Assembly (NCBI RefSeq): GCF_000420945.1
Contig: NZ_ATVX01000001.1
Coordinates: 186,001-250,000, forward strand
Direction: 5' to 3'
Length of the DNA stretch: 64,000 nucleotides
From: Butyrivibrio sp. VCB2006
GTDB taxonomy: Bacteria; Bacillota; Clostridia; Lachnospirales; Lachnospiraceae
In this document: piece by piece, positions 1 to 64,000 of the stretch
Layout of the letters: every line of letters begins with the position of its first letter
Numbering within the stretch: the stretch's first letter is position 1
Notes under the pieces: model-generated
What the model saw: the letters and a program-made list of their open reading frames with translations, nothing else
Databases searched by the model: none
Told to the model about the DNA's origin: nothing
Made by a program: the position numbers and the translations under genes

Positions 1-1022
1 TTATTGGTACAGATGAGTATGTACCAAATAAAGACTACATAGACAAACTGGCTAAAGAAAAGAAGGTAGCTCTTTTAGCTGAAAGAGATTTTACGGGGGA
101 AGTGGGCCCGGATATAACACTTATTCTTAAACCGCTTTTGCTGGAGCAGGTTGCAAGATTCCTTAGCCAGGGAACAGAGGAAGACAAGCCAGCAGATTCA
201 GAGCAGGTGAGTTTCCCAGGAGTTAAAGCACTGGTTGTGGATGATGAACATATGAATCTGGTGGTTGCAAGGGAAATCTTTGAAGCCTACGGAATGGATA
301 TAACAACTGCTTCAAGCGGAGAAGAAGCCATTGAGCTTTGCGATACCCAGGACTTTGATGTGATATTTATGGATCACATGATGCCGGGCATGGACGGCGT
401 AGAAGCAATGAAAAGAATCAGACAGAACGCCTCAAGACAGAGTAAGGAGCTATGCATCATAGCTCTTACAGCCAATGCCATTAGCTCTGCAAGAGAGATG
501 TTCATGGCAGAAGGGTTTGATGGATTTGCTCCCAAGCCTATTGATATTGCAGAACTTGAGCGCGTTCTTAAGAGCGTTCTTCCTAAAAATAAGATTTCTT
601 ACTCCAAGGAAAAGCCTAAGAGAGTAAAAAAGGCAAAAGAAACACAGGCCCCGCAAAAGGAAGTTGATCCAATAGCTGTTCTTAAGGAAAAGAACGTGGA
701 TACAGACTATGGAATCGATTACTGCGGAGGTGACAAGGAGTTTTATTTTGAACTGCTGCAGGAGTATGTGGACAAAAAGGAAGAGAAGATAGAGGTAATA
801 AATAATCTGCTGGAAACATCCAACATAAAGGACTATGAAGTAAGAGTACACGGAGTTAAGAGTACCTCCAAACTGATTGGTGCCCTGGAGCTTTCCGAGA
901 AGGCCCGCCTTCTTGAAATGGCAGCCAAGAGCAGCGATGAAGGCTACATAAAAGACAATCACAAGGCCTTTATCGATGAGTATGAGGAACTTATGAACAC
1001 CATAGCGGCGCTGTTTACCTGA
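1..1022 (+). CDS. Hybrid signalling protein, C-terminal part (pseudo-REC, REC, HPt); 5' end outside window
   Basis: The reading frame is already open at base 3 and gives 339 codons with no credible start, so the gene begins upstream. The first ~50 residues look like the end of a degenerate receiver domain (ending ILKPLLLEQVARFL). A full receiver domain follows, with the acidic pair in VVDDEH and the phospho-acceptor Asp in IFMDHMMPGMDG (codon at 372). A linker rich in Lys then leads to an HPt domain with phospho-His in RVHGVKSTSKLIGA (codon at 849). This is the usual tail of a hybrid histidine kinase that passes phosphate Asp to His inside one protein. The kinase part is presumed to lie upstream and is not seen. 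It is followed 57 bp later by another hybrid kinase, which suggests a shared relay. Confidence 0.85.
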   Translation, partial: IGTDEYVPNKDYIDKLAKEKKVALLAERDFTGEVGPDITLILKPLLLEQVARFLSQGTEEDKPADSEQVSFPGVKALVVDDEHMNLVVAREIFEAYGMDITTASSGEEAIELCDTQDFDVIFMDHMMPGMDGVEAMKRIRQNASRQSKELCIIALTANAISSAREMFMAEGFDGFAPKPIDIAELERVLKSVLPKNKISYSKEKPKRVKKAKETQAPQKEVDPIAVLKEKNVDTDYGIDYCGGDKEFYFELLQEYVDKKEEKIEVINNLLETSNIKDYEVRVHGVKSTSKLIGALELSEKARLLEMAAKSSDEGYIKDNHKAFIDEYEELMNTIAALFT

Positions 1023-1078
1023 CTTTGATTTGAAACGAAATTTTTTGGCGCAAAGAGAAGTGAAGGGAGTCTTACTGT

Positions 1079-3754
1079 ATGTATAAGAGGGTAAGAGCTT
1101 TTATCCTGAACATCCTTAATTCGGAGAGGAATATCAGGGCAAGGATATTCATATTGCTGACCATTATTGGTGTTGCTGCTATGCTTCTTTCTGTGGCAGT
1201 GGATGTGGTATTTGGAGAAAATCTAATTGAGATCATTACCCTTATCCTGACTACTGTCCTGGCTCCTTTAATTACTTATTTTGCCATTAAGAAGGACAAA
1301 ATTCAGCTTGGAGCTGCTGTACTTGCTTCCGGAGTAGTTTTTGTGGTCGTTCCTGTTGCATTCTTGTTTGGGGGCGGCTTAACAGGAGGCGGAATTATCT
1401 GGTACTGCTTTGCCTATCTGTACATTGGACTTATTCTTGAGGGCAAGCTTAGAGCTGTTATGATTGCTCTTTTGTCTACTTTTGTTGTATCTATGTGCAT
1501 ATTTACTTTCTACTTCCCTAATCAGATTGAAAACCATGACAGAAGCATGTGGTATGCAGATTCTATTGCGGCCATAATTTCGGTTGGCCTTGCTGTTTAT
1601 TTTATGGTCAGAATACAGTACAGACTGCTTTTTGATGAGAACCAGCACGCCATCGAGCAGGCACAGAAGATTGATGAACTCAATAAGGCTCAGAACAGAT
1701 TCTTTTCCAGTATGAGTCATGAGATCAGAACTCCTATCAATACCATAATCGGATTAAATGAGATGATCCTAAGAGACCAGGTCAGCGGTGAGGTTGCCGA
1801 AAATGCCAGAAATATCCAGACTGCGTCTAAGATGCTTCTTTCGGTAATAAACGACATTCTGGATATGTCCAAGATTGAATCCGGCAAAATGGAGATCATT
1901 AAGGCCCAGTATGATGTGGGCAAGATGCTCTCGGAAATAGTAAATATTGTATGGGTTAAGGCAAATGAAAAGGGCCTTAAATTTAGTATTTATGTTGACC
2001 CCAGTATGCCATCAGCTCTTTTTTCCGATGAGGTGAGGCTCAAGCAGATTCTTATCAATCTCCTTAACAATGCCATTAAGTATACGGAAAGGGGCAGTGT
2101 GTCTCTTTCTGTGCATTGTAGCAAGACTTCAGACGGAAAAGCTGCGGTTACGTACTCTGTTGATGACACGGGAATTGGTATCAGTAAGGAAAATATCCCG
2201 TATCTTTTTGATGCTTTCCGCCGTGAGGATGAGGAAAAAAACAGGCATATTGAGGGAACCGGCCTTGGTCTTTCTATCGTTAAACAGCTTGTGGATCTGA
2301 TGGGAGGCACCATCTCTGTTAATAGTGTTTATAGTAAGGGATCAAGCTTTATTGTATATCTGGAGCAGGAGATTGCTGAGGAATCGATTATTGGAGACTT
2401 TGATATTGGCAAGATCAGGGCGGAAGGAGACCGCTTTAAGTATCACCAGAGCTTTGAAGCTCCTGAATGTAGTGTTCTTGTAGTAGATGATAATTCGACG
2501 AATCTCCTTGTTGTAAAAAAGCTTCTTAAGGATACAAGGCTTACAATTGATACTGCCGATAGCGGTATGAAGTGCCTTGAGATGACTCTGAAAAAGAGAT
2601 ACGACATTATCCTTATGGACCACCTTATGCCACAGATGGATGGCATAGAATGTCTTCATGCGATAAGAGAGCAGGCAGGAGGCCTTTGTAAGGATATTCC
2701 TGTGGTTGCTCTTACAGCTAATGCAGGAAGCGAAAATCAAGCCCTTTATAGGAGAGAGGGATTTGATGAATATCTGGTTAAGCCTGTAGATGCCGTGGAA
2801 CTTGAGCATACTGTGCTAACTCTACTTCCTAAGGATAAGGTTATGCAGATAGCCGAAGAGGGTGAAAGCTACGAGTCTGATATGATCGTCAGGGAAATGA
2901 AAAAAAAGATCCCGATCCTTATCACTACAGATTCAGTGGCGGACATTCCTCATGAGCTTATTGCCAAGTTGAATATTCCTGTTATTTCCTACAAGGTTCG
3001 TGTGAACGAAGGCGTCTTTTACGATGGAGCAGAGGCAGGAAGCGATAGCGTAATAAGAACTATGGATGGCAACAAGGTGATGGTTAACAGTGAGGCACCT
3101 ACTGTGGCGGAGTACGAAGAGTTTTTCTCTGAGCAGCTTACAAGAGCGCAGCATATTATCCATATCTCTTCTGCCAAGCGCGTCAGCAAGGGCTATGTTA
3201 ACGCCTGTGAGGCGGCTCTTACCTTCTATAATGTTAACGTTTTTGAATCCGGACAGATATCCAGCGGTACGGGACTACTGGTTCTATATGCCAAGGAACT
3301 GGCAGAGGCAGGCCTTTTAGATACGGATCAGATAATACATGAGCTTGAAAAGAAAAAGAACAAAATCAGAACCACCTGTATCATTGATAAGACTGAGTAC
3401 CTGTATAGAGGCGGCTTTATTTCAGGAAGGGTAAGCAAGATTTGTGAGGCTCTTATGTTTCATCCTGCTCTTGAAGCCAGAAACTCCTCTATCAAAATAT
3501 CCAGAATGTGGGTGGGAAATTTTGGCAGAGTAAAGGATAAGTACATCAAATCTGCTCTTGGTCAGCCAAGTAAGATCGATACAGACACTCTTATCATTAC
3601 CTATGTGGGACTTAAACGCGGAGATGCTGAGCAGATCTGCGATGATGTAAAAAAGATTGTGCCATTTGAAAATATTTATCTGCAGAAGGCTTCTGCAGCA
3701 GTATCAATCAAGTGCGGATACGGAACCTTTGGTCTTATTTATGCGAGGAAGTAA
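1079..3754 (+). CDS. Membrane hybrid histidine kinase with receiver domain and C-terminal DegV domain
   Basis: This 891-residue protein has about six N-terminal membrane segments (residues ~20-185). Then come HisKA with H214 in MSHEIRTPINTIIG, HATPase with N box LINLLNNAIKYT and G boxes DTGIGIS and GTGLGLSIV, and a receiver domain with D514 in IILMDHLMPQMDG. Residues ~610-891 match a complete DegV / EDD domain: TTDSVADIP, a TVAEYEEFF segment equivalent to the Ser/Thr ligand loop region, IIHISSAKRVSKGY, and EYLYRGGFIS. DegV proteins bind fatty acids and in FakB proteins present them to the kinase FakA. Fusion to a hybrid kinase suggests lipid-linked sensing or output, which is inference. The domain calls are strong; the function of the fusion is unknown to me. 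Confidence 0.92.
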   Translation: MYKRVRAFILNILNSERNIRARIFILLTIIGVAAMLLSVAVDVVFGENLIEIITLILTTVLAPLITYFAIKKDKIQLGAAVLASGVVFVVVPVAFLFGGGLTGGGIIWYCFAYLYIGLILEGKLRAVMIALLSTFVVSMCIFTFYFPNQIENHDRSMWYADSIAAIISVGLAVYFMVRIQYRLLFDENQHAIEQAQKIDELNKAQNRFFSSMSHEIRTPINTIIGLNEMILRDQVSGEVAENARNIQTASKMLLSVINDILDMSKIESGKMEIIKAQYDVGKMLSEIVNIVWVKANEKGLKFSIYVDPSMPSALFSDEVRLKQILINLLNNAIKYTERGSVSLSVHCSKTSDGKAAVTYSVDDTGIGISKENIPYLFDAFRREDEEKNRHIEGTGLGLSIVKQLVDLMGGTISVNSVYSKGSSFIVYLEQEIAEESIIGDFDIGKIRAEGDRFKYHQSFEAPECSVLVVDDNSTNLLVVKKLLKDTRLTIDTADSGMKCLEMTLKKRYDIILMDHLMPQMDGIECLHAIREQAGGLCKDIPVVALTANAGSENQALYRREGFDEYLVKPVDAVELEHTVLTLLPKDKVMQIAEEGESYESDMIVREMKKKIPILITTDSVADIPHELIAKLNIPVISYKVRVNEGVFYDGAEAGSDSVIRTMDGNKVMVNSEAPTVAEYEEFFSEQLTRAQHIIHISSAKRVSKGYVNACEAALTFYNVNVFESGQISSGTGLLVLYAKELAEAGLLDTDQIIHELEKKKNKIRTTCIIDKTEYLYRGGFISGRVSKICEALMFHPALEARNSSIKISRMWVGNFGRVKDKYIKSALGQPSKIDTDTLIITYVGLKRGDAEQICDDVKKIVPFENIYLQKASAAVSIKCGYGTFGLIYARK

Positions 3755-3757
3755 GAT

Positions 3758-5683
3758 ATGGTAAATAACGTTATTTACTTTGAAATTGCATCGCTTCCGA
3801 TCTTTGTCGTTCTGATGATAGCAACTATTACCAGGAAAATGGTTAAGGGCAGGACGAATTTTCTTTTGTTCCTGATCATTATCTTTGCCTTTGTGGCTAC
3901 ATTCAGCGACACTGTGGGAAATGTTATCGGTAAACATTTTCCCCTTAATGAAGCTGGAGTTATCGGCATAACAGTGTCTAACTACGTTTATTTCACAGCC
4001 AGAAGCGGTATGAATGCGGTTTATACATACTATCTGTTTTCGGTAACCAGAACCTGGTATCAGATAAGACAGTTTTGGAAAAGACTCATAATCCTGCTTC
4101 CGTACCTGATCACATTATGGATGCTTCTTTTCAATAAAAAGACACATTATGTTTTCAAGGTTACCAAAGAAGTGGGCTATGAAAGGGGCAGCCTTATCCT
4201 TGTGGTGTATGGACTTGCCGCTTTGTATATGGTCTTTGGAATAATATATCTGGTACTTAAAAGGCATCTGCTTAGTTTATCCGAGTGCCTGTCAATCGCC
4301 ACACTATATGTATTTAATGTGGTGGGTGTTATTATCCAGTACTTTTATTCAAATATGCTGGTGGAATGCTATTTTACCAGTATGACGCTTCTTTTCATTG
4401 TTATTTTTGTTCAGAAGCCTGAGAAAAAGATTGATATGAATACGTCACTTCCCGGATATTTCGCCTACAAGGAAGAAATAGGCAAGATTGAGAGTACCGG
4501 ACAGAAGGTTGAGATTATCATAGCCAGTATCGCCAATGCAGAGGAACTTAATAACTACCTTGGTGAGAAAGCCTATTACGAATATATTTACAACATGAAC
4601 AGGGCTGTAGTGGCCTATGGCAAAAAAGAAAAAGTAGATTTCGATCTGTATTTTGAGACTCCCGGAAACTTTTATTTTATTGTTGAGGACAAGGACTACA
4701 ATCCGGCCCAGGCTATTCCGGAGGTTAGAGATAAGATAAGAAACTTAAACGGCAGCATTTCAGCCATGGGAGTTAAAGCGGACCTTAGGATCGTGTCAGT
4801 TCTTTTTCCTGAGGATATCAACAGTGCAAACGAGCTTATAAGATTCGGTCATGATTTTGTCAGATATACCTCAGGTAAGATATTCTGCCATGCGGATCAG
4901 ATCCTTGGTCAAAGAAACTATCAGATAGCCAGCAAACTGGATGAGATATTGGGAAACGCTATTGACAATCAGTCCCTGGAGGTGGATTTCTTCCCTATCT
5001 GGTCAGCTTCCCTGGAAAGAAAGATGTTCTATGCGGCAGCGCCAAAGGTTAGAAACGAAGCTTTTGGAGAAATCGATACGGATACCTTGGAAGAAGCGCT
5101 CATAGCAAGGGGCTCGGAAGTACTTATGGATGAGTACGTTATTGAAAGGGTATTTGACTATATTGGGGCAGGAAATCTTGCAAAAGAGGGTATGTCCTAC
5201 GTTGTTGTTAAGCTTTCCAGATCTCTTGGTATGCAGACAAACTTCACGGATAGAATATGGAATCTTAGGGGGAAGTATAATGTTCACCCGGAGCAGGTTT
5301 GTTTTTCAATAAAAGAGTCAGGAGCATCCACATCCGGAACCTTTGATGAGAATATTAAAAAGCTGTCCTTGCAGGGCTACAGAATTGCAATTGATGGCTA
5401 TGGAAATGGCTACTCCAATGTTAAGCGTATTGCTGAGTTGCCTATAAGCTCAGTAAGGCTTGATAAGAGCATGCTGGCCCAGGTGGATTCGGCAGGCGGA
5501 AGAGCAGTCTTAAGTGGAACTATCAGGACACTTACAAGTATTCCTCTTGCGGTAGTTGCCAGCGGTGTGGATGACAAGAAGACAAGAGATATGCTGTTTA
5601 ATATGGGATGTGACCTGATGCAGGGTAAGTTCTTTGATGCATTTGAGGAGAAGGACAATGAAAAGAATTCTGATAGTAGATGA
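3758..5683 (+). CDS. Seven-TM protein with degenerate GGDEF and EAL domains
   Basis: Residues 1-230 contain seven hydrophobic segments. The middle region (~230-400) has the spacing of a diguanylate cyclase domain, but the GGDEF site reads TPGNF, so synthesis of c-di-GMP is not expected. The C-terminal ~220 residues align with EAL phosphodiesterases: the EAL site reads AAPKV, the DFG-like segment reads IDGYGNGYSNV, the Lys-Asp region reads VRLDKSML, and the last motif reads MQGKFFDAF. Most metal and catalytic residues are missing, so it is probably a c-di-GMP or protein binding sensor rather than an enzyme. It starts 4 bp after the kinase-DegV gene with an AGGAAG ribosome site and overlaps the next gene, so it belongs to the same operon. 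Confidence 0.8.
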   Translation: MVNNVIYFEIASLPIFVVLMIATITRKMVKGRTNFLLFLIIIFAFVATFSDTVGNVIGKHFPLNEAGVIGITVSNYVYFTARSGMNAVYTYYLFSVTRTWYQIRQFWKRLIILLPYLITLWMLLFNKKTHYVFKVTKEVGYERGSLILVVYGLAALYMVFGIIYLVLKRHLLSLSECLSIATLYVFNVVGVIIQYFYSNMLVECYFTSMTLLFIVIFVQKPEKKIDMNTSLPGYFAYKEEIGKIESTGQKVEIIIASIANAEELNNYLGEKAYYEYIYNMNRAVVAYGKKEKVDFDLYFETPGNFYFIVEDKDYNPAQAIPEVRDKIRNLNGSISAMGVKADLRIVSVLFPEDINSANELIRFGHDFVRYTSGKIFCHADQILGQRNYQIASKLDEILGNAIDNQSLEVDFFPIWSASLERKMFYAAAPKVRNEAFGEIDTDTLEEALIARGSEVLMDEYVIERVFDYIGAGNLAKEGMSYVVVKLSRSLGMQTNFTDRIWNLRGKYNVHPEQVCFSIKESGASTSGTFDENIKKLSLQGYRIAIDGYGNGYSNVKRIAELPISSVRLDKSMLAQVDSAGGRAVLSGTIRTLTSIPLAVVASGVDDKKTRDMLFNMGCDLMQGKFFDAFEEKDNEKNSDSR

Positions 5684-6689
5684 TGAACCTATGATGCTTA
5701 AAATAGCAGAGAGGGCACTTAAGGATAATTATGAGACTGTAACTGCTCTTTCCGGCGAGGAAGCTTTGGATTATTTTGACAGCAGCTCTTTTGACCTGGT
5801 ACTGTCTGATGTTAAGATGCCATCCATGTCCGGACTTGATCTGATGCTGAAAATGAGAGTTAAGGACCCTGATATTCTGGTGGTCTTCATGTCTGCTGAT
5901 GACGGAGAAGTCAGTAGTGAAGAGATGATCAAGCAAGGTGCCTCAGGGTACATCAGTAAACCTATAAAGGCACAGGTCCTTAGCGAACTGGTTACGAGTC
6001 TTTTGTCAGGAGAAGCTCTTATTGCCGGAGACGGTGAGGAAAGCAAGGTGGATGAAGGAGCCGGTGGTAAAAATGCTTTGGATGATTCCTTGAATTTTAA
6101 AAAGGAAGAGGAGAAGCTTCCAGAATGGCTTGTTCTTGAGCCTTTGATAGATACCACGGAGGGCCTTAAAAACAGCGAGGATGCAGAGAGTTATATTTCT
6201 GCCATTAAGATTTTTTTGGAGCACGTAGATGACAATGTGGAGGTATTAAAAAGATGCCTTGAGGACGGGGATATCGAGAATTACACTATCAAAGCCCATG
6301 CTCTTAAGAGCACCTCAAGGATCATAGGTGCCATGGTTCTTTCTACGATGGCAGCAGCCATGGAGAGAGCCGGGAAAGTAAGGAACTTTAAGTTTATTTC
6401 AAAAGAGCATGAGGAATTCATTTCACTTTACAGAAAATATGAGCAGGTTTTCCTTAGCCACATGGAAACAAGTGACAAGGAGCCAATCCCACAAGCTGTC
6501 TTACAGGATATAATGGTGGCCCTTAAGGAATATGTTCAGGCAGAGGATTTCACTCTGACCAAGATGGCCATGGACTCCCTCAATGAATATAAACTGCCAG
6601 ACGATATAGAAAAAACGGTTTTAAATATAAAGCATCATCTTTTAAAGCTGGATTGGGACCAAATTCGTGTTATTATGGATATAGAGTGA
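5658..6689 (+). CDS. Response regulator with receiver and HPt domains
   Basis: I place the start at 5658 because the GAGGAGAAGGA ribosome site is directly upstream and the protein then begins MKRILIVDDEP, right at the receiver fold. The 26-bp overlap with the previous gene implies translational coupling. The protein is 343 residues. The receiver acceptor is D51 in LVLSDVKMPSMSG. A linker and an HPt domain follow, with H214 in IKAHALKSTSRIIGA. About 90 residues after the HPt are helical and unassigned. There is no DNA-binding or enzymatic output, so it probably acts as a phosphate shuttle between the kinases of this island and other receivers. Confidence 0.88.
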   Translation: MKRILIVDDEPMMLKIAERALKDNYETVTALSGEEALDYFDSSSFDLVLSDVKMPSMSGLDLMLKMRVKDPDILVVFMSADDGEVSSEEMIKQGASGYISKPIKAQVLSELVTSLLSGEALIAGDGEESKVDEGAGGKNALDDSLNFKKEEEKLPEWLVLEPLIDTTEGLKNSEDAESYISAIKIFLEHVDDNVEVLKRCLEDGDIENYTIKAHALKSTSRIIGAMVLSTMAAAMERAGKVRNFKFISKEHEEFISLYRKYEQVFLSHMETSDKEPIPQAVLQDIMVALKEYVQAEDFTLTKMAMDSLNEYKLPDDIEKTVLNIKHHLLKLDWDQIRVIMDIE

Positions 6690-6702
6690 TTAGGAGGAAC
6701 CA

Positions 6703-7473
6703 ATGGTAAGCAATCGAAATGTCCTTTTCATAAGTTCACAGGAAACCTTCTCTGTTCACGGTATGGAGACCAAGCTTAAGGAGATGGGTTATACCAGTCT
6801 GTACGTGCCGCTTGAGATCAAGCAGCTTCAGGAGCATGCTGATAAAGGGGAACTTATTGTTTATTACATGGATGAGACGGTTTCTGATGATCCTGCCTTT
6901 TTGGTCTTTCTCAAGGATCTGTGCATGGAGAAGGATAAGGGGCTTATTCTCATAGGCGCCAAGGAAGAATACAATGTAGTGGTTAAGACAGTGCCTCTTG
7001 ACTGCGTATCTGCCTGGTTTGAGCGCCCGCTTGATATGAGGAAGTTCCTTCAGGCAGTGGAAAAGCAGTTTGACAGTATGGCTGAAACTCTTCTTCGTAA
7101 GACAATCCTTATAATCGACGATGATGTGGCTTACATGCAGACCATAAGAGAGTGGCTCAAGGAGTCTTATCAGGTGGCTATGGTTGACTCCGGTGTTAAG
7201 GCAATCAAGTGGCTTGCCATCAATAAAGCCGATCTGGTGCTACTGGACTACGAGATGCCGATAACTAACGGGCCACAGATTTTCGAAATGCTTAAGAGCG
7301 ACTCGGACACTGGTGTTATTCCTGTTATGTTCCTTACGGGGCAGCAGAGCAAGGAAAGCGTCCTGACCGCCATGAAGCTCAAGCCTGTGGATTATCTTTT
7401 AAAGACCATCAACAAGGCCCAGCTCAAAGAAAAGCTTGATCAATACTTTGCAATCCAAAAGGGCAAGCTGTAA
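6703..7473 (+). CDS. Tandem receiver protein (pseudo-receiver plus receiver)
   Basis: This 256-residue protein follows an exact TAGGAGGAA ribosome site, 13 bp after the REC-HPt gene. Residues 1-120 have receiver-like secondary structure but no acceptor Asp in the expected place, so this is a pseudo-receiver. Residues ~130-250 are a normal receiver: IIDDDVAYMQ, acceptor D182 in LVLLDYEMPITNG, Thr in FLTGQQSK, and Lys in DYLLKTI. No output domain follows. It is the last gene before a strong terminator and so closes the phosphorelay operon. Output is likely through protein contact. Confidence 0.85.
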   Translation: MVSNRNVLFISSQETFSVHGMETKLKEMGYTSLYVPLEIKQLQEHADKGELIVYYMDETVSDDPAFLVFLKDLCMEKDKGLILIGAKEEYNVVVKTVPLDCVSAWFERPLDMRKFLQAVEKQFDSMAETLLRKTILIIDDDVAYMQTIREWLKESYQVAMVDSGVKAIKWLAINKADLVLLDYEMPITNGPQIFEMLKSDSDTGVIPVMFLTGQQSKESVLTAMKLKPVDYLLKTINKAQLKEKLDQYFAIQKGKL

Positions 7474-7487
7474 ACCTTGATAATTCA

Positions 7488-7526
7488 CCCCTGATCAGTA
7501 GCGCATACTGATTAGGGGCTTTTTTT
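7488..7526 (+). terminator. Rho-independent terminator after the signalling island
   Basis: A 13-bp stem with a single G-U pair (CCCCTGATCAGTA with TACTGATTAGGGG), a 5-nt loop GCGCA and a following run of T. It lies 15 bp after the stop of the tandem receiver gene. Confidence 0.93.
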
Positions 7527-7616
7527 GTAACAATATAGGTGCGAAATATGATAGAATAAGCCTTAGTGTATTTGATGAATAAAAATACAAAAACATGCGT
7601 GATTGGAATAAGTTAA

Positions 7617-8921
7617 ATGACAAAAGAATTGTATTATGACAGTGCATATATATCAGAGTTTTTTGCGCAGGTTATAAGCTGCGAGAGAATTTCAACAAAA
7701 TCTGATGGCGAAAAGAAATCTGAGTATGCAGTAATTCTTGATAGAACAGCTTTTTTCCCTGAGCAGGGCGGACAGGGCTGTGATGGCGGCTTTTTGGAAG
7801 TTGTGGCAGTTACGGATGATCAGGAAGGAACAGATCCTTCTTTGGAACAGGCCAGGGTTATTGATGTTAGCATAGAGGACAGTGAAGAGGGCTCAATCAT
7901 TACTCATGTGGTAGATAAGGAAATTCCTGTTGGCTCCAAGGTCCGTGGATGTATAGACTGGCACCACAGATTCAGTAATATGCAGCAGCACACCGGAGAG
8001 CACATTTTCTCAGGGCTTGTCCATGGTAAGTTTGGTTACAATAATGTGGGCTTTCATCTAAGTGACAGTGAGGTGACTATGGACTATGACGGACCGATCA
8101 CCTTGGAGGAAGCTTTAGAGCTTGAGAAAAGAGCTAACGAAGTGATCTGGAGCAATATTGAAGTATTGTGTGAGTTTCCCGAGGCTGACAGGTTAAAAGA
8201 TATCCCATATCGCAGCAAAAAAGAGCTGGAGGGAGATGTCAGGATTGTGACAATTCCGGGAGTTGATATCTGTGCCTGCTGTGCGCCTCATGTTGACAGA
8301 ACAGGCGAGATCGGACTACTTAAGGTTACAAATCTCCAGAACTATAAGGGTGGCGTAAGAGTTAATATCTTATGCGGGAAAAGAGCTCTTGAATATATAA
8401 ATTCTGAACATGCTATTGTATCCGAGCTTTCCGGAATGCTTACAACTTCTTCTGATAAGATCATTACGTCTGTTAAAAGAGCTTTCGAGGACAATACAGA
8501 GCTTAAAACTCAGCTGACTAGAACAAAAGAAGAGCTTATAAGCTATGAAATTGAGAAGCTTTTAGGGGAAGATTCAAACGAAAACAGTAATTCTGATAAG
8601 AATGGTAGTGATGTTTTTGAGAGCACGGACAAAAGCGATATCTTTCTTATAAAGGATGATGGCTTCGATTCTAACATGATGCGTAAGTTCGTAAATGCTC
8701 TTGCAGAGAAAAAAGAAGGCTACTGCGGAGTGTTTGCGGGTTCTGCAAAAGAGGGATATAGATTCATTATCGGTTCTGGAAGTGCTGGTAAAGACTGCAG
8801 AGAACTTTGCAATGTAATGAGAACAGAATTTGGTGCTAAGGGCGGCGGACAGCCGGTCATGGTGCAGGGAAGTATAGGACCTGTCAGCATTACGGAAGTT
8901 ATTAGGAAAATGGTGAATTGA
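7617..8921 (+). CDS. Alanyl-tRNA editing protein, AlaX-L type with DHHA1 domain
   Basis: The 434-residue protein hydrolyses mischarged Ser- or Gly-tRNA(Ala) in trans. The N-terminal part matches the AlaRS second additional / editing fold: FFPEQGGQ, then the zinc motif HTGEH in MQQHTGEHIF, then CACCAPH completing the zinc site. The C-terminal ~80 residues are a DHHA1 domain (EFGAKGGGQPVMVQGS), as in long AlaX forms. There is no aminoacylation domain, so this is not AlaRS itself. It appears to be a single-gene unit, with a terminator upstream and a short repeat tract downstream. The ribosome site (GGAAT) is weak. Confidence 0.9.
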   Translation: MTKELYYDSAYISEFFAQVISCERISTKSDGEKKSEYAVILDRTAFFPEQGGQGCDGGFLEVVAVTDDQEGTDPSLEQARVIDVSIEDSEEGSIITHVVDKEIPVGSKVRGCIDWHHRFSNMQQHTGEHIFSGLVHGKFGYNNVGFHLSDSEVTMDYDGPITLEEALELEKRANEVIWSNIEVLCEFPEADRLKDIPYRSKKELEGDVRIVTIPGVDICACCAPHVDRTGEIGLLKVTNLQNYKGGVRVNILCGKRALEYINSEHAIVSELSGMLTTSSDKIITSVKRAFEDNTELKTQLTRTKEELISYEIEKLLGEDSNENSNSDKNGSDVFESTDKSDIFLIKDDGFDSNMMRKFVNALAEKKEGYCGVFAGSAKEGYRFIIGSGSAGKDCRELCNVMRTEFGAKGGGQPVMVQGSIGPVSITEVIRKMVN

Positions 8922-8922
8922 T

Positions 8923-8970
8923 ATATTGAAATATTGAGATATTGAGATATTGAAATATTGAGATACTGAT
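8923..8970 (+). repeat. Six-copy 8-bp tandem repeat (ATATTGAR)
   Basis: Five exact ATATTGAA or ATATTGAG units plus one ATACTGAT unit run head to tail directly after the alaX stop codon. Slipped-strand length variation is possible. No coding role is seen. Confidence 0.9.
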
Positions 8971-9024
8971 GCTGGGCTTAGATCTAATGACTTGAACATT
9001 CGGACGAGGAGAAATGAGGAGTCT

Positions 9025-9741
9025 ATGAAAAGAGGAAGTTTTCGGGATTTTTTGGAGGGCTGTCAAAATGCCATCCCTATATGTTTGGGATATATAGCAG
9101 TTTCTTTTGCCTTTGGAATTGAGGCATCCAAGATTGGAATGACCACATTCCAGGCAGCAATGACATCGCTTCTTAATGTGACCAGTGCCGGACAGTTTTC
9201 TGCACTTGAGCTTATAGCCAGAAATGGCAGCTTTGTTGAACTGGCAATTTTGCAGTTTATAATTAACCTGCGATATATGCTGATGTCTACAGCTCTTTCA
9301 CAGAGGCTTGGACCTGAGGTTAATACTCTTCAGAGAATGGGGATATCCTACGGTGTTACAGATGAGATATTCGCTGTCAGCATATTTAAAAGAGGTAAGC
9401 TCTATCCAATGTTTTCCTATGGATTAATAGCTACTTCCGTTTTCGGATGGGTTTTCGGAACTGTTCTCGGAGCAGTTGCGGGACAAATTCTTCCTCAGAT
9501 TTTTATAAGCTGCCTGGGACTTGCTATTTACGGAATGTTCATAGCTATAATTGTTCCTGATACAAGAACCAACAAGGTTATAGCAGCGGTTGTCATAATA
9601 GCTATGGCCATGAGCGCAGTATTTACATATGCTCCGGTATTAAAAATGATTTCTTCGGGCTTTAGGATTATAATAGTAACAGTAGTTGTTGCGTTAGGGG
9701 CAGCCATAATAGCACCGGTCAAGGAGGAAAGTCATGAATAA
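9025..9741 (+). CDS. azlC: AzlC-family branched-chain amino acid exporter, large subunit
   Basis: A 238-residue membrane protein. Its opening, FLEGCQNAIPICLGYIAVSF, followed by TSAGQFSALELI and repeated hydrophobic helices, is typical of AzlC / YgaZ. I prefer the ATG at 9025 to the in-frame TTG at 8992 because GAGGAG lies just before it and homologs start at this point. AzlC works with the small AzlD partner, which overlaps its 3' end, as a branched-chain amino acid exporter in other bacteria. Substrate here is inferred from the family. Confidence 0.88.
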   Translation: MKRGSFRDFLEGCQNAIPICLGYIAVSFAFGIEASKIGMTTFQAAMTSLLNVTSAGQFSALELIARNGSFVELAILQFIINLRYMLMSTALSQRLGPEVNTLQRMGISYGVTDEIFAVSIFKRGKLYPMFSYGLIATSVFGWVFGTVLGAVAGQILPQIFISCLGLAIYGMFIAIIVPDTRTNKVIAAVVIIAMAMSAVFTYAPVLKMISSGFRIIIVTVVVALGAAIIAPVKEESHE

Positions 9742-10042
9742 AGTATATTTGTACATCCTTCTTATGGCGGGAGTTACTTATCTTATAAGGGCATTGCCGC
9801 TTACGCTTATCCGGAGGGAGATAAAGAGCAACCTGATCAAATCTTTTTTGCATTATGTTCCCTATGCTACTTTGGCAGCCATGACTTTTCCTGCAATATT
9901 GTCAGCGACGGATTATATGATATCATCTATTGTTGGATTTGCAGTGGCACTTTTTCTTGCATTAAATAAAAAGAGCCTTCTTACGGTGGCAGGAGCTTCC
10001 TGCTTTGCGGCATTTATCGTGGAGCTGTTCCTTATTCCGTAA
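9734..10042 (+). CDS. azlD: AzlD-family branched-chain amino acid exporter, small subunit
   Basis: 102 residues with four hydrophobic helices and the family signature TYLIRALPLTLIRR near the start. It overlaps the azlC end by 8 bp and has its own AGGAGG site inside azlC. The size is normal for AzlD / YgaH. It is expected to form the exporter with AzlC. Confidence 0.88.
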   Translation: MNKVYLYILLMAGVTYLIRALPLTLIRREIKSNLIKSFLHYVPYATLAAMTFPAILSATDYMISSIVGFAVALFLALNKKSLLTVAGASCFAAFIVELFLIP

Positions 10043-10088
10043 GACAGGTTTGGAAGTATAAACAGATTAATAATAAGAGGAAATTGAC

Positions 10089-10637
10089 ATGAGAGTTGGA
10101 ATGGGATATGATGTGCACCGGCTTGTGGAAGGCAGAGACCTTATCATTGGCGGCGTCAAGATTCCATATGAAAAGGGACTTCTAGGACATTCGGATGCGG
10201 ATGTTCTTTTGCACGCTATAATGGATGCACTTTTGGGCGCAGCGGCTCTTGGAGATATAGGCAAGCACTTCCCTGATACGGATCCCAAGTATAAGGGAGC
10301 TGATTCGAGAGCGCTTCTTCGCGAAGTTGCAAGGCTTTTGGAAGAGGCAAACTATATGGTTGAGAATATCGATGCAACTATAATTGCCCAGGCACCCAAG
10401 ATGAGACCCCATATCGATACAATGAGACAGAATATTGCAGAGGATCTTGGCATCGACATTTCACAGGTTAATGTTAAGGCTACTACTGAGGAAGGCCTTG
10501 GCTTTACAGGAACCGGTGAGGGAATATCCTCCCAGGCAATCTGTATGCTGAGCAGTTTCTTTGACAGTGGAATGTCTGTGTTTGACAGTGACAACGCTGA
10601 GCGATGTAGCAGTTGTCCGGGATGTCAGAAGCAGTAA
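10089..10637 (+). CDS. ispF: 2-C-methyl-D-erythritol 2,4-cyclodiphosphate synthase
   Basis: This enzyme of the non-mevalonate isoprenoid pathway converts CDP-ME 2-phosphate to ME-2,4-cyclodiphosphate. Visible motifs are GYDVHRL (metal ligands D and H), [19 protein letters not shown] (metal His and active site), [10 protein letters not shown] and [10 protein letters not shown]. The core fits the usual ~158 residues, but this protein has 182, with an added tail containing RCSSCPGC (a CxxCxxC pattern). AGAGGA precedes the ATG. It sits upstream of cysS, in the same order as the ispF-cysS block of many Firmicutes. Confidence 0.95.
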
Positions 10638-10667
10638 GTTTTAGAGAATTACACTTGGCAAAAGAAA

Positions 10668-10703
10668 TATCTTTTACCACAGAGATTTATATAATAAAAG
10701 ATA
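10668..10703 (+). promoter_or_regulatory. 9-bp inverted repeat around a TATAAT box upstream of cysS
   Basis: TATCTTTTA (10668-10676) and TAAAAGATA (10695-10703) are perfect inverted repeats. A TATAAT hexamer (10690-10695) abuts the right arm. I find no good -35 at 16-18 bp, so the promoter call is weak. No T-box leader is visible; the leader is only ~30 nt. Confidence 0.35.
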
Positions 10704-10725
10704 ATAATCAGGAGAATACAATAAC

Positions 10726-12150
10726 ATGGCACACAAATTTACATTTTATAATACCCTCGATAGAACTGTAGAAGAGTTTAATCCTCGCGAGGAGGGCAAG
10801 GTTTCAATTTATACCTGCGGACCTACAGTTTATCATTTTGCTCACATCGGTAATATCAGAACTTATATCATGCAGGATGCTCTCATCAAATCCCTTGAGT
10901 ATGCAGGATACGATGTAAAAAGAGTTATGAACATCACAGATGTAGGTCATCTTTCTTCAGATGCCGATACCGGCGAAGATAAAATGCTTTCAGGCGCAAA
11001 GAGAGAGCACAAGACTGTAATGGAAATCGCAAAGTTCTATACTGATGCGTTCTTTAATGACTTTGATGCTGTTGGAAATAAGCGTCCTGACGTGGTAGAA
11101 CCAGCTACAAACTGCATTCCTGAGTTTATTCATATGGTAGAAGTTCTTCTCGAGAAGGGCTATGCCTATGTTGCAGGCGGAAACGTATATTTTGATACAA
11201 GTAAGCTCAAAGATTACTATGTTTTCTCTTCAGAGGTAGAAAAAGAGCAGCTCCAGGTGGGTGTTCGTGACGACGTAGAAGAGGATACTAACAAGAAAAA
11301 TAAGACAGACTTTGTTCTCTGGTTTACAAAGTCCAAGTTTGAAGATCAGGCTCTTAAGTGGGAGAGTCCATGGGGAGTAGGTTATCCCGGATGGCACATT
11401 GAGTGCTCATGCATTTCAATGAAGCACCTTGGGGAATTTATCGATATCCACTGCGGTGGTGTAGATAATATCTTCCCTCACCACACAAATGAGATTGCCC
11501 AGTCAGAGAGCTATCTTGGCCATGAATGGTGCAAATACTGGTTCCATTCCAACCACCTTAATGACAAATCAGGCAAGATGAGTAAGTCCAAGGGAGCAGT
11601 CCTTACAGTTTCTGTTCTCAAGGAAAAAGGCTATGATCCACTGGTTTACAGATTCTTCTGCCTCCAGTCACATTATCGTAAGCCACTTGAGTTCTCCTAT
11701 GAGGCTCTTGATCAGGCAGCTCAGGCCTTTAATAAGCTTGTAAAAAGAGTATCTGAGCTTAAGGAAGATGGCGCAGTAGATGAGACAGTAAAGGCTGAGT
11801 TTGAAGGCAAATTTGCTGATGCTGTATGCAGCGATCTTAATACATCAATGGCAGTTACAGTTCTGTATGATGCTCTTAAGGCTGACACTAACGATGCAAC
11901 CAAGCTTGCACTTGTTGAGAGCTTTGATAAGGTTCTTTCACTTGATCTTGTTGGACATGCCAAGAGCCTTTCTGAGGGTCAAAGTGTTGATCCTGAGCTT
12001 GAGAAGTTCATCCTTGATGCTATTGAGAGAAGAGCAAATGCCAAGAAAGCCAAGGACTTTGCAACAGCTGATGCTATAAGAGCAGAGCTCTTAGAGAAGG
12101 GCGTAGAGATCAAGGATACTCGTGAGGGAGTTAAATGGCAGCTGATTTGA
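10726..12150 (+). CDS. cysS: Cysteinyl-tRNA synthetase
   Basis: Class I aminoacyl-tRNA synthetase charging tRNA(Cys), 474 residues, normal length. The first zinc Cys and HIGH-type motif appear in TCGPTVYHFAHIGNIRTY, the other zinc ligands in WHIECSCISMKHLG and CGGVDNIFPHHTNE, and the KMSKS loop as SGKMSKSKGAVLT. The C-terminal DALR-like region is present. OGGAG-like site GGAGAATAC lies upstream of the ATG. mrnC overlaps its last 16 bp, and rlmB and sigH follow, which is the conserved cysS-mrnC-rlmB-sigH block of Firmicutes. Confidence 0.97.
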   Translation: MAHKFTFYNTLDRTVEEFNPREEGKVSIYTCGPTVYHFAHIGNIRTYIMQDALIKSLEYAGYDVKRVMNITDVGHLSSDADTGEDKMLSGAKREHKTVMEIAKFYTDAFFNDFDAVGNKRPDVVEPATNCIPEFIHMVEVLLEKGYAYVAGGNVYFDTSKLKDYYVFSSEVEKEQLQVGVRDDVEEDTNKKNKTDFVLWFTKSKFEDQALKWESPWGVGYPGWHIECSCISMKHLGEFIDIHCGGVDNIFPHHTNEIAQSESYLGHEWCKYWFHSNHLNDKSGKMSKSKGAVLTVSVLKEKGYDPLVYRFFCLQSHYRKPLEFSYEALDQAAQAFNKLVKRVSELKEDGAVDETVKAEFEGKFADAVCSDLNTSMAVTVLYDALKADTNDATKLALVESFDKVLSLDLVGHAKSLSEGQSVDPELEKFILDAIERRANAKKAKDFATADAIRAELLEKGVEIKDTREGVKWQLI

Positions 12151-12575
12151 ATGCGTTTATAAATGAGAAATTTGGAATACAGCCACAGGATATCAGGACA
12201 TATTCGCCTCTTACACTGGCCTATATAGGTGATGCCTTTTTTGACATTATTATCAGATCAATACTGGTCAATAAGGGCAACACTGCGGTTAATAATCTTC
12301 ACAAGAGGGCTAGCAGTATAGTTAAGGCACAGACTCAGTCTGCTATGGTCAAGGCTCTTATGGATGACCTTACACAGGAAGAACAGGACTACTATAGAAG
12401 GGGGCGTAATTCCAAACCCCATACCAAGGCCAAAAATGCTTCAACTATTGAGTATCTTGATGCGACAGGGTTTGAAGCGGTCATGGGATTTCTTTACCTG
12501 ACTGGGGATCTGGATAGGGCCATGGAACTTGTGAATATGGGAATCGAGAGGCTTGGACTTGATGTCCTGGAGTAA
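12135..12575 (+). CDS. mrnC: Mini-ribonuclease III
   Basis: 146 residues. It is a short RNase III catalytic domain without a double-stranded RNA binding domain, which matures 23S rRNA ends in Bacillus. Key features are LAYIGDAFFDI (RNase III signature with catalytic Asp), NNLHKRAS, and RGRNSK...KNASTIEYLDATGFEAVMGFLYL. It overlaps cysS by 16 bp in another frame, which suggests coupled translation. Length and context match MrnC exactly. Confidence 0.94.
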   Translation: MAADLNAFINEKFGIQPQDIRTYSPLTLAYIGDAFFDIIIRSILVNKGNTAVNNLHKRASSIVKAQTQSAMVKALMDDLTQEEQDYYRRGRNSKPHTKAKNASTIEYLDATGFEAVMGFLYLTGDLDRAMELVNMGIERLGLDVLE

Positions 12576-12591
12576 CGAAAACGAGGTATAT

Positions 12592-13341
12592 ATGGAAGAA
12601 AATTTTGAGAGCAGAATTATAGAAGGAAGAAATGCCGTACTTGAGGCATTCCGTTCAGGCAAGACCATCGATAGAGTATTTATCCTTGATGGTTGCAAGG
12701 ATGGTCCTGTTCAGACAATCCTTAGAGAAGCCAAGAAACACAAGGATACCGTTATTTCTTTTGTCAAAAAAGAGCGTCTTGACCAGCTCTCTGAGACAGG
12801 TAAGCACCAGGGTGTAATTGCCTATGGCGCATCTTATAACTATGCAGAGGTTGACGACATCCTTGAAAGAGCCAGGCAGAAGGGTGAAGATCCTTTTGTG
12901 ATCATTCTTGACAATATTGAGGATCCTCACAACCTGGGAGCTATCATTCGTACAGCTAACCTTGCCGGTGCTCATGGAGTTATTATTCCCAAGCATAGGG
13001 CAGCTTCTCTTACAGCAACTGTTGCCAAGGCTTCAGCCGGTGCTATTAACTACACACCAGTAGCCAAGGTTACAAATATTGCCAATACCATAGAGGAACT
13101 TAAGGATAAGGGACTTTGGTTTGCCTGCGCTGATATGGGCGGCACAACAATGTATCAGCTTAATTTAAAGGGGCCCATCGGACTTGTAATCGGCAATGAG
13201 GGCAGCGGAGTTTCAAGACTTGTAAGAGAAAAGTGCGATATGATCGCATCTATCCCTATGAAGGGAGATATTGATTCACTTAACGCTTCTGTAGCCTGCG
13301 GCGTTCTTGCATTTGAAGTTGTAAGACAGAGATTATCATAA
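12592..13341 (+). CDS. rlmB: 23S rRNA 2'-O-methyltransferase, TrmH family (RlmB)
   Basis: A SPOUT-fold enzyme that methylates the ribose of G2251 (E. coli numbering) in 23S rRNA. I choose the ATG at 12592, giving 249 residues and MEENFESRIIEGRNAVLEA, because ACGAGG lies just before it; in-frame starts at 12553 and 12562 are less likely. SPOUT motifs seen are ILDNIEDPHNLGAIIRTANL, IGLVIGNEGSGVSRLV and IPMKGDIDSLNASVACGV. It sits between mrnC and sigH as usual. Confidence 0.94.
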   Translation: MEENFESRIIEGRNAVLEAFRSGKTIDRVFILDGCKDGPVQTILREAKKHKDTVISFVKKERLDQLSETGKHQGVIAYGASYNYAEVDDILERARQKGEDPFVIILDNIEDPHNLGAIIRTANLAGAHGVIIPKHRAASLTATVAKASAGAINYTPVAKVTNIANTIEELKDKGLWFACADMGGTTMYQLNLKGPIGLVIGNEGSGVSRLVREKCDMIASIPMKGDIDSLNASVACGVLAFEVVRQRLS

Positions 13342-13346
13342 TATAG

Positions 13347-14009
13347 ATGGATGCCGATTTCTATAAGAGGCATGACTGTGAGAATATGAGTGATAACAGG
13401 TACAAGGAAATGACGGATGAAGAACTCATCCTTTCTATACGTGATGGCGATGATCCAGCCGGTGTAGACCATATCATGAACAAGTACAAGAATCTTGTCA
13501 GGAAAAAAGCTGCTTCCATGTTTGTACTTGGAGCTGACAAGGACGATCTTATTCAGGAGGGCATGATAGGTCTTTTTAAGGCTGTAAGGGATTATGACTG
13601 CGGAAGAGATGCCAGTTTTGCTACCTTTGCAGATCTTTGCATTTCGAGGCAGATGTATTCAGCCATTAAGACCATGGCCAGGAAAAAGCATGGTCCTCTT
13701 AACAGCTATATCTCTATATATGCCAAAAGAGAGGACATGGGAGAAGACTCTTCTGCAGCCTTGGAAGAACTTCTGGAATCTGATCCCGGCATGATTCCTG
13801 AGCAGCATGTTATCGACCAGGAGAACTTAAAGGCCCTGGAAGAAGCCATTGACAGCGAGCTTAGTCCTCTTGAAACTCAGGTTCTTGACCTTTATATTAC
13901 CGGTATGAGTATCAAACAAATCTCAGCAGTATTATCCAGAGATGAGAAGTCTACAGATAATGCCATGCAGAGAATCAGAAACAAATTAAAGAAATATCTG
14001 AACAGATAG
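13347..14009 (+). CDS. sigH: RNA polymerase sigma factor SigH (sigma-30 type)
   Basis: 220 residues with region 2 (YKNLVRKKAASMFVLGADKDDLIQEG begins the -10 recognition part) and region 4 (LSPLETQVLDLYITGMSIKQISAVL). It closely resembles the Bacillus SigH pattern, including KHGPLNSYISI. In Bacillus, SigH drives transition-state, competence and early sporulation genes. Here the target set is not known. A second possible ATG is at 13386; neither start has a clear ribosome site. It is the last gene of the cysS-mrnC-rlmB-sigH block and is followed by a terminator. Confidence 0.9.
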   Translation: MDADFYKRHDCENMSDNRYKEMTDEELILSIRDGDDPAGVDHIMNKYKNLVRKKAASMFVLGADKDDLIQEGMIGLFKAVRDYDCGRDASFATFADLCISRQMYSAIKTMARKKHGPLNSYISIYAKREDMGEDSSAALEELLESDPGMIPEQHVIDQENLKALEEAIDSELSPLETQVLDLYITGMSIKQISAVLSRDEKSTDNAMQRIRNKLKKYLNR

Positions 14010-14048
14010 TTCAAAGCTGTTAAATTCCTATTAAAAAATAAATGAAAA

Positions 14049-14079
14049 AGCGCTGAAATTGTCAATCGGCGCTCTTTTT
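14049..14079 (+). terminator. Rho-independent terminator after sigH
   Basis: 8-bp stem AGCGCTGA with TCGGCGCT (one G-U pair), a 9-nt loop, then CTTTTT. Confidence 0.85.
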
Positions 14080-14108
14080 ACCTTATTTCCTAGTGGAATG
14101 ATAGGATT

Positions 14109-14137
14109 TTGACAGAATGAATTTTATTATGTAAAAT
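14109..14137 (+). promoter_or_regulatory. Sigma-A promoter of the amino-acid ABC operon
   Basis: TTGACA (14109-14114), a 17-bp spacer and TAAAAT (14132-14137), 46 bp upstream of the binding-protein start. Just downstream, GCAAT-TTG-ATTGC (14151-14163) is a small palindrome that could be an operator. Confidence 0.8.
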
Positions 14138-14182
14138 GAGTGATACAAATGCAATTTGATTGCGTAAAACATAAGAGGAGAG

Positions 14183-15040
14183 ATGAATATGATGTTATTT
14201 GAAAGCAAAAAAGTTCTTGGACTAACTTTGGCAGCAACACTTTTAGCAGGTGCTCTTACAGGTTGCTCTTCATCAGGTACAGAAAGTGCGTCAGGTAACG
14301 CAGGAAATAATGTTGAAGTAAATGCTTCCGGTGATCTTTTGGACACTATCACTCAGAGAGGTAAGATTATAATCGCCATGGAAGGCCAGTGGGCTCCCTG
14401 GACTTATCATGATGAGTCAGGAGAACTGGTTGGCTTTGATACAGAGGTTGGTAAAGAGATTGCTAAGAGAATCGGTGTTGAAGCTGAGTTTGTAGAAGGC
14501 GAGTGGGACGGCCTCTTTACAGGCCTTGACGGCGGAAGATACGATCTTATCATAAACGGCGTTGAGATTACAGATGAAAGAAAAGAAAAGTACGACTTCA
14601 CAGAACCTTATGCATTTATCAGAACAGCGCTGGTAGTTAAGAATGATAACAGCGACATTACATCTTTTGATGATCTTAAGGGTAAGAAGACCAGCAATTC
14701 ACTTGGCTCAACCTATGCTGACATGGCGGCAGCTCTTGGCGCTGAGGTTCAGAACGTTGATACACTTTCAGAGACCATTGATATGGTGCTGTCAGGAAGA
14801 GTTGATGCTACTTTAAATGCAGAAGTTTCTTTCTATGATTATCTCGGTGAGCATCCTGATGCTCCTATCAAGATCATTGCTCTTACAGAAGAAGCATCAG
14901 AGGTTTCCATTCCTCTCAGAAAGGGAGAAGAGACTGAGAAGCTCCGCGGTGCCATTGATAAGGCAATTAAGGAAATGGCTGAGGACGGAACTCTTACAGC
15001 CCTTTCAAATAAATACTTTGGACAGGATATTACTAAGTAA
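14183..15040 (+). CDS. Amino-acid ABC transporter substrate-binding lipoprotein
   Basis: 285 residues with a lipoprotein signal (hydrophobic LGLTLAATLLAGALTGC, lipobox LTGC). The mature part has the family 3 solute-binding pattern: GKIIIAMEGQWAPWTYHDE, LVGFDTEVGKEIAKRIG, WDGLFTGLDGGRYDLIINGV and FTEPYAF. These proteins bind polar or cystine-like amino acids outside the membrane. The GAGGAGAG site precedes the ATG. The permease and ATPase follow directly, so this is a complete importer. The exact amino acid cannot be read from sequence. Confidence 0.92.
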   Translation: MNMMLFESKKVLGLTLAATLLAGALTGCSSSGTESASGNAGNNVEVNASGDLLDTITQRGKIIIAMEGQWAPWTYHDESGELVGFDTEVGKEIAKRIGVEAEFVEGEWDGLFTGLDGGRYDLIINGVEITDERKEKYDFTEPYAFIRTALVVKNDNSDITSFDDLKGKKTSNSLGSTYADMAAALGAEVQNVDTLSETIDMVLSGRVDATLNAEVSFYDYLGEHPDAPIKIIALTEEASEVSIPLRKGEETEKLRGAIDKAIKEMAEDGTLTALSNKYFGQDITK

Positions 15041-15043
15041 TAT

Positions 15044-15745
15044 ATGAGTGAAAGACTTATTGGAATATTAACAAGTTCATTTTTTAAGATTCTTGTACCC
15101 GGAATCAAGGTTACAATACCTTTAACACTTTTGTCTTTTGCACTGAGTCTTGCGGTGGGCCTTCTTTTGGCACTTATCCAGGTGGCCAATATCAAGGTCC
15201 TTAGACAGGTGGCAAGGTTTTATATTTGGGTATTCAGGGGAACGCCTCTTATAGTTCAGCTTTTTATCATATTCTTCGGACTTCCCAATATTGGTATTAC
15301 GCTGGATGCGTTTCCATCAGCAGTTTTGGCCTTTGGCCTTAACCTGGGAGCTTATAATGCCGAGGTTTTCAGATCAGCTATTCTTGCTATTCCTAAGGGA
15401 CAGCTGGAAGCGGCTTATATGATTGGACTTAACTATCCTCAGGCAATGGCAAGGATTATTTTACCCCAGTCATTCCCGGTAGCTTTTCCTAATCTTTTTA
15501 ATAACCTTATCAGTTTGTTAAAAGATACCGCTCTGGCCTCAAGTATTACAGTCATTGACCTGTTTACCACAGCTCAGCAGATTGCAGCAAGAACCTATGA
15601 GCCCTTTGCTTTGTATCTGGAGGCAGCATTTATTTATCTTATCTTTTCGACGGCTCTTACCTGGCTTCAGAGATATCTTGAAAAGAAGCTTGTCTGGAAG
15701 AGTGATGGAAAGAAGGCAGACGCCGGTTATAAGGCTATAGTCTGA
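15044..15745 (+). CDS. Amino-acid ABC transporter permease
   Basis: 233 residues, HisM / GlnP-type inner membrane permease. It has about five membrane helices. Diagnostic segments are FRGTPLIVQLFI near the middle and the EAA loop EAAYMIGLNYPQAMARIILPQ, which contacts the ATPase. It starts 3 bp after the binding-protein stop. A single permease gene implies a homodimer. Confidence 0.92.
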   Translation: MSERLIGILTSSFFKILVPGIKVTIPLTLLSFALSLAVGLLLALIQVANIKVLRQVARFYIWVFRGTPLIVQLFIIFFGLPNIGITLDAFPSAVLAFGLNLGAYNAEVFRSAILAIPKGQLEAAYMIGLNYPQAMARIILPQSFPVAFPNLFNNLISLLKDTALASSITVIDLFTTAQQIAARTYEPFALYLEAAFIYLIFSTALTWLQRYLEKKLVWKSDGKKADAGYKAIV

Positions 15746-15767
15746 ATAATTGCAGGTGGTGAAGAAA

Positions 15768-16508
15768 ATGCTGGAGATACATAATTTGCATAAGTCTTTT
15801 TCCGGTACCGGAGTTTTGTCGGGAATGGACTTTAAAGTTGATAAGGGGGAAGTTGTTGCTATAATCGGACAATCCGGATCAGGTAAAACAACACTTCTAA
15901 GATGCATGAGTTTTCTGGAAAAGGCTGATATCGGTGAGATCATTTTTGATGATTACAAGGGTGATATGGCCAGAATGTCCTCCAAGGACATAAAGATGCT
16001 CAGAATGGAAATGGGCTTTGTATTCCAAAGTTTTAATCTGTTTAATAATATGACGGCCTTGGAAAATGTTATGGAAGGCCTTGTGACAGCCAGAAAAATA
16101 CCTAAGGATAAGGCAAAAGAGATATCTCTGGAGGTTCTTGCCAAGGTTGGAATGCTGAACAGAGCATATTATTATCCGGGAGAGCTATCCGGAGGACAGC
16201 AGCAGAGAGTAGCAATAGCAAGGGCAATTGCCCCGGAACCTAAGGTTATTCTGTTTGACGAACCTACAAGTGCTCTTGATCCCGAGCTTACCGGTGAGGT
16301 ACTTGAGACTATGAAAAAGCTTGCACTTGAGGGCACTACTATGGTCGTTGTTACTCACGAGATGTCATTTGCCAAGGAAGTGGCATCAAGGGTAGTTTTC
16401 ATGGATGGCGGTGTAGTGGTAGAACAGGGTTCGCCTAAAGAAATCTTTGGTAATCCCAAAGAAGAAAGAACAAGGCAATTCCTTAACAGAGCGCTGCATA
16501 AGCTCTGA
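15768..16508 (+). CDS. Amino-acid ABC transporter ATP-binding protein
   Basis: 246 residues from the ATG at 15768; an upstream in-frame TTG (15750) lies before the GGTGGTGA site and is rejected. Walker A is GQSGSGKTT, the signature is LSGGQQQR, Walker B is [14 protein letters not shown], and the switch His is in [13 protein letters not shown]. It is the GlnQ / PAAT type that powers uptake with the two genes before it. The operon appears to end here. Confidence 0.93.
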
Positions 16509-16561
16509 TAGGGGACAAGGGCGTGTTATAGTTTTTTATGCCAATTTTAATGAAAAAATAC

Positions 16562-16590
16562 TTGCGCTTGACATTTAATTATGTTATATT
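16562..16590 (+). promoter_or_regulatory. Possible promoter of rpmE
   Basis: TATATT (16585-16590) pairs at 17 bp with TTGCGC (16562-16567). A better -35, TTGACA (16568-16573), has only 11 bp to that box but 17 bp to GATATA (16591-16596). The region very likely holds the rpmE promoter; which pair is used is unclear. Confidence 0.45.
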
Positions 16591-16665
16591 GATATAGCTG
16601 TTGTGAAGAACAGCGGTAACTATAGTTAATTAGAAGATTTTTTGTATATAGAGAGGTGAGAAGAG

Positions 16666-16872
16666 ATGAGACAGGACATTCAGCCAGAATTCCATCAGGC
16701 CACTGTTACTTGCAACTGCGGTAACACATTCACAGTTGGATCAACAAAGAGTGAGATTCACGTAGAAATTTGCTCAAAGTGCCATCCATTCTATACTGGC
16801 CAGCAGAAGGCTACAAGTGCTCGTGGACGTATTGATAAGTTCAACAAGAAATACGGCATGAACAACCAGTAA
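16666..16872 (+). CDS. rpmE: 50S ribosomal protein L31, zinc-binding type
   Basis: 68 residues, [20 protein letters not shown] at the start. Zinc ligands are in TCNC and CSKC, so this is the zinc-containing (C+) paralog rather than the zinc-free YtiA form. AGAGGTGAGAAG lies before the ATG. A terminator follows, so it can be a single-gene transcript ahead of yqhQ-prmC-prfA. Confidence 0.97.
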
Positions 16873-16889
16873 TCTATTTAGTAAAATAA

Positions 16890-16922
16890 AGAGGTTGAGG
16901 CATTAGCCTCGACCTCTTTTTT
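16890..16922 (+). terminator. Rho-independent terminator after rpmE
   Basis: 12-bp stem AGAGGTTGAGGC with GCCTCGACCTCT (one G-U), loop ATTA, then six T. Confidence 0.93.
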
Positions 16923-16947
16923 ACATTTACGATTTTTGAGGTGTAGT

Positions 16948-17940
16948 ATGAGGAAAAGAAAAGTAAGACATTACTCAGGAATAGGCGGACAGGCTGTACT
17001 TGAGGGCGTAATGATGAAGAACAAGGACATGTACGCTGTTGCAGTCAGAAAGCCTAATGGTGAGATAGAGGTTGAGATTGACGAATACCACGGAATTGCT
17101 TACGGAAGTAAGCTTCTCAACATTCCATTTGTCAGAGGTATATTTGTATTCATAGATTCACTTATCTTAGGACTTAAGTCTCTCAATTATTCTTCTTCTT
17201 TTTACGAAGAGGGTAATGAGAAGCCTACTAAGCTTGATGAAGAAATTGAGGCTGTATCAGGTGGACATGAGGACACCTTCCTTATGGTTGTGACTACAGC
17301 AATTTCCTTCCTGTTTGCGATAGGCCTTTTTATGGTCCTGCCTTATGCACTTTCTGAGATACTTAGCAAATATATCAGAAATGATTCTATGATTGCCATT
17401 ATTGAGGGCGTTCTTAGAATCGTGATTTTCATTCTGTATATCCTTTTGATTTCATGCATGAAGGATATCAGGCGTCTTTTCCAATATCACGGTGCAGAGC
17501 ATAAGTGCATTAACTGTATTGAAAAAGGCAGACCTCTTACAGCCAAGAATGTTAAGGGAAGTTCAAGACTTCATAAGAGATGTGGAAGCAGCTTTATTCT
17601 TTTTGTAATGCTTGTAAGTATTATCCTGTTTTTCTTTATAAGAGTTGACTCCTATGCTCTTAGAATTCTTGTAAGAATACTGCTTATTCCTGTTATTGCA
17701 GGTATTTCCTACGAGCTTATCAGCCTTGCAGGAAGATATGACTTTTTCCTTATAAAGGTTCTTTCCGCTCCAGGGTTATGGCTTCAGAAGCTTACAACCA
17801 AGGAACCGGATGAAGATATGATAGAAGTTGCAATTAAGTCTGTTGAGGCTGTATTTGACTGGAAGGAGTTTCTTAAGGATTCTTTCGGTTATGAAATAGA
17901 CGACAGCTGGTTAAAAGATGACGAAGAAGTAAATGAGTAA
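16948..17940 (+). CDS. yqhQ: DUF1385 membrane protein (YqhQ family)
   Basis: 330 residues from the ATG at 16948, chosen because TGAGGTG lies before it. It opens with the family hallmark GIGGQAVLEGVMM. Several membrane helices follow (near residues ~105-165 and ~215-260), with a conserved metal-like motif FQYHGAEHKCINC between them. The molecular role is unknown. The position between rpmE and prmC-prfA is conserved in Clostridia. It overlaps prmC by 8 bp. Confidence 0.88.
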   Translation: MRKRKVRHYSGIGGQAVLEGVMMKNKDMYAVAVRKPNGEIEVEIDEYHGIAYGSKLLNIPFVRGIFVFIDSLILGLKSLNYSSSFYEEGNEKPTKLDEEIEAVSGGHEDTFLMVVTTAISFLFAIGLFMVLPYALSEILSKYIRNDSMIAIIEGVLRIVIFILYILLISCMKDIRRLFQYHGAEHKCINCIEKGRPLTAKNVKGSSRLHKRCGSSFILFVMLVSIILFFFIRVDSYALRILVRILLIPVIAGISYELISLAGRYDFFLIKVLSAPGLWLQKLTTKEPDEDMIEVAIKSVEAVFDWKEFLKDSFGYEIDDSWLKDDEEVNE

Positions 17941-18778
17941 TTACAGAGATATTTATTTAACTGGATCAGAAAACCTAAAGAAAGCCGGAATCACAGAAGC
18001 TATGCTTGATGCCCGGCTTCTTTTAGAATGCGCATGTGGAACAGATCATAACACTCTTTTAGCGCATCCTGACAGAAAGGTAACTGCAGAGGAAGAGGAT
18101 AGATACCTTGCTATGATAGACAGGAGAGCTAAGAGAGAGCCTGTTGCCTATATTATTGGTAGCTGGAGCTTTATGGGCCTTGATTTTAAGGTTGATAAGA
18201 ATGTCCTTATTCCTGAGCAGGACACAGAAACACTGGTTGAAGAAGTTATGAGATTTCAGGAAGATGGCATGAGAATCATGGACCTTTGCACAGGATCAGG
18301 ATGTATAGCTCTAAGTCTCCTTAATTATTCCAATAATACAACTGCAGTGTGCACAGATATTTCTGCCGGAGCCCTTGAAGTGGCAAGAAGTAATGCCAAG
18401 GGGCTGGGACTTTCAGACAGAGCTATATTTGTAGAGACAGATCTTTTCCCGGATGAAGATATGGGAAAGTTTGATATTATTGTTTCGAATCCGCCATATA
18501 TTGCCAGCAGCGTGATCGATAGCCTAGCTCCTGAGGTTAAGGAATACGAGCCAAGACTTGCCCTTGACGGTGCAGAGGATGGTCTTGTTTTTTACAGAAG
18601 AATTGTGGAGACAACTCCAAGGTTCCTTAATTCAAACGGATATCTTTTCCTGGAAATAGGGTATGACCAGGGACAGGCTCTTGTGGAAATGCTTGAGGAT
18701 AAAAAGGTATATCACGATATTCAGGTTATTAAGGACCTTGGAGGAAATGACAGAGTAGTATCAGCGTGCTTCTATTAG
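17933..18778 (+). CDS. prmC: Release factor glutamine methyltransferase
   Basis: 281 residues. PrmC methylates the Gln of the GGQ motif in release factors. The N-terminal helical domain is followed by a Rossmann methyltransferase with MDLCTGSGCIALSLL (AdoMet loop) and the catalytic VSNPPYI. The RF1 gene, its substrate, follows within 64 bp, the normal pairing. It overlaps the yqhQ end, which suggests coupling. Confidence 0.95.
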   Translation: MSNYRDIYLTGSENLKKAGITEAMLDARLLLECACGTDHNTLLAHPDRKVTAEEEDRYLAMIDRRAKREPVAYIIGSWSFMGLDFKVDKNVLIPEQDTETLVEEVMRFQEDGMRIMDLCTGSGCIALSLLNYSNNTTAVCTDISAGALEVARSNAKGLGLSDRAIFVETDLFPDEDMGKFDIIVSNPPYIASSVIDSLAPEVKEYEPRLALDGAEDGLVFYRRIVETTPRFLNSNGYLFLEIGYDQGQALVEMLEDKKVYHDIQVIKDLGGNDRVVSACFY

Positions 18779-18842
18779 CTATTTAGACGGAGTGTTTTCT
18801 TTGTAATGTAATGAAAGCTTATAGAATAATGGAGATAGAAAC

Positions 18843-19910
18843 ATGTTTGATAGGATAGAAGATATCATTCGCAAGTTCGAAGATATCACAATGGAACTAA
18901 ATGAACCTACTGTTGCTGCAGACCAGGAGAGATTTAGAAAGCTCATGAAGGAGCAAAAGAATCTGGAACCACTTGTTGAATGCTACAGTGAGTACAAGAA
19001 ATGCAATGATACCATAGAAGAGAGCCTTCAGATGCTGGATGAAGAATCAGATCCGGATATGAAGGAAATGCTTAAAGAGGAACTCCAGGCTGCCAAGGAC
19101 AGAATTCCTGAGTTGGAGAATCAACTTAAAATATTGCTTCTTCCCAAGGACCCCAATGATGATAAGAACGTAATCGTTGAGATCAGAGCTGGAGTTGGCG
19201 GTGATGAGGCAGCTTTATTTGCTGCTGATATGTATAGGCTTTATACCAGATATGCTGAGAGACAGAACTGGCGCGTAGAGACAATGAGCGTTGAAGATAT
19301 CGGCATTGGCGGTATTAAGACTGTCAGCTTCATGATCAAGGGAAATGGAGCATATTCCAGACTTAAGTTTGAAAGTGGTGTTCACAGAGTACAGAGAATT
19401 CCGGCTACAGAGTCAGGAGGCAGAATTCATACCTCCGCTATAACGGTGGCTATTATGCCGGAAGTTGAGGATGTGGAAGTTGAGATTGATATGAATGACT
19501 GCAAGTTTGATGTGTTCAGAGCATCAGGAAACGGCGGTCAGTGTGTCAATACCACAGACTCTGCGGTAAGACTAACTCATTTCCCAACAGGAATTGTTAT
19601 TTCCTGTCAGGATGAGAAGAGCCAGCAGCAGAACAAGGCTAAGGCTCTTAGAGTACTTAGAGCCAAGCTCTATGAGCTTGAGCAGGAAAGACAACATAAC
19701 GATGAGGCTGCGCTTCGAAGAAGCCAGGTAGGAAGCGGAGACAGATCCGAGAAGATAAGAACCTATAATTTCCATCAGGGAAGAGTTACGGATCATAGAA
19801 TCGGGCTTACTCTTTACAAAATCGACCAGATCATGGACGGTGATATAGATGAGATCATTGATTCTCTGATTGCTGCTGATCAGGCTGAGAAGCTCAGTAA
19901 AATGGAGTAA
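18843..19910 (+). CDS. prfA: Peptide chain release factor 1
   Basis: 355 residues, normal length. RF1 ends translation at UAA and UAG. Visible are the GGQ catalytic loop in [17 protein letters not shown] and the conserved [16 protein letters not shown] and [12 protein letters not shown]. The stop-recognition tripeptide region lies in [15 protein letters not shown]. It is preceded by prmC, which modifies it. Confidence 0.96.
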
Positions 19911-19952
19911 TTCTGTTAAGTCTTAAATTATAATAAAGAAAGTGTCCTAAAG

Positions 19953-19981
19953 TTGAAGCCTACTTGTAAAGGATGTATAAT
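19953..19981 (+). promoter_or_regulatory. Sigma-A promoter of the free HPt gene
   Basis: TTGAAG (19953-19958), 17 bp, TATAAT (19976-19981), about 54 bp upstream of the HPt start codon. Confidence 0.75.
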
Positions 19982-20034
19982 CAATTTATGAGTTATATTA
20001 TATACTTTTTTTCGTGAAAGGTATTTGGTGGCTT

Positions 20035-20394
20035 ATGGACGCAGGATTCAAGAGCGAGTTAATTGAATGGGGTGTCGACTGGGACGAGATATTAGACAGA
20101 TTCATGGGAAATGAAGACCTTATTGCCAAGTTTATGTTCAAGTTTCTCAATGACCAGAGCATGAGCGATCTGACCAAGTATTTGGCAGAGGGAAATGTGT
20201 CGGAAGCTTTTAAAGCTGTCCATACACTTAAAGGTGTAGGCGCAAACCTGGGGTTAAAGGGATTCCTTACTCCGGTATGCGAACTGACAGAAATTCTGAG
20301 GGCAGGGTCCATGGAAGGTTACGAGCCTCTTTATAATCAGATCAAGCCAAAGTACGAGTCCTTGATTGTAATACTTAACAAATATCATTCGTAA
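20035..20394 (+). CDS. Free-standing HPt phosphotransfer protein
   Basis: 119 residues from the ATG at 20035 (a GTG at 20014 is also in frame). Nearly the whole protein is one HPt four-helix domain. The phospho-His is H63 in KAVHTLKGVGANLGL. It has its own promoter and no neighbouring kinase, so it probably serves receivers encoded elsewhere, possibly those of the island at 1-7473. Its last 10 bp overlap the convergent DUF5721-like gene. Confidence 0.88.
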   Translation: MDAGFKSELIEWGVDWDEILDRFMGNEDLIAKFMFKFLNDQSMSDLTKYLAEGNVSEAFKAVHTLKGVGANLGLKGFLTPVCELTEILRAGSMEGYEPLYNQIKPKYESLIVILNKYHS

Positions 20395-20888
20395 TCGATT
20401 GTTTCTATGTTTGCTTTGACAAGAAAGCTTGGGATGTATTCATCCCAGGCTTTTTCTATTGTTTTATCCATAGAAAAAATCTTAAAGGTACATCCTGTAG
20501 TAATCAGAATTGTATCTCCGGTAAAGCGTATGTTTATGCCAAGAAGAACCTCGTCAGGGTTGATTCCTGCATCGGCACTTTCAACAACGGCGTTTTTGGT
20601 AGCATTATCCGGGTGAAAGATAAACTTAAAACCAAGGGGAGTTCTTTTACCTTTGATCAAATCAAGGCAAAGAGGACGAAGGTCCTTCCATTTGGAGAAA
20701 TCCTCGGAAAGTGTACTCTCAGGCACTGTGTCATCGTTTTTGTAAAAATCTTTATGTATGTGACCGTCAATGTGGAAGGTATTAAAGGTCTCAACTGTAG
20801 CCTCTTCCACAAGAAATTCTTCAAATAATTCACTGGCAAGAAGCTTGGCCATAAAGTTTTTTTTATTTGATATCTTAAGTGCGATCAT
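20385..20888 (-). CDS. DUF5721-like protein of unknown function
   Basis: 167 residues, no signal or membrane segment. It begins MIALKISNKKNFMAKLLASE and contains TFNTFHIDGHIHKDFY. From memory this resembles the small cytoplasmic DUF5721 family common in Lachnospiraceae; I cannot confirm it by search. No catalytic motif is recognisable. It converges on the HPt gene with a 10-bp overlap and has no same-strand partner. Confidence 0.65.
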   Translation of the reverse strand: MIALKISNKKNFMAKLLASELFEEFLVEEATVETFNTFHIDGHIHKDFYKNDDTVPESTLSEDFSKWKDLRPLCLDLIKGKRTPLGFKFIFHPDNATKNAVVESADAGINPDEVLLGINIRFTGDTILITTGCTFKIFSMDKTIEKAWDEYIPSFLVKANIETIDYE

Positions 20889-21015
20889 TGCTATTCCTAT
20901 CTGACAATTATTTGTATTTTTTATGCAAAGTGCAGGTTAATTGGCACTACCTGATTAGTATATCATGAAAAACTTATATCTTTGCAACTTTTCAATAGGC
21001 CAATTTGAACAATTA

Positions 21016-21035
21016 TTGTGAATATTAGTTCACAA
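21016..21035 (+). promoter_or_regulatory. Palindrome TTGTGAA-N6-TTCACAA upstream of the LacI-type gene
   Basis: Perfect 7-bp arms separated by 6 bp, 79 bp before the regulator start. It is a good candidate operator for self-regulation. The spacing does not fit the CRP consensus (TGTGA-N6-TCACA). A TATACT box (21078-21083) lies downstream, but I see no clear -35. Confidence 0.45.
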
Positions 21036-21113
21036 AATCAGATAAATTAATTAGTGTATTTTAGATTAAAATTAGTTTATACTATTTCTAGTACACTTTT
21101 GAGAGGAATGTTT

Positions 21114-22136
21114 ATGGCTAAGACAGTAAGACTTAAAGATATTGCAGACAGAATAGGCGTAAGCACAGTTACTGTTTCCAAGGCTCTATCCGGACAAAAG
21201 GGAATGAGCGAAGAACTCAGAGAAAAGATTCATGCCTTGGCAAATGATATGGGGTATGTTCCTTCGGTATCAAGGAAACAGGATTTCACAAGTAAGAGTT
21301 ATACCATTGGGGTTCTTATTTCAGAGAACTTCATGAGTGAATATAGTTCTTTTTATACAAGGATGCATCAGCAGGTATCCCAGATTGCTATGGATAAAGG
21401 CTGCTTTACCATGCTGGAGGTTATTTCCGTTGAAAACGAAAAAAATAAGGTCACACCAAGACTGGTTGAGGATAATAAGATAGATGGAATCGTTGTGGTG
21501 GGAAGACTTGATCAGGAATATTTGAAGGCAATAAAGGATGGAAGCGGAATACCTATGGTCTACCTGGATTTCTGCAATCATACGGGAGACGAGGACGCCG
21601 TTGTTTCTGACAGTTATAACGGAGCTTATTGCCTTACAAATTATCTTTTCGATATGGGACACAAGGATATTGCCTTTGTTGGTACAATTCTGGCATCGGG
21701 AACAATTACAGACAGATACCTTGGATATACCAAGTCTCTTATGGAGCATGGCCAGCCCTACAGAGGTGACTGGATCATTTATGACAGGGATCTTGATTCG
21801 GGAGTTATGGATTATAACAAATATTTTAAGCTTCCCAAGGAGATGCCTACAGCCTTTGTTTGTAACTGCGATCTGGCAGCCAGTATGCTTATTAAAAAGC
21901 TGAACGAGAACGGCTATAAGGTTCCTGATGATATTTCCGTTGTGGGCTACGATAACTATTTGTTCCCGGGACTATGCGATATAAGGCTTACAACATACGG
22001 GGTAGACAGCTATGAAATGGGCAGAAATGCTATTCTTAACCTTATACGTAAGATAAGCGGAGAGAGATACAGACAGGGTATCATGATTCTTGAAGGTCAT
22101 ATGATAGAAGGCGAAAGCGTTAAAAAAATCAACTAA
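21114..22136 (+). CDS. LacI-family transcriptional regulator
   Basis: 340 residues from the ATG at 21114, which follows GAGAGGAA; the open frame extends upstream to 21054 without a good start. The N-terminus is a classic LacI helix-turn-helix, VRLKDIADRIGVSTVTVSKAL. The remainder is a periplasmic-binding-like ligand domain (IDGIVVVGRLD, GHKDIAFVGT, SVVGYDNYLFPGLCDIRLTT). It probably represses sugar genes in response to a sugar, but no sugar gene is adjacent, so the regulon is unknown. The 3' end runs into a two-way terminator. Confidence 0.93.
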   Translation: MAKTVRLKDIADRIGVSTVTVSKALSGQKGMSEELREKIHALANDMGYVPSVSRKQDFTSKSYTIGVLISENFMSEYSSFYTRMHQQVSQIAMDKGCFTMLEVISVENEKNKVTPRLVEDNKIDGIVVVGRLDQEYLKAIKDGSGIPMVYLDFCNHTGDEDAVVSDSYNGAYCLTNYLFDMGHKDIAFVGTILASGTITDRYLGYTKSLMEHGQPYRGDWIIYDRDLDSGVMDYNKYFKLPKEMPTAFVCNCDLAASMLIKKLNENGYKVPDDISVVGYDNYLFPGLCDIRLTTYGVDSYEMGRNAILNLIRKISGERYRQGIMILEGHMIEGESVKKIN

Positions 22137-22160
22137 CCTAAGGGCTAGTTGATTTTTCTT
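22124..22160. terminator. Bidirectional Rho-independent terminator
   Basis: 12-bp stem AAAAATCAACTA with TAGTTGATTTTT, extended by CC/GG near the loop. It has T-rich tracts on both strands and serves the LacI gene (plus) and the LytTR gene (minus, stop at 22165). The stem includes the LacI stop codon. Confidence 0.88.
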
Positions 22161-22164
22161 TTGT

Positions 22165-22902
22165 TTATGATTCTTTGGACTTATTACTTATGATTTCTCT
22201 TGCTTGTGCTATAGAGTTTCTGTAGGCAAAAGAAACACCAAAAGTTTCGCCGTTATCCAAAGTTACTTTTCCAAAGCTTGTTTTTTTAACGTGATTAACA
22301 TTTATAAGGGTGTAATCACTTATAGGGCAAATCTGTGGAAAAACTTCACACTGACTGTAGAAATTATAGATTTCATCAATCAGGGAAATAACCTGACCAT
22401 CAGCGATGTGTATGAGAAGTTCGGATCCGTGCTTTTTGACAAATACTATATCATCTTCCTTGGCATAGAAGGTGCCGTCCTTGCCACGAATTTCCAGAGT
22501 GGGAATAGGGTCACCTTTGATTTCTCTGATCTTGTCCATCATAGCAGAAAGCTCTGCAACTTTAAGGGGCTTATCTATGAACATGAGATTAGGGATATCA
22601 AGTCCGGATTCTTCATACTGCTTTCTGTAATCTATCTTGGAAACACATAGGATAATGGGCCTAACAACACCATCTTTTAAAAGGAGCTTGACGATTTCAA
22701 AGCCTGTTGGCTCTTCAAGGGTCATATCCACAAAAAGCCCATCGTACATTTGAGGATAGCGCAAAAATGCCTCTACATTTCCATAGGAATCAATGTAGAG
22801 TCTTTCCCCCATTTCTTTAAAGAAACGATCAGACTGTCTGCCCAGGAGCCTTTCCGTCTGCTTCCTGTCAGCTATATTGTCATCACAAACCGCTATATGC
22901 AT
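22165..22902 (-). CDS. LytTR-family response regulator
   Basis: 245 residues from the ATG at 22902, preceded by AGAGGG at 7 bp. The receiver begins MHIAVCDDN, with the acceptor Asp in GLFVDMTLEEPTGFE. The C-terminal ~100 residues are a LytTR DNA-binding domain (FVKKHGSELLIHIADGQV, then DYTLINVNHVKKTSFGKVTLDNGE). Such AgrA / VirR-like regulators are typically driven by a membrane kinase, but none is adjacent. It is separated by about 50 bp from the DUF1294 gene upstream on the same strand. Confidence 0.9.
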   Translation of the reverse strand: MHIAVCDDNIADRKQTERLLGRQSDRFFKEMGERLYIDSYGNVEAFLRYPQMYDGLFVDMTLEEPTGFEIVKLLLKDGVVRPIILCVSKIDYRKQYEESGLDIPNLMFIDKPLKVAELSAMMDKIREIKGDPIPTLEIRGKDGTFYAKEDDIVFVKKHGSELLIHIADGQVISLIDEIYNFYSQCEVFPQICPISDYTLINVNHVKKTSFGKVTLDNGETFGVSFAYRNSIAQAREIISNKSKES

Positions 22903-22952
22903 TTCTTTTCCCTCTGACAAAACTTAAAACTTTTTCATACTTCTCCATTATT

Positions 22953-23246
22953 TTATATGAAGCTAAAGGAGATAGGAAGCCAAATTAGTAATGCAATCAG
23001 TAAAATTTGAACTAAAAGAATAAGCGGAAGACCAACGGTGAAATACCAGTGCTTGGTCTTGTGTCTGAAAACAAGCATTCCCAGAATGGAACCAATGCTT
23101 CCGCCTACGATTGCCACAGAAAATAGGGTTGCCTCAGGAACACGGAAGGCGTTTCGTTTCGCCCTCCGCTTATCAATTCCCATTAAGGCAAACCCTACTA
23201 TATTTGTTAAAACTAAGTAACCTATTAGAAGAACCAAAGAATTCAT
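22953..23246 (-). CDS. DUF1294 small membrane protein
   Basis: 97 residues with three or four hydrophobic segments. The family pattern is NIVGFALMGIDKRRAKRNAFRVPE then GGSIGSILGMLVFRHKT (two separate stretches). Function unknown. It starts only 3 bp after the argG stop, so it is probably co-transcribed with argG. It has no evident link to arginine synthesis. Confidence 0.85.
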   Translation of the reverse strand: MNSLVLLIGYLVLTNIVGFALMGIDKRRAKRNAFRVPEATLFSVAIVGGSIGSILGMLVFRHKTKHWYFTVGLPLILLVQILLIALLIWLPISFSFI

Positions 23247-23249
23247 TAA

Positions 23250-24473
23250 TTACTTATTAGATTCTACTTCCTGCATTTTCATAGCACGAACCTTGCATGA
23301 AAGTCCAAAGAGATTGATAAAGCCCTCTGCATCATGGTGGTCGTAGAGATCACCTGTCTTGAAGGAGGCAATGCTCTCATTGTAGAGAGAATAAGGAGAC
23401 TTGGTGCCTGCCTTAATGATATTGCCCTTGTAGAGCTTGAATGTAACTTCACCTGTTACATATTTCTGAGTGGACTGGATGAAAGCCTGCTCAGCTTCTC
23501 TTAAAGGAGTGAACCATTTCCCTTCATATACTATATCTGCAAACTTGTTGCCCATATCTTTTTTCATTGTATAGGTATCGCGGTCCAAAATCAACTCTTC
23601 AAGCTGCTGATGAGCTTCGTAGAGGATAGTTCCGCCGGGAGTTTCATAAACGCCGCGGCTCTTCATGCCTACTACACGGTTCTCTACAATATCTACGATA
23701 CCAATACCGTTCTCGCCGCCGAGCTTGTTGAGAGTACGGATGATATCTGAAACCTTCATTTCCTTGCCGTTAACTGACTTAGGAACTCCAGCTTCAAAAG
23801 TCATAGTAACAGTAGTTGGAGTATCAGGTGCATCCTCAGGAGTTTTGCCCAGGACTAAGAGATGTTTGTAATTGGGTTCAAGTGAAGGATCCTCAAGCTC
23901 AAGGCCCTCATGTGATATATGCCAGAGATTACGATCGCGGCTATAGCTTGAATCTGCAGAGAATGGAAGATTGATTCCATGAGCTTTGCAGTATTCGATT
24001 TCTGATTCACGGGAATCCATTGTCCACTTGTCATTTCTCCAGGCAGCAATGATCTTGATATCAGGTGCAAGAGCCTTGATTCCAAGCTCGAATCTGATCT
24101 GGTCATTGCCCTTACCGGTAGCACCATGGCAGATGGCAACAGCGCCTTCTTTTCTTGCTACTTCAACAAGTTTCTTGGCGATAAGAGGACGAGCCATGGA
24201 AGTTCCCAGAAGATACTTGTTCTCGTATACAGCGTGTGCCTGAACACATGGAACAATGTACTCATCACAAAATTCATCTACTACATCAAGAATATAGAGC
24301 TTGCTTGCGCCGCAGCTGATTGCTCTTTCCTCAAGACCATCCAGTTCTTCTTCCTGACCACAGTCGATACATACGCAAACAACTTCGTAGTCGTAATTTT
24401 CCTTGAGCCATGGAATGATAGCTGTAGTATCAAGTCCGCCGGAATATGCAAGAATTACTTTTTCTTTTGCCAT
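23250..24473 (-). CDS. argG: Argininosuccinate synthase
   Basis: Joins citrulline and aspartate with ATP to make argininosuccinate. 407 residues from the ATG at 24473; the ATG at 24479 is too close to GAGG. The P-loop is [16 protein letters not shown], and [13 protein letters not shown] and [18 protein letters not shown] are conserved substrate-binding segments. It is divergent from argC, with ARG-box-like repeats in the shared upstream region, which suggests joint control by ArgR. DUF1294 follows downstream. Confidence 0.96.
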
Positions 24474-24801
24474 TTTCATAACCTCGTCTTTCTTTATATT
24501 CTTATTTCGATTATCATTAATATTGTACGGCTTTTTGATTATTTTTAATCAGGAAAACCGCCTACTAGTTCAATATAAATCATCAATGCATAAAATGCAA
24601 CACATTTTTGCATAAATATTTAAAAAGATATAAAAATATGCATAAATATTAAATTTTTGTTGCATTATTTTTTTTGACGTCGTATACTGAAAAAAATATT
24701 TCAAGCTGCTCCGATGTGCTATTTATCTGTATCGGCAATTTGTAGCTTGTATACAATACAATTAGTGATCTTACATTTTTAATGGAAAGAGGATGCATAT
24801 T
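24474..24801. promoter_or_regulatory. Divergent argG-argC control region with ARG-box-like repeats
   Basis: This 328-bp AT-rich gap contains TGCATAAAATGCA (24587-24599, a perfect palindrome). It also contains TGCATAAATATT twice (24609-24620 and 24639-24650), spaced 30 bp, plus further TTGCAT half-sites. These resemble ArgR operators (AT-rich 18-bp palindromes built on TGCAT / ATTCA halves). Thirty base pairs is close to three helix turns, as for adjacent ArgR hexamer contacts. TTGACG (24674-24679) may be the -35 of the argC promoter. ArgR binding is inference. Confidence 0.55.
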
Positions 24802-25854
24802 ATGATTAAAGTTGGCATTATTGGTGCGACAGGGTATGCGGGTGCAGAGATTGCAAGGATTCTATTGGGACACCCTGAAGCTGAGGTTGTATGGTACGGA
24901 TCTAAGAGCTATGTGGGCGAGGAGTTTTCAAGCATATATGGAAACTTTTTCAAAATAATAGACGACAAATGTCTTGATGATAATATGGAAGAACTGGCTA
25001 ATGAAGTGGACGTTGTTTTTACTGCGACACCCCAAGGGCTTTGCGCTTCTCTTATAAATGAAGATATTCTTGGCAAGGTCAAGGTAATTGATCTTTCTGC
25101 TGATTTCAGATTAAAAGATGTAACTGAATACGAGAAATGGTACAAGATTGAGCATAAAGCTCCTTCTTATATAGAAGAAGCTGTTTACGGATTGTGCGAG
25201 ATCAACAGAGATAAGGTGGCAAGTGCGAGACTTGTTGCAAACCCGGGCTGTTATACAACCTGCTCGATTCTGACTGCATATCCGCTTGTAAAAGAGGGGC
25301 TTATTGATCCTGATACTCTTATTATAGATGCTCTCAGTGGAGTCACAGGAGCAGGAAGAGGCGCTAAGGTAGCCAATCTCTATTGTGAAGTAAATGAGAG
25401 TGTAAAACCCTACGGTGTTGCTAACCACAGACATACTCCTGAAATCGAGGAACAGCTTGGATATGCTGCCGGCAAGAAGCTTGTGCTTAACTTCACACCA
25501 CACCTTGTTCCTATGAACAGAGGTATCCTTGCTACTGAGTACGCTACATTGGTTAAGAAGGATGGAAAGCTTCCTACAGCCCAGGATATTAGAGCTGCCT
25601 ATGAGAAGTATTACGGAAATGAGATATTCATAAGGCTTCTTAAGGATGGGGTATATCCTGAAACAAGATTTGTCCAGGGCAGTAATTTTGTGGATATCGG
25701 CTTTAAGGTGGACGAAAGAACCGGCAGGGTTATCATGATGGGGGCAATTGATAATCTTGTTAAGGGCGCAGCAGGACAGGCTGTACAGAATATGAATATT
25801 ATGTTTGGACTTGATGAAACAATGGGACTTAGGATTGTTCCCAAATGTCCATGA
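24802..25854 (+). CDS. argC: N-acetyl-gamma-glutamyl-phosphate reductase
   Basis: NADPH-dependent third step of ornithine synthesis. 350 residues from the ATG at 24802, which has AGAGGA at good distance; the ATG at 24793 overlaps that site. The Rossmann start is VGIIGATGYAGAEIARIL, the catalytic Cys is in VANPGCYTT, and the catalytic His region is in TPHLVPMNRGILAT. First gene of the argC-GNAT-argJ-argB-argD operon. Confidence 0.95.
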   Translation: MIKVGIIGATGYAGAEIARILLGHPEAEVVWYGSKSYVGEEFSSIYGNFFKIIDDKCLDDNMEELANEVDVVFTATPQGLCASLINEDILGKVKVIDLSADFRLKDVTEYEKWYKIEHKAPSYIEEAVYGLCEINRDKVASARLVANPGCYTTCSILTAYPLVKEGLIDPDTLIIDALSGVTGAGRGAKVANLYCEVNESVKPYGVANHRHTPEIEEQLGYAAGKKLVLNFTPHLVPMNRGILATEYATLVKKDGKLPTAQDIRAAYEKYYGNEIFIRLLKDGVYPETRFVQGSNFVDIGFKVDERTGRVIMMGAIDNLVKGAAGQAVQNMNIMFGLDETMGLRIVPKCP

Positions 25855-25864
25855 GGAGACAGGT

Positions 25865-26308
25865 ATGGTTCGTGTAATGACAATTGATGACTACGATGAG
25901 GTATGGGAGCTTTGGAATTCCATCCATGGTTTTGGACTTAGAAGTCTTGATGATTCTCTGGAGGGAATAGATAGATTTTTAAAAAGAAATCCCACCACCA
26001 GCGTAGTAGATATTGAGGATGGAAAAATAGTGGGCGCTATTTTATGTGGCCATGACGGAAGAAGAGCCTGCCTTTATCATGTCTGTGTTAATGAGAAGTA
26101 CAGAATGCATGGTATTGGCAAAAAGATGGTGAACTTTTGCTGTGAGCAGCTTAAAAAGGAGCATATCAACAAGGTTTGTTTAAATGCGTTTGTTACAAAT
26201 GAAGTTGGAAACAAATTCTGGCAGAAAATGAATTGGAACCTCAGAGATGATATGAATTATTATGATCTTCCACTTAATGAGGACAATAAAACTGTATTTG
26301 TACCATGA
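25865..26308 (+). CDS. GNAT-family N-acetyltransferase in the arginine operon
   Basis: 147 residues from the ATG at 25865, directly behind GAGGAGACAGGT. The acetyl-CoA binding motif A is recognisable as VCVNEKYRMHGIGKKMV, with the closing FWQKMNWNLRDD. It sits between argC and argJ with about 10 bp before it. It could be an extra acetylglutamate synthase, although ArgJ already recycles acetyl groups, or a modifier of another substrate. The substrate is not readable. Confidence 0.82.
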   Translation: MVRVMTIDDYDEVWELWNSIHGFGLRSLDDSLEGIDRFLKRNPTTSVVDIEDGKIVGAILCGHDGRRACLYHVCVNEKYRMHGIGKKMVNFCCEQLKKEHINKVCLNAFVTNEVGNKFWQKMNWNLRDDMNYYDLPLNEDNKTVFVP

Positions 26309-26331
26309 TAAATAAAGGGATGGTGAGAAAT

Positions 26332-27555
26332 ATGAATATAATTGAGGGCGGAGTTACCGCTTCTAAGGGTTTTAAAGCAGCTTGTTGTGAGGCTAATATC
26401 AAGTATAAGGACAGAACAGATATGGCTCTTTTGTATTCCGAAGTGCCGTGTGTGTGTGCCGGAACCTTTACTTCCAATGTGGTTAAGGCTGCTTGTGTTA
26501 TGTGGGATAAGCAGATTGTAGAATCCGGGGATTTTCTGCAGGCGGTTGTTGTCAATTCTGGAATAGCCAATGCTTGTACCGGAAAAGAGGGCTTTGATGC
26601 CTGCAAGGCAACTGCTGATGCGGTAGAAAAGAGCCTTGGTGTCCCATTTAATTCTGTTGCTGTGGCTTCTACTGGTGTAATCGGAATGCAGCTTCCTGTG
26701 GACAAACTTGTTGCAGGAGTAAATATGATGAGCAAGACCTTGGATGATAGCATAAAGGCAGGAACTGATGCTTCCAAGGCTATTATGACAACAGATACTG
26801 TCAATAAAGAAACAGCTGTTTCTTTTGAAATAGGCGGAAAGACTGTAACACTTGGAGGAATGAGCAAAGGTTCAGGAATGATCCATCCCAACATGTGCAC
26901 AATGCTGGCTTTTCTGACTACAGACCTTGCAATCGAGAAAGCTCTTTTGCAGGAGGCAGTAAGTGAGGTGGTTAAGGACACCTTCAATATGATAACAGTT
27001 GATGGGGATACCTCAACAAATGATACGCTTTTGTGCATGGCAAATGGCCTTGCTGAGAACGACAAGATCACAGAGAAAAATCAGGACTATGAAACCTTCA
27101 AGGAAGCCCTTGGATTTGTTTGTGAGTTTTTGGCCAAGAAGATGGCAGCTGACGGAGAGGGCGCAAGTAAGCTTTTTGAAGCAAAGGTTATAGGAGCCAA
27201 GGACAAGCAGGATGCCAGAATTCTTGCAAGATCAATAGTTGGTTCGAATCTTTCCAAGGCTGCTATCTACGGATGTGATGCAAATTTCGGAAGATTCCTT
27301 TGCGCTATGGGCTATTCCGGAGCAGAGTTTGATCAGAACGATGTGGAGCTGTTCTTTGAAAGTGTTAATGGTAAGCTCAAGGTATTTGATAAGGGTACAC
27401 CAATTGTTTTTGATGAAGACAAGGCACTTGAAATCATGAAGGCAGACACTGTAACAGTTTTTGTGAATATGAATGAAGGACAGGCCAGTGCTACAGCTTG
27501 GGGCTGTGATCTGACATATGATTATGTAAAAATAAATGCGGATTACAGATCTTGA
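26332..27555 (+). CDS. argJ: Glutamate N-acetyltransferase / amino-acid acetyltransferase
   Basis: Moves the acetyl group from N-acetylornithine to glutamate, closing the cyclic arginine pathway. 407 residues from the ATG at 26332 with GGTGAG before it; the earlier ATG at 26305 overlaps the GNAT stop. The self-cleavage site is GSGMIHPNMCTMLAF: the nucleophile Thr is kept but the preceding residue is Cys rather than the common Ala. ASTGVIGMQLP is also conserved. Confidence 0.94.
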   Translation: MNIIEGGVTASKGFKAACCEANIKYKDRTDMALLYSEVPCVCAGTFTSNVVKAACVMWDKQIVESGDFLQAVVVNSGIANACTGKEGFDACKATADAVEKSLGVPFNSVAVASTGVIGMQLPVDKLVAGVNMMSKTLDDSIKAGTDASKAIMTTDTVNKETAVSFEIGGKTVTLGGMSKGSGMIHPNMCTMLAFLTTDLAIEKALLQEAVSEVVKDTFNMITVDGDTSTNDTLLCMANGLAENDKITEKNQDYETFKEALGFVCEFLAKKMAADGEGASKLFEAKVIGAKDKQDARILARSIVGSNLSKAAIYGCDANFGRFLCAMGYSGAEFDQNDVELFFESVNGKLKVFDKGTPIVFDEDKALEIMKADTVTVFVNMNEGQASATAWGCDLTYDYVKINADYRS

Positions 27556-27621
27556 TAACTAATCACTGAACATATCGCATATCATTAGCTATTTATACCT
27601 GGAATTAGGGAGGATATTACC

Positions 27622-28512
27622 ATGGATAAGGACATGCAGGAAGTATTAAAGAAGGCGGAGGTACTTGTAGAAGCACTTCCGTATATTCAGAAGTTCAATA
27701 GAAAAGTTATTGTTGTGAAATACGGTGGAAGTGCAATGAGTAATCCTGAGCTTCAAAAAAGCGTAATTACTGACATTACTCTTCTTAAACTTGTAGGACT
27801 AAAGCCTATTATCGTGCATGGCGGCGGTAAGGCAATCAGTACCTGGGTTTCCAAAGTGGGTAAAGAAGCTGAGTTTGTCAATGGCCTTAGAGTAACAGAT
27901 GAAGAGACCATGGAAATTGCTGAAATGGTACTTGGCAGAGTTAATAAGCAGCTTGTGTCTATGGTTCAGGAGCTGGGAGTTAAGGCAATCGGTATAAGCG
28001 GCAAGGATTCAGGGCTTTTGCATGTATCCAAAAAGTATTCCGATGGCAAGGATATAGGCTTTGTGGGCGAAGTTGACAAGGTGGATCCAAAGGTCCTTTT
28101 TGACATGATGGATAATGACTATCTTCCGATTGTAGCTCCTATTGGTTTCGATGATAATTTTGACACTTATAATATCAATGCTGATGATGCTGCCTGCGCC
28201 ATTGCCAAGGCGGTTGGAGCTGATAAGCTGGCTTTTTTGACAGACATAGAGGGCGTTTACAAGGATATCAATGATCCTTCCACATTTATTTCCCGTCTCA
28301 CCTGCTCTGAGGCCGATGCTCTTATAGCAAGCGGAAATATCGGTGGAGGCATGCTGCCTAAGCTTAATAACTGCACTAACGCTATCCGTGAAGGCGTTGA
28401 TAAGGTGCATATCCTTGACGGAAGAATTCCCCATTGTCTGCTTCTTGAGATATTCACAAATATGGGTGTCGGAACCATGTTCATGGCTGATAATGCCGAG
28501 GAGATAGCGTGA
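27622..28512 (+). CDS. argB: Acetylglutamate kinase
   Basis: Phosphorylates N-acetylglutamate. 296 residues in the amino-acid kinase fold: [30 protein letters not shown], and [14 protein letters not shown] near the C-terminus. An N-terminal helix ([18 protein letters not shown]) of the type that mediates hexamer formation and arginine feedback is present. AGGGAGGATATT lies before the ATG. Confidence 0.95.
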
Positions 28513-29711
28513 TGAGTGAGATGATGAAAAACTATATTGAAGAAGCCGAGAAAGCGCTTCTGCATACCTATAACAGATATCAGATAGTTCTGGACAGGGG
28601 CGATGGAGTATATCTTTACGACCTTGATGGTAAAAAATATCTCGACTTCGTTTCAGGAATAGCGGTTTTTGCCCTTGGATACAATAACAAGGAATACAAT
28701 GATGCTCTAAAAGCGCAGATTGATAAGCTTCTTCATACTTCCAATTATTATTACAATGTTCCGGCTATAGAGGCTGCCATAAAGATGAAGGAAGTATCCG
28801 GTATGGACAGGGTATTTTTTACCAATAGCGGAGCAGAGGCAATTGAAGGTGCCTTAAAGGCTGCAAGGAAGTATCACTACCTAAAGACCGGAAAGAGTGA
28901 TGGTGAGATCATAGCCATGAACCATTCCTTCCATGGTAGAACCTTCGGAGCTTTATCTGTAACGGGAAATCCTCATTATAGAGAAGCTTTTGAGCCAATG
29001 ATCGGAAATGTAAAGTTTGCTGATCTCAATGATTTTGGAAGCGTTGAAGCGTTGGTTACAGACAAGACCTGCGCTATTATTCTGGAGACTGTTCAGGGAG
29101 AAGGCGGAATATTCCCGGCTACAGAAGAGTTCCTTACCAAGATAAGGGAGCTTTGTGATGAAAAGGACATTCTCATGATCCTTGATGAAATTCAATGCGG
29201 CATGGGCAGAACAGGCTACATGTATGCCTGGCAGAAATATGGTATCAAGCCGGACATCATGACTACGGCTAAGGCTCTTGGATGCGGAGTTCCGGTGGGT
29301 GCCTTCCTTATGACAGAGAAAGTCGGCGCAAATTCTTTGGTGGCAGGAGACCATGGTACAACCTACGGTGGAAATCCATTTGCGTGTGCAGCAGTTTCCA
29401 AAGTACTTGATTTATTTAAACAGGACAATATAATAGAGAATGTGAAAGAAGTAGCTCCTTATTTAGAGAAGCGTTTAGACGAGCTTAAGGATGAGTATGA
29501 CTTCATAATCGATAGAAGAGGTGCGGGCTTGATGCAGGGACTTGTGTTTAACAGGCCTGTTTCAGAGATAATAAATAAAGCTCTTGAAAATGGACTTATA
29601 TTAATTAATGCCGGGACTGAGATTATCAGATTCGTTCCACCTCTCATTATAACTAAAGAGAATGTGGATGACATGATCAGTATTTTACGGTCATGCCTGG
29701 AGTCTGTATGA
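28512..29711 (+). CDS. argD: Acetylornithine aminotransferase
   Basis: PLP enzyme making N-acetylornithine. 399 residues from the ATG at 28512, which overlaps the argB stop as TGATG; a GTG at 28509 is also possible. Signature segments are FFTNSGAEAIEGALKAARK, NHSFHGRTFGALS, MILDEIQCGMGRTG and the PLP Lys in TTAKALGCGVPVG. The next gene overlaps its stop by ATGA. Confidence 0.95.
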   Translation: MSEMMKNYIEEAEKALLHTYNRYQIVLDRGDGVYLYDLDGKKYLDFVSGIAVFALGYNNKEYNDALKAQIDKLLHTSNYYYNVPAIEAAIKMKEVSGMDRVFFTNSGAEAIEGALKAARKYHYLKTGKSDGEIIAMNHSFHGRTFGALSVTGNPHYREAFEPMIGNVKFADLNDFGSVEALVTDKTCAIILETVQGEGGIFPATEEFLTKIRELCDEKDILMILDEIQCGMGRTGYMYAWQKYGIKPDIMTTAKALGCGVPVGAFLMTEKVGANSLVAGDHGTTYGGNPFACAAVSKVLDLFKQDNIIENVKEVAPYLEKRLDELKDEYDFIIDRRGAGLMQGLVFNRPVSEIINKALENGLILINAGTEIIRFVPPLIITKENVDDMISILRSCLESV

Positions 29712-31207
29712 AATTAAGAATCAGAATTTTTTCTATTATACTTATTGCATGTACCCTTGCGGGCACCATAGTGTACGCCCGCTCGGGACAGAGCATTTTT
29801 GAAAATCGTTCATTGTTTCCCAAAACCAGAACAACAGTAAGATTGTGGTACACTGATGATTCGCTTACAAGCTACCTTCAGAGCAAGGCGGTAGCTTATT
29901 CAGAGAATAATCAGAATGTCCGTATCGAACCGGTTTTAGTGTCTGGTACGGAATATCTGGAAGCTATTAACAAGGCTTCTCTTGAAAATGACAATTACCC
30001 TGACCTCTTTATTCTAACTAACGATTCATTGGAAAAGGCTTATTTAGCAGGTCTTGCCATGGAAATTACCGATGGCGAGGATTATCTTTCCGATGAGATG
30101 TTTCCTGATGCAGCAATCAATTCTGTTTCCTATAACGGAAGATATATTGCTTACCCTATGTATTTCGAGACAAGCAGCCTTGTATATAACAAGACCTATC
30201 TTGAAGAAATGGCTGTAGCAAATATGCAGTCGGAGATAGATGCTGCGGAGGGTGAAGCTGCTCAGGCAGAAATTGATAACGCATCCGAGGCTTCTTCGGA
30301 TTCTAGTGAGGATGCAGCTTCAACAGAGGTTTCTACTGAGATCACTCAGGTTATGATTGAGCAGGAGATTGCAAACAGCCTTCCGCTTTCTATATCTGAT
30401 ATCCTTAAATTTGCCCAAAGCTACAACGCTCCGGAGCAGGTTGAAGCCGTATTTAAGTGGGATGTAACTGATATCTTTTACAATTACTTCTTTGTTGGAA
30501 ACTATATGAATGTCGGTGGCAAAGCCGGTGATGATGTGAACCAGATCGACATTTATAATACCAATACAATCAGCTGTATGAAGATTTATCAGCAGCTTAA
30601 TCAGTTCTTTGCTATTGATGCCGATGAGATTGACTATGACAAGATTGTTTCGGACTTTATTGATGGCAAGATTGTATTTACAGTAGCTACAACAGACATT
30701 CTTGGCAAGATAAAAGAGGCTCAGGATGCGGGAGAGTGTCCTTACGAGTTTGCGGTTGCCGATATGCCCGGACTTACAAGTGATTTTGGAACAAGGACAA
30801 TGTCAGTTACAAACTGTATTGTTGTAAACGGATATACAGAGCACATTCAAGAGGCCAATGCAGTAGCAAGATATCTTTGCAATGATAATTCAGGTGATAT
30901 TTACGTAAGTAGCGGCAAGGTGGCAGCTCATTACGGTGTTAAGTACAGCGACAGCAATATATATACCTTTGTTGATGTTTATAAAGACTCAGTTCCTATG
31001 CCCAAGACTATTGAGACCAGTAACCTTTGGATGGAACTTGAAATAGCCTTTACCAAGATTTGGAATGGAGAGGACTGTAACGCAATACTTAAAGCAGTCT
31101 CTGAGAGTATCATGACGCAGGTTACGGGAGATTCCTATACGGAAGAGCTTATTCCTGATCCGGATGACGAGGCTATTACTGCTGGTCTTACTGAAGATAG
31201 CGATTGA
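29708..31207 (+). CDS. Extracellular solute-binding protein, family 1-like, with no transporter partners
   Basis: 499 residues from the ATG at 29708, coupled to argD by an ATGA overlap. An N-terminal hydrophobic segment (IFSIILIACTLAGTIVYA) acts as a signal or anchor; no lipobox Cys is present. The rest resembles sugar-binding proteins: VRLWYTDD, YPDLFILTND, YPMYFETSSLVYNKTYL. An Ala/Ser/Glu-rich low-complexity insertion occupies residues ~175-215. No ABC permease or ATPase is near, so it may sense or scavenge a ligand, or work with distant partners. Confidence 0.75.
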   Translation: MKLRIRIFSIILIACTLAGTIVYARSGQSIFENRSLFPKTRTTVRLWYTDDSLTSYLQSKAVAYSENNQNVRIEPVLVSGTEYLEAINKASLENDNYPDLFILTNDSLEKAYLAGLAMEITDGEDYLSDEMFPDAAINSVSYNGRYIAYPMYFETSSLVYNKTYLEEMAVANMQSEIDAAEGEAAQAEIDNASEASSDSSEDAASTEVSTEITQVMIEQEIANSLPLSISDILKFAQSYNAPEQVEAVFKWDVTDIFYNYFFVGNYMNVGGKAGDDVNQIDIYNTNTISCMKIYQQLNQFFAIDADEIDYDKIVSDFIDGKIVFTVATTDILGKIKEAQDAGECPYEFAVADMPGLTSDFGTRTMSVTNCIVVNGYTEHIQEANAVARYLCNDNSGDIYVSSGKVAAHYGVKYSDSNIYTFVDVYKDSVPMPKTIETSNLWMELEIAFTKIWNGEDCNAILKAVSESIMTQVTGDSYTEELIPDPDDEAITAGLTEDSD

Positions 31208-31214
31208 TGACAGA

Positions 31215-31243
31215 AACGCAATATTAATAAATGCTATTGCGTT
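31215..31243 (+). promoter_or_regulatory. 9-bp inverted repeat AACGCAATA / TATTGCGTT
   Basis: Perfect arms at 31215-31223 and 31235-31243 with an 11-nt loop, just after the binding-protein stop. No T-run follows, so it is a weak terminator at best, or an operator or RNA-stabilising hairpin. Confidence 0.5.
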
Positions 31244-31304
31244 ATGCCATTAACTTTTATAAAATTAAAAATGCATGGCGGGGTCCTCTATTTTAGGAGG
31301 AAAC

Positions 31305-31946
31305 ATGCGAAATATACTAGTAGTACTAATGATCATGGTTATGCTTGTGGGATGCCAAAGGGCAGACTCACAGGAAATGGTTTTATCTGATGAAGGATAT
31401 GATCAGAAGCTTGTGCTGGATGCGGCAGAAGAGGAGACTTTACCTTTAGAGAGTCCGGAAAGCCCTGCAGAGACAGAGCCTGTGACATGCGCGGTCTTTG
31501 TTTGCGGTGCGGTCACTAATCCGGGAGTCTATTATCTTGACGGACAGTGCAGGATAGTAGATGTGGTTGAGGCAGCCGGAGGTTTTACTGAGAATGCCGA
31601 TAAAACTTATGTTAATCTTGCAGCTCAGATTCAGGATGGTCTTAAACTACAGATTCCGACAATAGCAGAATCTGTGGAGCAGGAATCAAAATCTCAGATA
31701 GAGAGCTTTGACACAGTAAAGAGCTCTGATGTATCTGACACAGATAATCAAAACGGACTTGTTAATATCAATACAGCTTCTCTTGAGCAGCTTAAGACGC
31801 TTCCGGGAATCGGAGACGGCATTGCCGGGAGGATAATTGATTATCGCAGTGAGAACGGAAAGTTTTCAAGTATCGAAGATATCATGAAGGTTTCCGGAAT
31901 AAAAGATAAGCTATTTTCCAAAATTAAGGATCATATTACTGTTTAG
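31305..31946 (+). CDS. comEA: ComEA-like DNA-binding lipoprotein
   Basis: 213 residues from the ATG at 31305, with a perfect AGGAGG six bases before it. The signal ends in a lipobox, MLVGC. An SLBB domain follows (VFVCGAVTNPGVYYLDG...VVEAAGGF). The C-terminal helix-hairpin-helix pair is LVNINTASLEQLKTLPGIGD and then FSSIEDIMKVSGIKDKLF. ComEA binds incoming DNA outside the membrane in transformation. The partner ComEC is encoded four genes downstream. Confidence 0.9.
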   Translation: MRNILVVLMIMVMLVGCQRADSQEMVLSDEGYDQKLVLDAAEEETLPLESPESPAETEPVTCAVFVCGAVTNPGVYYLDGQCRIVDVVEAAGGFTENADKTYVNLAAQIQDGLKLQIPTIAESVEQESKSQIESFDTVKSSDVSDTDNQNGLVNINTASLEQLKTLPGIGDGIAGRIIDYRSENGKFSSIEDIMKVSGIKDKLFSKIKDHITV

Positions 31947-31960
31947 AAATGGTGGTTTAG

Positions 31961-32641
31961 ATGAGTAAGAAAGCACTTGTGGTAGACGATGAAAAAGTAA
32001 TTGTTAAGGGAATCAAGTACAGCCTGGAACAGGATGACATAGTAGTTGACTGTGCTTATGATGGTCAGGAAGCTCTCGATAAGGCAAGAGCTAATGAGTA
32101 TGACATAATTCTTCTTGATGTTATGCTTCCTGTGCTTACAGGTTTTGAAGTTTGCCAGCAAATCAGAGAGTTTTCAAATGTTCCGATTATCATGCTCACA
32201 GCAAAGGGAGATGATATGGACAAGATTCTGGGCCTTGAGTACGGTGCAGATGACTATATAACCAAACCTTTCAATATTCTTGAGGTTAAGGCAAGAATCA
32301 AGGCTATTATGCGTAGAGCATCCAAGAATACGGACAATAAGGATGTTATTACCTATGGCGATCTGAAACTCAACGAAGAGTACAGAAGAGTTTTTGTCGG
32401 CAATAAAGAGATAAATGTTACCAGCCGTGAGTATGAGCTTTTGGAGCTACTAGCTTCAAATCCCGGCAAGGTTTATTCAAGGGAAGAACTGCTTACTACT
32501 ATTTGGGGAACAGAGTATCCCGGTGATGTTAGAACTGTTGATGTTCACATAAGGAGACTTCGTGAGAAGCTTGAGTCTAACCCAAGTGAACCCAGATATG
32601 TCAGAACAAAATGGGGTAGTGGCTATTTTTTCCAGCCATAA
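31961..32641 (+). CDS. OmpR-family response regulator
   Basis: 226 residues. The receiver has VVDDEK, acceptor D53 in IILLDVMLPVLTG, and ending ITKPFNILEVKARI. The winged-helix output is typical: NVTSREYELLELLASNPGKV, then TVDVHIRRLREKLE and VRTKWGSGYFF. It forms a two-component pair with the kinase directly after it. Located between comEA and a GerMN lipoprotein; its targets are unknown. Confidence 0.94.
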   Translation: MSKKALVVDDEKVIVKGIKYSLEQDDIVVDCAYDGQEALDKARANEYDIILLDVMLPVLTGFEVCQQIREFSNVPIIMLTAKGDDMDKILGLEYGADDYITKPFNILEVKARIKAIMRRASKNTDNKDVITYGDLKLNEEYRRVFVGNKEINVTSREYELLELLASNPGKVYSREELLTTIWGTEYPGDVRTVDVHIRRLREKLESNPSEPRYVRTKWGSGYFFQP

Positions 32642-32653
32642 CAACATGGTAAT

Positions 32654-34168
32654 ATGAATAAGTTTGTAGATGGAATTATTGAATTCTTTAAACAATTAAA
32701 AATAAGAGACCTTCTAAAAAGTCTAAGAGTACGTTTTTTCTTTGTTGTAGCTATTACAGGATTGTTATCATGCATTTCTGTGCATCTGATGATTCTTGAT
32801 AGCTACGAGAATCGTGCTGTCAGCGTCAAATCTACTGAGGTACAGACTCAGCTTAAGATTTTGGCAAATCACCTTATTATATACAATTATTTACAAGACC
32901 CGTCCTCAGATGTGATTAATGCTGAGCTTGATATGCTTGCAAATCTTTATGACGGACGTGTTATGGTAATCAATGATGACCTTAAGGTTGTTAAGGATAC
33001 CTATAGCATTAGCCAGGGTAAAACTATTATTTCTGAAGAAGTAGTTAACTGCCTTAAGACCGGAACAAAGGGAACGATGTCCAGTTATGATCAGGCTAAT
33101 GGTTATATTGAGCTTCTTACTCCGATTGTTGAGACTCAGGTTATTGAGGAGCAGGACGTATATGAAAGTGGTGACAAGAACGAGGTGGTCAGAGGAGTTC
33201 TTTTAACAAGTGTATCAACTGACACCATTGCAACCACCATGGAAATTCTAGACAGAAGAGCTACAACAATCGAACTCTTGATAGCTATGGTTATTCTTGT
33301 GTCTGCAGCTTTGGTTGCATATGCGCTTCTTAAGCCCTTTGATAGAATTACGGCTGCTATCAATGATATAAAGGAAGGATATACAGATAAGCCGATCGTA
33401 GGCCCTAACTATATGGAGACTGAGCAGATCATCAAGGCTTTCAACGCTCTTCTTAGAAGAATGAAGGTTCTGGATGATTCCAGACAGGAATTTGTTTCAA
33501 ATGTGTCCCATGAGCTTAAGACTCCTATTACTTCTATCAAAATTCTTGCGGATTCACTTCTTGCTCAGGAGGATGTTCCTAACGAGGTTTACAGGGAGTT
33601 TATGCAGGATATTGGAAGTGAGATAGACAGGGAAGATAAGATTATTAACGACCTTCTTGCTCTTGTTAAGATGGATAAGACTTCAGCGGGGCTTTCTATC
33701 ACTGAGGTGGATGTAGTTGCTTTAACAGAGAGCGTTCTTAAGAGAATGAGACCTATAGCAAGGAAGCATAATATTGAACTCACACTGGAAAGCAAAAGAG
33801 CAATAACAGCTGCAATTGATGAGGTTAAGATTTCACTTCTTATAATGAACCTGGTTGAGAATGCTATTAAATATAACAAGGACAATGGCTGGGTAAGAGT
33901 AACCCTTGACGCTGATCACCAATATTTCTTTGTGGAGGTGGCAGACTCGGGAATGGGTATTCCTGAATCATCGCTGGATCACATCTATGAGAGATTCTAC
34001 AGAGTAGATAAATCCAGATCCAGAGAAATCGGTGGAACCGGTCTTGGACTTTCTATTGCGAGAAATGTTGTTATCATGCACAGAGGCTCAATAGATGTAA
34101 AGAGTACCCTGGGAGAAGGAACAACCTTTACAGTTAAGATTCCGTTATCAGCGGTGGGAACGAAATGA
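32654..34168 (+). CDS. Sensor histidine kinase with HAMP domain
   Basis: 504 residues. The first membrane helix (~residues 27-48), an extracellular region of ~150 residues, the second helix (~215-235) and HAMP are followed by HisKA with H286 in SNVSHELKTPITSIK. The HATPase has NLVENAIKYNKDN, DSGMGIPE and GTGLGLSIA. It resembles WalK / PhoR kinases. It is partner of the regulator 12 bp upstream and is coupled by ATGA to the GerMN lipoprotein, which may feed back on its extracellular sensing. Confidence 0.94.
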   Translation: MNKFVDGIIEFFKQLKIRDLLKSLRVRFFFVVAITGLLSCISVHLMILDSYENRAVSVKSTEVQTQLKILANHLIIYNYLQDPSSDVINAELDMLANLYDGRVMVINDDLKVVKDTYSISQGKTIISEEVVNCLKTGTKGTMSSYDQANGYIELLTPIVETQVIEEQDVYESGDKNEVVRGVLLTSVSTDTIATTMEILDRRATTIELLIAMVILVSAALVAYALLKPFDRITAAINDIKEGYTDKPIVGPNYMETEQIIKAFNALLRRMKVLDDSRQEFVSNVSHELKTPITSIKILADSLLAQEDVPNEVYREFMQDIGSEIDREDKIINDLLALVKMDKTSAGLSITEVDVVALTESVLKRMRPIARKHNIELTLESKRAITAAIDEVKISLLIMNLVENAIKYNKDNGWVRVTLDADHQYFFVEVADSGMGIPESSLDHIYERFYRVDKSRSREIGGTGLGLSIARNVVIMHRGSIDVKSTLGEGTTFTVKIPLSAVGTK

Positions 34169-35112
34169 TGAAAAAAGTTATGAGACATACAAATTTCATA
34201 AGGAATCTAAGCGTCATACTGGCTTTGACATTTCTTTTGCCCTCGCTTTCAGGATGCGGCAAGGAGAAAGAGGTTTCCGAGCAGCTGATAAAGGTGTACT
34301 ACGTTAACAGTTCGGAAACAGGTATTATTTCCAAGGACTACGAGCTGGTTACACCGATAAATGATACGGATTCTGCTATAGTAGAGCTTATCGAAGTGCT
34401 TGGTCAGATGCCTGACAGGATGCAGTACGAGGCGCCAATATCAGGTGATATCCATCTGATCGGATATACTCTCAATGACAAGCTTTTGACCATGAACTTT
34501 AGCCCCAATTACAGCAATCTTGGAAGAACGATAGAGATTCTGGACAGAGCAGCAATAGTCAGGACCTTTACACAGCTTGATGATATTGATTATGTTTCCT
34601 TCCAGATAGAAGGAACACCGATAACTGACCACTATGGAAATGTAATCGGCAATATGTCGGCTGATACCTTTATTTACAATGCGGGTAACGAGATCAATAC
34701 CTATGAGAAGGTTGAGCTCAAGCTGTACTTTGCCAGCGACGACGGTAAAAAACTGATTCCTGTTTACAGGTCAGTTGTTTACAACAGTAATATTTCTATG
34801 GAGAAACTTGCTGTAGAGCAGATTATAAGCGGTCCAAACACGGATATTGCGTATCCGACGCTTAACAAAGAAACAAAGATCAGGAGTACAAATACCAAGG
34901 ACGGTGTCTGCTATATTGATTTTGATTCTGCTTTCCTTAACCAGACCGGATCTGTTTCAGCTGAGACTGCAATCTACTCTATTGTAAATACTCTTACTGA
35001 GCTTCCTAATATCAATAAGGTGGTTTTCTCTGTTAACGGAGAGTCAGCCTTTACTTTTATGGATTATCTTATAAGCGGATCCTATGAGAGAAATCTTGAT
35101 CTTGTAGAATGA
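34165..35112 (+). CDS. GerMN-domain lipoprotein
   Basis: 315 residues. The signal ends in a lipobox, SLSGC, so it is anchored outside the membrane. Two GerMN-type repeats are visible, the first around residues 45-165 and the second around 180-310 (KLAVEQIISGPN, CYIDFDSAFLNQ, IVNTLTELPNINKVVFSVNG). GerMN domains occur in spore germination and cell-envelope proteins. Here it follows a two-component pair, an order I recall from other Clostridia, and may be the sensor's accessory lipoprotein. Confidence 0.85.
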   Translation: MMKKVMRHTNFIRNLSVILALTFLLPSLSGCGKEKEVSEQLIKVYYVNSSETGIISKDYELVTPINDTDSAIVELIEVLGQMPDRMQYEAPISGDIHLIGYTLNDKLLTMNFSPNYSNLGRTIEILDRAAIVRTFTQLDDIDYVSFQIEGTPITDHYGNVIGNMSADTFIYNAGNEINTYEKVELKLYFASDDGKKLIPVYRSVVYNSNISMEKLAVEQIISGPNTDIAYPTLNKETKIRSTNTKDGVCYIDFDSAFLNQTGSVSAETAIYSIVNTLTELPNINKVVFSVNGESAFTFMDYLISGSYERNLDLVE

Positions 35113-35157
35113 GCAGAATGAAATACGTGTTAATAAAAATTTAGAAAGAAATGAATT

Positions 35158-37422
35158 ATGAAACGACCGTTATGTCTGGCAGCATTGATAATAACGGCGA
35201 TTGTCTATTTATATCTTGAATTGTTTGTATCTGAACATCTTACTGATTATTCTGATACTGAAGATGGGAAAAATATCCAGGTAGTCGGCTTTGTGGACAA
35301 AAAAGAATACAGAGTCGACTACAATGGTGAAACATCTCCGGTGATCTATATTATTCCAATTGGAAAAAGAGATTTAGGAAATAATAAATATATTCAATGT
35401 TATATGTCTAAAGAAGACTACAAAGAACCGGAAATAGGTCAGAAAATATCTGTTTCAGGTACTAAGAAGTCTTTTCAGTCGCCGAGAAATTACGGTGAAT
35501 TTGACTCCCGCCTTTATTATTCAACTTTAAAAATTGCATACAGAATAAAAAATGCCCAAATTGGTTACACTTCCTGCAGTACAGATCTTTTTTCCGAAGA
35601 ACTATACAGAATTAAATATCAGCTGGAATCAGTATTTGATAAATGCCTGGAACCGGGAGATGCGGCTATTATGAAAGCAATAGTTCTCGGAGATAAAGCT
35701 TTTATGGATGAGGAAACCAAGCAGCTTTATAAGGATGCGGGGATAATCCATATTATGGCGGTAAGTGGTCTTCACATATCAATTCTTGGTATGGGGCTTT
35801 ATAAGCTTCTGCGAAAAGTCCGCCTTCCACTGCTTCCCTCAGTAGTTTTACCTATTATGTTTATGTTTGTTTATGGGCAGATGTGCGGAATGAGTGCCTC
35901 CTCTGTGAGAGCTATTTTGATGTTTTCTTTAAGACTTCTGGCTCCGGTACTGGGGAGAACCTATGATTTGTTATCAGCACTTTCTCTGGTGGAAATCACG
36001 CTTTTGATAGAACAACCGTTATATTTATATAACAGCGGCTTTTTATTTTCTTTTGGAGCAGTTTTAGCTATTGGATTCATAATGCCTTCAATAGCATCAT
36101 TTATCCCGGATAAAAAGAGTAACCGGATGAAATTTTCGGATGACAGGGAAAGCACATTTGTCCAAAAAATAAATGACCACCTTCTGTCGGGAATAATAGT
36201 CAGCATATCCATACTGATGGTTACACTTCCTGTGTACATGAGTTATTACTATGTGTATCCTATTTATTCAATTTTTCTGAATTTGATAATTTTGCCTCTG
36301 ATGGCCCCTTTAATGCTTCTTGGAATTTTGTGCATGACAATAGGATGTGTTACGAGTTTTGGAATTGTAATACCAGGCGTTATGATACATATTATACTTG
36401 ATTTCTACAATGTTTTAAGCCGGTTCTTTAGCAAGTTACCTGGGGGTAAATGGTATTTGGGGACTGCGCCAAAATGGAAGATCATTGTATATATTACAGC
36501 TCTTTTGGTTTTCGCAATCACTGCCCAAACCAAAAAGAAGGACAAGACTAAGTATATCTTTGGCTTTGCTTATATGGCGGCTCTTTTTATGCTGTTATTT
36601 AATCCGGCCCCTGATCTAAAAATATCGGTTATGGATGTGGGCCAGGGAGATGGCATCTTGATAAGAACCGGTAAAGAGAGCTTTCTCATAGATGGTGGTA
36701 GTACCGATAAGAATCAGGTCGGAAAATATACTATTATTCCATACCTTTACTATGAGGGCGTAGGTAGCCTTGATGCTGTCATTGTAACCCATGAGGACGA
36801 GGACCATATTTCAGGGATATTTGAAATAATGGATGATATGGAAAAGGGGGGAATAAGGATAAAAACCTTGATTTTACCTGATGTGGCAAAGCCCTCCAGG
36901 GGAGATAATTATATCAGACTGGAACAACGGGCTAAAGACCTTGGGATACCTGTAAATTACATAAAGTGCGGCGATAAGATAAAGGCCTCTTTTGATCTTT
37001 ACTGCCTTAATCCCGTAGAAAATATGCAAACGGAAGGTGCCAATGCCTATTCCACGGTGCTATATCTTAAAAAGGGCTCTTTTACAGCTCTTTTTACAGG
37101 AGATGTGGAACAGGAAGGGGAGGCCCATATCATAAAGGATATTGCTGCTAATGAAGATGAGTTCTCCGGAATTACAGTACTCAAGGTTGCCCATCATGGG
37201 TCCAGGTATACAAGCAACGAGAAACTGATAGATATTTTGAAACCTAAGGTTGCTCTTATAAGTGCGGGACAAGACAATAAGTATGGGCATCCCCACAAGG
37301 AGGTTTTAAAAAGGCTTGGCAAGTACAAAACCAAAATTTACAGAACGGATGAAATGGGAGAGATAACAGTCATTATGAATGGAAACAGTATCAGTATTGA
37401 TGAATTTTTGCCTCCCCTGTGA
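35158..37422 (+). CDS. comEC: ComEC/Rec2 DNA-uptake channel
   Basis: 754 residues. An N-terminal OB-like DUF4131 region precedes the Competence membrane domain (HIMAVSGLHISILGMGLYKL, about ten membrane helices, residues ~190-470). The C-terminal metallo-beta-lactamase-like domain has MDVGQGDGILIRT, FLIDGGST, THEDEDHISG and AHHGSRYTSN. ComEC carries single-stranded DNA across the membrane and the lactamase-like domain is proposed to degrade the other strand. Full length with intact motifs. holA follows as in Bacillus. Confidence 0.94.
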   Translation: MKRPLCLAALIITAIVYLYLELFVSEHLTDYSDTEDGKNIQVVGFVDKKEYRVDYNGETSPVIYIIPIGKRDLGNNKYIQCYMSKEDYKEPEIGQKISVSGTKKSFQSPRNYGEFDSRLYYSTLKIAYRIKNAQIGYTSCSTDLFSEELYRIKYQLESVFDKCLEPGDAAIMKAIVLGDKAFMDEETKQLYKDAGIIHIMAVSGLHISILGMGLYKLLRKVRLPLLPSVVLPIMFMFVYGQMCGMSASSVRAILMFSLRLLAPVLGRTYDLLSALSLVEITLLIEQPLYLYNSGFLFSFGAVLAIGFIMPSIASFIPDKKSNRMKFSDDRESTFVQKINDHLLSGIIVSISILMVTLPVYMSYYYVYPIYSIFLNLIILPLMAPLMLLGILCMTIGCVTSFGIVIPGVMIHIILDFYNVLSRFFSKLPGGKWYLGTAPKWKIIVYITALLVFAITAQTKKKDKTKYIFGFAYMAALFMLLFNPAPDLKISVMDVGQGDGILIRTGKESFLIDGGSTDKNQVGKYTIIPYLYYEGVGSLDAVIVTHEDEDHISGIFEIMDDMEKGGIRIKTLILPDVAKPSRGDNYIRLEQRAKDLGIPVNYIKCGDKIKASFDLYCLNPVENMQTEGANAYSTVLYLKKGSFTALFTGDVEQEGEAHIIKDIAANEDEFSGITVLKVAHHGSRYTSNEKLIDILKPKVALISAGQDNKYGHPHKEVLKRLGKYKTKIYRTDEMGEITVIMNGNSISIDEFLPPL

Positions 37423-37450
37423 TAACATATAGATTGGAGCGTAAAAATAC

Positions 37451-38461
37451 ATGGCAGCTAAAACAACGGATTTTCCGGCAAAACAAAGACAACTGAATGA
37501 AGATATTAAACAGGGCAACTTTAAGCAGTGCTATCTTGTATATGGAGAAGAGGCATATCTTCGTAACCAGAACAGGGACAAGCTTGTAAAGGCTCTTGCC
37601 GGAGAAGGTACATCAATGAATTTTTCCAGGTACGAGGGAGATGGCCTTAATCCCGGGGAAATAATAGATATGGCAGAGACAATGCCGTTTTTATCTGATA
37701 AAAGGGTTATCCTGGTAGAAAACAGTGGCTTTTTTAAGGGGGGATGTCCGGAGCTTTCGGAGTACCTGAAAAGCCCTTCAGAGACAACTTTCTTTATATT
37801 TGCAGAAAAGGAAGTTGATAAGCGTAAAGATATTTATAAGACTGTTTCCAAGACGGGCTTTGAAATCTGCTGCGATGAGCAGGATGAGAATACTCTCAAG
37901 AACTGGATAGCAAGTAAGGTTAAGTCTGAGGGCAAGAATATTTCGCCCAGAGCTCTGGCCTTTATGATAGACAGAGTTGGTACAGATATGTCCAATATCA
38001 GCACAGAGCTTGAAAAGCTTATCTGCTATTGTCTTGATCGAGATGAGATCACGGAAGATGATATTGAAGCGGTCTGTGCTAACTGGCTTACCAACAGAAT
38101 TTTCGCCATGACAGATGCCATAGTTGAAAAGAATCAGAAGAGAGCTATAAATCTGTATTACGATCTTTTGGCGTTAAAAGAACCGCCGGCCAAGATACTG
38201 GCTTTGATAACAAGGCAGTTTAATCTTATGCTTCAGGTCAAAGAGATGAATGAAAATCACAAGGACAATGGCTCCATAGCAAGTGCTGTTAAGCTGGCAC
38301 CGTTCCTTGTGGGAAAATATATCAATTGGGCTAAAGGATATTCCAAGCAGGAACTGATGGATGCGCTTGAGCTGTGTGCTGCCAATGACGAAGCAGTCAA
38401 AAAAGGTAAGCTTGACTACATCATAAGTGTAGAAATGGTCATAATCAAATGCACAGCCTGA
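37451..38461 (+). CDS. holA: DNA polymerase III subunit delta
   Basis: 336 residues, normal length. HolA is the clamp-loader subunit that opens the beta clamp. Recognisable parts are CYLVYGEEAYLRNQNRDKLV, the FLSDKRVILVEN strand, and the C-terminal collar domain with RQFNLMLQVKEM and KYINWAKGYSKQELMDALEL. The comEC-holA order is conserved. The rpsT gene often found next to it is absent here. Confidence 0.92.
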   Translation: MAAKTTDFPAKQRQLNEDIKQGNFKQCYLVYGEEAYLRNQNRDKLVKALAGEGTSMNFSRYEGDGLNPGEIIDMAETMPFLSDKRVILVENSGFFKGGCPELSEYLKSPSETTFFIFAEKEVDKRKDIYKTVSKTGFEICCDEQDENTLKNWIASKVKSEGKNISPRALAFMIDRVGTDMSNISTELEKLICYCLDRDEITEDDIEAVCANWLTNRIFAMTDAIVEKNQKRAINLYYDLLALKEPPAKILALITRQFNLMLQVKEMNENHKDNGSIASAVKLAPFLVGKYINWAKGYSKQELMDALELCAANDEAVKKGKLDYIISVEMVIIKCTA

Positions 38462-38542
38462 TGGAGTTCTTTTGCCGGGCATTTGTTACAGAATTTGAAA
38501 TATATTCATTTAAGGATTATACTAGACAAAGGTTTTTTAATA

Positions 38543-38556
38543 CTAGATTAATCTAG
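38543..38556 (+). promoter_or_regulatory. Perfect 14-bp palindrome CTAGATTAATCTAG
   Basis: Gap-free self-complementary site 28 bp upstream of the TTG start of the DUF1653 gene. It could be an operator; no promoter hexamers are clear around it. Confidence 0.45.
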
Positions 38557-38583
38557 ATATTGTATGCTTGAGGAGGAACAGCT

Positions 38584-39201
38584 TTGGATAGACCAAGACC
38601 ACAAGAACTTTACAGACATTTTAAGGGGAACCTATACCAGATAGTTACTATAGCTACCCACTCCGAGACCAGAGAGGAAATGGTGGTTTATCAGGCACTT
38701 TACGGAGACTACAAGGTTTACGTAAGACCGCTTGATATGTTCATGTCTGAGGTTGACAGAGCTAAGTATCCCGACGTGACACAGAAAATGAGATTTGAAA
38801 GAGTATCTGCCACAGATAATAAGGCGGCAGAGCCTGAAAGAGCCAAGATTAAAGTATCAGAGCCTGAGGCATCTTTGTCTACTCCAAGTATGGAACAGCA
38901 GCGCGAGAATTTCCGCAAGGAGCCATATAAGCCTTCCAAGGTTATGGAGAAGAGCGTTGATGAGGAAGCGGAAGAGCTTAAGCTTGATCCGCTGGTTATT
39001 CAGTTTATGGACGCAGATCTTGCGGCTGATAAAAACGACATTTTGTCCAAGCTTCGTCCTACAATAACTAATGATATGATTGATATTATGGCCATGTCTC
39101 TTGGTGTTGTTGTTAACGAGGGAGACGTATACGACAGATTTAATGATCTGAGAACTTGTCTTAGTACTATGGAGAAATTTGAGAGTACTAGATTAAGATA
39201 A
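38584..39201 (+). CDS. DUF1653-domain protein
   Basis: 205 residues starting with TTG at 38584, supported by a perfect AGGAGG seven bases before it and by the protein beginning at the domain. The N-terminal ~75 residues are DUF1653 (RHFKGNLYQIVTIATHSETR, MVVYQALYGDYKVYVRPLDMF). The rest is charged and helical with no known domain; the last ~75 residues (VIQFMDADLAADKNDILSKL onward) look like a second small helical unit. Function unknown. It precedes a glycosyltransferase. Confidence 0.8.
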   Translation: MDRPRPQELYRHFKGNLYQIVTIATHSETREEMVVYQALYGDYKVYVRPLDMFMSEVDRAKYPDVTQKMRFERVSATDNKAAEPERAKIKVSEPEASLSTPSMEQQRENFRKEPYKPSKVMEKSVDEEAEELKLDPLVIQFMDADLAADKNDILSKLRPTITNDMIDIMAMSLGVVVNEGDVYDRFNDLRTCLSTMEKFESTRLR

Positions 39202-39233
39202 ATAATTATGAGGTTTAAGGAGTTTTACCAGAA

Positions 39234-40259
39234 ATGAAATTACTTTCAATTGCAGTGCCATGCTACAATTCTGAGAGCTATATGGAGAAGTGTATTGATT
39301 CTCTGCTCGTAGGAGGAGAGGACGTTGAGATACTTATTGTAGATGATGGCTCCAAGGATAAAACAGCTGAGATCGCTGATGCGTATGCAGCCAAGTATCC
39401 AACTATTTGTAAGGCAATCCACAAGCCAAACGGAGGTCACGGAAGCGCAGTTAATGCCGGTATCGAGAATGCAACAGGCCTTTTCTTTAAGGTAGTTGAT
39501 TCAGACGACTGGGTAAAAGAGATAGCTTACAGAAAGATTTTATCTACACTGTCAGAACTTGCAGGAGGAGAGACACAGCTCGATCTTCTCATCAGCAATT
39601 TCGTATATAACAAGGTTGGCGAAAAAAGACATAAGGTAATGCGCTACAACAGGATGTTCCCTATTGAACAGCTCTTTACCTGGAAGGATATCAAGAGAAC
39701 TCCTAAAGGACATTATCTTTTGATGCACTCAGTAATATTTAGGACTAAGCTCCTTAAGCAGTGCGGCCTTAAGTTACCTGAGCACACCTTCTACGTTGAT
39801 AATATTTACGTATTTAATCCACTTCCATTTGTTAAGACCATGTATTATCTGGATATTAACTTCTATTATTACTACATTGGAAGAGAGGATCAGTCAGTTA
39901 ACCAGAAGATCATGCTTTCCAGAATTGATCAGCAGCTTCGTGTTAATAAGCTTATGGTTGACTACTATGTTGAGAACTATGGTATGATTCGTTCTCAGAG
40001 AGAGCGTCATAAATACATGTTCAACTATCTTGAGATTATCACAGCTATATCATCTGTTCTTCTTATTACAGAGGATACACCTGAGAATCTTGCCAAGAGA
40101 AAAGAGCTGCTTGAATATATCAAGGAAAAGAACTATCTTTTATATCTGAAGATAAGATACAGTATCGAAGGTACATATATCTACCTTCCGGGAAAGGGCG
40201 GCAGAAAGATCACTCTGGCCGGCTATAAGCTTCTTCAGAAAATCTTCCACTTTAACTAA
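39234..40259 (+). CDS. Glycosyltransferase family 2
   Basis: 341 residues. The GT-A fold starts with LLSIAVPCYNSESYMEKCID, followed by ILIVDDGSKDKT, NGGHGSAVNAGIENA and the metal-binding VVDSDDW. The C-terminus lacks membrane helices, so it is a cytoplasmic sugar transferase, perhaps for capsule, teichoic or lipid-linked sugars. AAGGAG precedes the ATG. It is about 100 bp before a PAP2 phosphatase and near a lipid kinase, a grouping that fits envelope lipid or glycan work. Confidence 0.9.
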   Translation: MKLLSIAVPCYNSESYMEKCIDSLLVGGEDVEILIVDDGSKDKTAEIADAYAAKYPTICKAIHKPNGGHGSAVNAGIENATGLFFKVVDSDDWVKEIAYRKILSTLSELAGGETQLDLLISNFVYNKVGEKRHKVMRYNRMFPIEQLFTWKDIKRTPKGHYLLMHSVIFRTKLLKQCGLKLPEHTFYVDNIYVFNPLPFVKTMYYLDINFYYYYIGREDQSVNQKIMLSRIDQQLRVNKLMVDYYVENYGMIRSQRERHKYMFNYLEIITAISSVLLITEDTPENLAKRKELLEYIKEKNYLLYLKIRYSIEGTYIYLPGKGGRKITLAGYKLLQKIFHFN

Positions 40260-40273
40260 AACGATTAAAGTGG
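40247..40273 (+). promoter_or_regulatory. Hairpin CCACTTTAA / TTAAAGTGG at the end of the GT2 gene
   Basis: Perfect 9-bp arms with a 9-nt loop that overlaps the stop codon. No T-run follows, so it is probably not a full terminator. Confidence 0.5.
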
Positions 40274-40360
40274 TAAAGTAAGTGAAAGAGTTATTTGTTT
40301 TGCCATCAGGATATGAATCCGAATAGACGGTATGTATTTTGATGTATATGAGGAAAAATT

Positions 40361-41074
40361 ATGAAAAAGTTTTATGAAGAGTGGACTGGGCGTAAGGTGG
40401 GTAAAGAAACTCGCATGGACCTCTTAAAGCTTGCCATGCCAATCTTTATCTATGCTCCCATTTACTTGTCATGGTTCATCATGATTGAGAAACATAAGTT
40501 TTCGCATTATGCAGTGATCCACACAGCAGTAGATGATTACATTCCATTTTGCGAAGTCTTTATCATCCCATATTTTATGTGGTTTGCTTATGTTTCACTA
40601 ACACTAATGTTCTTTATGTTTTCATTTGACGTAGAGGATTATTACAAGAATTTCTTCTTCCTGGCAACAGGAATGACGATTTTCCTAGTTATATCTACTC
40701 TTTTCCCTAATATGCATAACCTGAGACCTGCAGTTATGCCAAGGGACAACGTATTTACTGATCTTGTGAAGTTTATATACAGCTCGGATACTCCGTCTAA
40801 TCTTTGGCCAAGTATTCATGTATATAATTCAATTGGCACCATGATAGCAGTTCATCACAGCAAGCGCTTTAACAAAAAGGGTACAATAATAATGGACATC
40901 ATTGGTTGGCTCATTATTCTGTCTACAGTATTTGTTAAGCAGCATTCATTCTATGATGTAACAACAGCCTTCATCATGGCGATCATATTCTATATTATGT
41001 TCTACCACACATCACTTCTGGACAGCTTCTGTATCAGACAGGAGGAGAAGGTGGCAGTACATTACAACAGTTAA
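40361..41074 (+). CDS. PAP2-superfamily membrane phosphatase
   Basis: 237 residues, five or six membrane helices. The three phosphatase motifs are readable: an RP in FPNMHNLRPAVMPRD, the PSIH signature in LWPSIHVYNS, and the final His/Asp in KQHSFYDVTTAF. These enzymes remove phosphate from lipids such as phosphatidate or undecaprenyl diphosphate; the substrate is not readable. It starts MKKFYEEWTGRK and has GAGGAAAAATT before the ATG. A terminator follows. Confidence 0.85.
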   Translation: MKKFYEEWTGRKVGKETRMDLLKLAMPIFIYAPIYLSWFIMIEKHKFSHYAVIHTAVDDYIPFCEVFIIPYFMWFAYVSLTLMFFMFSFDVEDYYKNFFFLATGMTIFLVISTLFPNMHNLRPAVMPRDNVFTDLVKFIYSSDTPSNLWPSIHVYNSIGTMIAVHHSKRFNKKGTIIMDIIGWLIILSTVFVKQHSFYDVTTAFIMAIIFYIMFYHTSLLDSFCIRQEEKVAVHYNS

Positions 41075-41090
41075 TTTATTGCATATTTTA

Positions 41091-41125
41091 AGCCCTGCCA
41101 GATTTGATATTTGGCAAGGCTTTTT
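41091..41125 (+). terminator. Rho-independent terminator after the PAP2 gene
   Basis: AGCCcTGCCA pairs with TGGCAaGGCT (10-bp stem with one mismatch), then TTTTTAT. It lies between convergent genes. Confidence 0.8.
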
Positions 41126-41140
41126 ATGTGTGAGGAAAAT

Positions 41141-42130
41141 TTAGTTCATCATTCGAAGCTTTTGTGCAAGGCATTCCCAGGTTATGTGATCTGATTTAAC
41201 AGATACTTCTCCGTCGGTGTGTACCCACATAGGTTTATCAGTTTTGATAGTGACCTTTTGTACCACGTGATGTCCTACTCCCTTTATCCAATAATAGTTT
41301 CCGATAAAAGACATGGGGAGTGCCAGAAACATTCTTGCTTTTGGCATATCACCGGCATAAACAAGATCAAACTTTCCGTCAGTAAGATCTGCCTTGGGAG
41401 CAAAGTTAAAGCCGCCGCCTTCATAGTGATGGACCATAGCAGCAATGAAGATAAATCGCTTTAAATGAATGGTCTCTTTGTTGTCGAGAATAATATCGCA
41501 AGGTACACGCTCTGCGCCAAGGAGCTGTCTGAGCGCAATTGAACCGTAGGTAAGTTTACCAAGCCCAAGTTTGTTGAGAAAATTCTTGGTACCTGAAGAT
41601 AAAGCCTGCTCACATACAGCTGCGTCAAAACCTATTCCTGAGCTTACATCAAACAGTCTTGTGACTGAGATCTTGTCATCATGAAGTCTGGAGGTCTCTC
41701 TTGACATGGAACCGTAGGTCAGTTTTCCAAGATCCAGAGTTCTTACATTTTGGCCTTCTGTTATCTGGTCGATAAGATCGTCAATCTTTTTGGGATATGA
41801 AAGATCTCTTGCAAAATCATTACTTGAACCCATTGGAATATAACCTACAAGAGTGTTATTAAAATCCTGGATTCCGTTTATTACTTCATTAAGTGTTCCG
41901 TCTCCACCAAGAACAACAAGTTTTATGGTATCATCAACATTGCTGCCGGTTTCATCAGCTAATGCGGCTTTTGATGTGAGGTTTTTGGCAAGCCTTGTTG
42001 CATGGCCCGGTCCCTTTGTGAATACAGCTCTGTATTCCAATCCTTTTTCGTCGAATTTCCTTTCAAGCTTCTCCCAAATCTCTTTTCCCTTACCGGATCT
42101 GGCAGATGGGTTAACAATGCAGTAGTACAT
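41141..42130 (-). CDS. Diacylglycerol / lipid kinase family protein
   Basis: 329 residues, DAGK catalytic fold. It begins YYCIVNPSARSGKG and contains the nucleotide site VVLGGDGTLNEVINGI and GYIPMGSSNDFARDL. Such enzymes phosphorylate diacylglycerol or related lipids in the membrane. Convergent with the PAP2 phosphatase, which could carry out the opposite reaction; that pairing is only suggestive. It is divergent from glyA. Confidence 0.88.
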   Translation of the reverse strand: MYYCIVNPSARSGKGKEIWEKLERKFDEKGLEYRAVFTKGPGHATRLAKNLTSKAALADETGSNVDDTIKLVVLGGDGTLNEVINGIQDFNNTLVGYIPMGSSNDFARDLSYPKKIDDLIDQITEGQNVRTLDLGKLTYGSMSRETSRLHDDKISVTRLFDVSSGIGFDAAVCEQALSSGTKNFLNKLGLGKLTYGSIALRQLLGAERVPCDIILDNKETIHLKRFIFIAAMVHHYEGGGFNFAPKADLTDGKFDLVYAGDMPKARMFLALPMSFIGNYYWIKGVGHHVVQKVTIKTDKPMWVHTDGEVSVKSDHITWECLAQKLRMMN

Positions 42131-42257
42131 CTCTTTGGCCTTTCAGTTATGTAATTATAATCTATTATGAAACAGGAAAAATCTTGTTAAATAATAAATT
42201 AATGTAATAATTATAGCATTTTTTTCTCTGGTATGTTACGATATGCAAGATGTTGCT

Positions 42258-42292
42258 TTAACGCATTGCATTGTAAAAGAAAAATGCGTTAA
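42258..42292 (+). promoter_or_regulatory. 10-bp inverted repeat TTAACGCATT / AATGCGTTAA upstream of glyA
   Basis: Perfect arms at 42258-42267 and 42283-42292 with a 15-bp spacer. A third half-site, GCGTTAA, lies at 42319-42325 just before the ribosome site. It is a candidate operator or leader hairpin controlling glyA. Confidence 0.55.
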
Positions 42293-42341
42293 CAGTAAAA
42301 TCTGGGAAGGAATAAAAAGCGTTAATAGGAGGAGTCGAAGT

Positions 42342-43580
42342 ATGTATTCATTGGAAGAACTGCGGGCAGTAGACCCGGAGATTGCATCTCTTATTGAGAA
42401 AGAGGTAGATCGTCAGAACGATCACATTGAACTTATTGCATCAGAGAACTGGACCAGTAAGGCAGTAATGTCAGCTATGGGTAGCCCGCTGACCAACAAA
42501 TATGCAGAAGGACTCCCGGGGAAAAGATATTACGGCGGATGCTATGTTGTTGATGAAGTAGAGAAGATCGCTATAGAAAGAGCTAAAGAGCTGTTCCACT
42601 GCGACTATGCAAATGTTCAGCCTCACTCAGGAGCTCAGGCAAATCTTGCAGTACAGTTTGCACTGCTTCAGCCCGGCGATACAATTATGGGTATGAACCT
42701 TAGCCAGGGCGGACATCTTACACATGGAAGCTCAGCTAATATCTCAGGAACTTATTATAAAGTAATTCCTTATGGCGTTGACGAGAACGGCGTTCTTGAC
42801 TATGAGGAAATGTACAGACTTGCAGTAGAGCACAAGCCTAAGCTTATTATTGCCGGTGCTTCAGCTTACTGCAGAACAATTGATTTCAAGAAATTCAGAG
42901 AAGCTGCTGATGCATGCGGAGCAGTTCTCATGGTAGATATGGCTCATATTGCCGGACTTGTGGCTGCAGGTGTTCATCCTAGCCCATTCCCATATGCTGA
43001 TGTAGTTACTACTACTACGCATAAGACTCTTCGTGGACCAAGAGGAGGACTTATCCTTTGGAATCAGGCAGCTCAGGACAAGTACAAGTTCAATAAGGCA
43101 GTATTCCCTGGAATTCAGGGTGGCCCTCTTGAGCATGTTGTTGCTGCCAAGGCTGTATGCTTCAAGGAAGCTCTTTCTCCAGAGTTTACAACCTACGGAC
43201 AGAATGTTGTTAAGAATGCCAAGGCTCTTTGCAAGGGACTTATGGACAGAGGCATCAAGATTGTATCAGGTGGTACAGATAATCACCTTATGCTGGTTGA
43301 TCTTACAAACTTTGGACTTACAGGAAAAGAAGTAGAAGCTTGGCTTGACGATGCTCATATCACAGCTAACAAGAACACTATTCCAAATGAGCAGCAGTCA
43401 CCATTTGTTACTAGCGGTATTCGCCTTGGAACTCCTGCTGTAACAACTCGCGGAATGAATGAAGAGGATATGGACAAGATTGCTGAGGCCATCGCTATTG
43501 TTATTAAGAGCAAGGGCGAGAAGAACGACGAGGCCAGAGCAATTATTGCAGAGCTTACAGCTAAGTATCCTTTGAAGTAA
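42342..43580 (+). CDS. glyA: Serine hydroxymethyltransferase
   Basis: Interconverts serine and glycine while charging tetrahydrofolate. 412 residues from the ATG at 42342 behind TAGGAGGAG; the open frame upstream to 42243 is leader. Signature segments are [21 protein letters not shown], and the PLP Lys in [15 protein letters not shown]. Single gene with its own terminator. Confidence 0.96.
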
Positions 43581-43665
43581 TTTTAAAATTAAGGATAGCA
43601 GTCTCCGGTAACAAATCCAATATATGGTTGACTGGAATTGACTGTATATAGAACATAGGAAAAAG

Positions 43666-43712
43666 AAACTACGGGTAAATCGGAATTTTCTTCGATTTAC
43701 ACGTAGTTTTTT
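43666..43712 (+). terminator. Rho-independent terminator after glyA
   Basis: Long stem: AACTACG plus GTAAATCG pairs with CGATTTAC plus CGTAGTT, with one internal mismatch, a 10-nt loop, then a T-rich tail. It lies about 86 bp after the stop. Confidence 0.92.
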
Positions 43713-44004
43713 CTTTTTACGGTGATTTTGATGGGGATATTGAAGTCAAAAAGTCTGACAAATCTCACTACTCGATGTAAATAACCAAGTGCATTGTTTG
43801 GAATATTGATAATTGTCTAATAGTAATTACGTGTGAAATGATAAAAAAGTCCTATGCCACGTAATGGCATCTGAAACAGGATTGAGTCAGGGAAGATGAT
43901 ATGCACGAATTGTATATAATGAATATACAATTATAATAATTAGCAGATAATTAAACAATTTACATGCAATTATCAAATTAATCAAATAAAAAACAAAATA
44001 TGTA
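43713..44004. other. Non-coding AT-rich gap with two hairpins
   Basis: No gene is seen. ATGCCA-CGTAA-TGGCAT (43854-43870) is flanked by TCCT and AGGA that can close an outer stem. AATTGTATAT-AATGA-ATATACAATT (43908-43932) is a perfect 10-bp hairpin. No promoter-terminator pair links them, so they may be remnants, operators or a small RNA. Confidence 0.5.
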
Positions 44005-44033
44005 TTGACAATTTAAAACCTCATGCATATAAT
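44005..44033 (+). promoter_or_regulatory. Perfect consensus sigma-A promoter of the candidate ncRNA
   Basis: TTGACA (44005-44010), exactly 17 bp, TATAAT (44028-44033). Predicted start is near 44040. No coding sequence lies in the ~390 bp downstream before a terminator. Confidence 0.9.
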
Positions 44034-44039
44034 AAAAGC

Positions 44040-44428
44040 ATCTAAAGAAACAAAATACTTCTCCAAAGATATTCAGATCCACCGGAGAAAGAAAGGCAGG
44101 TACAGTCCAAAGGGATAGTTAGTTAAAATATTCAGAGAAAGGATGGTACGGACCACCAAACTAAGAAGTTAGTATTATAAAAAGTATTAAAGATTTAAAG
44201 TTTTGTTTGTTAGGATTTAAAGTATTAGAACGACAGCTATCGAGTACATGATAAGTGGTAATTGTAATATAAACATCTTACAGCCACAGCATATGAATGC
44301 AAAAGTTAATGGAAAGAATGAGCTGAGAAACTGGAGGATCAGTCCGTTGGACGAAATAAAGGAAGTTAATAAGTACTCGGCATAGGGCAGAAGCAGGTTT
44401 TATCGATGAAGCTTCTGCCCTTTCGTTT
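44040..44428 (+). ncRNA. Candidate structured non-coding RNA, about 385 nt, class not recognised
   Basis: It is bounded by a perfect promoter and a terminator. Local helices include TTCTCC / GGAGAA (44059-44089), ACTAA-GAAG-TTAGT near 44160, GCAT-ATGA-ATGC near 44290, and GTCC-GTT-GGAC near 44342. A direct repeat GATTTAAAGT occurs at 44192 and 44214. No open frame of useful length exists. I checked by eye for tmRNA, RNase P RNA, 6S RNA and c-di-GMP riboswitch hallmarks and found none. The next gene has its own promoter, so this is probably a free-standing RNA rather than a leader. Confidence 0.65.
44384..44428 (+). terminator. Terminator of the candidate ncRNA
   Basis: 11-bp perfect stem AGGGCAGAAGC with GCTTCTGCCCT, a 16-nt loop, then TTTCGTTTT. 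Confidence 0.85.
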
Positions 44429-44445
44429 TGCGCATTTTTACAAAA

Positions 44446-44475
44446 TTGTACTCCGTATGGAAACTATGTTAAAAT
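44446..44475 (+). promoter_or_regulatory. Probable promoter of the Pel locus
   Basis: TTGTAC (44446-44451), 18 bp, TAAAAT (44470-44475). The -10 is bracketed by ACTATG / CATAGT inverted arms (44463-44468 and 44481-44486). Confidence 0.65.
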
Positions 44476-44497
44476 TAAATCATAGTATGCACATTTT

Positions 44498-44538
44498 CAG
44501 ATGACCATAAGACATGGTTTTTACATTGAAGTCATCTG
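44498..44538 (+). promoter_or_regulatory. Leader hairpin CAGATGAC / GTCATCTG before the Pel locus
   Basis: Perfect 8-bp arms separated by 25 nt, in the ~95-nt leader of the first gene. It could be an operator or an RNA element. It does not match the c-di-GMP riboswitch core that I know. Confidence 0.5.
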
Positions 44539-44576
44539 GTTTACGAATATAGTTTACAGGGAGTTTTCAGGGGAGA

Positions 44577-45857
44577 ATGGGAAGATTAGAAGAACAGGAT
44601 TTTGATGAGAAGAGACTGGCCAGGAGACAGCGCAGGAAAAAGAGTCAGCTCATGGCCTTTATTATACTTGTTACCACTTTAGTACTAATTATTGTTGCAG
44701 GGGCCTTTGGCTTTTACTCAATAAGGAAGGTCGTTAATGCCCATAAGGCAGAGAAGGAAGAAGCTGCGGCTGCAGCTATTAGTTCAGCCCAGGAAGTTGT
44801 AATAGAAACACCGCAGGAAACTACTCCGGAGCCTGAAGAAATGACTCAGGGAGATGTTCTTGAAGAGATAGTTAACAGCTGCATAAGTGAGCTTACATTG
44901 GAGGAAAAAGTGGCAGGGCTTTTCATGGTCACACCTGAGCAGCTTACAGGTGTAGAAACTGTGGTTAAGGCCGGATCAAGCACACAGGATGCACTTTCCA
45001 AATATGCAATTGGAGGTCTTTTCTATTCAGCCAAGAATCTCAAATCCAAAGACCAGATCATGGAGATGCTAAGGAACACTTCGGATATGAGTAAGTATCC
45101 ACTTTTTATGGCTGTTAAAGAGGACGGAAGTGGAAATGGAGCGATAGAAGCTTCGCTTGGTTCTCTCGAGGCAGGAGAAATAAACAATTCCGATACAGCC
45201 TATAATGCAGGTAATGTGATAGGAACAGCTATGTTTGGATATGGCTTTAACTTCGATATTGCGCCTGATCTTGATATTACAGAAAACGGTAAATATGGCC
45301 AGGAGATGGAGTCTGTGGCAGATATTACAGTTTCATTGGCTTCAGGCCTTCATGATGGCGGGGTTACAACCTGTGTATATCAGTTCCCGGTTGCTGCTGA
45401 TACCAAATCAGAAATGGTTACAAACGAGATTTCCAAGGAAGAACTTACCACATCATCATATGTTGTATATCAGAGGGCAATAGGTGATGGTGGTGCAAAG
45501 GCAGTGATGATGAGTAATGTATCGCTTCCTAATATCACCGGAGACAATACTCCTGCATCTCTTTCATCTGTGATGATTTCCGATGAACTAAGAGGTATGC
45601 TGGGATTTGATGGAGTTGTAGTAACAGGCCCACTTAATGAGGCGGCTGTCACTGAATATTACACATCCGGAGAGGCTGCTGTTAAGGCAATTTCAGCAGG
45701 GGCGGATGTTGTATTTCTTCCAGAGAATTTTGAGGAAGGCATTCAGGGAGTATTAGAGGCTGTAGGAAACGGAATTATTACCGAAGACAGAATAAATGAG
45801 TCTCTAAGGAGAATATACAGACTAAAGTATGCCGGCAAAGTTACCGAAATAAAATAA
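44577..45857 (+). CDS. GH3-like extracytoplasmic protein lacking catalytic residues
   Basis: 426 residues. A basic N-terminus (ARRQRRKKSQ) and one membrane helix (~residues 25-47) anchor it with the body outside. After an acidic, Ala-rich linker comes a NagZ-like GH3 barrel: LTLEEKVAGLFMVTPEQLTGV, NFDIAPDLDI and GFDGVVVTGP. In active enzymes the last motif carries the Asp nucleophile; here G351 is in its place. The usual KHFPGHG loop reads YQFPVAAD. It is therefore probably not a hydrolase and may bind glycan. First gene before pelD. Confidence 0.82.
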   Translation: MGRLEEQDFDEKRLARRQRRKKSQLMAFIILVTTLVLIIVAGAFGFYSIRKVVNAHKAEKEEAAAAAISSAQEVVIETPQETTPEPEEMTQGDVLEEIVNSCISELTLEEKVAGLFMVTPEQLTGVETVVKAGSSTQDALSKYAIGGLFYSAKNLKSKDQIMEMLRNTSDMSKYPLFMAVKEDGSGNGAIEASLGSLEAGEINNSDTAYNAGNVIGTAMFGYGFNFDIAPDLDITENGKYGQEMESVADITVSLASGLHDGGVTTCVYQFPVAADTKSEMVTNEISKEELTTSSYVVYQRAIGDGGAKAVMMSNVSLPNITGDNTPASLSSVMISDELRGMLGFDGVVVTGPLNEAAVTEYYTSGEAAVKAISAGADVVFLPENFEEGIQGVLEAVGNGIITEDRINESLRRIYRLKYAGKVTEIK

Positions 45858-45912
45858 TAGATACTATCAATATAGCATTAATGGATTGTTTACTTTGGAA
45901 TCAAGGGCCAAG

Positions 45913-48024
45913 ATGGATACGCTATTAGTAGGCAACACAAGCTATTTAAGAGAAGAGGACATAAAAGTCGCATGTCATAGCGATACTGTTGTGGTATGCG
46001 ATATGGCTCATGATGCCTATAGAGATGGCGAGATAACGTGGTTTGACCAGCCTGTTATGTCGGATAAATTCAGAAGGCTTTTCGATACCTACGGTTTTGA
46101 ACGGGTAATTTTCTTTTCCAAGACTCTGACAAAAGAGTCTAATGATGTTGGAGAAATCGAGGAGCTAAGGCGCGCCTTTTCCCTTAGCCAGAAGCATCAT
46201 GTTAAACAGTTTACTTATTTAGTTTCTGACGAGGCACTTGTTGATGTTGATAACAGTGACTCTATCATTTTTGATTCTACGGAGAACATCTGCAGATATT
46301 ATGCAGAGACCTATCGAATCGATGTCAAAATAATTTATTCACCATATCTTTTAAGTGCAGATAACAAGGATGACTACTTTGTAAGAATTCTAAGAAGTGT
46401 CGAAAACAAGGAAAGTGTCGAGATTAAATCCTTAGAGAACGAGGTTGCTTATTTTTTGAAACCCAGGGACCTTGTGGATTTTTTGTCGAGACTTTTTGCT
46501 GATTGGAAACCGGAGAGTAATGATCAGGAGACAAGTTCTTTTGAAAAGATATATCTAAAAAGCGGCGCAAGTACTACCTACGGAGAGATAAAGAAGGTTA
46601 TTTTGGATTTCTATCCCTATGCGGATATTACTTTATCCAAGTCCGGAATTAAAGGCAAAATTCAGCATGGCGAGAATAAGGCAAGGGAAATATATGGCTG
46701 GTTTGCCCATAGCGATGCCTGTTGGGATTTTGATGAGTATATAAAGCGCTATCAGGAGCTTTATCATATCAATCCTACTTTGACCCAGAGAATACGTAAA
46801 AAGTTTTCTGTAATAGGAAAGTTTTTAATGCCCATAGAGCTTGTGGGCGGAGCAGTGTTTGTTGAAGTATATAACTATATGTCAAATGGCAGCGTCCAGT
46901 TCCGAATGATAGACGTTAGGCTACTGTTTGTAATCATCATGTCTTTGATGTATGGAACCAAGGTGGGATCTTTAGCTGCCACCATAGAGATCATATCGCT
47001 TATTGTGGGTTATCAGCTTGCGGGGACAAATGCTCTTTTACTATTCTATGATCCCGGAAACTGGATTGCCTTTATCCTTCTTATGGTTTCAGCTGCTATC
47101 TGCGGCTATATCAAGCAAAAAAGGGAAGAGGATATTCTTTTTGTAAAAGAAGAAAGTGAGAACATCAAGTCTGAAAATGCATTTGTTAACCAGCTCTACA
47201 AGGAGGCCATGAACTATAAAAACCAGTATAAGGCCGACCTTATCGGCAGTAGAGACGGTTTTGGAAGAATTTTTGACGTTGTTAAAAGACTAAGTACCAC
47301 AGTTCCGGAAGAAATATTTGCCGAGTCAATTCCGGTAATGGAGGACGTTCTTAACAACAAGTCTATCGCCATTTATACAATCAACGACCCAAATGCAAGA
47401 TTTGCAAGACTTAATGTATGCTCGGAATCACTGGGGCAGGTTCTGAAAAAGTCTATAAACCTTGAGGAGTACAGTGAGGTTTTAAGCGCCCTTTCTGAGA
47501 ATGATATCTGGTTTAACAATGGGGTTCTTGAGGGATATCCTACATATATTGCCGGAATTAAATCTGAAGGCATGGTAACGGTCCTTATCATGATCTATCA
47601 GGTTGAATATATGCAGATAAGTACCTATTATTCAAACCTTATCCGAATTCTGGCGGGACTTATGGAGAACTTCATCCTTAAGGCCTGGGACTATCAGAAG
47701 GCTGTGGTTGCCAGAACCTATCTGGAGGGAACAGGAATAACCAAGACAGAGTACTTCAAGCAGCAGTTTGAGATACAAAAAGAAATGATGGACAACCACC
47801 TTACAAGCTTTAGGCTGATACGGATACAAAGAGAAGACAGAAGTCTTCAGGAAATAGATGAAATGTTCCAGTCCAAGATCAGAAATAACGACCTTATAGG
47901 CATAGGAAATGATGGAAATATCTATCTTCTTGCAGCTCAGGTTGATTCAAGCAGTGAGAGGATAGTCCTAAAGAGATTCAGGGATATGGGACTTAAGTGT
48001 GAGATAGTTAATAGTGTAGCGTAG
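45913..48024 (+). CDS. pelD: PelD-like c-di-GMP receptor with N-terminal SDR-like fusion
   Basis: 703 residues from the ATG at 45913 with AAGGG before it. Residues 1-290 resemble an extended SDR / epimerase fold, but the Gly-rich and YxxxK motifs are degenerate. Three or four membrane helices follow (~305-405), then a helical stretch, a GAF domain (~430-590) and a degenerate GGDEF domain. The GGDEF site reads NDGNI, but an inhibitory-site motif is kept as R657-N-N-D660. In PelD, RxxD binds c-di-GMP and activates Pel polymer production. Order with pelE, pelA, pelF and pelG confirms the assignment. Confidence 0.85.
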   Translation: MDTLLVGNTSYLREEDIKVACHSDTVVVCDMAHDAYRDGEITWFDQPVMSDKFRRLFDTYGFERVIFFSKTLTKESNDVGEIEELRRAFSLSQKHHVKQFTYLVSDEALVDVDNSDSIIFDSTENICRYYAETYRIDVKIIYSPYLLSADNKDDYFVRILRSVENKESVEIKSLENEVAYFLKPRDLVDFLSRLFADWKPESNDQETSSFEKIYLKSGASTTYGEIKKVILDFYPYADITLSKSGIKGKIQHGENKAREIYGWFAHSDACWDFDEYIKRYQELYHINPTLTQRIRKKFSVIGKFLMPIELVGGAVFVEVYNYMSNGSVQFRMIDVRLLFVIIMSLMYGTKVGSLAATIEIISLIVGYQLAGTNALLLFYDPGNWIAFILLMVSAAICGYIKQKREEDILFVKEESENIKSENAFVNQLYKEAMNYKNQYKADLIGSRDGFGRIFDVVKRLSTTVPEEIFAESIPVMEDVLNNKSIAIYTINDPNARFARLNVCSESLGQVLKKSINLEEYSEVLSALSENDIWFNNGVLEGYPTYIAGIKSEGMVTVLIMIYQVEYMQISTYYSNLIRILAGLMENFILKAWDYQKAVVARTYLEGTGITKTEYFKQQFEIQKEMMDNHLTSFRLIRIQREDRSLQEIDEMFQSKIRNNDLIGIGNDGNIYLLAAQVDSSSERIVLKRFRDMGLKCEIVNSVA

Positions 48025-48055
48025 GCTTTTTCTAAAGCTATGGGAGATGCTTTCT

Positions 48056-48967
48056 ATGGGAGAAATTTCTATGGGATATGTTCTTTTGGCAGTTCATATT
48101 TTCATAGTGATAATAGCTTTTATCCTGAAAAAGATAGGCATTCTGAAAGTTGATTACCTGATGATGGTAGTTTTAGTGTGCATTCCTTTTTGGGGTATGA
48201 TTAGTGCGGTTATTGTCAGCATCATGATTAGAAATAACCTTGTAGGCAGAAACAGTGGTGATCTTGAGGTAATGCACGGCGGTATAGAGGAAAGCCAGTC
48301 TCTTTATGTGGAAGCTCCGGAGGGGGAAAATGTAGTTCCCCTGGAAGATGCCCTTATCATGGATGATTCTGCCACCAAGAGATCAGTTATGCTGGATGTT
48401 CTTATGAGTGACACCTCAGGTTACATTTCGGTCTTAAGCCAGGCCAGAATGAATGAAGATGCTGAGGTTGTTCACTATGCCACAACAGCCATGGTTGAAG
48501 TTTCCAAGGAATATGAGCTTAAGTTGCAGGAATACAGCTCCGAATATGCGAGGGACCCGGAAAAAGAGGGCCTTTTGGACGAATATATCATGTTTTTGGA
48601 GCAGTATATTTCCAGCAATATTATTCAGGGACAGCTTTTAGAAATTCAAAAAAATACACTTATGCAGCTTCTTATGGAAAAGGTGCACAGGAATCCAAGC
48701 CCTGAAACCTACGAGAGGTTTATTGTAACTCTTTTGAACAACAAGCAGTTTTCTATTGCAGACGAGGCCCTTAGAAGCATGGAAAAAGCTTATCCAAACG
48801 ACGACAGGTCCTTTAAACTGCGTTTTCGTTATTACTATGAGACCGGCTCCGGAATAGAACTTAGGGACATGGTCTCCAGGGTTAAGAACAGCAAAGAGTA
48901 TTATTCCAGAGAAATCAGGGATCTTGTAAGCCTTTGGGATAGTTCCGATAAGGAGAACAGCGCATGA
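48056..48967 (+). CDS. pelE: PelE-like membrane protein
   Basis: 303 residues from the ATG at 48056; starts at 48047 and 48071 are also plausible because GGGAGA repeats here. Two membrane helices (~residues 5-60) are followed by a soluble part with the PelE-type segment DDSATKRSVMLDVL and helical TPR-like repeats (LNNKQFSIADEALRSMEKAY). PelE joins PelD, PelF and PelG in the inner-membrane polymer synthesis complex. The pelA start overlaps its stop by ATGA. Confidence 0.82.
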   Translation: MGEISMGYVLLAVHIFIVIIAFILKKIGILKVDYLMMVVLVCIPFWGMISAVIVSIMIRNNLVGRNSGDLEVMHGGIEESQSLYVEAPEGENVVPLEDALIMDDSATKRSVMLDVLMSDTSGYISVLSQARMNEDAEVVHYATTAMVEVSKEYELKLQEYSSEYARDPEKEGLLDEYIMFLEQYISSNIIQGQLLEIQKNTLMQLLMEKVHRNPSPETYERFIVTLLNNKQFSIADEALRSMEKAYPNDDRSFKLRFRYYYETGSGIELRDMVSRVKNSKEYYSREIRDLVSLWDSSDKENSA

Positions 48968-50787
48968 AGAACAAAAGATTTGGCGAGCTGATCTCTGTAG
49001 CCCTTGGATTCACCCTGATATTTGTACTTCTTTTGGTTGAAAGAATAGGAATTCTCTATACTTCAGCCTCCAATGAAGATGTCCTTTTGATGGATGACAG
49101 GATAGTCCACGATAAAGAGACCAGAAAAGGAAAAGAATGCCTTGTTATTTGGGATGACGCAAACCCTGCAAGTCAGAAGGCAATTAAAATATATGACCAG
49201 GTACTGACAGACATGAGAGTTCCCCATGACAATGTCAATCTGGTAGAAAATGAAGAAAAAATCCAGACTCTGCTAAAGGGATATAGCAAAGTTGTGCTTG
49301 CCATTAGCGACTTAGAGAGCCTTGATACACAGATAATAGAGCTTGCTGACTGGGTGGGAGAAGGCGGACGTCTATTATTCGGACTTCCTCCCTATAAGAC
49401 TACCAATTTTAACTATGTCTCAGGAAAAATAGGAGTAATCAGTGCATCTGAGGAATATGCCAAGGTTGACGACTTTGCATCTAAAGAGGGCTATATGCTT
49501 GGAGCTGCAAGGACATATCCGATAATTGACGGCTACGAGTCAGCTCTTTCGGTGGTTCTTGATTCAGATGCTAAGCTCTATGCGAGCACAGGGGATGGGA
49601 GAGTGCCTTTGGTATGGTCCAGAGAGTATCAAAAGGGCAAGTTTGTTGTCTGCAATTTTGGATATGCAGAGAAGGCCTACAGAGGAATATATGCCAGTGC
49701 CTTTTCTCTTTTGGACGACATATTTATCTATCCTGTAATAAACGCATCTACATTTTATATTGACGACTTTCCATCTCCGGTACCGGCAGGAAACGGAGAA
49801 TATGTTAAAAGAGATTACAACATGGGCATAGCGGACTTCTATTCGAGAGTATGGTGGCCCGATATGCTGAACCTTGGAAGAAAACATGATATTCAATACA
49901 CTGGCCTCATTATAGAAACCTATCAGGATACTACGGAGGGAGAGCTCAAGGCCAATGAGAGTACCTCCAACTATTACTACTACGGAAATATGCTTCTGAA
50001 CCAGGGGGGAGAGCTTGGCTATCACGGATATAACCATCAGCCCCTTTGCCTTCCGAATTTTACTTACAAACAGGAACTTGGTTACAAGACCTGGGCGGAT
50101 TATGAGACCATGAATGAATCTATCAGGGAGCTGATAAGGTTTTCAAGCAGTATTTTCCCTAATCAGGACATGTCTGTGTATGTCCCACCATCAGATGTTT
50201 TGTCTGATGAAGGCAGATCAATGCTTGGAATTGATTTTCCACAGGTTAAATGCATTGCAAGTATCTATCTTGAAGGACAGGATGAATACGTTCAGGAATT
50301 TGAAGTCTCAGAGGATGGCATTGTTGAAACTCCCAGAATAGTTTCCGGCGGAATACTTGATGATTATATGAGGATTACCGCATTTGCAGAGCTGAACCTT
50401 CACTTTGTAAGCTCGCATTTCATGCATCCGGATGATCTTCTTGATGAGGACAGAGGTGCTGACCTTGGATGGGCAGTGTTAAAAGAAAACCTGGATGACT
50501 ACATGGGCTGGGTAGATGAAGCAGCAGTAAAAATAAGACATGTTACCGGCTCCGGGATGGCCGGAGCAGTACAAAGATACGTAAACCTTGTTCCGGATTA
50601 TCAGGTTGAAGATAAAAGTATTAGCCTTAATAGCGAAGGACTTATAGACAGCGCCTATTACCTTATAAGAGCAAATGAAGGACAGCTTGATGAGGCTTAT
50701 GGCGGAGAACTGTACAAACTAAATGACACGTTATATCTTTTGAAGACCCAGTCTGAAAAGGTGACCATAATAAGGAGCGGAGACTAA
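48964..50787 (+). CDS. pelA: PelA-type polysaccharide deacetylase (DUF2194)
   Basis: 607 residues. An N-terminal helix (~10-28) anchors it outside the cell. The first half resembles the DUF2194 / glutamine amidotransferase-like part. The second half is a deacetylase barrel with metal-binding FYIDDFPSP (Asp pair) and GYHGYNHQP (HxxxH). SSHFMHPDD is also conserved. It matches the deacetylase half of Pseudomonas PelA; the glycoside hydrolase half is absent, as in Gram-positive Pel loci. It partly deacetylates the galactosamine-rich polymer in the known system. Confidence 0.85.
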   Translation: MKNKRFGELISVALGFTLIFVLLLVERIGILYTSASNEDVLLMDDRIVHDKETRKGKECLVIWDDANPASQKAIKIYDQVLTDMRVPHDNVNLVENEEKIQTLLKGYSKVVLAISDLESLDTQIIELADWVGEGGRLLFGLPPYKTTNFNYVSGKIGVISASEEYAKVDDFASKEGYMLGAARTYPIIDGYESALSVVLDSDAKLYASTGDGRVPLVWSREYQKGKFVVCNFGYAEKAYRGIYASAFSLLDDIFIYPVINASTFYIDDFPSPVPAGNGEYVKRDYNMGIADFYSRVWWPDMLNLGRKHDIQYTGLIIETYQDTTEGELKANESTSNYYYYGNMLLNQGGELGYHGYNHQPLCLPNFTYKQELGYKTWADYETMNESIRELIRFSSSIFPNQDMSVYVPPSDVLSDEGRSMLGIDFPQVKCIASIYLEGQDEYVQEFEVSEDGIVETPRIVSGGILDDYMRITAFAELNLHFVSSHFMHPDDLLDEDRGADLGWAVLKENLDDYMGWVDEAAVKIRHVTGSGMAGAVQRYVNLVPDYQVEDKSISLNSEGLIDSAYYLIRANEGQLDEAYGGELYKLNDTLYLLKTQSEKVTIIRSGD

Positions 50788-52184
50788 TGAAAATCTGCCT
50801 TATTCTGGAGGGAAGCTATCCGTATACTTTTGGCGGTGTTTCCTCCTGGACTCACAACTACATAAAAGCCATGTCGCGGCATGAATTCATATTGTGGGTC
50901 ATTGGTGCCAAGGCATCGGATAAGGGAAAGTTTAAGTACGAGCTTCCTGAAAATGTCAAAGAAGTACACGAAGTATTTTTGGATGATGCTCTTTTGATCA
51001 AGCCAAACAAAAAAGACAAGTTTAAGCTTGCAGATACGGAGAGAGAAACTTTAAAAGCTTTTATTGACTGCGATAAACCAAACTGGGATGTGCTTTTTGA
51101 CATGTTTCAGGTTAGAAAATTCAATCCTGCCAGCTTTCTTATGAGCGATGATTTTCTTGATATCCTGACTGAGCTGTGTAAAGAAAAATACCCTTACGTG
51201 GCATTTGCGGACATTTTTTACACCATAAGATCAATGCTGATCCCTGTACTTCACGTTATACAAAGTGATGTCCCAAAAGCGGATATTTATCACACGGTAT
51301 GTACAGGCTACGGCGGACTTCTGGCGGCTCTTGCCAAATTCGTTACAGGTAAAAAAGTAATACTTACAGAGCATGGTATTTATTCAAGAGAAAGAGAAGA
51401 AGAAATCATAAGAGCCAGATGGGTTCAGCCTGAGTTTAAGAGGCACTGGATAAGATTCTTTTACATGCTCTCTGATGCGGTTTACAAAAGAGCTGAGCAT
51501 ATTACCTGCCTATTCGGAAATGCCGGCAAGATCCAGATGGAGCTTGGAGCACCCAAGGAGAGATGTCAGGTTATTCCCAATGGAATACACTACGATAGAT
51601 TCTGTGATATTCCTCTGAAAGAAGAGGATGGAATGGTAGATATTGCGGCAGTCATAAGACTGGCACCCATCAAAGACGTCAAAACACTCATATATGCCTT
51701 TAACGAGCTTAAAAGTATGAGGAAAAATGTAAGGCTCCATATCCTTGGAGGAACCGATGATGAAGAGTATGCCGGTGAGTGTTACGACCTGGTCAGAATT
51801 TTGGGACTTAAGGATGTATTGTTTGTGGGACAGGTGGATGTAATTGAGTACATGAAAAAGGTGGATTTTACTATTCTTACCAGTATTTCAGAGGGTCAGC
51901 CCTTGTCGGTTCTGGAATCCTTTGCAGCAAAAAGACCTGCTGTTACCACTGATGTTGGATGCTGCAGGCAGCTGATTGAGGGCGAAGAAGGGGATATGTA
52001 TGGTCCGGCAGGCTTTTGTGTTCCTCCTATGCACAGAGAAGCACTGGCCATAGCCATGAATAAGCTGTGCGATAGCAGACAGATCAGGGAGGAAATGGGG
52101 GCTTCAGGGCAACAAAGAGCGTCAAAGTATTTTAAGCATGACCTTATGATAAAGCGATATGCTTCACTTTACAGAGGTATCTGA
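50787..52184 (+). CDS. pelF: PelF glycosyltransferase (GT4)
   Basis: 465 residues. It begins MKICLILEGSYPYTFGGVSSW, the strongly conserved PelF opening. Other segments are LTEHGIYSRERE and the donor-site LTSISEGQPLSVLESFAA. PelF is the cytoplasmic synthase of Pel polymer and uses UDP-sugar. Its ATG overlaps the pelA stop as TAATG with AAGGAG upstream. Confidence 0.94.
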   Translation: MKICLILEGSYPYTFGGVSSWTHNYIKAMSRHEFILWVIGAKASDKGKFKYELPENVKEVHEVFLDDALLIKPNKKDKFKLADTERETLKAFIDCDKPNWDVLFDMFQVRKFNPASFLMSDDFLDILTELCKEKYPYVAFADIFYTIRSMLIPVLHVIQSDVPKADIYHTVCTGYGGLLAALAKFVTGKKVILTEHGIYSREREEEIIRARWVQPEFKRHWIRFFYMLSDAVYKRAEHITCLFGNAGKIQMELGAPKERCQVIPNGIHYDRFCDIPLKEEDGMVDIAAVIRLAPIKDVKTLIYAFNELKSMRKNVRLHILGGTDDEEYAGECYDLVRILGLKDVLFVGQVDVIEYMKKVDFTILTSISEGQPLSVLESFAAKRPAVTTDVGCCRQLIEGEEGDMYGPAGFCVPPMHREALAIAMNKLCDSRQIREEMGASGQQRASKYFKHDLMIKRYASLYRGI

Positions 52185-52187
52185 TAA

Positions 52188-53648
52188 ATGGCTGGAATAG
52201 GTTTTGAGCTAAAAAAGCTTTTTAAAGCCACAGGCGTATTATCAATGCTAAGAGCCTATGGATATACCGGAATGATCACGGCAGGTCCTATGATTCTTGG
52301 CTTTATCTTCCTGCTTTCGGTTCAGGTAATAGCAGGAAAATTTGGCATGTCCAAAAATGAAACCGAGCTTTTAGTAAGTATCATCACTTATTCGCTTCTG
52401 GCTTCAATGATATACAGTAGTATCTTTTCAATGGTAATGACAAGGTTTGTGGCAGATCTTTTGTATGAGCACAAAGAGGGAGAGGTCATCCCGTCTTTGG
52501 AGGGAATACTTTGCTTTCTTCTGCCAACAGGTCTTTTGCTGTGGGGAACGTTTCTTGTATTCTCAGGAGTTACCTTTACCCAGGGCTTTTTATCGCTAAT
52601 GTTGTTTGGGGAGCTTTTAATTGTCTGGACTGAAATGAATTATTTATCAGCGATAAAGGATTATCGCGGAATACTCATATCCTATGTGATTTCAATTGCC
52701 CTCGCGGTTTTAGCGGCATCGCTTCTTGGAAGATTCTATGGAGGAAGCGTAACCCTGATGCTTCTTAGCGTTGTGCTTGGTTATGGCTTTATGATGACTA
52801 TTGACATGGGACTTTTGTATGGATTTTTCCCTAATTCCCAGAAGAACCATTTTGATTTCTTACCCTGGTTTGATGAGTATTCTGATCTGATGGTAATAGG
52901 ACTTATGTCAAACATAGGACTTTTTTCTCATCTGGTAATTGCCTGGTTTGGCGGAATCGGTCATCAGATAAAGGGACTATTCTATGCGGCACCTGAGCAT
53001 GATATTTCCGCATTGTTTGCGTTCCTAACTATCCTTATTACGACTATCAACTTTGTGGCATCGGTAGAAGTAAATCTCTACCCAAAGTACAGGCGTTATT
53101 ATGATCTCTTTAACGGCCATGGCTCCATTTTCGAGATAGAACAGGCAGAAAAAGAGATGCTGACAGTTTTGGACCATGAGCTTATATATACAGCAAGAAG
53201 GCAGTTTTACGGAACAGCTCTTATACTGAGCGTAGGACTTGTAATTCTTGAAAGGCTTCCTTTGGGATTTGATGCGCTGATGGAAGGATACTTTAGAATA
53301 CTCTGCGTTGGATATGGGGCCTATGCTGTTGCAAATGTCCTGACATTGGTTCTTATGTACTTTACTGCTTATGAAGATGCCAAAAAAGCCAATATTGTCT
53401 TTGCAGTTACCACAACAGTTCTTTCACTGGTTTCACTTTTATTTGAATCCAAGTACTACGGATTCGCCTTTGCTTTTGGCAGTATAGTTTATCTTGTATA
53501 CGGAATAAACAGACTAATGACTTATACAAAAAGGCTGCCATATCACATACTTAGTTCCCAGCCTCTTTTGGCAGTTCATAAAAAAGGCCTTGGAACTAAG
53601 CTGTATCTGTGGATGCTCTCTATGGAAAAGAAGAGGCGTAGCTTATGA
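52188..53648 (+). CDS. pelG: PelG membrane transporter
   Basis: 486 residues, about twelve membrane helices. It begins MAGIGFELKKLFKATG, the hallmark of PelG, with AYGYTGMITAGPMILGF following. PelG belongs to the flippase-like MOP group and is thought to pass the polymer across the membrane with PelD and PelE. It starts 3 bp after pelF and overlaps the next gene by ATGA. Confidence 0.94.
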   Translation: MAGIGFELKKLFKATGVLSMLRAYGYTGMITAGPMILGFIFLLSVQVIAGKFGMSKNETELLVSIITYSLLASMIYSSIFSMVMTRFVADLLYEHKEGEVIPSLEGILCFLLPTGLLLWGTFLVFSGVTFTQGFLSLMLFGELLIVWTEMNYLSAIKDYRGILISYVISIALAVLAASLLGRFYGGSVTLMLLSVVLGYGFMMTIDMGLLYGFFPNSQKNHFDFLPWFDEYSDLMVIGLMSNIGLFSHLVIAWFGGIGHQIKGLFYAAPEHDISALFAFLTILITTINFVASVEVNLYPKYRRYYDLFNGHGSIFEIEQAEKEMLTVLDHELIYTARRQFYGTALILSVGLVILERLPLGFDALMEGYFRILCVGYGAYAVANVLTLVLMYFTAYEDAKKANIVFAVTTTVLSLVSLLFESKYYGFAFAFGSIVYLVYGINRLMTYTKRLPYHILSSQPLLAVHKKGLGTKLYLWMLSMEKKRRSL

Positions 53649-55420
53649 AAAAAGATATTATCGGTATAATTTTTGTATTTATCATACTTGGGATTGTAGT
53701 TGCAATTGGAAGCAATCTTTCCCTTATTAAGAGCGCTCTTTTTCCGGAGGCGGAAAGCGAAAAAGAAAATGCTGTTTCAATAAGCTACGATGATAGTGAT
53801 GCAGGTACCAAGCACCTTAGAGATAATAATACTCTGTACGAGGATGATGATGGTGTTGTTACCATGTACCTTACCGTGAGAGAGGGCAATAAGTCAGAGG
53901 GTACTAATCATACCTGGGAAGAAATAAATAATTACTCAGTTTATTACTATGATGAGAAAAACATAGACAGATATAAGGTTGAGGCCCTTTTGCAAGTGGG
54001 GGACGAGAATGGAGTTTCAAAAGACGATTTTGGATACGGAGATACAGCGCCTAATGCCACAGTTCAGATAAGGGGACAGAGTTCCTCTCTCAATGCGCAA
54101 AAGAACTACAAAATAGAGCTTAAGAAAAATAAAGGCTCCTGGAATGGTCAGACCACTATAGCGCTTAATAAGCATATGACTGATGGTCTTCGTTTCAGAA
54201 ATAAACTTGGATTTGATCTTCTTACTGATATAGATCAGCTGATGAGCCTTCGAACTCAGTTCGTTCATTTGTATGTTAATGATCTTACGGATGGTGAAGA
54301 CAGTGGCTTTGAGGACTATGGCCTTTATACCCAGGTAGAACAGCTTAATAAGAAGGCGCTCAGAACCCACGGACTTGATAGGGCAGGACATCTTTATAAG
54401 ATTAATTACTTTGAGTTCCAAAGATATGAAGATGTAATTAAGCTTGCAACTGACAGCACTTATGACAAAAAGGCTTTTGAGGAATACCTTGAAATTAAGG
54501 GAAATGAAGACCATAGCAAGCTTATTGCCATGCTGGAGGATGTAAATGATTATGGTCTTCCTATAGAGACAGTGATAGAAAAGCATTTTGATATGGAAAA
54601 TCTGACTTACTGGCTTGCCTTTAATATCCTGACCGGTAACTATGATACCCAGAGTAGAAACGCTTATCTATACAGTCCATTGAATAAAGATACCTGGTAT
54701 TTCTACTGTTGGGATCTGGATGCCAGCTTCAGAAAAGGCGAAAATGATCTTTTGAGTTGGTCGGAAGCCGGCAGCTGGGACCAGGGTGTAAGTAATTATT
54801 GGGGCAATGTTCTGTTCCAAAGATGTCTTAAATCCAAAGAATTCAGGCAGCAGCTTGATGCGGCTGTGCAGGATATAAGAAGCCATATGACCAGAGAGCG
54901 GATAAAGGAATTATCTGATGATTATTCCAAGATAATACTTCCGTATCTATATTCTGATCCTGATGTGGGTTTTGCTCCTTTGACAGAAGACATGTATAAT
55001 GAGGTAGTAGCGTCGCTTCCTGATTTGGTTGATGTTTATTATCAGCAATATCTGGACTCGCTGGATAAGCCTATGCCGTTTTTCATCGGTACTCCGCAGA
55101 TGGTGGGAGTTAAGATAAATTATACCTGGGATGCAAGCTATGATTTTGACCAGGAGGATATAGTTTATAAAGTTGTAGTGGCAAGGAATCTGGAGTGTAC
55201 CGACATTGTTACTTCTTATGAAGGCAATTGGACCTCTTTTAGCGAGCCTTATCTGGAGCCGGGCCAATACTTTATTAAGGCCAGCGCCAGAAATCAAAGC
55301 GGAAAAGTTCAGGATGCCTTTGATACAATCGAGACAGAAAACGGCAAAGAATACGGCATCATGTGCTTTTATGTAAATCTGGATGGAACAGTAACAAGAT
55401 CAGAATATTTAAAGGACTAA
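53645..55420 (+). CDS. CotH-kinase-domain protein in the Pel operon
   Basis: 591 residues. An N-terminal membrane helix (~5-27) exports or anchors it. The CotH domain (~100-450) has QIRGQSSSLNAQKNYKIEL, LNKHMTDGLRFRNKLGF and YCWDLDASF, the last matching the metal-binding DxD of CotH kinases. The C-terminal ~100 residues look like an immunoglobulin / fibronectin-type module. CotH of spore coats is an atypical protein kinase. Coupling to pelG by ATGA suggests a role in polymer anchoring or protein phosphorylation outside the cell; that is inference. Confidence 0.85.
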   Translation: MKKDIIGIIFVFIILGIVVAIGSNLSLIKSALFPEAESEKENAVSISYDDSDAGTKHLRDNNTLYEDDDGVVTMYLTVREGNKSEGTNHTWEEINNYSVYYYDEKNIDRYKVEALLQVGDENGVSKDDFGYGDTAPNATVQIRGQSSSLNAQKNYKIELKKNKGSWNGQTTIALNKHMTDGLRFRNKLGFDLLTDIDQLMSLRTQFVHLYVNDLTDGEDSGFEDYGLYTQVEQLNKKALRTHGLDRAGHLYKINYFEFQRYEDVIKLATDSTYDKKAFEEYLEIKGNEDHSKLIAMLEDVNDYGLPIETVIEKHFDMENLTYWLAFNILTGNYDTQSRNAYLYSPLNKDTWYFYCWDLDASFRKGENDLLSWSEAGSWDQGVSNYWGNVLFQRCLKSKEFRQQLDAAVQDIRSHMTRERIKELSDDYSKIILPYLYSDPDVGFAPLTEDMYNEVVASLPDLVDVYYQQYLDSLDKPMPFFIGTPQMVGVKINYTWDASYDFDQEDIVYKVVVARNLECTDIVTSYEGNWTSFSEPYLEPGQYFIKASARNQSGKVQDAFDTIETENGKEYGIMCFYVNLDGTVTRSEYLKD

Positions 55421-55428
55421 TAAAAACA

Positions 55429-56874
55429 ATGAACGATAGAAATAAGAGCGGTTTTATTTTTTTCCTGATCTTCGCCATGATTTTGGGGGCGGGAATAAGA
55501 GGCTATCAGATGTATATAAGAAATTTAACCGGAACCACCTACAAATATAATGAGGGAACAGAGTGCATCACCAATTCATACATAGGTTATGCTCCAAGTG
55601 CCACCAGTGAGAGCTTATGTGAAAAGTCTACACTGGTATACTGTGAAGTTACCTGGGCTGAAATCGAGCCGGAAGAGGGCGTATTTAACTGGGATCACTA
55701 TGATTCAACTCATCATATGAAGAGATGGAGAGATGAGGGTAAAACAGTAGTCCTAAGATTTGTATGCGACAAACCCGGCAAGGAAGAACACATGGATATC
55801 CCCCAGTGGTTGTATGACAAAACGGGGGATGGACAGTTCTATGATATTTCCTATGGAAAGGGATACTGTCCGGAATATAACAACGAGATATTTATTCAGG
55901 AGCACGAGAGAGTAATTAAAGAAGTTGCGAGACACTTCAAGGAGAAGGCTTTCGTTTCCTATGTTGAACTAGGAAGCCTTGGACACTGGGGAGAGTGGCA
56001 CACTTATTACACAGCAGGACTTCCCAGAATGCCTGAAACAACTGTCCGTGCTAAGTATGTTAAACACTATACTGATAACTTTACATTCTGCAGACTACTT
56101 ATGAGAAGGCCTTTTGCAGAGCTTCCGGATGGTGCCGGAGTATTTAATGATATGACAGGTATAAGTCATGACACCAGTACATGGCTTGGATGGATATCCG
56201 AGGGCGGTGATTATAACGAGACAGGTGAAAAGGGAGCCCTTGTTGCTGTACCTGAAATATGGAATAAAGCGCCGGTTGGCGGAGAGTTTGCAAGTTCTGT
56301 GCCTATAAGTACTATGCTTGGCGAGAATTATGATGAAACTGTGAGTTTGCTAAAACAGTCACATATGAGCTTCATCGGACCAATGGTGCCCTATGTTAAG
56401 AGAGAGAGTCTGGAATTCTATGAGAGTGCAGATTCACTTCTTAAATATGTGGGCTATAGATATAGGGTAAAAGAGCTGAATATCAGAAAGTCTCTTGGAA
56501 GAGACACTGCCGAACTTACAGTCACAATCACCAATGACGGAGTATGCCCAATTTACTTTGACTGTGTTCCTTGTCTTTATGTTGAGCTTCCGGAGGGAAG
56601 TGATATCTCTTTTGAAGGAAAAGAGGGAGTTCGTGCCCAGGAAGGTACTGAGGCTGAAGGAATGATGGTTTACAGGCTGAATATTGACCTTAAGAGTATG
56701 TTGACAGGGCAGCAGGCGCAAGCTATAGTTAATATTCCGAGAGATGTATTAAAATGTAAAGGCGCTCGTATTTATGCGGGAATAGAAGAGAGCCTTTTTG
56801 GAGAACCCAGTATCAAATTTGATATGGAAGCTGAGAGAAAAAGAGATTTAAGTCTTTTGTGGGAAAAAGAGTAA
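55429..56874 (+). CDS. DUF4832-like TIM-barrel protein, putative glycan hydrolase
   Basis: 481 residues from the ATG at 55429. An N-terminal helix anchors it outside. The barrel contains EVTWAEIEPEEGVFNWDHYD, VVLRFVCDKPG and SYVELGSLGHWGEWHTYY. The latter resembles the conserved Glu motif of DUF4832 proteins and GH-A enzymes. The C-terminal ~120 residues are a beta-sandwich-like domain. PelA here lacks the hydrolase half, so this protein may supply it; that is inference. No activity is proven for the family as far as I know. Confidence 0.65.
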   Translation: MNDRNKSGFIFFLIFAMILGAGIRGYQMYIRNLTGTTYKYNEGTECITNSYIGYAPSATSESLCEKSTLVYCEVTWAEIEPEEGVFNWDHYDSTHHMKRWRDEGKTVVLRFVCDKPGKEEHMDIPQWLYDKTGDGQFYDISYGKGYCPEYNNEIFIQEHERVIKEVARHFKEKAFVSYVELGSLGHWGEWHTYYTAGLPRMPETTVRAKYVKHYTDNFTFCRLLMRRPFAELPDGAGVFNDMTGISHDTSTWLGWISEGGDYNETGEKGALVAVPEIWNKAPVGGEFASSVPISTMLGENYDETVSLLKQSHMSFIGPMVPYVKRESLEFYESADSLLKYVGYRYRVKELNIRKSLGRDTAELTVTITNDGVCPIYFDCVPCLYVELPEGSDISFEGKEGVRAQEGTEAEGMMVYRLNIDLKSMLTGQQAQAIVNIPRDVLKCKGARIYAGIEESLFGEPSIKFDMEAERKRDLSLLWEKE

Positions 56875-56895
56875 AGTAACGGGTGGAAGGTATTT

Positions 56896-57777
56896 ATGTC
56901 AGAAAAAGGTAAAAAAATAGTTTTTACACTTAAGAAGGACCTGATTCGTCTTGTTGTGGTGCTGGTTGCAGCGTTTGTTATGGCGATGAATATTCAGACC
57001 TTCATCAATGCCGGAGGACTTTATCCCGGAGGAGCGCAGGGACTTACGATTATTATCATAAGAGTTGCTGCCAAGTATTTTGGCATAAATATTCCCTATA
57101 CTCCTGTCAGCCTGATTCTTAATGCAATTCCTATATATATTGGATTTAGATTTATCGGTAAGAAATTCACTTTGTTTTCACTTATCATGGTTTTGGCAAA
57201 TGGTGTTTTTGTTGACTTTTTGCCTGCCTTTTCTGTAACTCATGATTCACTTCTCATTGCTGTTTTCGGTGGTATTGTCAACGCGGTTGCAATCACTATG
57301 TGTCTTGAAGTTGATGCTACCAGCGGTGGAACAGACTTTATTTCTATCTTTTTATCCCAGAGAAAGGGAATCGATGCCTTCCCAATTATTCTTGCAGGAA
57401 ATGTAATACTGCTTACAATTGCTGGAATTTTGTTTGGTTGGGATAAGGCATTGTATTCCATGATATTCCAGTATGTTACTACTCAGGCGTTGCACGTTCT
57501 CTACAGAACCTATCAGCAAAAGACGTTGTTTATAATAACTGATGTTCCGGATGATATTTGCAAACTTATTTATGCCCAGTCAGGGCATGGTGCAACACTC
57601 ATAGACGGAGAGGGCTCTTTTGGCCACAAAAATAAGAAGATTGTTTATTCTATAGTTAGTGCTTCTGACACAAGAAAGCTTATTCCTATGATCAAGGAAC
57701 TTGACCCGAATGCTTTTGTTAACTCAATCAGGACAGAAGAAGTTATGGGTAACTTCTACATGAGACCTAGAGATTAA
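56896..57777 (+). CDS. YitT-family membrane protein (DUF161 plus DUF2179)
   Basis: 293 residues. Five or six helices start with LVVVLVAAFVMAMNIQTFIN and AGGLYPGGAQGLTIII. The C-terminal DUF2179 part has FIITDVPDDICKLI and FVNSIRTEEVMGNFY. YitT proteins are common in Firmicutes with no clear function. It starts 21 bp after the DUF4832 gene and so may ride on the Pel transcript. Its 3' end overlaps the convergent AraC gene by 11 bp. Confidence 0.85.
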   Translation: MSEKGKKIVFTLKKDLIRLVVVLVAAFVMAMNIQTFINAGGLYPGGAQGLTIIIIRVAAKYFGINIPYTPVSLILNAIPIYIGFRFIGKKFTLFSLIMVLANGVFVDFLPAFSVTHDSLLIAVFGGIVNAVAITMCLEVDATSGGTDFISIFLSQRKGIDAFPIILAGNVILLTIAGILFGWDKALYSMIFQYVTTQALHVLYRTYQQKTLFIITDVPDDICKLIYAQSGHGATLIDGEGSFGHKNKKIVYSIVSASDTRKLIPMIKELDPNAFVNSIRTEEVMGNFYMRPRD

Positions 57778-58762
57778 TTCGGTAGTCCCTCGGACTGCAG
57801 TCATAGGTTCTTCTAAATAATCTATGGAAAAAACTAGTATTATCATAGCCAACCAACACCGATATATCAGCAATTGATATGTCGGTGTTTTTTAGTAGGT
57901 CGCAGGCTTTGTTCATGCGCTTACTCTGCAGAAGTTCTTTGAAGGTGGACCCGGTGTTCTTTTTAATGATTCGGGAAAGAACATACTCATCCTCATGAAC
58001 TTTTTCTGAAAAATCAGCAAGGCTTGCGTCTCTGTATTGTTCATCGATATAGCGAAGAAGGCCGAACATTATCTCCTGATCGTAGGACTTCCGGGATACC
58101 CTAATGGTTTCTGTGTGTTGTAAAAGAGTCATAAACAAAAGCCCCATCGTGACTTGGTTAATTGAGGTGGAATAGGAGACTTTATCACCATCTATATCAC
58201 CGGAAGGCGTGGGAAGCATATTCAGAATCAGATTCTCCATTATGTTCTGAATCTGAGGAATACCTGATACACCAAAATACAGGAAGTTACCGCCGATATC
58301 TTTTTTGGTAAGGCAGCTTATGAGGAAGTCCTTTAATGGATTTTCCTCATTCTGGAGCATTGCAAAAGAGGTATCAAAGAACTCAGGCAGAATCATGAAA
58401 TTGATTGCAATGTCATTTTCGCCGGCAGGCAGAATTTCCTGATGAGCATGTTGATTCAGAAAAAGAAGATCGCCCTGATGGAGAGTGATGCGCTGACCGT
58501 CCACAATGTGCACGGTTTTTCCCTGGCACATGTAAATGAATTCCACGTAGTTGTGAGTGTGGAGAGGAAAATGTATAAAGCGCACATGAGGACGCATGTC
58601 TATGAGTTTGCCATTCTGGAGAACCCTTGCGGAATCAATTTCATCATTTGAAATTGGATCTTTGGAGTAGTACAAATTTCTGTTTACCTGGGTGTTTCCA
58701 TCCAGGATAGCCTTTTCTTCATCTGTAATTGTACTTAATATCTCAATTAGTTTTTGATTCAT
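57767..58762 (-). CDS. AraC-family regulator, probably of rhamnose genes
   Basis: 331 residues. The N-terminal cupin-like ligand domain (FPLHTHNYVEFIYMCQGK, LLFLNQHAHQEI) is followed by two helix-turn-helix units at the C-terminus (DISVLVGYDNTSFFHRLFRR). It is downstream of the aldose epimerase on the same strand and divergent from rhaA-rhaD-rhaB. Control of rhamnose use is inferred from this place. Confidence 0.88.
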   Translation of the reverse strand: MNQKLIEILSTITDEEKAILDGNTQVNRNLYYSKDPISNDEIDSARVLQNGKLIDMRPHVRFIHFPLHTHNYVEFIYMCQGKTVHIVDGQRITLHQGDLLFLNQHAHQEILPAGENDIAINFMILPEFFDTSFAMLQNEENPLKDFLISCLTKKDIGGNFLYFGVSGIPQIQNIMENLILNMLPTPSGDIDGDKVSYSTSINQVTMGLLFMTLLQHTETIRVSRKSYDQEIMFGLLRYIDEQYRDASLADFSEKVHEDEYVLSRIIKKNTGSTFKELLQSKRMNKACDLLKNTDISIADISVLVGYDNTSFFHRLFRRTYDCSPRDYRINL

Positions 58763-58769
58763 ATTATTC

Positions 58770-59663
58770 TTACGAAATGGTTATACTGTAGTTAATTGAT
58801 CTTGCTTCTGTAGCTTCAAGCTTCTGCTCGCCGAACTTCTCGGGAAGCTCTCCTCTAAAGCCCTTATTGTCACATCTTCCAAACCATGGCTCGAGGCAAA
58901 CATACTCGGCTTCATTAGTGGGCTTGGACCACAGACCAAAGGATGGGAAAATCTCGCAGTTCATAGTTATGTAAGGCATGCCGTCAGGAGTGCAGAGGCT
59001 AACCTCTTTAACCTGATTGTTATCAAAGATAAGAGCATCCTTATCAAAAATGTGATCCGTGATATTAAGGTAGCCGTTATCAAGCGCAATTGGATTAGGG
59101 TTTTCGAAATCAACTTCTCTGGTACTTTGGATTATCAGGACGTACTCCAGCTGATTTTTATCTTCTCCGTTGTTAAAACGAACCTTGTAGTCAGTTCTTT
59201 TTTCACCATCATTGATAGGACATCTGAAGGCCGGATGTCCGCCGATAGAGTAGTACATTGGCTCTGTCTCATTTAGGTTCTTGATTTCCCAGATGACATC
59301 TATTTTATTATCAGTAAGTTTATGCGTTATAACCAGCTCAAAGTCAAAGGGATATTTCTCTTTGGTCTGGGCTGTGGAAGTTAATTTAAAGCTTACGCTG
59401 TCCGCTGTTTTTTCTGCGAACTCAAAATCCATATCTCTTGCAAAGCCGTGGGATGACATGTGGTAAGTTACGCCTTTATATCTAAATTCGTCGTTAACTA
59501 CGTTTCCGACAAATGGGAAAAGAACCGGCGCATGTCTGTTCCAGAATTTTGGGTCAGCCTGCCACAAAAGTTCTTTTTCTCTTTTCTTATCATAAATACT
59601 GCTAAGCTCGGCACCGTGCTCGGCTACTGCTATTTTCAGGTACTCGTTTTCAATGTATTCCAT
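58770..59663 (-). CDS. Aldose 1-epimerase family protein
   Basis: 297 residues from the ATG at 59663, preceded by AAGGAG at 9 bp; the frame extends upstream without a start signal. It belongs to the LacX / galactose mutarotase-like family: VAEHGAELSSIYDKK, PVLFPFVGNV, YSIGGHPAFRCP (catalytic His) and the C-terminal CLEPWFGRCDN. It probably interconverts sugar anomers for the adjoining rhamnose pathway. It is first gene of a two-gene leftward unit with the AraC gene. Confidence 0.88.
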   Translation of the reverse strand: MEYIENEYLKIAVAEHGAELSSIYDKKREKELLWQADPKFWNRHAPVLFPFVGNVVNDEFRYKGVTYHMSSHGFARDMDFEFAEKTADSVSFKLTSTAQTKEKYPFDFELVITHKLTDNKIDVIWEIKNLNETEPMYYSIGGHPAFRCPINDGEKRTDYKVRFNNGEDKNQLEYVLIIQSTREVDFENPNPIALDNGYLNITDHIFDKDALIFDNNQVKEVSLCTPDGMPYITMNCEIFPSFGLWSKPTNEAEYVCLEPWFGRCDNKGFRGELPEKFGEQKLEATEARSINYSITIS

Positions 59664-59907
59664 ATTTTGACGCTCCTTGATATGTGTTTTATATCGCATT
59701 GGATGGATACATTTGCCATCTTTTTTCACTACAATACGATGATAGCCCTCACAAGATATATTTGCAAGAAAGGACGTAAAATTTGTTTTTTGTCGACCTT
59801 ATTAATTCCATTAAATACGTGTAGATTATGTATAGGAGTGATTGGTATTTCTTTTACCATGAAATAATTAAGATACTTAATGTTAGTCATAAGGAAAGGG
59901 GAAAAAC

Positions 59908-61158
59908 ATGACAGTACAGGAAAGATTCGAGGACGCAAAGGCGCGTTATGCAGAAATTGGCGTGGATGTTGATAAGGCTTTAGATGCTCTTTCAAATATC
60001 AAACTCTCAATGCACTGCTGGCAGGGGGACGACGTAATTGGTTTCGATCAGAAGGGACCACTTACAGGCGGTATTCAGACAACAGGTAATTATCCATACA
60101 AGGCTACAACTCCACAGGAGCTCATGGCTGACATGGATAAGACTTTTTCATATGTTCCGGGTAAGCACAAGATCAATCTTCACGCTTCATACGCAATTTT
60201 TGAGAATGGAGAGTGGGCTGACAGAGATCAGCTAAAGCCCGAGCACTTCAAAAAATGGGCAGAGTTTGCCAAGGAAAGAGGATTGGGCGTTGACTTCAAC
60301 CCAACTTACTTTAGCCATCCTAAGTCAGAGGTTGCTACACTTTCTTCAGCAGATGAGGAAATCAGACAGTTCTGGATCAGACATGGCCAGGCCTGCATTA
60401 GAATTTCAGAGTATTTTGCAGAGCAGACAGGCCAGACCTGTATGATGAATATTTGGATTCCTGACGGACTTAAGGATATCCCAGGGGATAGAAAGGCTCC
60501 AAGAGCGAGACTTAAGGACTCTCTTGATCAGATCCTTTCAATAGATTATGACAAGAGCAAAGTTGCCATTGCTGTTGAGTCTAAGGTATTTGGAATCGGT
60601 GCTGAGTCATATACGGTTGGAAGCCATGAATTCTATATGAACTATGCTGCTAAGAACGATGTAATGTGCCTAATCGACACAGGACATTTTCATCCAACAG
60701 AGAATGTTGCAGACAAGCTTTCTTCAATGCTTCTTTTCTACGATAAGATGGCTCTTCATGTATCACGTCCTGTTCGCTGGGATTCAGATCACGTAGTTAT
60801 CTTCAATGACGATGCAAGAGATCTTGCTCAGGAAATCGTAAGAAACGGTGCTGACAGATTCTACATCGGAATGGATTATTTTGATGCAAGCATTAACAGA
60901 ATTTCTGCTTGGACCAACGGAATGAGAAACTTCCTCAAGGCTCTTATGTATGCAGAGCTTCAGCCAATGGATAAGCTTACAGCTCTCCAGAATGCAGGCA
61001 ACTTCACAGAGCTTATGTCCATTACAGAGCAGCTCAAGGTAATGCCTTTCGGTGATGTTTGGGATTACTACTGCCAGTCTAAGGGAGTAGCTCTTGAAAA
61101 AGACTGGTTCGCTGACTGTGCTAAGTATGAGAAGGAAGTATTAAGCCAAAGAGCGTAA
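59908..61158 (+). CDS. rhaA: L-rhamnose isomerase
   Basis: Converts L-rhamnose to L-rhamnulose. 416 residues, normal length. Conserved parts are IKLSMHCWQGDDV near the start, VDFNPTYFSHPKS, ESKVFGIGAESYTVGSHEFY and CLIDTGHFHPTENVADK with metal-binding Asp and His. AAGGAAAGGGG lies before the ATG. A palindrome TTAAG-ATA-CTTAA (59868-59880) overlaps the likely promoter or leader. Confidence 0.97.
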   Translation: MTVQERFEDAKARYAEIGVDVDKALDALSNIKLSMHCWQGDDVIGFDQKGPLTGGIQTTGNYPYKATTPQELMADMDKTFSYVPGKHKINLHASYAIFENGEWADRDQLKPEHFKKWAEFAKERGLGVDFNPTYFSHPKSEVATLSSADEEIRQFWIRHGQACIRISEYFAEQTGQTCMMNIWIPDGLKDIPGDRKAPRARLKDSLDQILSIDYDKSKVAIAVESKVFGIGAESYTVGSHEFYMNYAAKNDVMCLIDTGHFHPTENVADKLSSMLLFYDKMALHVSRPVRWDSDHVVIFNDDARDLAQEIVRNGADRFYIGMDYFDASINRISAWTNGMRNFLKALMYAELQPMDKLTALQNAGNFTELMSITEQLKVMPFGDVWDYYCQSKGVALEKDWFADCAKYEKEVLSQRA

Positions 61159-61209
61159 TGAATGAGAAATAAAATTATAATTGTATATAAATGAATGGTC
61201 TGACACGAA

Positions 61210-61269
61210 AATATATTTACATAATCCGATTTGATTCGAAGAATCATCGGAGGATTATGTAAATATATT
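61210..61269 (+). repeat. Perfect 18-bp inverted repeat between rhaA and rhaD
   Basis: Left arm 61210-61227 (AATATATTTACATAATCC) and right arm 61252-61269 are exact reverse complements, with 24 nt between. The inner part can also pair (GATTC-GAA-GAATC), giving a ~60-nt rod. No T-run follows, so it is not a simple terminator. It may stabilise or process the mRNA, or bind a regulator. Confidence 0.9.
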
Positions 61270-61300
61270 GAGTGGAAGATGTTATTTAAGGAGAATAATT

Positions 61301-62149
61301 ATGAAAGTTTTAGATGCGAAATTCGCACAGGGCTTCTGCCGTCTGTGTGTTGATGGATTTTATCAGGGATGGCATGAGAGAAACGGCGGTAATCTCAGCT
61401 ATAGAATTAAGGATGAGGAGATTGCCAGTGTAAAAGATGACCTGGATGAATCAGGTGAGTGGAAAGAGATTGGTGCAACAGTCACAGGCCTTGCCGGCGA
61501 ATATTTCATGGTAACAGGTTCAGGCAAGTACTTTAGAAATGTCGAGATTGATCCTGCTGCAAATGTATGCATTATAAAGGTTGATGATGCCGGTGAGAAG
61601 TACAAGATTGTATGGGGCCTTACAGAGGGCGGAAGACCAACATCAGAGCTTCCTTCACACCTTATGAATCTTGAAGTTTGTAAGGCACGTAACGCAGAAA
61701 TCAGAGTCGTATATCATTGTCACCCAGCTAACACTATTGCACTTACCTTTGTGCTTCCTCTTGATGGAAAGGTATTTACAAGAGAAATCTGGGAGATGGC
61801 TACAGAGTGTCCAATCGTATTCCCTGAAGGAATCGGTGTAGTGCCTTGGATGGTTCCGGGCGGAAGAGAAATCGCTGTTGCCACATCTGAGATCATGAAG
61901 AGACAGGATGTTGCTATCTGGGCTCATCACGGCATGTTTGCCTGCGGAACAGACTTTGATATCACCTTCGGTCTTATGCACACAGTAGAGAAAGCTGCAG
62001 AGATCCTTGTTAAGGTAATGTCCATGACAGACAGAAAGAGACAGACAATTGAGCCAGCTGATTTCCGCGCCCTCAATGAACCTTTTGGAGTAAGTATCAG
62101 TGAGGATTTCCTCTATGAAAAGAAGTCTGATGTAATTGGGGAATATTGA
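61301..62149 (+). CDS. rhaD: Rhamnulose-1-phosphate aldolase
   Basis: Splits L-rhamnulose-1-phosphate to dihydroxyacetone phosphate and L-lactaldehyde. 282 residues from the ATG at 61301 with AAGGAGA before it. Class II aldolase motifs: HERNGGNLSYR, MVTGSGKYF, GRPTSELPSHL, and zinc ligands in VVYHCHPAN and WAHHGMFACG. Between rhaA and rhaB in the order A-D-B. Confidence 0.95.
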   Translation: MKVLDAKFAQGFCRLCVDGFYQGWHERNGGNLSYRIKDEEIASVKDDLDESGEWKEIGATVTGLAGEYFMVTGSGKYFRNVEIDPAANVCIIKVDDAGEKYKIVWGLTEGGRPTSELPSHLMNLEVCKARNAEIRVVYHCHPANTIALTFVLPLDGKVFTREIWEMATECPIVFPEGIGVVPWMVPGGREIAVATSEIMKRQDVAIWAHHGMFACGTDFDITFGLMHTVEKAAEILVKVMSMTDRKRQTIEPADFRALNEPFGVSISEDFLYEKKSDVIGEY

Positions 62150-62156
62150 TTTGATA

Positions 62157-62545
62157 ATAATACCAGGCAGGAGAAAATATATTGCTTGGTATTACAAAGA
62201 AATCTGTGAATAATATCAAACAATGCTGGATATGCTTGTTTGGTATTACAGAAGAGAATGTGAGTAATACCAAACAAGAGAACAAATCCTGGATTGTTAT
62301 TACTAGAAAAGAATAATGTAATACCAAACTGAAGAGCAGACTTGGATTGATATTACAAAAAAATAATAAAGTAATACCAAACAAGAGAGCAGACCCTGGA
62401 TTGTTATTACTGAAGAAAAATAAAGTTATACCAAGTAGAAGGCAGAAACTAGTTTGTTATTACAAGAAAAAAATGCAGTAAGACCAAAACGAAGAATGTG
62501 TCAATTATTAGTATCTTTGAAGAATAGAAACAGCTATGACCAATA
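62157..62545 (+). repeat. Array of about seven palindromic units repeated every 53-54 bp
   Basis: Left arms close to TTGGTATTAC start at 62186, 62240, 62294, 62347, 62401 and 62454. Right arms close to GTAATACCAA start at 62157, 62210, 62264, 62318, 62371, 62425 and 62478. Each pair forms a hairpin with a 13-15 nt A-rich loop; the unit at 62235-62278 has perfect 15-bp arms. Between hairpins a GAGAGCAGACCTGGAT-like linker recurs. A decayed unit follows to ~62545. It fills the rhaD-rhaB gap and is non-coding because 53-bp steps break any frame. Confidence 0.9.
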
Positions 62546-62591
62546 ATGTAAGACAAAATTTGCTAAGCACATATTGGGGGAGAATAATAAA

Positions 62592-64000
62592 ATGAAATAT
62601 TACCTCGCAGTTGATATAGGTGCCTCATCAGGGCGCCACATACTTGCCCACATGGACAATGGAAAAATAGTGCTGGAAGAAGTCTACCGTTTCTACAATG
62701 GAATGGATGAGAAGGGCAAGCACCAGGTATGGGATACAGACAGACTTTTTTCTGAAATCCTTGCCGGAATGAAGGAATGCCAGAAAAAAGGTAAAATCCC
62801 TGCAACCATGGGAATTGACACCTGGGGAGTAGACTACGTGCTCCTTGATAAGGACGACAATAAAATCGGTGACTGTATTGCCTACAGAGATGGCAGAACA
62901 GAAGGAATGGATGAAGAGGTTTACAAGATAATCTCTGAAGAGGAACTCTATGCCAGAACCGGAATTCAGAAAGCTATCTTTAATACCATTTATCAGCTAA
63001 TGTCTACAAAAGTCAGAAAGCCTGAAAAGCTTGAGAGAGCAAGAACATTCCTTATGATTCCGGATTATTTCCATTTCCTTCTCACAGGAGTTCGCAAGCA
63101 GGAATATACCAATGCCTCCACAACCCAGCTTCTCAATGCGAGGACCGGCGACTGGGATCATGAACTTATAGCAAAACTAGGCTTCCCTGATGAGCTCTTT
63201 GGAGAGCTTTCCATGCCGGGAACTTTAGTTGGTCCTCTTAAAAAAGATATTGCTGAAAAAGTGGGCTTTACCTGCAATGTGGTCCTTCCTGCAACCCATG
63301 ATACAGGATCGGCAGTAATGAGCGTTCCCTGCACGGACGAGAATACTCTCTATATCTCTTCCGGAACCTGGTCTCTGATGGGGTGCGAACTGGAAAGCGC
63401 AAACTGCTCAGAAAAAGCAAGAAAAGCCAACTTTACTAATGAAGGCGGATATCAGCACAGGTACAGATTCCTCAAGAACATTATGGGCCTTTGGATGATC
63501 CAGTCTGTTAAAAAGGAACTTGAAGAGGGCTATGATTATGCCGGAAAAACTCCTGCAGAAGATTACTCTTTTGCAAACCTTTGTGACAGAGCGGCCAAGG
63601 AAACTATAGACTCAGTAGTACCCGCCAACGACGCAAGATTTCTTAATCCTGATTCCATGATAAAAGAGATTCAGAAAGCTTGTGAGGAATCAGGTCAGCA
63701 GGTTCCAAACACTCCTTGGGAACTTGCCCGTGTAATCTACAGAAGCCTTGCTGTATGCTACAAGCAGGCTACAGAGGAGATTGAGGCCATTACAGGCAAA
63801 CACTTTGACAGTGTCAACATCGTAGGCGGTGGTTCTAACGCAGTATACCTCAATCAGCTCACAGCCGCTGAAACAGGTAGAACGGTTAATGCAGGCCCCG
63901 GAGAAGCTACAGCTGTCGGTAATATCGGTGCACAGATGTTAGCAGATGGCGTATTCGCTGATCTTAATGAATTAAGAAAATGCGTATTTGAATCTTTTGG
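62592..64000 (+). CDS. rhaB: Rhamnulokinase, 3' end outside window
   Basis: Phosphorylates L-rhamnulose. The frame is open from the ATG at 62592 to the window end (469 codons), preceded by GGGGGAG. FGGY-kinase signs are YYLAVDIGASSGRHI, MGIDTWGVDYVLL, ATHDTGSAV, SSGTWSLMG and the ADENOSINE-site IVGGGSNAVYLNQLT. Nearly full length is present. It lies after the palindromic array and is likely in one unit with rhaA and rhaD. Confidence 0.94.
   Translation, partial: MKYYLAVDIGASSGRHILAHMDNGKIVLEEVYRFYNGMDEKGKHQVWDTDRLFSEILAGMKECQKKGKIPATMGIDTWGVDYVLLDKDDNKIGDCIAYRDGRTEGMDEEVYKIISEEELYARTGIQKAIFNTIYQLMSTKVRKPEKLERARTFLMIPDYFHFLLTGVRKQEYTNASTTQLLNARTGDWDHELIAKLGFPDELFGELSMPGTLVGPLKKDIAEKVGFTCNVVLPATHDTGSAVMSVPCTDENTLYISSGTWSLMGCELESANCSEKARKANFTNEGGYQHRYRFLKNIMGLWMIQSVKKELEEGYDYAGKTPAEDYSFANLCDRAAKETIDSVVPANDARFLNPDSMIKEIQKACEESGQQVPNTPWELARVIYRSLAVCYKQATEEIEAITGKHFDSVNIVGGGSNAVYLNQLTAAETGRTVNAGPGEATAVGNIGAQMLADGVFADLNELRKCVFESF

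What the first reader, a model, noticed from the sequence alone, without database searches (positions are those of the whole stretch)
44005..44428. Free-standing structured RNA with a perfect promoter ahead of a Pel locus
A flawless TTGACA-N17-TATAAT promoter drives a ~385-nt stretch with no open frame. It has several local hairpins and ends in an 11-bp terminator. The next gene has a separate promoter. A perfect consensus promoter implies strong expression. I do not recognise the RNA class: no tmRNA, RNase P, 6S or c-di-GMP riboswitch hallmarks are visible. It could be a new ncRNA family or a regulator of the exopolysaccharide genes.
Basis: partly seen in the sequence, partly recalled or inferred. 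Interest (0 to 1): 0.78.

Follow-up and report, generated by a model that had tools for sequence, protein, structure and literature searches.

The report
RNA with repeated ribosome-docking sites
Next to a glyA gene in a rumen Butyrivibrio sits a strongly promoted, apparently stand-alone RNA of a family missing from the RNA catalogue and found in many relatives of the gut-bacterial family Lachnospiraceae; it is built from copies of an unusually strong ribosome-landing sequence and ends in a tiny gene, so it may work by holding or sensing ribosomes, which has still to be tested at the bench.

Summary
In detail: a 12/12 sigma-70 promoter (44005-44033), about 385 nt without a long frame, an 11-bp terminator-like hairpin, no Rfam match. 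The RNA is conserved across Butyrivibrio, and relatives occur in about a quarter of the Lachnospiraceae genomes searched but hardly outside. Reading the relatives showed its build: 1-7 units, each an extended Shine-Dalgarno (AGAAAGG(N)AGGU), a fixed spacer (ACRGWCCA), a triplet at start-codon position (CCA, CCG, AAG; sometimes AUG) and usually an in-frame stop within four codons. The last unit carries AUG/UUG and a micro-ORF (5-23 codons, mostly Met-Asp) whose stop usually abuts the terminator; one genus (g33) departs from this. The window has three units (44090-44118, 44135-44164, 44327-44385), so 'no open frame' is not quite right. Each pairs with the 16S 3' tail more strongly than any of 49 window ORFs compared. 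It looks free-standing: the next gene is on the other strand in 16 of 37 loci. A Pel link is not supported; CsrA is missing in 8 of 20 carriers. Best reading, inferred: a multi-site 30S-docking (decoy or sensor) RNA. The new family is well supported; the mechanism about 50%.

The parts
44005..44033 (+). Promoter TTGACA-N17-TATAAT
   Evidence: 12 of 12; 29 of 29 extracted homologs keep it
44040..44428 (+). Predicted transcript (start inferred from the -10; end at the hairpin tail); no expression data
   Evidence: promoter and hairpin; conserved in 29 of 37 Butyrivibrio genomes and in 51 named Butyrivibrio contigs
44059..44089 (+). 5' hairpin TTCTCC/GGAGAA
   Evidence: 3 of 6 pairs with changes on both sides, 98.6% of cells paired
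44090..44118 (+). Unit 1: AGAAAGGCAGGTACAGTCCA + AAG GGA TAG
   Evidence: read; triplets; duplex with 16S tail -19.4 kcal/mol
44135..44164 (+). Unit 2: GAGAAAGGATGGTACGGACCA + CCA AAC TAA
   Evidence: read (-16.5 kcal/mol); can pair with unit 1 as GUAC-UCC/GGA-GUAC, no double changes so untested by covariation
44234..44325 (+). 3' domain closed by CAGC(44234-44237)/GCTG(44322-44325), with hairpins GTGGT(44255-44259)/GCCAC(44283-44287) and GCAT/ATGC(44289-44300)
   Evidence: closing helix: 100% of cells paired, 3 of 4 pairs with double changes
44308..44348 (+). Possible pseudoknot AATGG(44308-44312)/CCGTT(44344-44348) overlapping the start codon
   Evidence: 96.6% of cells paired but no double changes, so unproven
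44327..44346 (+). Unit 3, ribosome-binding site of the micro-ORF (GGAGG 44333-44337)
   Evidence: duplex with 16S tail -15.1 kcal/mol
44347..44385 (+). Micro-ORF TTG GAC GAA ATA AAG GAA GTT AAT AAG TAC TCG GCA TAG
   Evidence: same frame in 78 of 78 copies complete at the 3' end (80 extracted), 43 distinct sequences
44384..44428 (+). Terminator-like 11-bp hairpin starting at the stop codon, and its tail
   Evidence: 9 of 11 pairs with double changes

Best explanation
A stand-alone, strongly promoted RNA whose job is to engage the small ribosomal subunit. Each unit is an extended Shine-Dalgarno that can pair with the single-stranded 3' tail of 16S rRNA. Most units carry a triplet at start position that initiator tRNA should not read (CCA, CCG, AAG), so a docked 30S would be held without starting; the last unit has a real start (AUG or UUG) and a micro-ORF that mostly ends at the terminator. 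The RNA would thus titrate or sense free 30S subunits, with the terminal micro-ORF as the one productive site. Shown by sequence: promoter, repeats, distribution, in-frame stops, micro-ORF, usual terminator abutment. Inferred: expression, 30S binding, titration, any physiological output.
For: Units recur in arrays: 1-7 per locus in 26 loci brought in by covariance models and in 80 loci brought in by a unit pattern. Spacing of neighbouring units is 44-76 nt in 71 of 108 cases, 50-59 in 41. 69 units in L113-L138 pair with the 16S tail at mean -17.0 kcal/mol against -7.1 for shuffles and -5.4 for other DNA of the same loci (the unit model has an SD-like core, so this describes more than it tests). 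The three window units (-19.4, -16.5, -15.1) beat all 49 window ORFs compared (mean -7.8, best -13.2). The 16S tail was read in a Butyrivibrio genome and two other genera. Translation logic: a stop within four codons, in frame with the start position, in 45 of 55 units without UUG against 15 and 10 in the other frames, and in 90 of 126 non-terminal units against 15 and 41. Terminal micro-ORF in 39 of 80 loci: codon 2 is Asp/Glu in 36 of 39 (GAT 17, GAC 13, GAA 5, GAG 1) although the local GUCC/GGAY hairpin is intact in only 24 of 39. Promoters: 12 of 12 in 35 and at least 11 in 57 of 80 loci, against 0 and 3 of 80 on the reverse strand, 0 and 14 of 800 shuffles, 1 and 2 of 77 stretches further upstream.
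Against: No expression or binding data. The most conserved part of the unit (AGGUA..G.CCACC) reaches beyond the anti-SD pairing and is not explained by it. If start codons are missing on purpose, the in-frame stops after CCA/CCG are unexplained. In one other frame 41 of 126 units also have an early stop, so part of the stop signal may be a fixed UAA motif. In 8 loci of genus g33 the last frame is MGS.(L/F)(R/G)GG(T/I)S, with Gly at codon 2 and its stop inside the hairpin region, not before it; two divergent Butyrivibrio copies also have Gly at codon 2, and L114 has no terminal ORF by the script. GG/CC within the unit tends to pair in predicted folds, which would compete with docking. A tree-aware covariation test on Butyrivibrio copies found no significant pair (best E 0.7, and not a pairing one).
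Confidence: 0.5

Rival explanations
1. Protein sponge: the repeated unit is the binding site of an RNA-binding protein, as CsrB/RsmZ are for CsrA, and the SD likeness is incidental.
For: Repeat architecture, and purine-rich GGA in many units; the conserved core extends 3' of the SD; GG/CC pairing inside the unit.
Against: CsrA itself is absent from 8 of 20 carrier genomes, all given as at least 99% complete; other proteins were not tested. The in-frame stops and the terminal micro-ORF are not explained.
Confidence: 0.2
2. Tiny mRNA: the product is the micropeptide (MDSIV, MDEIV, MDNEQ, longer acidic peptides in Butyrivibrio), or the act of its translation; upstream units are ribosome standby sites or minigenes.
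For: Micro-ORF in frame in 78 of 78 complete Butyrivibrio copies; codon-level conservation of the acidic second residue; with the hairpin allowed anywhere within 59 nt, the stop is 0-4 nt from it in 35 of 38 loci having an AUG/UUG-GAY ORF, none found in 3. Acidic residues early in a chain pause or destabilise ribosomes in E. coli and can need EttA (passages of PMC11282234).
Against: Peptide sequence beyond residue 2 drifts in Butyrivibrio (13-codon group: 558 non-synonymous against 52 synonymous single-base codon differences over all pairs); genus g33 differs; several start-less units are not explained.
Confidence: 0.15
3. Antisense or base-pairing sRNA whose repeated unit is a multi-copy seed for mRNAs or for another sRNA.
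For: Highly conserved repeated sequence; strong promoter and, in many loci, a terminator.
Against: No target search was made; the start-position triplet and in-frame stops are not expected.
Confidence: 0.1
4. Cis-acting leader or attenuator of the downstream gene (GH3/Pel in the window).
For: In Butyrivibrio the GH3 gene is the next gene in 43 of 52 loci, and six of the other nine hold under 900 nt of downstream DNA; the stop codon overlaps the hairpin, so a terminating ribosome could block it (geometry).
Against: In L046 and L073 the next ORF is on the other strand, in L064 it is another gene; in other genera the next ORF is on the other strand in 16 of 37; no GH3 relative in 20 of the 26 loci L113-L138.
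Confidence: 0.05

Closest known systems
CsrB/CsrC/RsmZ sponge RNAs (recalled)
   Same: Free-standing RNA made of repeated binding motifs
   Different: Motif is a longer extended SD with fixed spacer, start-like triplet and in-frame stop; CsrA missing in 8 of 20 carriers; carries a micro-ORF
Minigenes such as lambda bar (recalled) and the two-codon mini-ORF of axe-txe (PMC8708949, abstract read)
   Same: Very short ORF acting through translation itself
   Different: The axe-txe mini-ORF acts in cis on one toxin gene; here several units lie in an apparently stand-alone RNA, most without a start codon
tmRNA (RF00023)
   Same: Short ORF that ends at a hairpin and follows a possible pseudoknot (tmRNA features recalled)
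   Different: No Rfam match here; the genome has its own tmRNA elsewhere with tag ANDNLAIAA
RNAIII-type dual-function RNAs (recalled)
   Same: Structured RNA that also encodes a small peptide
   Different: RNAIII blocks SD sites with C-rich loops (recalled); this RNA carries SD-like sequences itself
MgtL / EttA-dependent acidic leader peptides (PMC11282234, passages)
   Same: Acidic residues at the very start of a short ORF
   Different: No conserved downstream gene; ORFs of five codons in 23 of the 39 loci

Membership tests
Any Rfam 15 family | Score above the family's gathering threshold over the RNA | tested here: not met
   0 matches in the window; inside the RNA none at E up to 10; 14 of the 26 loci L113-L138 gave 7 matches (four tRNA, ZTP, TwoAYGGAY, glycine), none at the places of the units
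6S, RNase P, tmRNA | Covariance-model match at this locus | tested here: not met
   Matches over the cut-off lie elsewhere: C2:227051 (6S), C4:64318 (RNase P class A), C18:83031 (tmRNA); class B RNase P has none
CsrA sponge (CsrB type) | CsrA present in carriers | tested here: not met
   12 of 20 carriers have PF02599, 8 of 20 do not; the window's own genome has it
CsrA sponge (CsrB type) | Binds CsrA | not testable with these tools
   needs a binding assay
Cis leader / riboswitch | Conserved downstream gene in the same orientation | tested here: not met
   16 of 37 downstream ORFs on the other strand
Ribosome-docking (30S decoy) RNA | Repeated sites with unusually strong predicted pairing to the host's 16S tail | tested here: met
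   tail of the window's own draft assembly not found, that of a same-genus genome used
Ribosome-docking (30S decoy) RNA | Physical binding to 30S | not testable with these tools
   needs toeprint or gradient
Translated minigene | Start codon, in-frame short ORF, codon-level conservation | tested here: met
   terminal unit only; genus g33 differs; translation itself not tested
Structured RNA family | Compensatory base changes beyond relatedness | tested here: inconclusive
   0 of 500 shuffles reach the covariation score, but the tree-aware test has no significant pair

The most novel reading that the evidence does not exclude
A natural ribosome sponge: an RNA of the Lachnospiraceae made of tandem, mostly start-less ribosome-binding sites that hold 30S subunits by pairing with the 16S 3' tail, closed by a short, usually acidic micro-ORF that reads out how many free ribosomes there are.
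Probability: 0.33. Interest if true: 0.95.

Novelty: categorically new. Interest (0 to 1): 0.84.

Why it matters
An RNA family with matches in 91 of 334 Lachnospiraceae genera sampled has no match in Rfam 15. These are among the commonest bacteria of gut and rumen (recalled). If it binds 30S subunits, it would be a direct RNA control of translation capacity, a role ascribed so far mainly to proteins and ppGpp (recalled). The repeat array makes this testable by simple mutants and toeprints, and it offers a natural set of start-less, AUG and UUG sites with matched spacers for the study of initiation.

Tried and rejected
Divergent RNase P, 6S or tmRNA: rejected because 6S, class A RNase P and tmRNA were found elsewhere in the genome (class B none). 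T-box likeness of GGUGGUAC: considered from memory only; no Rfam T-box match. CsrA sponge: rejected as general function. Leader of GH3/Pel: see rivals. Long ORF through the units: 11 of 69 units hold an in-frame stop inside the 21-mer and only 20 of 69 have an upstream in-frame start. Viral copies: one viral-contig scan with the Butyrivibrio pattern gave 0. A miRNA-family match at 43657-43718 is an AU-rich hairpin just after glyA, taken as its terminator.

Limits of the counts. The tree-aware covariation test is my own script, negative. The unit matrix was built from 54 seeds of the same 26 loci that it then scanned. Of these 26 loci, L133-L136 are of the same genus as the window and add to the counts; units without UUG were counted there as non-terminal, so some AUG units may be terminal. 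The 80 loci come from 75 of the 101 genomes (a fifth planned batch was not fetched) and were chosen by a pattern that demands CCA or CCG at the start position, so the share of CCA/CCG is partly by selection; the stops are not. Script one search stopped on an error after part of the loci; one search repeats it with a filter for at least 4 T in the 9 bases behind the hairpin and replaces it. In one search the terminal ORF was accepted only with a hairpin within 6 nt of the stop, so abutment there is by selection; one search allowed up to 59 nt but asked for GAY at codon 2. By these scripts 41 of 80 and 42 of 80 loci have no terminal ORF. The 49 comparison ORFs are mechanical and some may not be genes. 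One search also gave short weak matches (E 0.002-0.009) in 5 of 24 genomes of other families, taken as chance.

Literature: 10 searches; only the listed rows (up to 15 each, title and start of abstract) were seen, and none describes such an RNA. Only open-licence full texts are held.

Full report
What is there. The promoter at 44005-44033 is perfect and is followed by about 385 nt without an ORF of 60 aa and by an 11-bp hairpin. Nothing in Rfam 15 matches. The same genome holds 6S, class A RNase P and tmRNA elsewhere, so the RNA is none of these.

Conservation in the genus. A DNA search of 61 genomes (own, 36 of the same genus, 24 of other families of the order) found it in 29 of the 37 of the genus; of the 8 without, seven are 60-81% complete and the eighth (G025) was found later by covariance model. 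Short weak matches in 5 of the 24 others are taken as chance. A 5' core pattern hits 51 named contigs, all titled Butyrivibrio, one match each, and no viral contig. All 29 extracted copies keep the promoter.

A hidden reading frame. In all 78 copies complete at the 3' end (80 extracted, two cut off by the locus end; unnamed and named copies overlap) GGAGG is followed 8-9 nt later by TTG and by 9-16 codons in one frame, and the stop abuts the hairpin; 43 sequences are distinct. Control: the 41 distinct ORF bodies are stop-free in 12 and 1 cases in the other two frames; frame 0 is stop-free by construction, the point being that its first stop lies at the hairpin. The amino acids drift.

Structure. 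On 35 sequences the 3' part has 97.0% of cells paired and 14 of 30 pairs with changes on both sides; no shuffle of 500 reaches the covariation score, and slid controls give at most 0.082 against 0.261. The closing helix CAGC/GCTG and the terminator hairpin carry most of the signal; the pseudoknot over the start codon and the unit1-unit2 helix show no double change and are therefore untested. A tree-aware test of my own found no significant pair, so part of the signal may be shared ancestry.

Beyond the genus. Two covariance models searched 392 genomes of the order and gave weak to moderate hits in other genera of the family, which by Butyrivibrio's lineage is Lachnospiraceae. Reading those loci showed repeated units. 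A matrix built from 54 of them finds 1-7 units near the hit at each of the 26 loci L113-L138 (four of them Butyrivibrio) and none further off in the same loci; shuffled DNA gives 0.015 hits per kb (two low-scoring hits near arrays are likely chance). A strict 17-base unit pattern is present in 101 of 397 genomes and 91 of 334 genera of the family, with one hit for the reversed control; outside the family it is in 1 of 375 genomes of the class, again with one control hit (391 genomes, 16 of them in the family). The pattern misses the window's own genome, whose units vary (AAG in unit 1, GGATGG in unit 2), so 101 is a lower bound.

Anatomy of the unit. Logo of 96 CCN units: roughly AGAAAGG(N)AGGUACRGWCCACCRARA.NUAA. 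In the first set the start-position triplet of 55 units without UUG is CCA 33, ATG 8, CCG 5, AAG 4, CCT 3, AGA 1, AAA 1, with an in-frame stop within four codons in 45 against 15 and 10 in the other frames. In the second set of 126: CCA 62, CCG 34, ATG 12, TTG 4, AAG 3 and others (CCR demanded of one unit per locus by the search pattern); stops 90 against 15 and 41. In 39 of 80 loci the script found a last unit with AUG (28), UUG (10) or GUG (1); 23 of these 39 ORFs have five codons, often MDSIV or MDEIV. Codon 2 is acidic in 36 of 39, while the hairpin that could also explain GAY is intact in 24 of 39. With the hairpin allowed up to 59 nt away, the stop lies 0-4 nt from it in 35 of 38 loci, none found in 3. 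In the first set a search for AUG/UUG followed by GAN or GGN gives a last ORF with Asp or Glu at codon 2 in 15 of 26 loci, Gly in 10 (8 of genus g33, whose stop lies inside the hairpin region, and two divergent Butyrivibrio), none in L114. Promoters score 12 of 12 in 35 and at least 11 in 57 of 80 loci; the reverse strand of the same stretches gives 0 and 3 of 80, shuffles 0 and 14 of 800, stretches 500-900 nt upstream 1 and 2 of 77.

Why ribosomes. The 16S tail, read in a same-genus genome and two other genera, is GGATCACCTCCTTTCTA or TAG-like thereafter (the window's own draft assembly has no match). 69 units pair with it at -17.0 kcal/mol on average against -7.1 for shuffles. Window units reach -19.4, -16.5 and -15.1; 49 ATG ORFs of at least 200 aa in the window average -7.8 with a best of -13.2. 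Units are mostly 44-76 nt apart (71 of 108), room for one small subunit each (inference).

What it is not. CsrA is missing from 8 of 20 carriers, all at least 99% complete. In 38 loci outside Butyrivibrio with terminal ORF and promoter, the next ORF is on the other strand in 16 of 37 (one has none), and 5 of the 38 RNAs are overlapped by some ORF of 100 aa. The first of those two recurs behind the RNA in 6 of 34 named loci with enough DNA.

How it may work. 30S subunits dock on the extended SD; without a start codon they cannot proceed; the terminal AUG/UUG gives a brief translation event that mostly ends at the terminator. Docking, titration and output are inferred. Acidic residues early in a chain pause or destabilise ribosomes in E. 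coli (passages of PMC11282234), which might be why codon 2 is so often Asp or Glu; this is a guess.

Literature. Ten searches listed no paper on such an RNA. In C. [quoted passage not shown] whether it is a member could not be tested, and its authors say its hypothetical ORF lacks an RBS. In PMC6429828 only passages found by four terms were seen.

Noticed in passing
L118 (G361), minus strand, about 3790-4200: Array of 7 units of which five in a row read AUG-NNN-NNN-UAA, a run of tandem three-codon minigenes.
   Followed up: partly
G679, G677, G378, G415, G721, G536: Unit matches at two separate places of one genome, so the RNA may occur in two copies there.
   Followed up: no
L239 (G905:C1:2097842-2097858): The only unit-pattern match outside the family; could be chance, since the reversed control also gives one.
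   Followed up: no
L018, L019, L020, L062: Extra DNA of about 100-200 nt or more between the 5' and 3' domains of the Butyrivibrio RNA.
   Followed up: no
L133-L136: Divergent same-genus copies with longer terminal ORFs (16-23 codons) that share Pro-Thr-Gln after acidic residues.
   Followed up: no
L113, L116, L117, L119, L120, L122, L128, L129 (genus g33): Last frame MGS.(L/F)(R/G)GG(T/I)S with Gly at codon 2 and the stop inside the hairpin region, an exception to the family rule.
   Followed up: partly
window 43854-43870: Seven-pair hairpin between glyA and the RNA, listed as terminator-like on the minus strand.
   Followed up: no
L131 610-774; L138 1955-2033; L121 241-347: TwoAYGGAY RNA, a ZMP/ZTP riboswitch and a glycine riboswitch in the neighbourhoods of distant copies.
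   Followed up: no
L113, L117: tRNA genes lie within about 200 nt of the RNA in genus g33.
   Followed up: no
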